Shown piece by piece: positions 1-6,589 of a stretch of 6,589 nucleotides of DNA (position 1 is its first letter; every line of letters begins with the position of its first letter). The position numbers were made by a program, and so were the translations under genes. The DNA is from Victivallales bacterium (GTDB taxonomy: Bacteria; Verrucomicrobiota; Lentisphaeria; Oligosphaerales; Oligosphaeraceae). The stretch covers positions 1 to 6,589 of the forward strand of contig JAFYGL010000623.1 in NCBI GenBank assembly GCA_017543165.1, in the 5' to 3' direction. A model generated the notes under the pieces. It was given only the letters and a program-made list of their open reading frames with translations. It made no database searches and had not been told where the DNA came from.

Positions 1-54
1 CACAGCTATCCCATAACTTTTTGATATTGGCATGCCACCGACATTGCGTATCTA

Positions 55-74
55 CCCGCGGCTGTCGCCGCGGG
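55..74 (-). repeat. Hairpin of the left REP-like unit
   Basis: CCCGCGGC (55-62), loop TGTC, GCCGCGGG (67-74): a perfect 8-bp stem with a 4-nt loop, inside the minus-strand copy of the 63-bp unit. No T-run follows on either strand, so it is not a Rho-independent terminator. Confidence 0.8.
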
Positions 75-145
75 CACTAGGCCAAGGGGAAACCAAGAAA
101 GACCGCCAATACACGCCGGAAGGGAAGGCAAGCAAGAGGGCCTGG

Positions 146-169
146 TGCCCGCGGCGAAAGCCGCGGGCA
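146..169 (+). repeat. Hairpin of the right REP-like unit with GAAA tetraloop
   Basis: TGCCCGCGGC (146-155), loop GAAA, GCCGCGGGCA (160-169): a perfect 10-bp stem closed by a GNRA-type GAAA loop when read on the plus strand. It corresponds to the hairpin at 55-74, whose loop reads GACA on the matching strand. No T-run follows it. Confidence 0.8.
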
Positions 170-235
170 GATGCGCCATTTCAATGGCATGCCAATATCA
201 ACCAAGCAACCATTGCCAACTTCACAAAATAGTGT

Positions 236-289
236 GTTTGAAAGCGATTTTGAGTTAGAGCCACCCTTTGTTTGAAAAAAGCGATTTTG
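236..289 (+). repeat. Short direct repeat
   Basis: GTTTGAAAGCGATTTTG (236-252) recurs as GTTTGAAAAAAGCGATTTTG (270-289), differing only by three extra A residues. The two copies are separated by 17 bases in an AT-rich non-coding stretch. No function can be assigned. Confidence 0.55.
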
Positions 290-415
290 TCAGATTTTGC
301 ATCTACATAATTCCTACAGAAAATTCAAATGGGTTATGGGATATCTGTGGTGAGTTTTGCAAAATAATCAGTGTTAAAGGGTAATCGGTCAGTCCTCCTC
401 ATTGCAGAGACAAAA

Positions 416-433
416 GGGACGAAATTTTGTCCC
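416..433. repeat. 18-bp palindrome
   Basis: GGGACGAAATTTTGTCCC is self-complementary apart from one G/T pair, and can alternatively fold through GACAAAA (409-415) with TTTTGTC (425-431). It could be an operator-like dyad or a decayed hairpin. No adjacent promoter or gene was found, so no regulatory role is claimed. Confidence 0.4.
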
Positions 434-459
434 ACAGTCCCCACTTGCAGGTTCTGTCA

Positions 460-567
460 CACCATTTTCTCCGCCTTGAGGGCGTTGAGAACCTAACTAA
501 TTATGATAATAATGAAAGAAAAAACAACGGGCTACACCAGTTCCTCCGCATTGATGGCGTTGAGGAC
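460..567 (-). repeat. Degenerate 33-bp direct repeat resembling duplicated gene 3' ends
   Basis: Bases 460-492 and 535-567 match at 28 of 33 positions with a 75-bp period. On the minus strand both copies encode a similar peptide end, VLNALKAEKMV and VLNAINAEELV, and each is followed at the same place by a stop codon (TGA and TAG). The copy at 535-567 has a short open stretch upstream (HTTVFSTSHPVA before VLNA); the other is closed by a TAG directly before VLN. This could be two remnants of one gene family's 3' end. On the plus strand the same bases give HHFLRLEGVEN and HQFLRIDGVED, so the coding strand is not proven. Nothing here looks like an intact gene. Confidence 0.4.
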
Positions 568-661
568 GGCGACAGGATGGCTGGTGGAGAAAACAGTGGT
601 GTGCCCTAGCGAAGCCGAACTACCCAAAGCCAATCACACACCAGTGCCATCATAATAGCCC

Positions 662-712
662 AAACAAAAAGACTGGACGAATGCAGAAGGAAGGCCTTCC
701 ATTCATCCAGTC
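662..712 (-). terminator. Rho-independent terminator of the injectisome operon
   Basis: GACTGGACGAATG (671-683) pairs with CATTCATCCAGTC (700-712) with one mismatch. After a 2-nt bulge the stem continues with GAAGG (686-690) and CCTTC (695-699) around an AAGG loop. On the minus strand the hairpin is followed directly by TTTTTGTTT (662-670). It begins 40 bases beyond the stop codon of the 80-residue protein, so it most likely ends the whole sctP-to-orf80 transcript. The T-run is on the minus-strand side only. Confidence 0.88.
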
Positions 713-752
713 CTGTCAGTGCGCACAAAAGTGGCGCAATCTCAGTTTGTTC

Positions 753-995
753 TCATTCAAATTTCGGCATTTCAGGCGCAGGCAGGTTGTATGCGGATGA
801 AATCAGCTTGCCCAGGGCGTCATCCCTGGTAAGTTCCTCGTCGGCGACTTCCTTTACCTTCTCTGGTTCGTCAGCGCGGGTAATGGTCAGCGCAGGCTTA
901 TTCTGATTTTCATTGGCCTTTACGCCGCCTTGCGGCAAGCCGTCCTCAAGTCCAACATTCTGAACTGGTCTATTTCCATCAATTCTTATATCCAT
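753..995 (-). CDS. Small protein of unknown function, last gene of the injectisome operon (80 aa)
   Basis: I do not recognise this family. The ATG at 993-995 (MDIRIDGNRP) is chosen because GGAGG lies at 1004-1008, 8 nt upstream; a GTG five codons earlier overlaps that Shine-Dalgarno and is unlikely. Residues 1 to about 50 are polar and low in hydrophobics, so probably disordered. Residues about 52-68 (EELTRDDALGKLISSAY) could form an amphipathic helix, and the end is proline-rich (NLPAPEMPKFE). There is no signal peptide, membrane segment or cysteine. It starts 34 nt after the sigma-factor stop and is followed by the operon terminator. Small acidic proteins in injectisome operons are often secreted substrates, needle or rod subunits, chaperones or regulators. 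An anti-sigma or export-substrate role is possible but purely contextual. Confidence 0.75.
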   Translation of the reverse strand: MDIRIDGNRPVQNVGLEDGLPQGGVKANENQNKPALTITRADEPEKVKEVADEELTRDDALGKLISSAYNLPAPEMPKFE

Positions 996-1003
996 TGTTA
1001 TTG

Positions 1004-1008
1004 CCTCC
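1004..1008 (-). promoter_or_regulatory. Shine-Dalgarno of the 80-aa gene
   Basis: GGAGG on the minus strand, 8 nt before the ATG at 995. It decides the start, because the upstream GTG (1010) overlaps it. It is among the clearest SD sequences in the operon, suggesting that this last gene is translated independently of the sigma gene before it. Confidence 0.8.
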
Positions 1009-1029
1009 ACACTGATTACACACTAGCGG

Positions 1030-1530
1030 CTAAAAGGTTACATGCAAATCAGATAATAATTCCTTCAGCCTCTCTTTTGCACGGAAAATCCTGACTTTCA
1101 CCAGGCTTTCCGAAACCCCAGTCTGGTAGGCGATCTCCTTGATTGAAAGTTCACCAATCTGGAAAAGAGTGTATGCCTCGCTGAGCATTGGCGGCAATTG
1201 GGCGAATGCCTCATCCAGGCGCTTGCGAAGGTACGCCACATCCGAGGCAGGCGTGGGGTCTTTCCTGGCCCCCAGGCTCTCCGCGCTGATGTCCTCCACC
1301 AGTTCTTCGCGCTTATTGTCCCTGATCTGATTGCGCCGCAGGTTGCGTGCTATGGTGAAGACCAGCCCCGACACGGCGGATTCATCGTCCTGCAAATCAT
1401 CGCGCATGGACCAGATTTTAACAAAAGTGTCCTGCACCAGGTCGCAGGCCTCCGCGTATGGGCTGCCCATGGAAACAAGCCAGTTGGTCAACTTCGGCGC
1501 CAATTTCTTGTAATAGTCTTCAATGGTCAT
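1030..1530 (-). CDS. ECF-type RNA polymerase sigma factor (166 aa)
   Basis: This is a sigma-70 family factor of the short extracytoplasmic-function type, expected to direct RNA polymerase to a specific promoter class. Region 2 spans about residues 8-76, with the typical AEACDLVQDTFVKIW core (26-40) and TIARNLRRNQIRDNKRE (59-75). Region 4 spans about 105-162, with the LPPMLSEAYTLFQIGELS segment and the helix-turn-helix IKEIAYQTGVSESLVKVRI (130-148) followed by RAKERLKELL. Region 3 is absent, and 166 residues is normal for ECF factors. The ATG lies 6 nt after the sctU stop with no clear Shine-Dalgarno, so translation is probably coupled to sctU. No membrane anti-sigma factor is visible. Its place in the operon suggests control of secretion or effector genes (inference). 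Confidence 0.93.
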   Translation of the reverse strand: MTIEDYYKKLAPKLTNWLVSMGSPYAEACDLVQDTFVKIWSMRDDLQDDESAVSGLVFTIARNLRRNQIRDNKREELVEDISAESLGARKDPTPASDVAYLRKRLDEAFAQLPPMLSEAYTLFQIGELSIKEIAYQTGVSESLVKVRIFRAKERLKELLSDLHVTF

Positions 1531-1536
1531 TTTTGC

Positions 1537-2631
1537 TTAATCAAGCGTAACTGAATCCAGTTCCTCTTCTTCCTTCTTTGCGTCCTGCAATTTCTTTACC
1601 CATTTCAGCACTTCGGCGACTGGCTCGATAAGGTCGTTTGGTATCAAGTCATCCACCCTGCCCTTCTCCCACAATGCGCGTGCCAGGGGCACATTTTCCA
1701 TTATGGGTATGCCTTCCTCCAGTGCCGTCTCCCTTATTATCTTCGCCACATCGTCGGCACCTGCCACGACGATATATGGAAGCAATGCCTCCTCCACGTT
1801 GTAGCGTATGCCGATTGCCAGATGCGTCGGGTTCGTCACCACCACGTTTGCCTTCTTGGTTGCAGTCTCTGGAGGCGGGCCGTTCAGGATTTCATTGCGG
1901 AAATCACGCTGTGCCTGCTTGACTTCCTGGCTGCCCTCCATTTCCTTGTATTCGCGCTTGACCTCGTCCTTGGTCATCATCATTTCCTTGGTGTAGTTGC
2001 GCCCCTGGAAGAGGGGGTCCACCACTGCAATGACGATGTAGCCCAATGCAGTGTAGTAGGCCAGGCGTTTCATCATCAAGCGAAGGCATGGGAATATGTC
2101 GTCGATAGTGCCATAGCACATGACCAGCAATTCGGGGATGGAGGCAAGTATGATCTTGTATATGAGATACCCCAGGAACGTGACTTTCACCACGTTCTTG
2201 AGGAACTCAAAAAGATTCTTCATGTTGAAGATTTTCTTGGCGCCTTCAACAGGGTTCAGCTTGTCAAGATTTGGCTTCAGTGGTTCAAGGGTGAAGAGGA
2301 AGCCAATCTGGAAAACTTTCGCCGCAATGCCCACCACGGCGGCGGCCAGCACGAAAAGGGCCGTGTACTTGCAGATGAATATGGCCGCCATCTTCGAGCC
2401 TTCGTGAATCGAGGCGACTGGCTTGTCCCCCAGACGCTGTCCCACAAAGGATATCAGCACATGGAAATCCTCAACCAAAAGCACGCAGCTTATTGCCACC
2501 AGGCAGAACATGACTATCAGCAGCGCGGTGGAGACAATGTCCTTGGAGGTGCAGACCTGCCCTTTCTCCCTTGCGTCCCGCAGCTTTTTCGCTGTCGGCA
2601 TCTCAGTTTTTTCGCCGCCTTCGTCTGCCAT
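1537..2631 (-). CDS. sctU: Type III secretion export apparatus switch protein SctU (364 aa)
   Basis: SctU (YscU/FlhB family) is an inner-membrane export-gate component that switches secretion from needle subunits to later substrates after autocleavage. The N terminus has the family signature GEKTEMPTAKKLRDAREKGQ (5-24). Four hydrophobic segments lie at about 31-53, 82-109, 142-165 and 187-207. The linker carries KDEVKREYKEMEG (221-233), typical of non-flagellar SctU. The cytosolic domain has the autocleavage motif NPTH at 267-270, intact, in the context VVVTNPTHLAIGIRY, followed by PLARALWEKG (315-324). Length is normal for the family. The ATG is 6 nt after the sctT stop without a clear SD, consistent with coupling. 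Its partner in the switch, SctP, is encoded at the head of the visible operon. Confidence 0.97.
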   Translation of the reverse strand: MADEGGEKTEMPTAKKLRDAREKGQVCTSKDIVSTALLIVMFCLVAISCVLLVEDFHVLISFVGQRLGDKPVASIHEGSKMAAIFICKYTALFVLAAAVVGIAAKVFQIGFLFTLEPLKPNLDKLNPVEGAKKIFNMKNLFEFLKNVVKVTFLGYLIYKIILASIPELLVMCYGTIDDIFPCLRLMMKRLAYYTALGYIVIAVVDPLFQGRNYTKEMMMTKDEVKREYKEMEGSQEVKQAQRDFRNEILNGPPPETATKKANVVVTNPTHLAIGIRYNVEEALLPYIVVAGADDVAKIIRETALEEGIPIMENVPLARALWEKGRVDDLIPNDLIEPVAEVLKWVKKLQDAKKEEEELDSVTLD

Positions 2632-2637
2632 GCTTGT

Positions 2638-3417
2638 CTATGGGTGCAGCAGTTCCTGCACTGGGGCCAAAATTGCGTTTTCCTTGGTATAAATCAACAT
2701 GTCCATGATGAATGGCAAATAAATGATGAGCATGGCAATGCCCAGGCCAGACTTGACAGGCATGGAGAGGAAGAACACATTCAACTGCGGCGCAGTGCGG
2801 TTCACCAGTCCCAGTCCAAGTGTGGCGATAAACATCACTATGACCACGGGAGCGGCAATCACAATCGTGGTCTTCAGCATTGTATCCAAGGTATTGAGCA
2901 TCACCAAGGGGGCGCCATTTGAAAACACTATGCCTTCTGAGAACACTGGCCATATCTGGTAGCTCTTGTACAATGCGCCAAGAAACACGAATATGATGCC
3001 GCCCACAAAAAACAAAGTGGAAATCAACTGGGTGAAGAAAATGCCCATGGTGGAAACCTGTGTGCCATTCAGAGGCGAATAGACTTCGCCCATGGTCGCG
3101 CCACGCTGGTTGTCTATCAAATTTCCCACATTCTCTCCAATCCAGAATGGGATTGCCGCGAAGAAGCCCAGAATAAAGCCTATCATCGCTTCCTTGAGGG
3201 CAAGCAGCCCAAACATCATGGGTCTTGGCTCGCCAGGCGGCATGCTGCCCAGGACACTTGGTATCATGAAAACAGCGAAGCCCAGCACGGCGGCACGGCG
3301 GGCCACGCCAGGTATCATGGATTCCGTCAGCGCAGGGCATATAGCAAAAGCCCCGCCAATCCTGGCCATGGTCAGAACAGCCGCAAGTATCAGGCGATGG
3401 AAATCAAGGTAGGTCAT
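2638..3417 (-). CDS. sctT: Type III secretion export apparatus protein SctT (259 aa)
   Basis: SctT (YscT/FliR family) forms the export gate with SctR and SctS. The chosen start (MTYLDFHRL) overlaps the sctS stop by one base (TGATG, 3415-3419), giving 259 residues, the usual family size. A longer in-frame reading would overlap almost all of sctS with a non-family, cysteine- and aspartate-rich extension and is rejected. Family features include KEAMIGFILGFFAAIPFW (75-92), followed by ENVGNLIDNQRGA (95-107), and LSMPVKSGLGIAML (217-230). Several hydrophobic segments span about 8-27, 43-57, 67-92, 125-150, 183-205 and 222-244. The gene ends 6 nt before sctU. The sctR-S-T-U order leaves little doubt about identity. 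Confidence 0.95.
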   Translation of the reverse strand: MTYLDFHRLILAAVLTMARIGGAFAICPALTESMIPGVARRAAVLGFAVFMIPSVLGSMPPGEPRPMMFGLLALKEAMIGFILGFFAAIPFWIGENVGNLIDNQRGATMGEVYSPLNGTQVSTMGIFFTQLISTLFFVGGIIFVFLGALYKSYQIWPVFSEGIVFSNGAPLVMLNTLDTMLKTTIVIAAPVVIVMFIATLGLGLVNRTAPQLNVFFLSMPVKSGLGIAMLIIYLPFIMDMLIYTKENAILAPVQELLHP

Positions 3418-3686
3418 CAACGCCCCAGCAATGGAAAATGCTTGAATATGTCCTGGGTGTAAAGCAGAAGCTGGCTCCCCATCCAGGAACTGGCCACCAT
3501 CAACGTAATCGATATGGTTATCAGCTTGACCGCAAAGCCCAGGGTCTGCTCCTGTATCTGTGTAAGCGCCTGCAACAGTGAAACTATCAAACCGACCACA
3601 GTCGCAACTATGATCGGTATCAATGACAACTTCAATATCAGTATCAGACAAGTCTGGGCGTAATCCAACAACTGAGCCTGATTCAT
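3417..3686 (-). CDS. sctS: Type III secretion export apparatus protein SctS (89 aa)
   Basis: SctS (YscS/FliQ family) is a two-helix membrane protein in the export gate, present in several copies around SctR and SctT. Hydrophobic segments lie at about 13-38 and 50-72, joined by the conserved loop SLLQALTQIQEQTLGFAVKL (36-55), which is near-diagnostic for the non-flagellar family. Length is typical (86-90 residues). The ATG at 3684-3686 follows an AGGGAGA Shine-Dalgarno (3694-3700) 7 nt upstream. Unlike the rest of the operon it is not packed against its upstream neighbour: 135 bases containing an inverted repeat separate it from sctR. Its stop overlaps the sctT start by one base. Confidence 0.96.
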   Translation of the reverse strand: MNQAQLLDYAQTCLILILKLSLIPIIVATVVGLIVSLLQALTQIQEQTLGFAVKLITISITLMVASSWMGSQLLLYTQDIFKHFPLLGR

Positions 3687-3693
3687 AAATGCG

Positions 3694-3700
3694 TCTCCCT
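3694..3700 (-). promoter_or_regulatory. Shine-Dalgarno of sctS
   Basis: AGGGAGA on the minus strand, 7 nt before the sctS ATG. It matters because the 135-bp gap after sctR removes direct translational coupling, so sctS needs its own binding site. Confidence 0.7.
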
Positions 3701-3701
3701 A

Positions 3702-3792
3702 TTTTTTATCCACAGATTTCCACAGATTTTCGCAGATTTCATCCAGAAAAATAACCAGATGTTAATCTGTGATAATCTGTGGATTAAAAAAA
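3702..3792. repeat. A/T-flanked inverted repeat between sctR and sctS
   Basis: CCACAGATTTCCACAGATT (3710-3728) is matched in inverted orientation by AATCTGTGATAATCTGTGG (3764-3782), 17 of 19. The pairing continues outward through TTTTTTAT on the left and ATTAAAAAAA on the right with one extra base. Each arm contains the CCACAGATT-type unit twice, and a further related copy (CGCAGATTT, 3731-3739) lies in the loop. Because the T-run comes first and the A-run last on both strands, this is not a canonical terminator. Similar 'atccacagattt' repeats are, from memory, common between genes in some Verrucomicrobiota and Planctomycetota genomes. It may be a dispersed repeat inserted into the operon, and its RNA hairpin could affect mRNA stability or processing. 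Confidence 0.75.
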
Positions 3793-3821
3793 TCCATGAC
3801 TAATATGGGTGAATGGCTACG

Positions 3822-4511
3822 TTAGATGTAGCTTCTCACCAAACCTTGTATCAACTGCGTCCAACCATCCACCATGACAAACAAGAGCAGTTTGAATGGC
3901 AGGGATATTGTGACTGGCGACACCATCATCATACCCATTGCTAGCAGAATATTGCTTACAATGATATCAATTGCAATGAATGGCAAATACACCAGGAATC
4001 CAATCTGGAAGGACTTGGTAAGTTCGCTGACGCAGAAGCTGGGAATCAGGATGTAGAGGCTCTCCTTGTCCACCTTTGCCTCTTCCTGCCCTTCCTGAGC
4101 CCAAAGGCGTTCCGCCGTGCTGACGAAGAACGCCCTTTCCTTCTCGCCAGTCTGCCTGAGGAGCCATTCCTTGAAAGGAATTGCCGCTTTGGCGATGATG
4201 TCTGTTTCATAGAAAGGCTGGTCCTCCGTTGGGGCGGTATGGTTTTTCTGTCGCTCCGCCATAGCCACCCTCTCTGCCTTGATAATGTCCCAGCTTCTAT
4301 TGCAGACAGGCGCCATTATGTAGAATGTGATTATCAGGGCAAGTGCATTTATCACCATGTTCGGAGGGATTGACTGAATGCCAAGCGCGTTTCTGATAAG
4401 TGACATGACAACCACTATCTTGAGATAGCTAGTGGCAATCATTGCCAGAAATGGTACCAGCGAAAGGCCGACCAGCAGTATAATAAGTGCAAATGGATCA
4501 GTCTGGAACAT
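3822..4511 (-). CDS. sctR: Type III secretion export apparatus protein SctR (229 aa)
   Basis: SctR (YscR/FliP family) forms the pentameric core of the export gate in the inner membrane. The start MFQTDPF is chosen because GGAGGAGA (4521-4528) lies 9 nt upstream; it gives 229 residues without the cleaved signal peptide of flagellar FliP. The N-terminal region has ATSYLKIVVV (26-35), RNALGIQSIPPNMV (40-53) and YIMAPV (64-69). A variable hydrophilic periplasmic loop lies at about 71-150. The C-terminal half has VSELTKSFQIGFLVYLPF (161-178), NILLAMGMMMVSPVTISLPF (187-206) and VDGWTQL (214-220). It starts 1 nt after the sctQ stop. The loop is slightly longer than I recall for YscR. A 17-residue upstream extension to 4562 lacks family similarity and is rejected. 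Confidence 0.96.
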   Translation of the reverse strand: MFQTDPFALIILLVGLSLVPFLAMIATSYLKIVVVMSLIRNALGIQSIPPNMVINALALIITFYIMAPVCNRSWDIIKAERVAMAERQKNHTAPTEDQPFYETDIIAKAAIPFKEWLLRQTGEKERAFFVSTAERLWAQEGQEEAKVDKESLYILIPSFCVSELTKSFQIGFLVYLPFIAIDIIVSNILLAMGMMMVSPVTISLPFKLLLFVMVDGWTQLIQGLVRSYI

Positions 4512-4512
4512 T

Positions 4513-5349
4513 TCAGAGTATCTCCTCCAATGCAAAGGCAGGCTGCTGCACCAGGGTGGCAATACGCCCCCTGGCGAGTATTTTGCCTCTTCTCATCAAG
4601 ATCAGTTCATTTGGCTTGGGTATTTCAGGCAATTCCTCCGAGGCGAACTGCCCGAAAGTAATCTGCATGGTTTCTGGGGCGCAGATTTGGAGCATCTCGC
4701 TCTTCTGGTCCTCGACCTGCCATGTTGGCTGGGAGGAGCCAATTTCAGGCAACATGAGATAATCGCCAGCGGCAAGCCCCGCTATTTCCTCTTCCTCCAA
4801 TGTGAAGGAGGCATAGACCGCCCTGGCCGCCCGCTCCATTGAAAGAATGGAATCATGGTTCAAATCGATGTACTTCAGCAAGCCAAGTGTGCGGACCATG
4901 TCCGTGTCCACTTTCAGCACAAACGAAACAATAGGCTTGCCATTCTGACCAATGAGTTCGAATCCAGTTGTGCCTTCCCTGTTTTCCGCAGGCGCCACGT
5001 CCAGGACATTCAGCTGGCGCCTCAATGCGTTCTCCAATATCTGGAACAATGGTCCGCACTCCTTCTCCACCAAAGCCAGTTTAAGCGCATCAGGCAGATT
5101 GTTCTTCACATCCCATAGCGTATGCAAATCAGGGAAGGCCTCCCTGTTGCAAATGCCAAGGAAATTCTCTTCATCGTCAAGGCGCACCGATATTCCCAGC
5201 ACATCGCGGAACGTGACGCCTGAGCGACGCAGCACACAGGGAGTATCCTTCCAGCGCACGGGCATTGCCCAGGCTGGCGAATCAAATATTGTCCCAGCGC
5301 CCGCCCTCTCCCAGGACGGCCATTTCTGCAACAATTCAAACGCGTTCAT
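4513..5349 (-). CDS. sctQ: SctQ-like sorting-platform (C-ring) protein, short form (278 aa)
   Basis: SctQ (YscQ/FliMN-type SpoA protein) forms the cytosolic platform that sorts substrates for export. Sequence evidence is moderate. Residues about 170-202 (ARAVYASFTLEEEEIAGLAAG then DYLMLPEI) resemble the SpoA pattern of a helix followed by L-x-x-G-D-x-L-x-L. The end (GKILARGRIATLVQQPAFAL, 255-274) resembles the last strands of a SpoA fold. The N-terminal half has no motif I recognise. I can identify one SpoA domain with reasonable confidence but not a clear second. Identity rests largely on its place between sctP and sctR. The ATG is 14 nt inside the sctP end, after an AAGGGA-like site. M218 could start a 61-residue C-terminal product, but its upstream sequence is a weak ribosome site. 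Confidence 0.82.
   Translation of the reverse strand: MNAFELLQKWPSWERAGAGTIFDSPAWAMPVRWKDTPCVLRRSGVTFRDVLGISVRLDDEENFLGICNREAFPDLHTLWDVKNNLPDALKLALVEKECGPLFQILENALRRQLNVLDVAPAENREGTTGFELIGQNGKPIVSFVLKVDTDMVRTLGLLKYIDLNHDSILSMERAARAVYASFTLEEEEIAGLAAGDYLMLPEIGSSQPTWQVEDQKSEMLQICAPETMQITFGQFASEELPEIPKPNELILMRRGKILARGRIATLVQQPAFALEEIL
4521..4528 (-). promoter_or_regulatory. Shine-Dalgarno of sctR inside the sctQ 3' end
   Basis: GGAGGAGA on the minus strand, ending 9 nt before the sctR ATG at 4511 and lying within the last codons of sctQ. It fixes the sctR start and excludes the longer upstream reading. Confidence 0.8.
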
Positions 5350-6589
5350 TATTCTTTCCCTTCTTGACGGTAACAGCTATCTGGTAATTGTGTATGCTGC
5401 CAGCCAAATGCTGCTCGAATTGAGTTATGTTGCTCTCAAGCACACGCTGTGCCTCTGAAGTGGCAGGCTGGAATGTGACTGTCATCGTCTTGCCGCTGGC
5501 AACCAAATGCACCACCGTGCCATCCAGCATGTCAGGCTTCAACTGTATCCTGACCTCGCCCTGCCCGCGTATCTCGGAGAACGAGGCATGTATGGTAGCG
5601 CATACCTTGTCCACCATCTCAACCAGATTCTGCGTCCTTGCCGTGGCTGCCACATTCATATCATTGGAAACAGAGGTCACGCCCTGTGGCGCCGCAGCAG
5701 GGGCCGAATTAGGCTGTATCTGCTGTGGCATTGCCACCTGCGGCTGCACAATTACCGTATCCTCGTCAATGTTGTCATCTTCTTCCAATGCGACGCCCGC
5801 CGCTGGCGCCGTGCCTTTTTCAGTGACCGCATTGGCTTCCTGCATCTTGCCAGAGGCAAGCTGCTCCGTGGAAGACGGCCTGGCAACAGGTGTTTCCTGT
5901 GTTTCTGGAACGGTGTTTGCCACTGGCGTCTCAATTACGACATTTGCGACAGGAGCGGCGGCATTCTGGTCAGGCGTCATCACCACAGGCGCAGCTGTAT
6001 TTTCTTGAGCATCAACACTGACAGGTGTTGCGGGAGCAATTGTCGCCATTGGCGTTGCCTGTGCAACGGGAGTTTCCAGTGCAATTGTCGTCGTTGCGGG
6101 GGCAGCGAATGCGATGGCGCTTGATTCTGGGTTTGAGCCAACTACTGGCGATGGAGCATTGGAAACAACTGTTATTTCTGGTGCTGGAACACTAGCTTGT
6201 GGAACAGCTGTTTTTGGCGCTTCGGTGACAACATTCGCAACTGGTGCTTCCGAAACCACACTCACAACAGGTGTGCCTGCAACTTCAGGCATTACTGCAA
6301 CTTCAGGGACTTCCGCAACAGCAGAAGAAACAGGAGCCACAGGCGCTGATGTGGTTACAGGCGCCGGTGTGGTTACTGGCGCTAATGTGGTTACTGGCGC
6401 TAATGTGGTGCTCGGAGCAACTGTTTCAAATGGAGCGACGCTTATTGAGGAAGCCGCTGGAACGTCTGGCCTGGCTTGAACCACTGGAGCCTCTGGCATT
6501 GCTGCTGATGTTGCAACGACTGGAGCCTCTGGCATTGCTGCTGATGTTGCAACGACTGGAGCCTCTGGCATTGCTGCTGATGTTGCAAC
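5336..6589 (-). CDS. sctP: SctP-type needle-length control / FliK-like protein, 5' partial (at least 417 aa)
   Basis: The frame is open to the right edge, so the start is outside the window. The N-terminal 250 or so visible residues are low-complexity, rich in Ala, Val, Pro and Thr, with almost no hydrophobic core. They begin with exact 12-residue repeats (MPEAPVVATSAA) and then APVTT-type repeats. An acidic patch (EEDDNIDED) lies about 150 residues from the end. The last 100 residues form a FliK/SctP-like domain: GEVRIQLKPDMLDGTVVHLV, then TMTVTFQPATSEAQRVLESN, then FEQHLAG. In SctP proteins this C-terminal domain switches SctU specificity, while the extended N-terminal part acts as a ruler during needle assembly. 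Its stop overlaps the sctQ start by 14 nt. Position upstream of sctQ supports the call. An unusually long or repetitive ruler is the notable oddity. Confidence 0.88.
   Translation of the reverse strand, partial: VATSAAMPEAPVVATSAAMPEAPVVATSAAMPEAPVVQARPDVPAASSISVAPFETVAPSTTLAPVTTLAPVTTPAPVTTSAPVAPVSSAVAEVPEVAVMPEVAGTPVVSVVSEAPVANVVTEAPKTAVPQASVPAPEITVVSNAPSPVVGSNPESSAIAFAAPATTTIALETPVAQATPMATIAPATPVSVDAQENTAAPVVMTPDQNAAAPVANVVIETPVANTVPETQETPVARPSSTEQLASGKMQEANAVTEKGTAPAAGVALEEDDNIDEDTVIVQPQVAMPQQIQPNSAPAAAPQGVTSVSNDMNVAATARTQNLVEMVDKVCATIHASFSEIRGQGEVRIQLKPDMLDGTVVHLVASGKTMTVTFQPATSEAQRVLESNITQFEQHLAGSIHNYQIAVTVKKGKNNERV
6342..6431 (-). repeat. Degenerate 18-bp tandem repeat in sctP (APVTT-type)
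   Basis: Units begin at 6342, 6360, 6378, 6396 and, more diverged, 6414, each starting GGCGC or GGAGC, with GTGGTTAC near the end in the best copies. They encode six-residue units such as TTLAPV, TTPAPV and TTSAPV. The period is in frame, so unit gain or loss would change protein length without a frameshift. Confidence 0.8.
6483..6589 (-). repeat. Exact 36-bp tandem repeat in sctP, running off the window
   Basis: Three consecutive units start at 6483, 6519 and 6555; the last is cut by the window end at 35 of 36 bases. The visible copies are identical at nucleotide level and encode MPEAPVVATSAA. Perfect identity points to recent expansion or ongoing slippage. The period is a multiple of three, so copy-number change preserves the frame and alters the length of the SctP N-terminal region. 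Confidence 0.93.

What the first reader, a model, noticed from the sequence alone, without database searches (positions are those of the whole stretch)
6342..6589. In-frame tandem repeats in the SctP ruler region, with identical 36-bp units
Seen: three identical 36-bp units running off the edge, plus nearby 18-bp units, both multiples of three and inside the low-complexity part of a FliK/SctP-type protein. Known: in Yersinia, YscP length sets needle length. Inference: copy-number change here could tune needle length between strains, a contingency-type mechanism in a structural ruler.
Basis: partly seen in the sequence, partly recalled or inferred. Interest (0 to 1): 0.72.

Follow-up and report, generated by a model that had tools for sequence, protein, structure and literature searches.

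The report
Repeat-built ruler for bacterial injection needle
A rumen bacterium's gene for the protein thought to measure the length of its molecular injection needle carries near-exact in-frame repeats, and among its relatives the number of such repeats differs so much that close kin encode rulers of very different lengths.

The parts
6482..6589 (-). Array of three 36-bp units (12 residues, APVVATSAAMPE in rotation), in frame, running off the contig edge
6339..6410 (-). Array of four 18-bp units (6 residues, TTLAPV/TTPAPV/TTSAPV); the alignment to L001 has a 12-residue gap here
6279..6319 (-). Degenerate 18-bp repeat (2.3 copies, 82% matches)
5336..6589 (-). sctP, 3' part: 417 codons and stop; the 5' end (start codon, N-terminal block) lies beyond the contig
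5336..5704 (-). C-terminal substrate-specificity-switch (T3S4/HpaP/FliK_C) domain of SctP, 122 residues
4513..5349 (-). sctQ (named by position; no Pfam or NCBIfam match above cut-off)
3822..4523 (-). sctR
   Evidence: TIGR01102 248.6 bits, cut-off 208.6
3417..3686 (-). sctS
   Evidence: TIGR01403 99.4, cut-off 76.5
2638..3417 (-). sctT
   Evidence: TIGR01401 227.1, cut-off 163.05
1537..2631 (-). sctU, the switch partner of SctP; carries NPTH in its translation
   Evidence: TIGR01404 376.3, cut-off 358

Best explanation
The repeats are the elastic middle of SctP, the ruler and switch protein of a non-flagellar type III secretion system in an uncultured rumen bacterium near the Victivallales. 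Slipped-strand replication or recombination between direct repeats adds or removes whole in-frame units (12 and 6 residues here). The N-terminal block and the C-terminal switch domain stay nearly fixed. In the ruler model a needle stops growing when the stretched SctP spans it and its C-terminal domain reaches SctU, so each 36-bp unit should add a fixed increment to the needle. The increment is about 2.3 nm if the Yersinia slope of about 0.19 nm per residue applies (slope recalled, from no call). Shown: the arrays, the family membership, and length variation confined to the middle in relatives. Inferred: the copying mechanism and the effect on needle length. Not shown: that selection favours particular lengths, or that copy number changes within a clone.
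Against: No needle was observed and SctP function was not tested in this phylum. The window lacks the N-terminal part, and no second strain of its species was found. YscP is reported to stay helical while measuring (PMC5073101, passages), whereas the pooled middles here are about 15% proline, so the Yersinia slope may not transfer. The TIGR02514 YscP model is not met (14.4 against 76.5 bits). The needle gene SctF of relative G002 matches Pfam only below cut-off (23.6 against 29.4). Families 1 and 2 are database proteins without DNA context: family 2 is about 42% alike to the window's domain; the best held loci are 67% over 108 residues for family 1 (L060) and 77% over 77 residues for family 2 (L043). 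The database is clustered at 90%, which favours distinct lengths among the listed proteins. In the four close loci other genes also differ in stop-to-stop length (SctQ 354, 354, 290, 305; SctN 490, 484, 660, 481), a measure that overstates true length. Short-read assembly may mis-count repeats.
Confidence: 0.7

Rival explanations
1. Neutral spacer: the middle of SctP is a tolerant, low-complexity linker. Repeats come and go by slippage, and needle length is either not set by SctP here or hardly matters, so the polymorphism is drift rather than tuning.
For: Unit length and sequence are not conserved: the 47 top arrays have 33 different periods, 15 to 483 bp, and the window and L001 units differ at 13 of 36 bases. 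The pooled middles are about half V, A and P. Lengths within family 1 spread broadly rather than settling on one value.
Against: N and C blocks are nearly fixed to the residue while the middle varies. In Yersinia the corresponding protein's length sets needle length (PMC3469391, passages; PMC4831731, passages).
Confidence: 0.25
2. Assembly artefact: repeat number at contig edges, or between database proteins, reflects short-read assembly rather than biology.
For: The window, L001 and L002 all end inside the array, and the matching 5' pieces sit at the edges of other contigs of the same bins. 36 of 80 loci have a contig end in the sctP frame (37 less L043, whose left end is the 6-kb flank limit). 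Contig ends 900-3000 nt from sctR fall 33 on the sctP side against 10 on the other.
Against: Breaks of this kind are what real repeats cause. Several length variants come from long contigs (P0135 170 kb, P0137 93 kb, P0083 205 kb, P0119 145 kb; place on the contig not known), and the repeat copies in the sequences printed differ by substitutions. L001 has its own distinct 36-bp unit.
Confidence: 0.05
3. The window gene is a flagellar hook-length protein (FliK), not an injectisome ruler.
For: It matches Flg_hook, below cut-off as a whole frame and above as a domain, and two listed database entries carry FliK names.
Against: SctR, S, T, U pass the injectisome equivalog cut-offs and miss the flagellar ones. 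Relative G002 has sctD, sctI and sctO in the same operon. The best structure match is PscP, not FliK.
Confidence: 0.02

Closest known systems
YscP of Yersinia enterocolitica (type III needle ruler)
   Same: Needle-length ruler of an injectisome whose length differs between strains by repeat number: 452, 515 and 538 aa, repeats of 14, 25 and 46 aa (PMC3469391, passages read).
   Different: Here repeats are DNA tandem arrays of many unit sizes in middles rich in Val, Ala and Pro. The range is wider: 31 complete frames of this clade span 260-1262 aa stop to stop, family 1 326-641 aa. The TIGR02514 YscP model is not met.
PscP of Pseudomonas aeruginosa, substrate-switch domain (PDB 5cuk; species recalled)
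   Different: 9% sequence identity over the aligned part.
FliK, flagellar hook-length control (PDB 2rrl, PF02120)
   Same: Related C-terminal domain: Flg_hook 31.2 bits for the domain, profile match to 2rrl E 0.0099.
   Different: The operon is injectisome-type.
HpaP/HpaC family (PF09483)
   Same: Best Pfam family, above gathering score.
   Different: HpaP/HpaC proteins are short (recalled); here a long repeat middle is present.

Membership tests
T3S4 / SctP needle-length and substrate-switch protein | C-terminal switch domain | tested here: met
T3S4 / SctP needle-length and substrate-switch protein | Gene lies in an injectisome operon, between sctO and sctQ | tested here: met
   sctR-S-T-U by family and sctQ by position in the window; sctN and sctO before the 5' piece in G002 by family, in G001 by look-alike frames only
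T3S4 / SctP needle-length and substrate-switch protein | Partner SctU with NPTH autocleavage site | tested here: met
   NPTH is present in the SctU translation; its role is from PMC5073101 (passages)
T3S4 / SctP needle-length and substrate-switch protein | N-terminal export/needle-contact region | not testable with these tools
   Beyond the contig edge in the window; two families of relatives have a nearly fixed N block, its function untested
T3S4 / SctP needle-length and substrate-switch protein | Loss gives overlong needles and impaired switching | not testable with these tools
   needs genetics or microscopy
YscP equivalog (TIGR02514) | Score above curated cut-off | tested here: not met
   14.4 bits against 76.5
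Flagellar FliK | Flagellar export genes beside it | tested here: not met
   fliP 195.6 < 217.45, fliQ 78.4 < 88.9, fliR 130.2 < 168.6, flhB 295.3 < 349.25
Contingency (phase-variable) locus | Repeat whose copy number varies between close relatives | tested here: met
   between sister species and among near-identical database proteins, not within the window's own species
Contingency (phase-variable) locus | Reversible switching within a clonal population | not testable with these tools
   no clonal or long-read data
Contingency (phase-variable) locus | On/off by frameshift (unit not a multiple of three) | tested here: not met
   units of 36 and 18 bp; all 47 top arrays multiples of three

The most novel reading that the evidence does not exclude
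In rumen Victivallales and Kiritimatiellae the injectisome ruler has become a fast-turning tandem-repeat protein. Populations of one species carry a whole series of ruler lengths and so a whole series of needle lengths, a heritable length dial that lets a lineage keep fitting its needles to varying target surfaces such as protozoa, fungi, other bacteria or host epithelium.
Probability: 0.35. Interest if true: 0.82.

Novelty: new variant of a known kind. Interest (0 to 1): 0.6.

Why it matters
To my knowledge (recalled), ruler-based length control has been studied mostly with engineered rulers and a few Yersinia strains. Here nature offers dozens of rulers with nearly the same ends and different middles, so the ruler model and any selection on needle length could be tested by sequencing and microscopy alone. 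It also offers a possible reason why a rumen survey found type III genes tracking methane yield in sheep, mostly from unidentified bacteria, but hardly any SctP or SctF (PMC5549432): in this clade SctP is repeat-built and often cut by contig ends, and the one SctF looked at falls below the Pfam cut-off. That link is my inference.

Tried and rejected
FliK/flagellar reading: rejected on NCBIfam cut-offs. On/off phase variation: rejected, units are multiples of three. Chance or low-complexity origin: rejected by codon and synonymous shuffles.

That contig ends fall in repeats more often than elsewhere in sctP: not supported. 20 of 37 edges (36 loci and the window) lie in a repeat, against 135 of 320 random positions in complete sctP frames, p=0.22. 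One search counted 38 edges; L043 was dropped afterwards because its left end is the 6-kb flank limit and not a contig end. What holds is that contigs end on the sctP side more often than on the other side: 33 against 10 among 80 loci, p=0.0006.

Other strains of the window's own species: none found. Two protein searches with the window's SctP returned the window itself and then relatives at no more than 63% identity (one search scored only the 7997 candidates sharing most words). No genome is held for the window. Family 1 DNA: its genome is not among the 114 held genomes of the family of G030; 64 of 114 have a match and the best is 67%, so its operon position is inferred.

Rows dropped: of 80 loci plus the window, 11 loci gave no SctP C-terminal hit; five end before sctP and six have no SctQ found beside SctR. 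One of the 70 SctP loci, L080, is Endozoicomonas (250 aa, no array); without it 47 of 69 have arrays and 31 complete frames span 260-1262 aa. P0079, P0081 and P0087 (of 26 in the identical-tail group) lack the common N-terminus and were left out of the 23; they may be mis-called starts. P0064 has a different tail end, so its ungapped tail identity is 4.5%. Three of 66 family 1 proteins lacked an anchor. Of 230 hits only the 120 listed were used. Stop-to-stop lengths overstate true lengths.

Full report
What was reported and what is there. Both are real. On the minus strand, in coding order, the contig begins with three 12-codon units (VATSAAMPEAPV in the frame as printed): two exact copies and a third with one mismatch. 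About 70 bases further on come four 6-codon units. The longest exact self-match is 71 nt, at shift 36. Shuffling the gene's codons gives at most 13 nt (200 shuffles); keeping the protein and re-dealing synonymous codons gives at most 26 nt (500 shuffles). So the copies are alike at silent sites too, and the duplication or homogenisation is recent.

The edge. The window's database protein P0001 has a longest contig of 6589, so the window is probably the whole contig. That protein has 318 aa of the 417 in the frame, so the gene call leaves the 36-bp array out. The closest genome locus, L001 (titled Victivallales, goat rumen, SctR 95% alike), also ends inside a 36-bp array at the aligned place, and L002 ends inside a repeat. 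In both bins another contig holds a 5' piece of sctP that ends in the same repeat at its own edge: G001 C97 (406 aa from the likely start) and G002 C16 (267 aa). In G002 it follows sctN and sctO by family match; in G001 the preceding frames look alike but were not family-tested. Of 80 loci, 36 have a contig end inside the sctP frame (37 less L043). Contig ends 900-3000 nt from sctR are 33 on the sctP side and 10 on the other (p=0.0006). Edges do not fall in repeats more often than random points of sctP do (20 of 37 against 135 of 320, p=0.22).

Copy number between the window and its nearest relative. Alignment of the two SctP parts shows the 36-bp unit changed as a whole: neighbouring units are identical within each array (window 0 differences between the first two; L001 0 and 0 among the first three, 8 to the fourth) but differ at 13 of 36 bases between the two, while the C-terminal domain is 93% identical. 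The window has 12 residues at its 18-bp array, two units' worth, that L001 lacks.

Copy number across the clade. Of 80 loci and the window, 70 have the SctP C-terminal domain; one of these, L080, is Endozoicomonas, the others come from Lentisphaerae-, Victivallales-, Kiritimatiellae- or Verrucomicrobia-titled or untitled gut and rumen bins. 47 of 70 have a tandem array of period at least 15 and score at least 80; each neighbouring gene has at most one. Without L080, 31 complete frames are 260-1262 aa stop to stop. The 47 top arrays have 33 different periods, 36 bp being the commonest (7), all multiples of three. Four loci with SctR 95.6-98.3% identical have SctP frames of 971, 816, 663 and 645 aa while SctU is 381 in each; from the first Met these are 962, 805, 650 and 623. 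Their SctQ and SctN frames also differ stop to stop, a crude measure.

Copy number among near-identical proteins. A search with the C-terminal part of P0028 returned 230 proteins, of which 120 were listed. With the earlier hits this gave 142 proteins to group. Family 1: 66 share the start MTTIPSIEPAT and are 326-641 aa. 23 of them share the last 110 residues exactly and all 23 differ in length (331-609). Length follows the number of one module (r=0.89). In the 63 of 66 with both anchors, the N block is 84 or 99, the C block 121 in 62 and 129 in one, the middle 121-421. Family 2: nine proteins of 382-467 aa have N blocks of 99-100, a C block of 162 in all nine and a middle of 121-205; 419, 431, 443, 455 and 467 form a ladder of 12, while 382, 411 and 415 do not fit it. 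The database is clustered at 90% identity, which favours distinct lengths, so frequencies cannot be read from this. That each family is one or a few species is inferred from its tail identity.

How it most likely works. Slippage or recombination between direct repeats changes the number of whole in-frame units (inferred). In the published ruler model the N-terminus meets the needle tip or subunits and the C-terminal domain reaches SctU when the needle is long enough, ending needle growth (PMC5073101 and PMC4831731, passages). Fixed ends and a free middle are what that model predicts. With the Yersinia slope (about 0.19 nm per residue, recalled), a 36-bp unit is worth about 2.3 nm and the 331-609 aa range about 53 nm. 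These values are uncertain, because the pooled middles are about 15% proline and YscP is described as helical. Whether length is selected or drifts is open.

What is known. Repeat-number differences in YscP between Y. enterocolitica strains (452, 515, 538 aa; motifs of 14, 25 and 46 aa) and the linear relation to needle length are in print (PMC3469391, passages). Needle lengths of 41 nm for Y. pestis and 58 nm for Y. enterocolitica are quoted in PMC5073101 (passages). New here, as far as the listings of nine searches show, are the clade, the DNA arrays, the extent, and the lack of a shared length among proteins with identical switch domains.

A side link. Kamke et al. (PMC5549432; passages and part 1 of 2 of the Discussion read) found type III genes tracking methane yield in sheep, mostly from unidentified bacteria, with SctF and SctP at very low levels in KEGG-based counts. 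In relative G002 SctF is below the Pfam cut-off; the window's SctP misses the YscP model and SctP of this clade is often cut by contig ends. This may explain the gap; it is an inference.

Noticed in passing
window 21-201: A 181-bp element with 63-nt inverted arms (21-83 and 139-201, 87% complementary); window 15-210 folds far better than shuffles as single-stranded DNA (z -10.7). 27 full or partial matches occur in relative G001 and none in G002, suggesting a MITE- or REP-like dispersed element.
   Followed up: partly
window 3702-3790: Between sctS and sctR, an inverted repeat of TCCACAGATT/AATCTGTGGA units (27-nt arms, 89% complementary), possibly an attenuator or small repeat element inside the operon.
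   Followed up: no
window 1030-1530: An ECF-type sigma factor gene directly follows sctU on the same strand, a candidate regulator of the operon.
   Followed up: no
window 4513-5349: The protein at the SctQ position has no Pfam or NCBIfam match above cut-off, so standard annotation may miss it.
   Followed up: no
window 753-1010: An 85-aa reading frame after the sigma factor gene with no Pfam or NCBIfam match.
   Followed up: no
L097 and L001: The 36-bp arrays at the two contig edges of the same bin differ in their DNA units (92% match), so the break may reflect mixed variants in the sampled population.
   Followed up: partly
P0008 (database protein): A SctP C-terminal domain joined to an unrelated repeat-rich N-terminal half on a 2295-bp contig; likely a chimeric assembly.
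   Followed up: no
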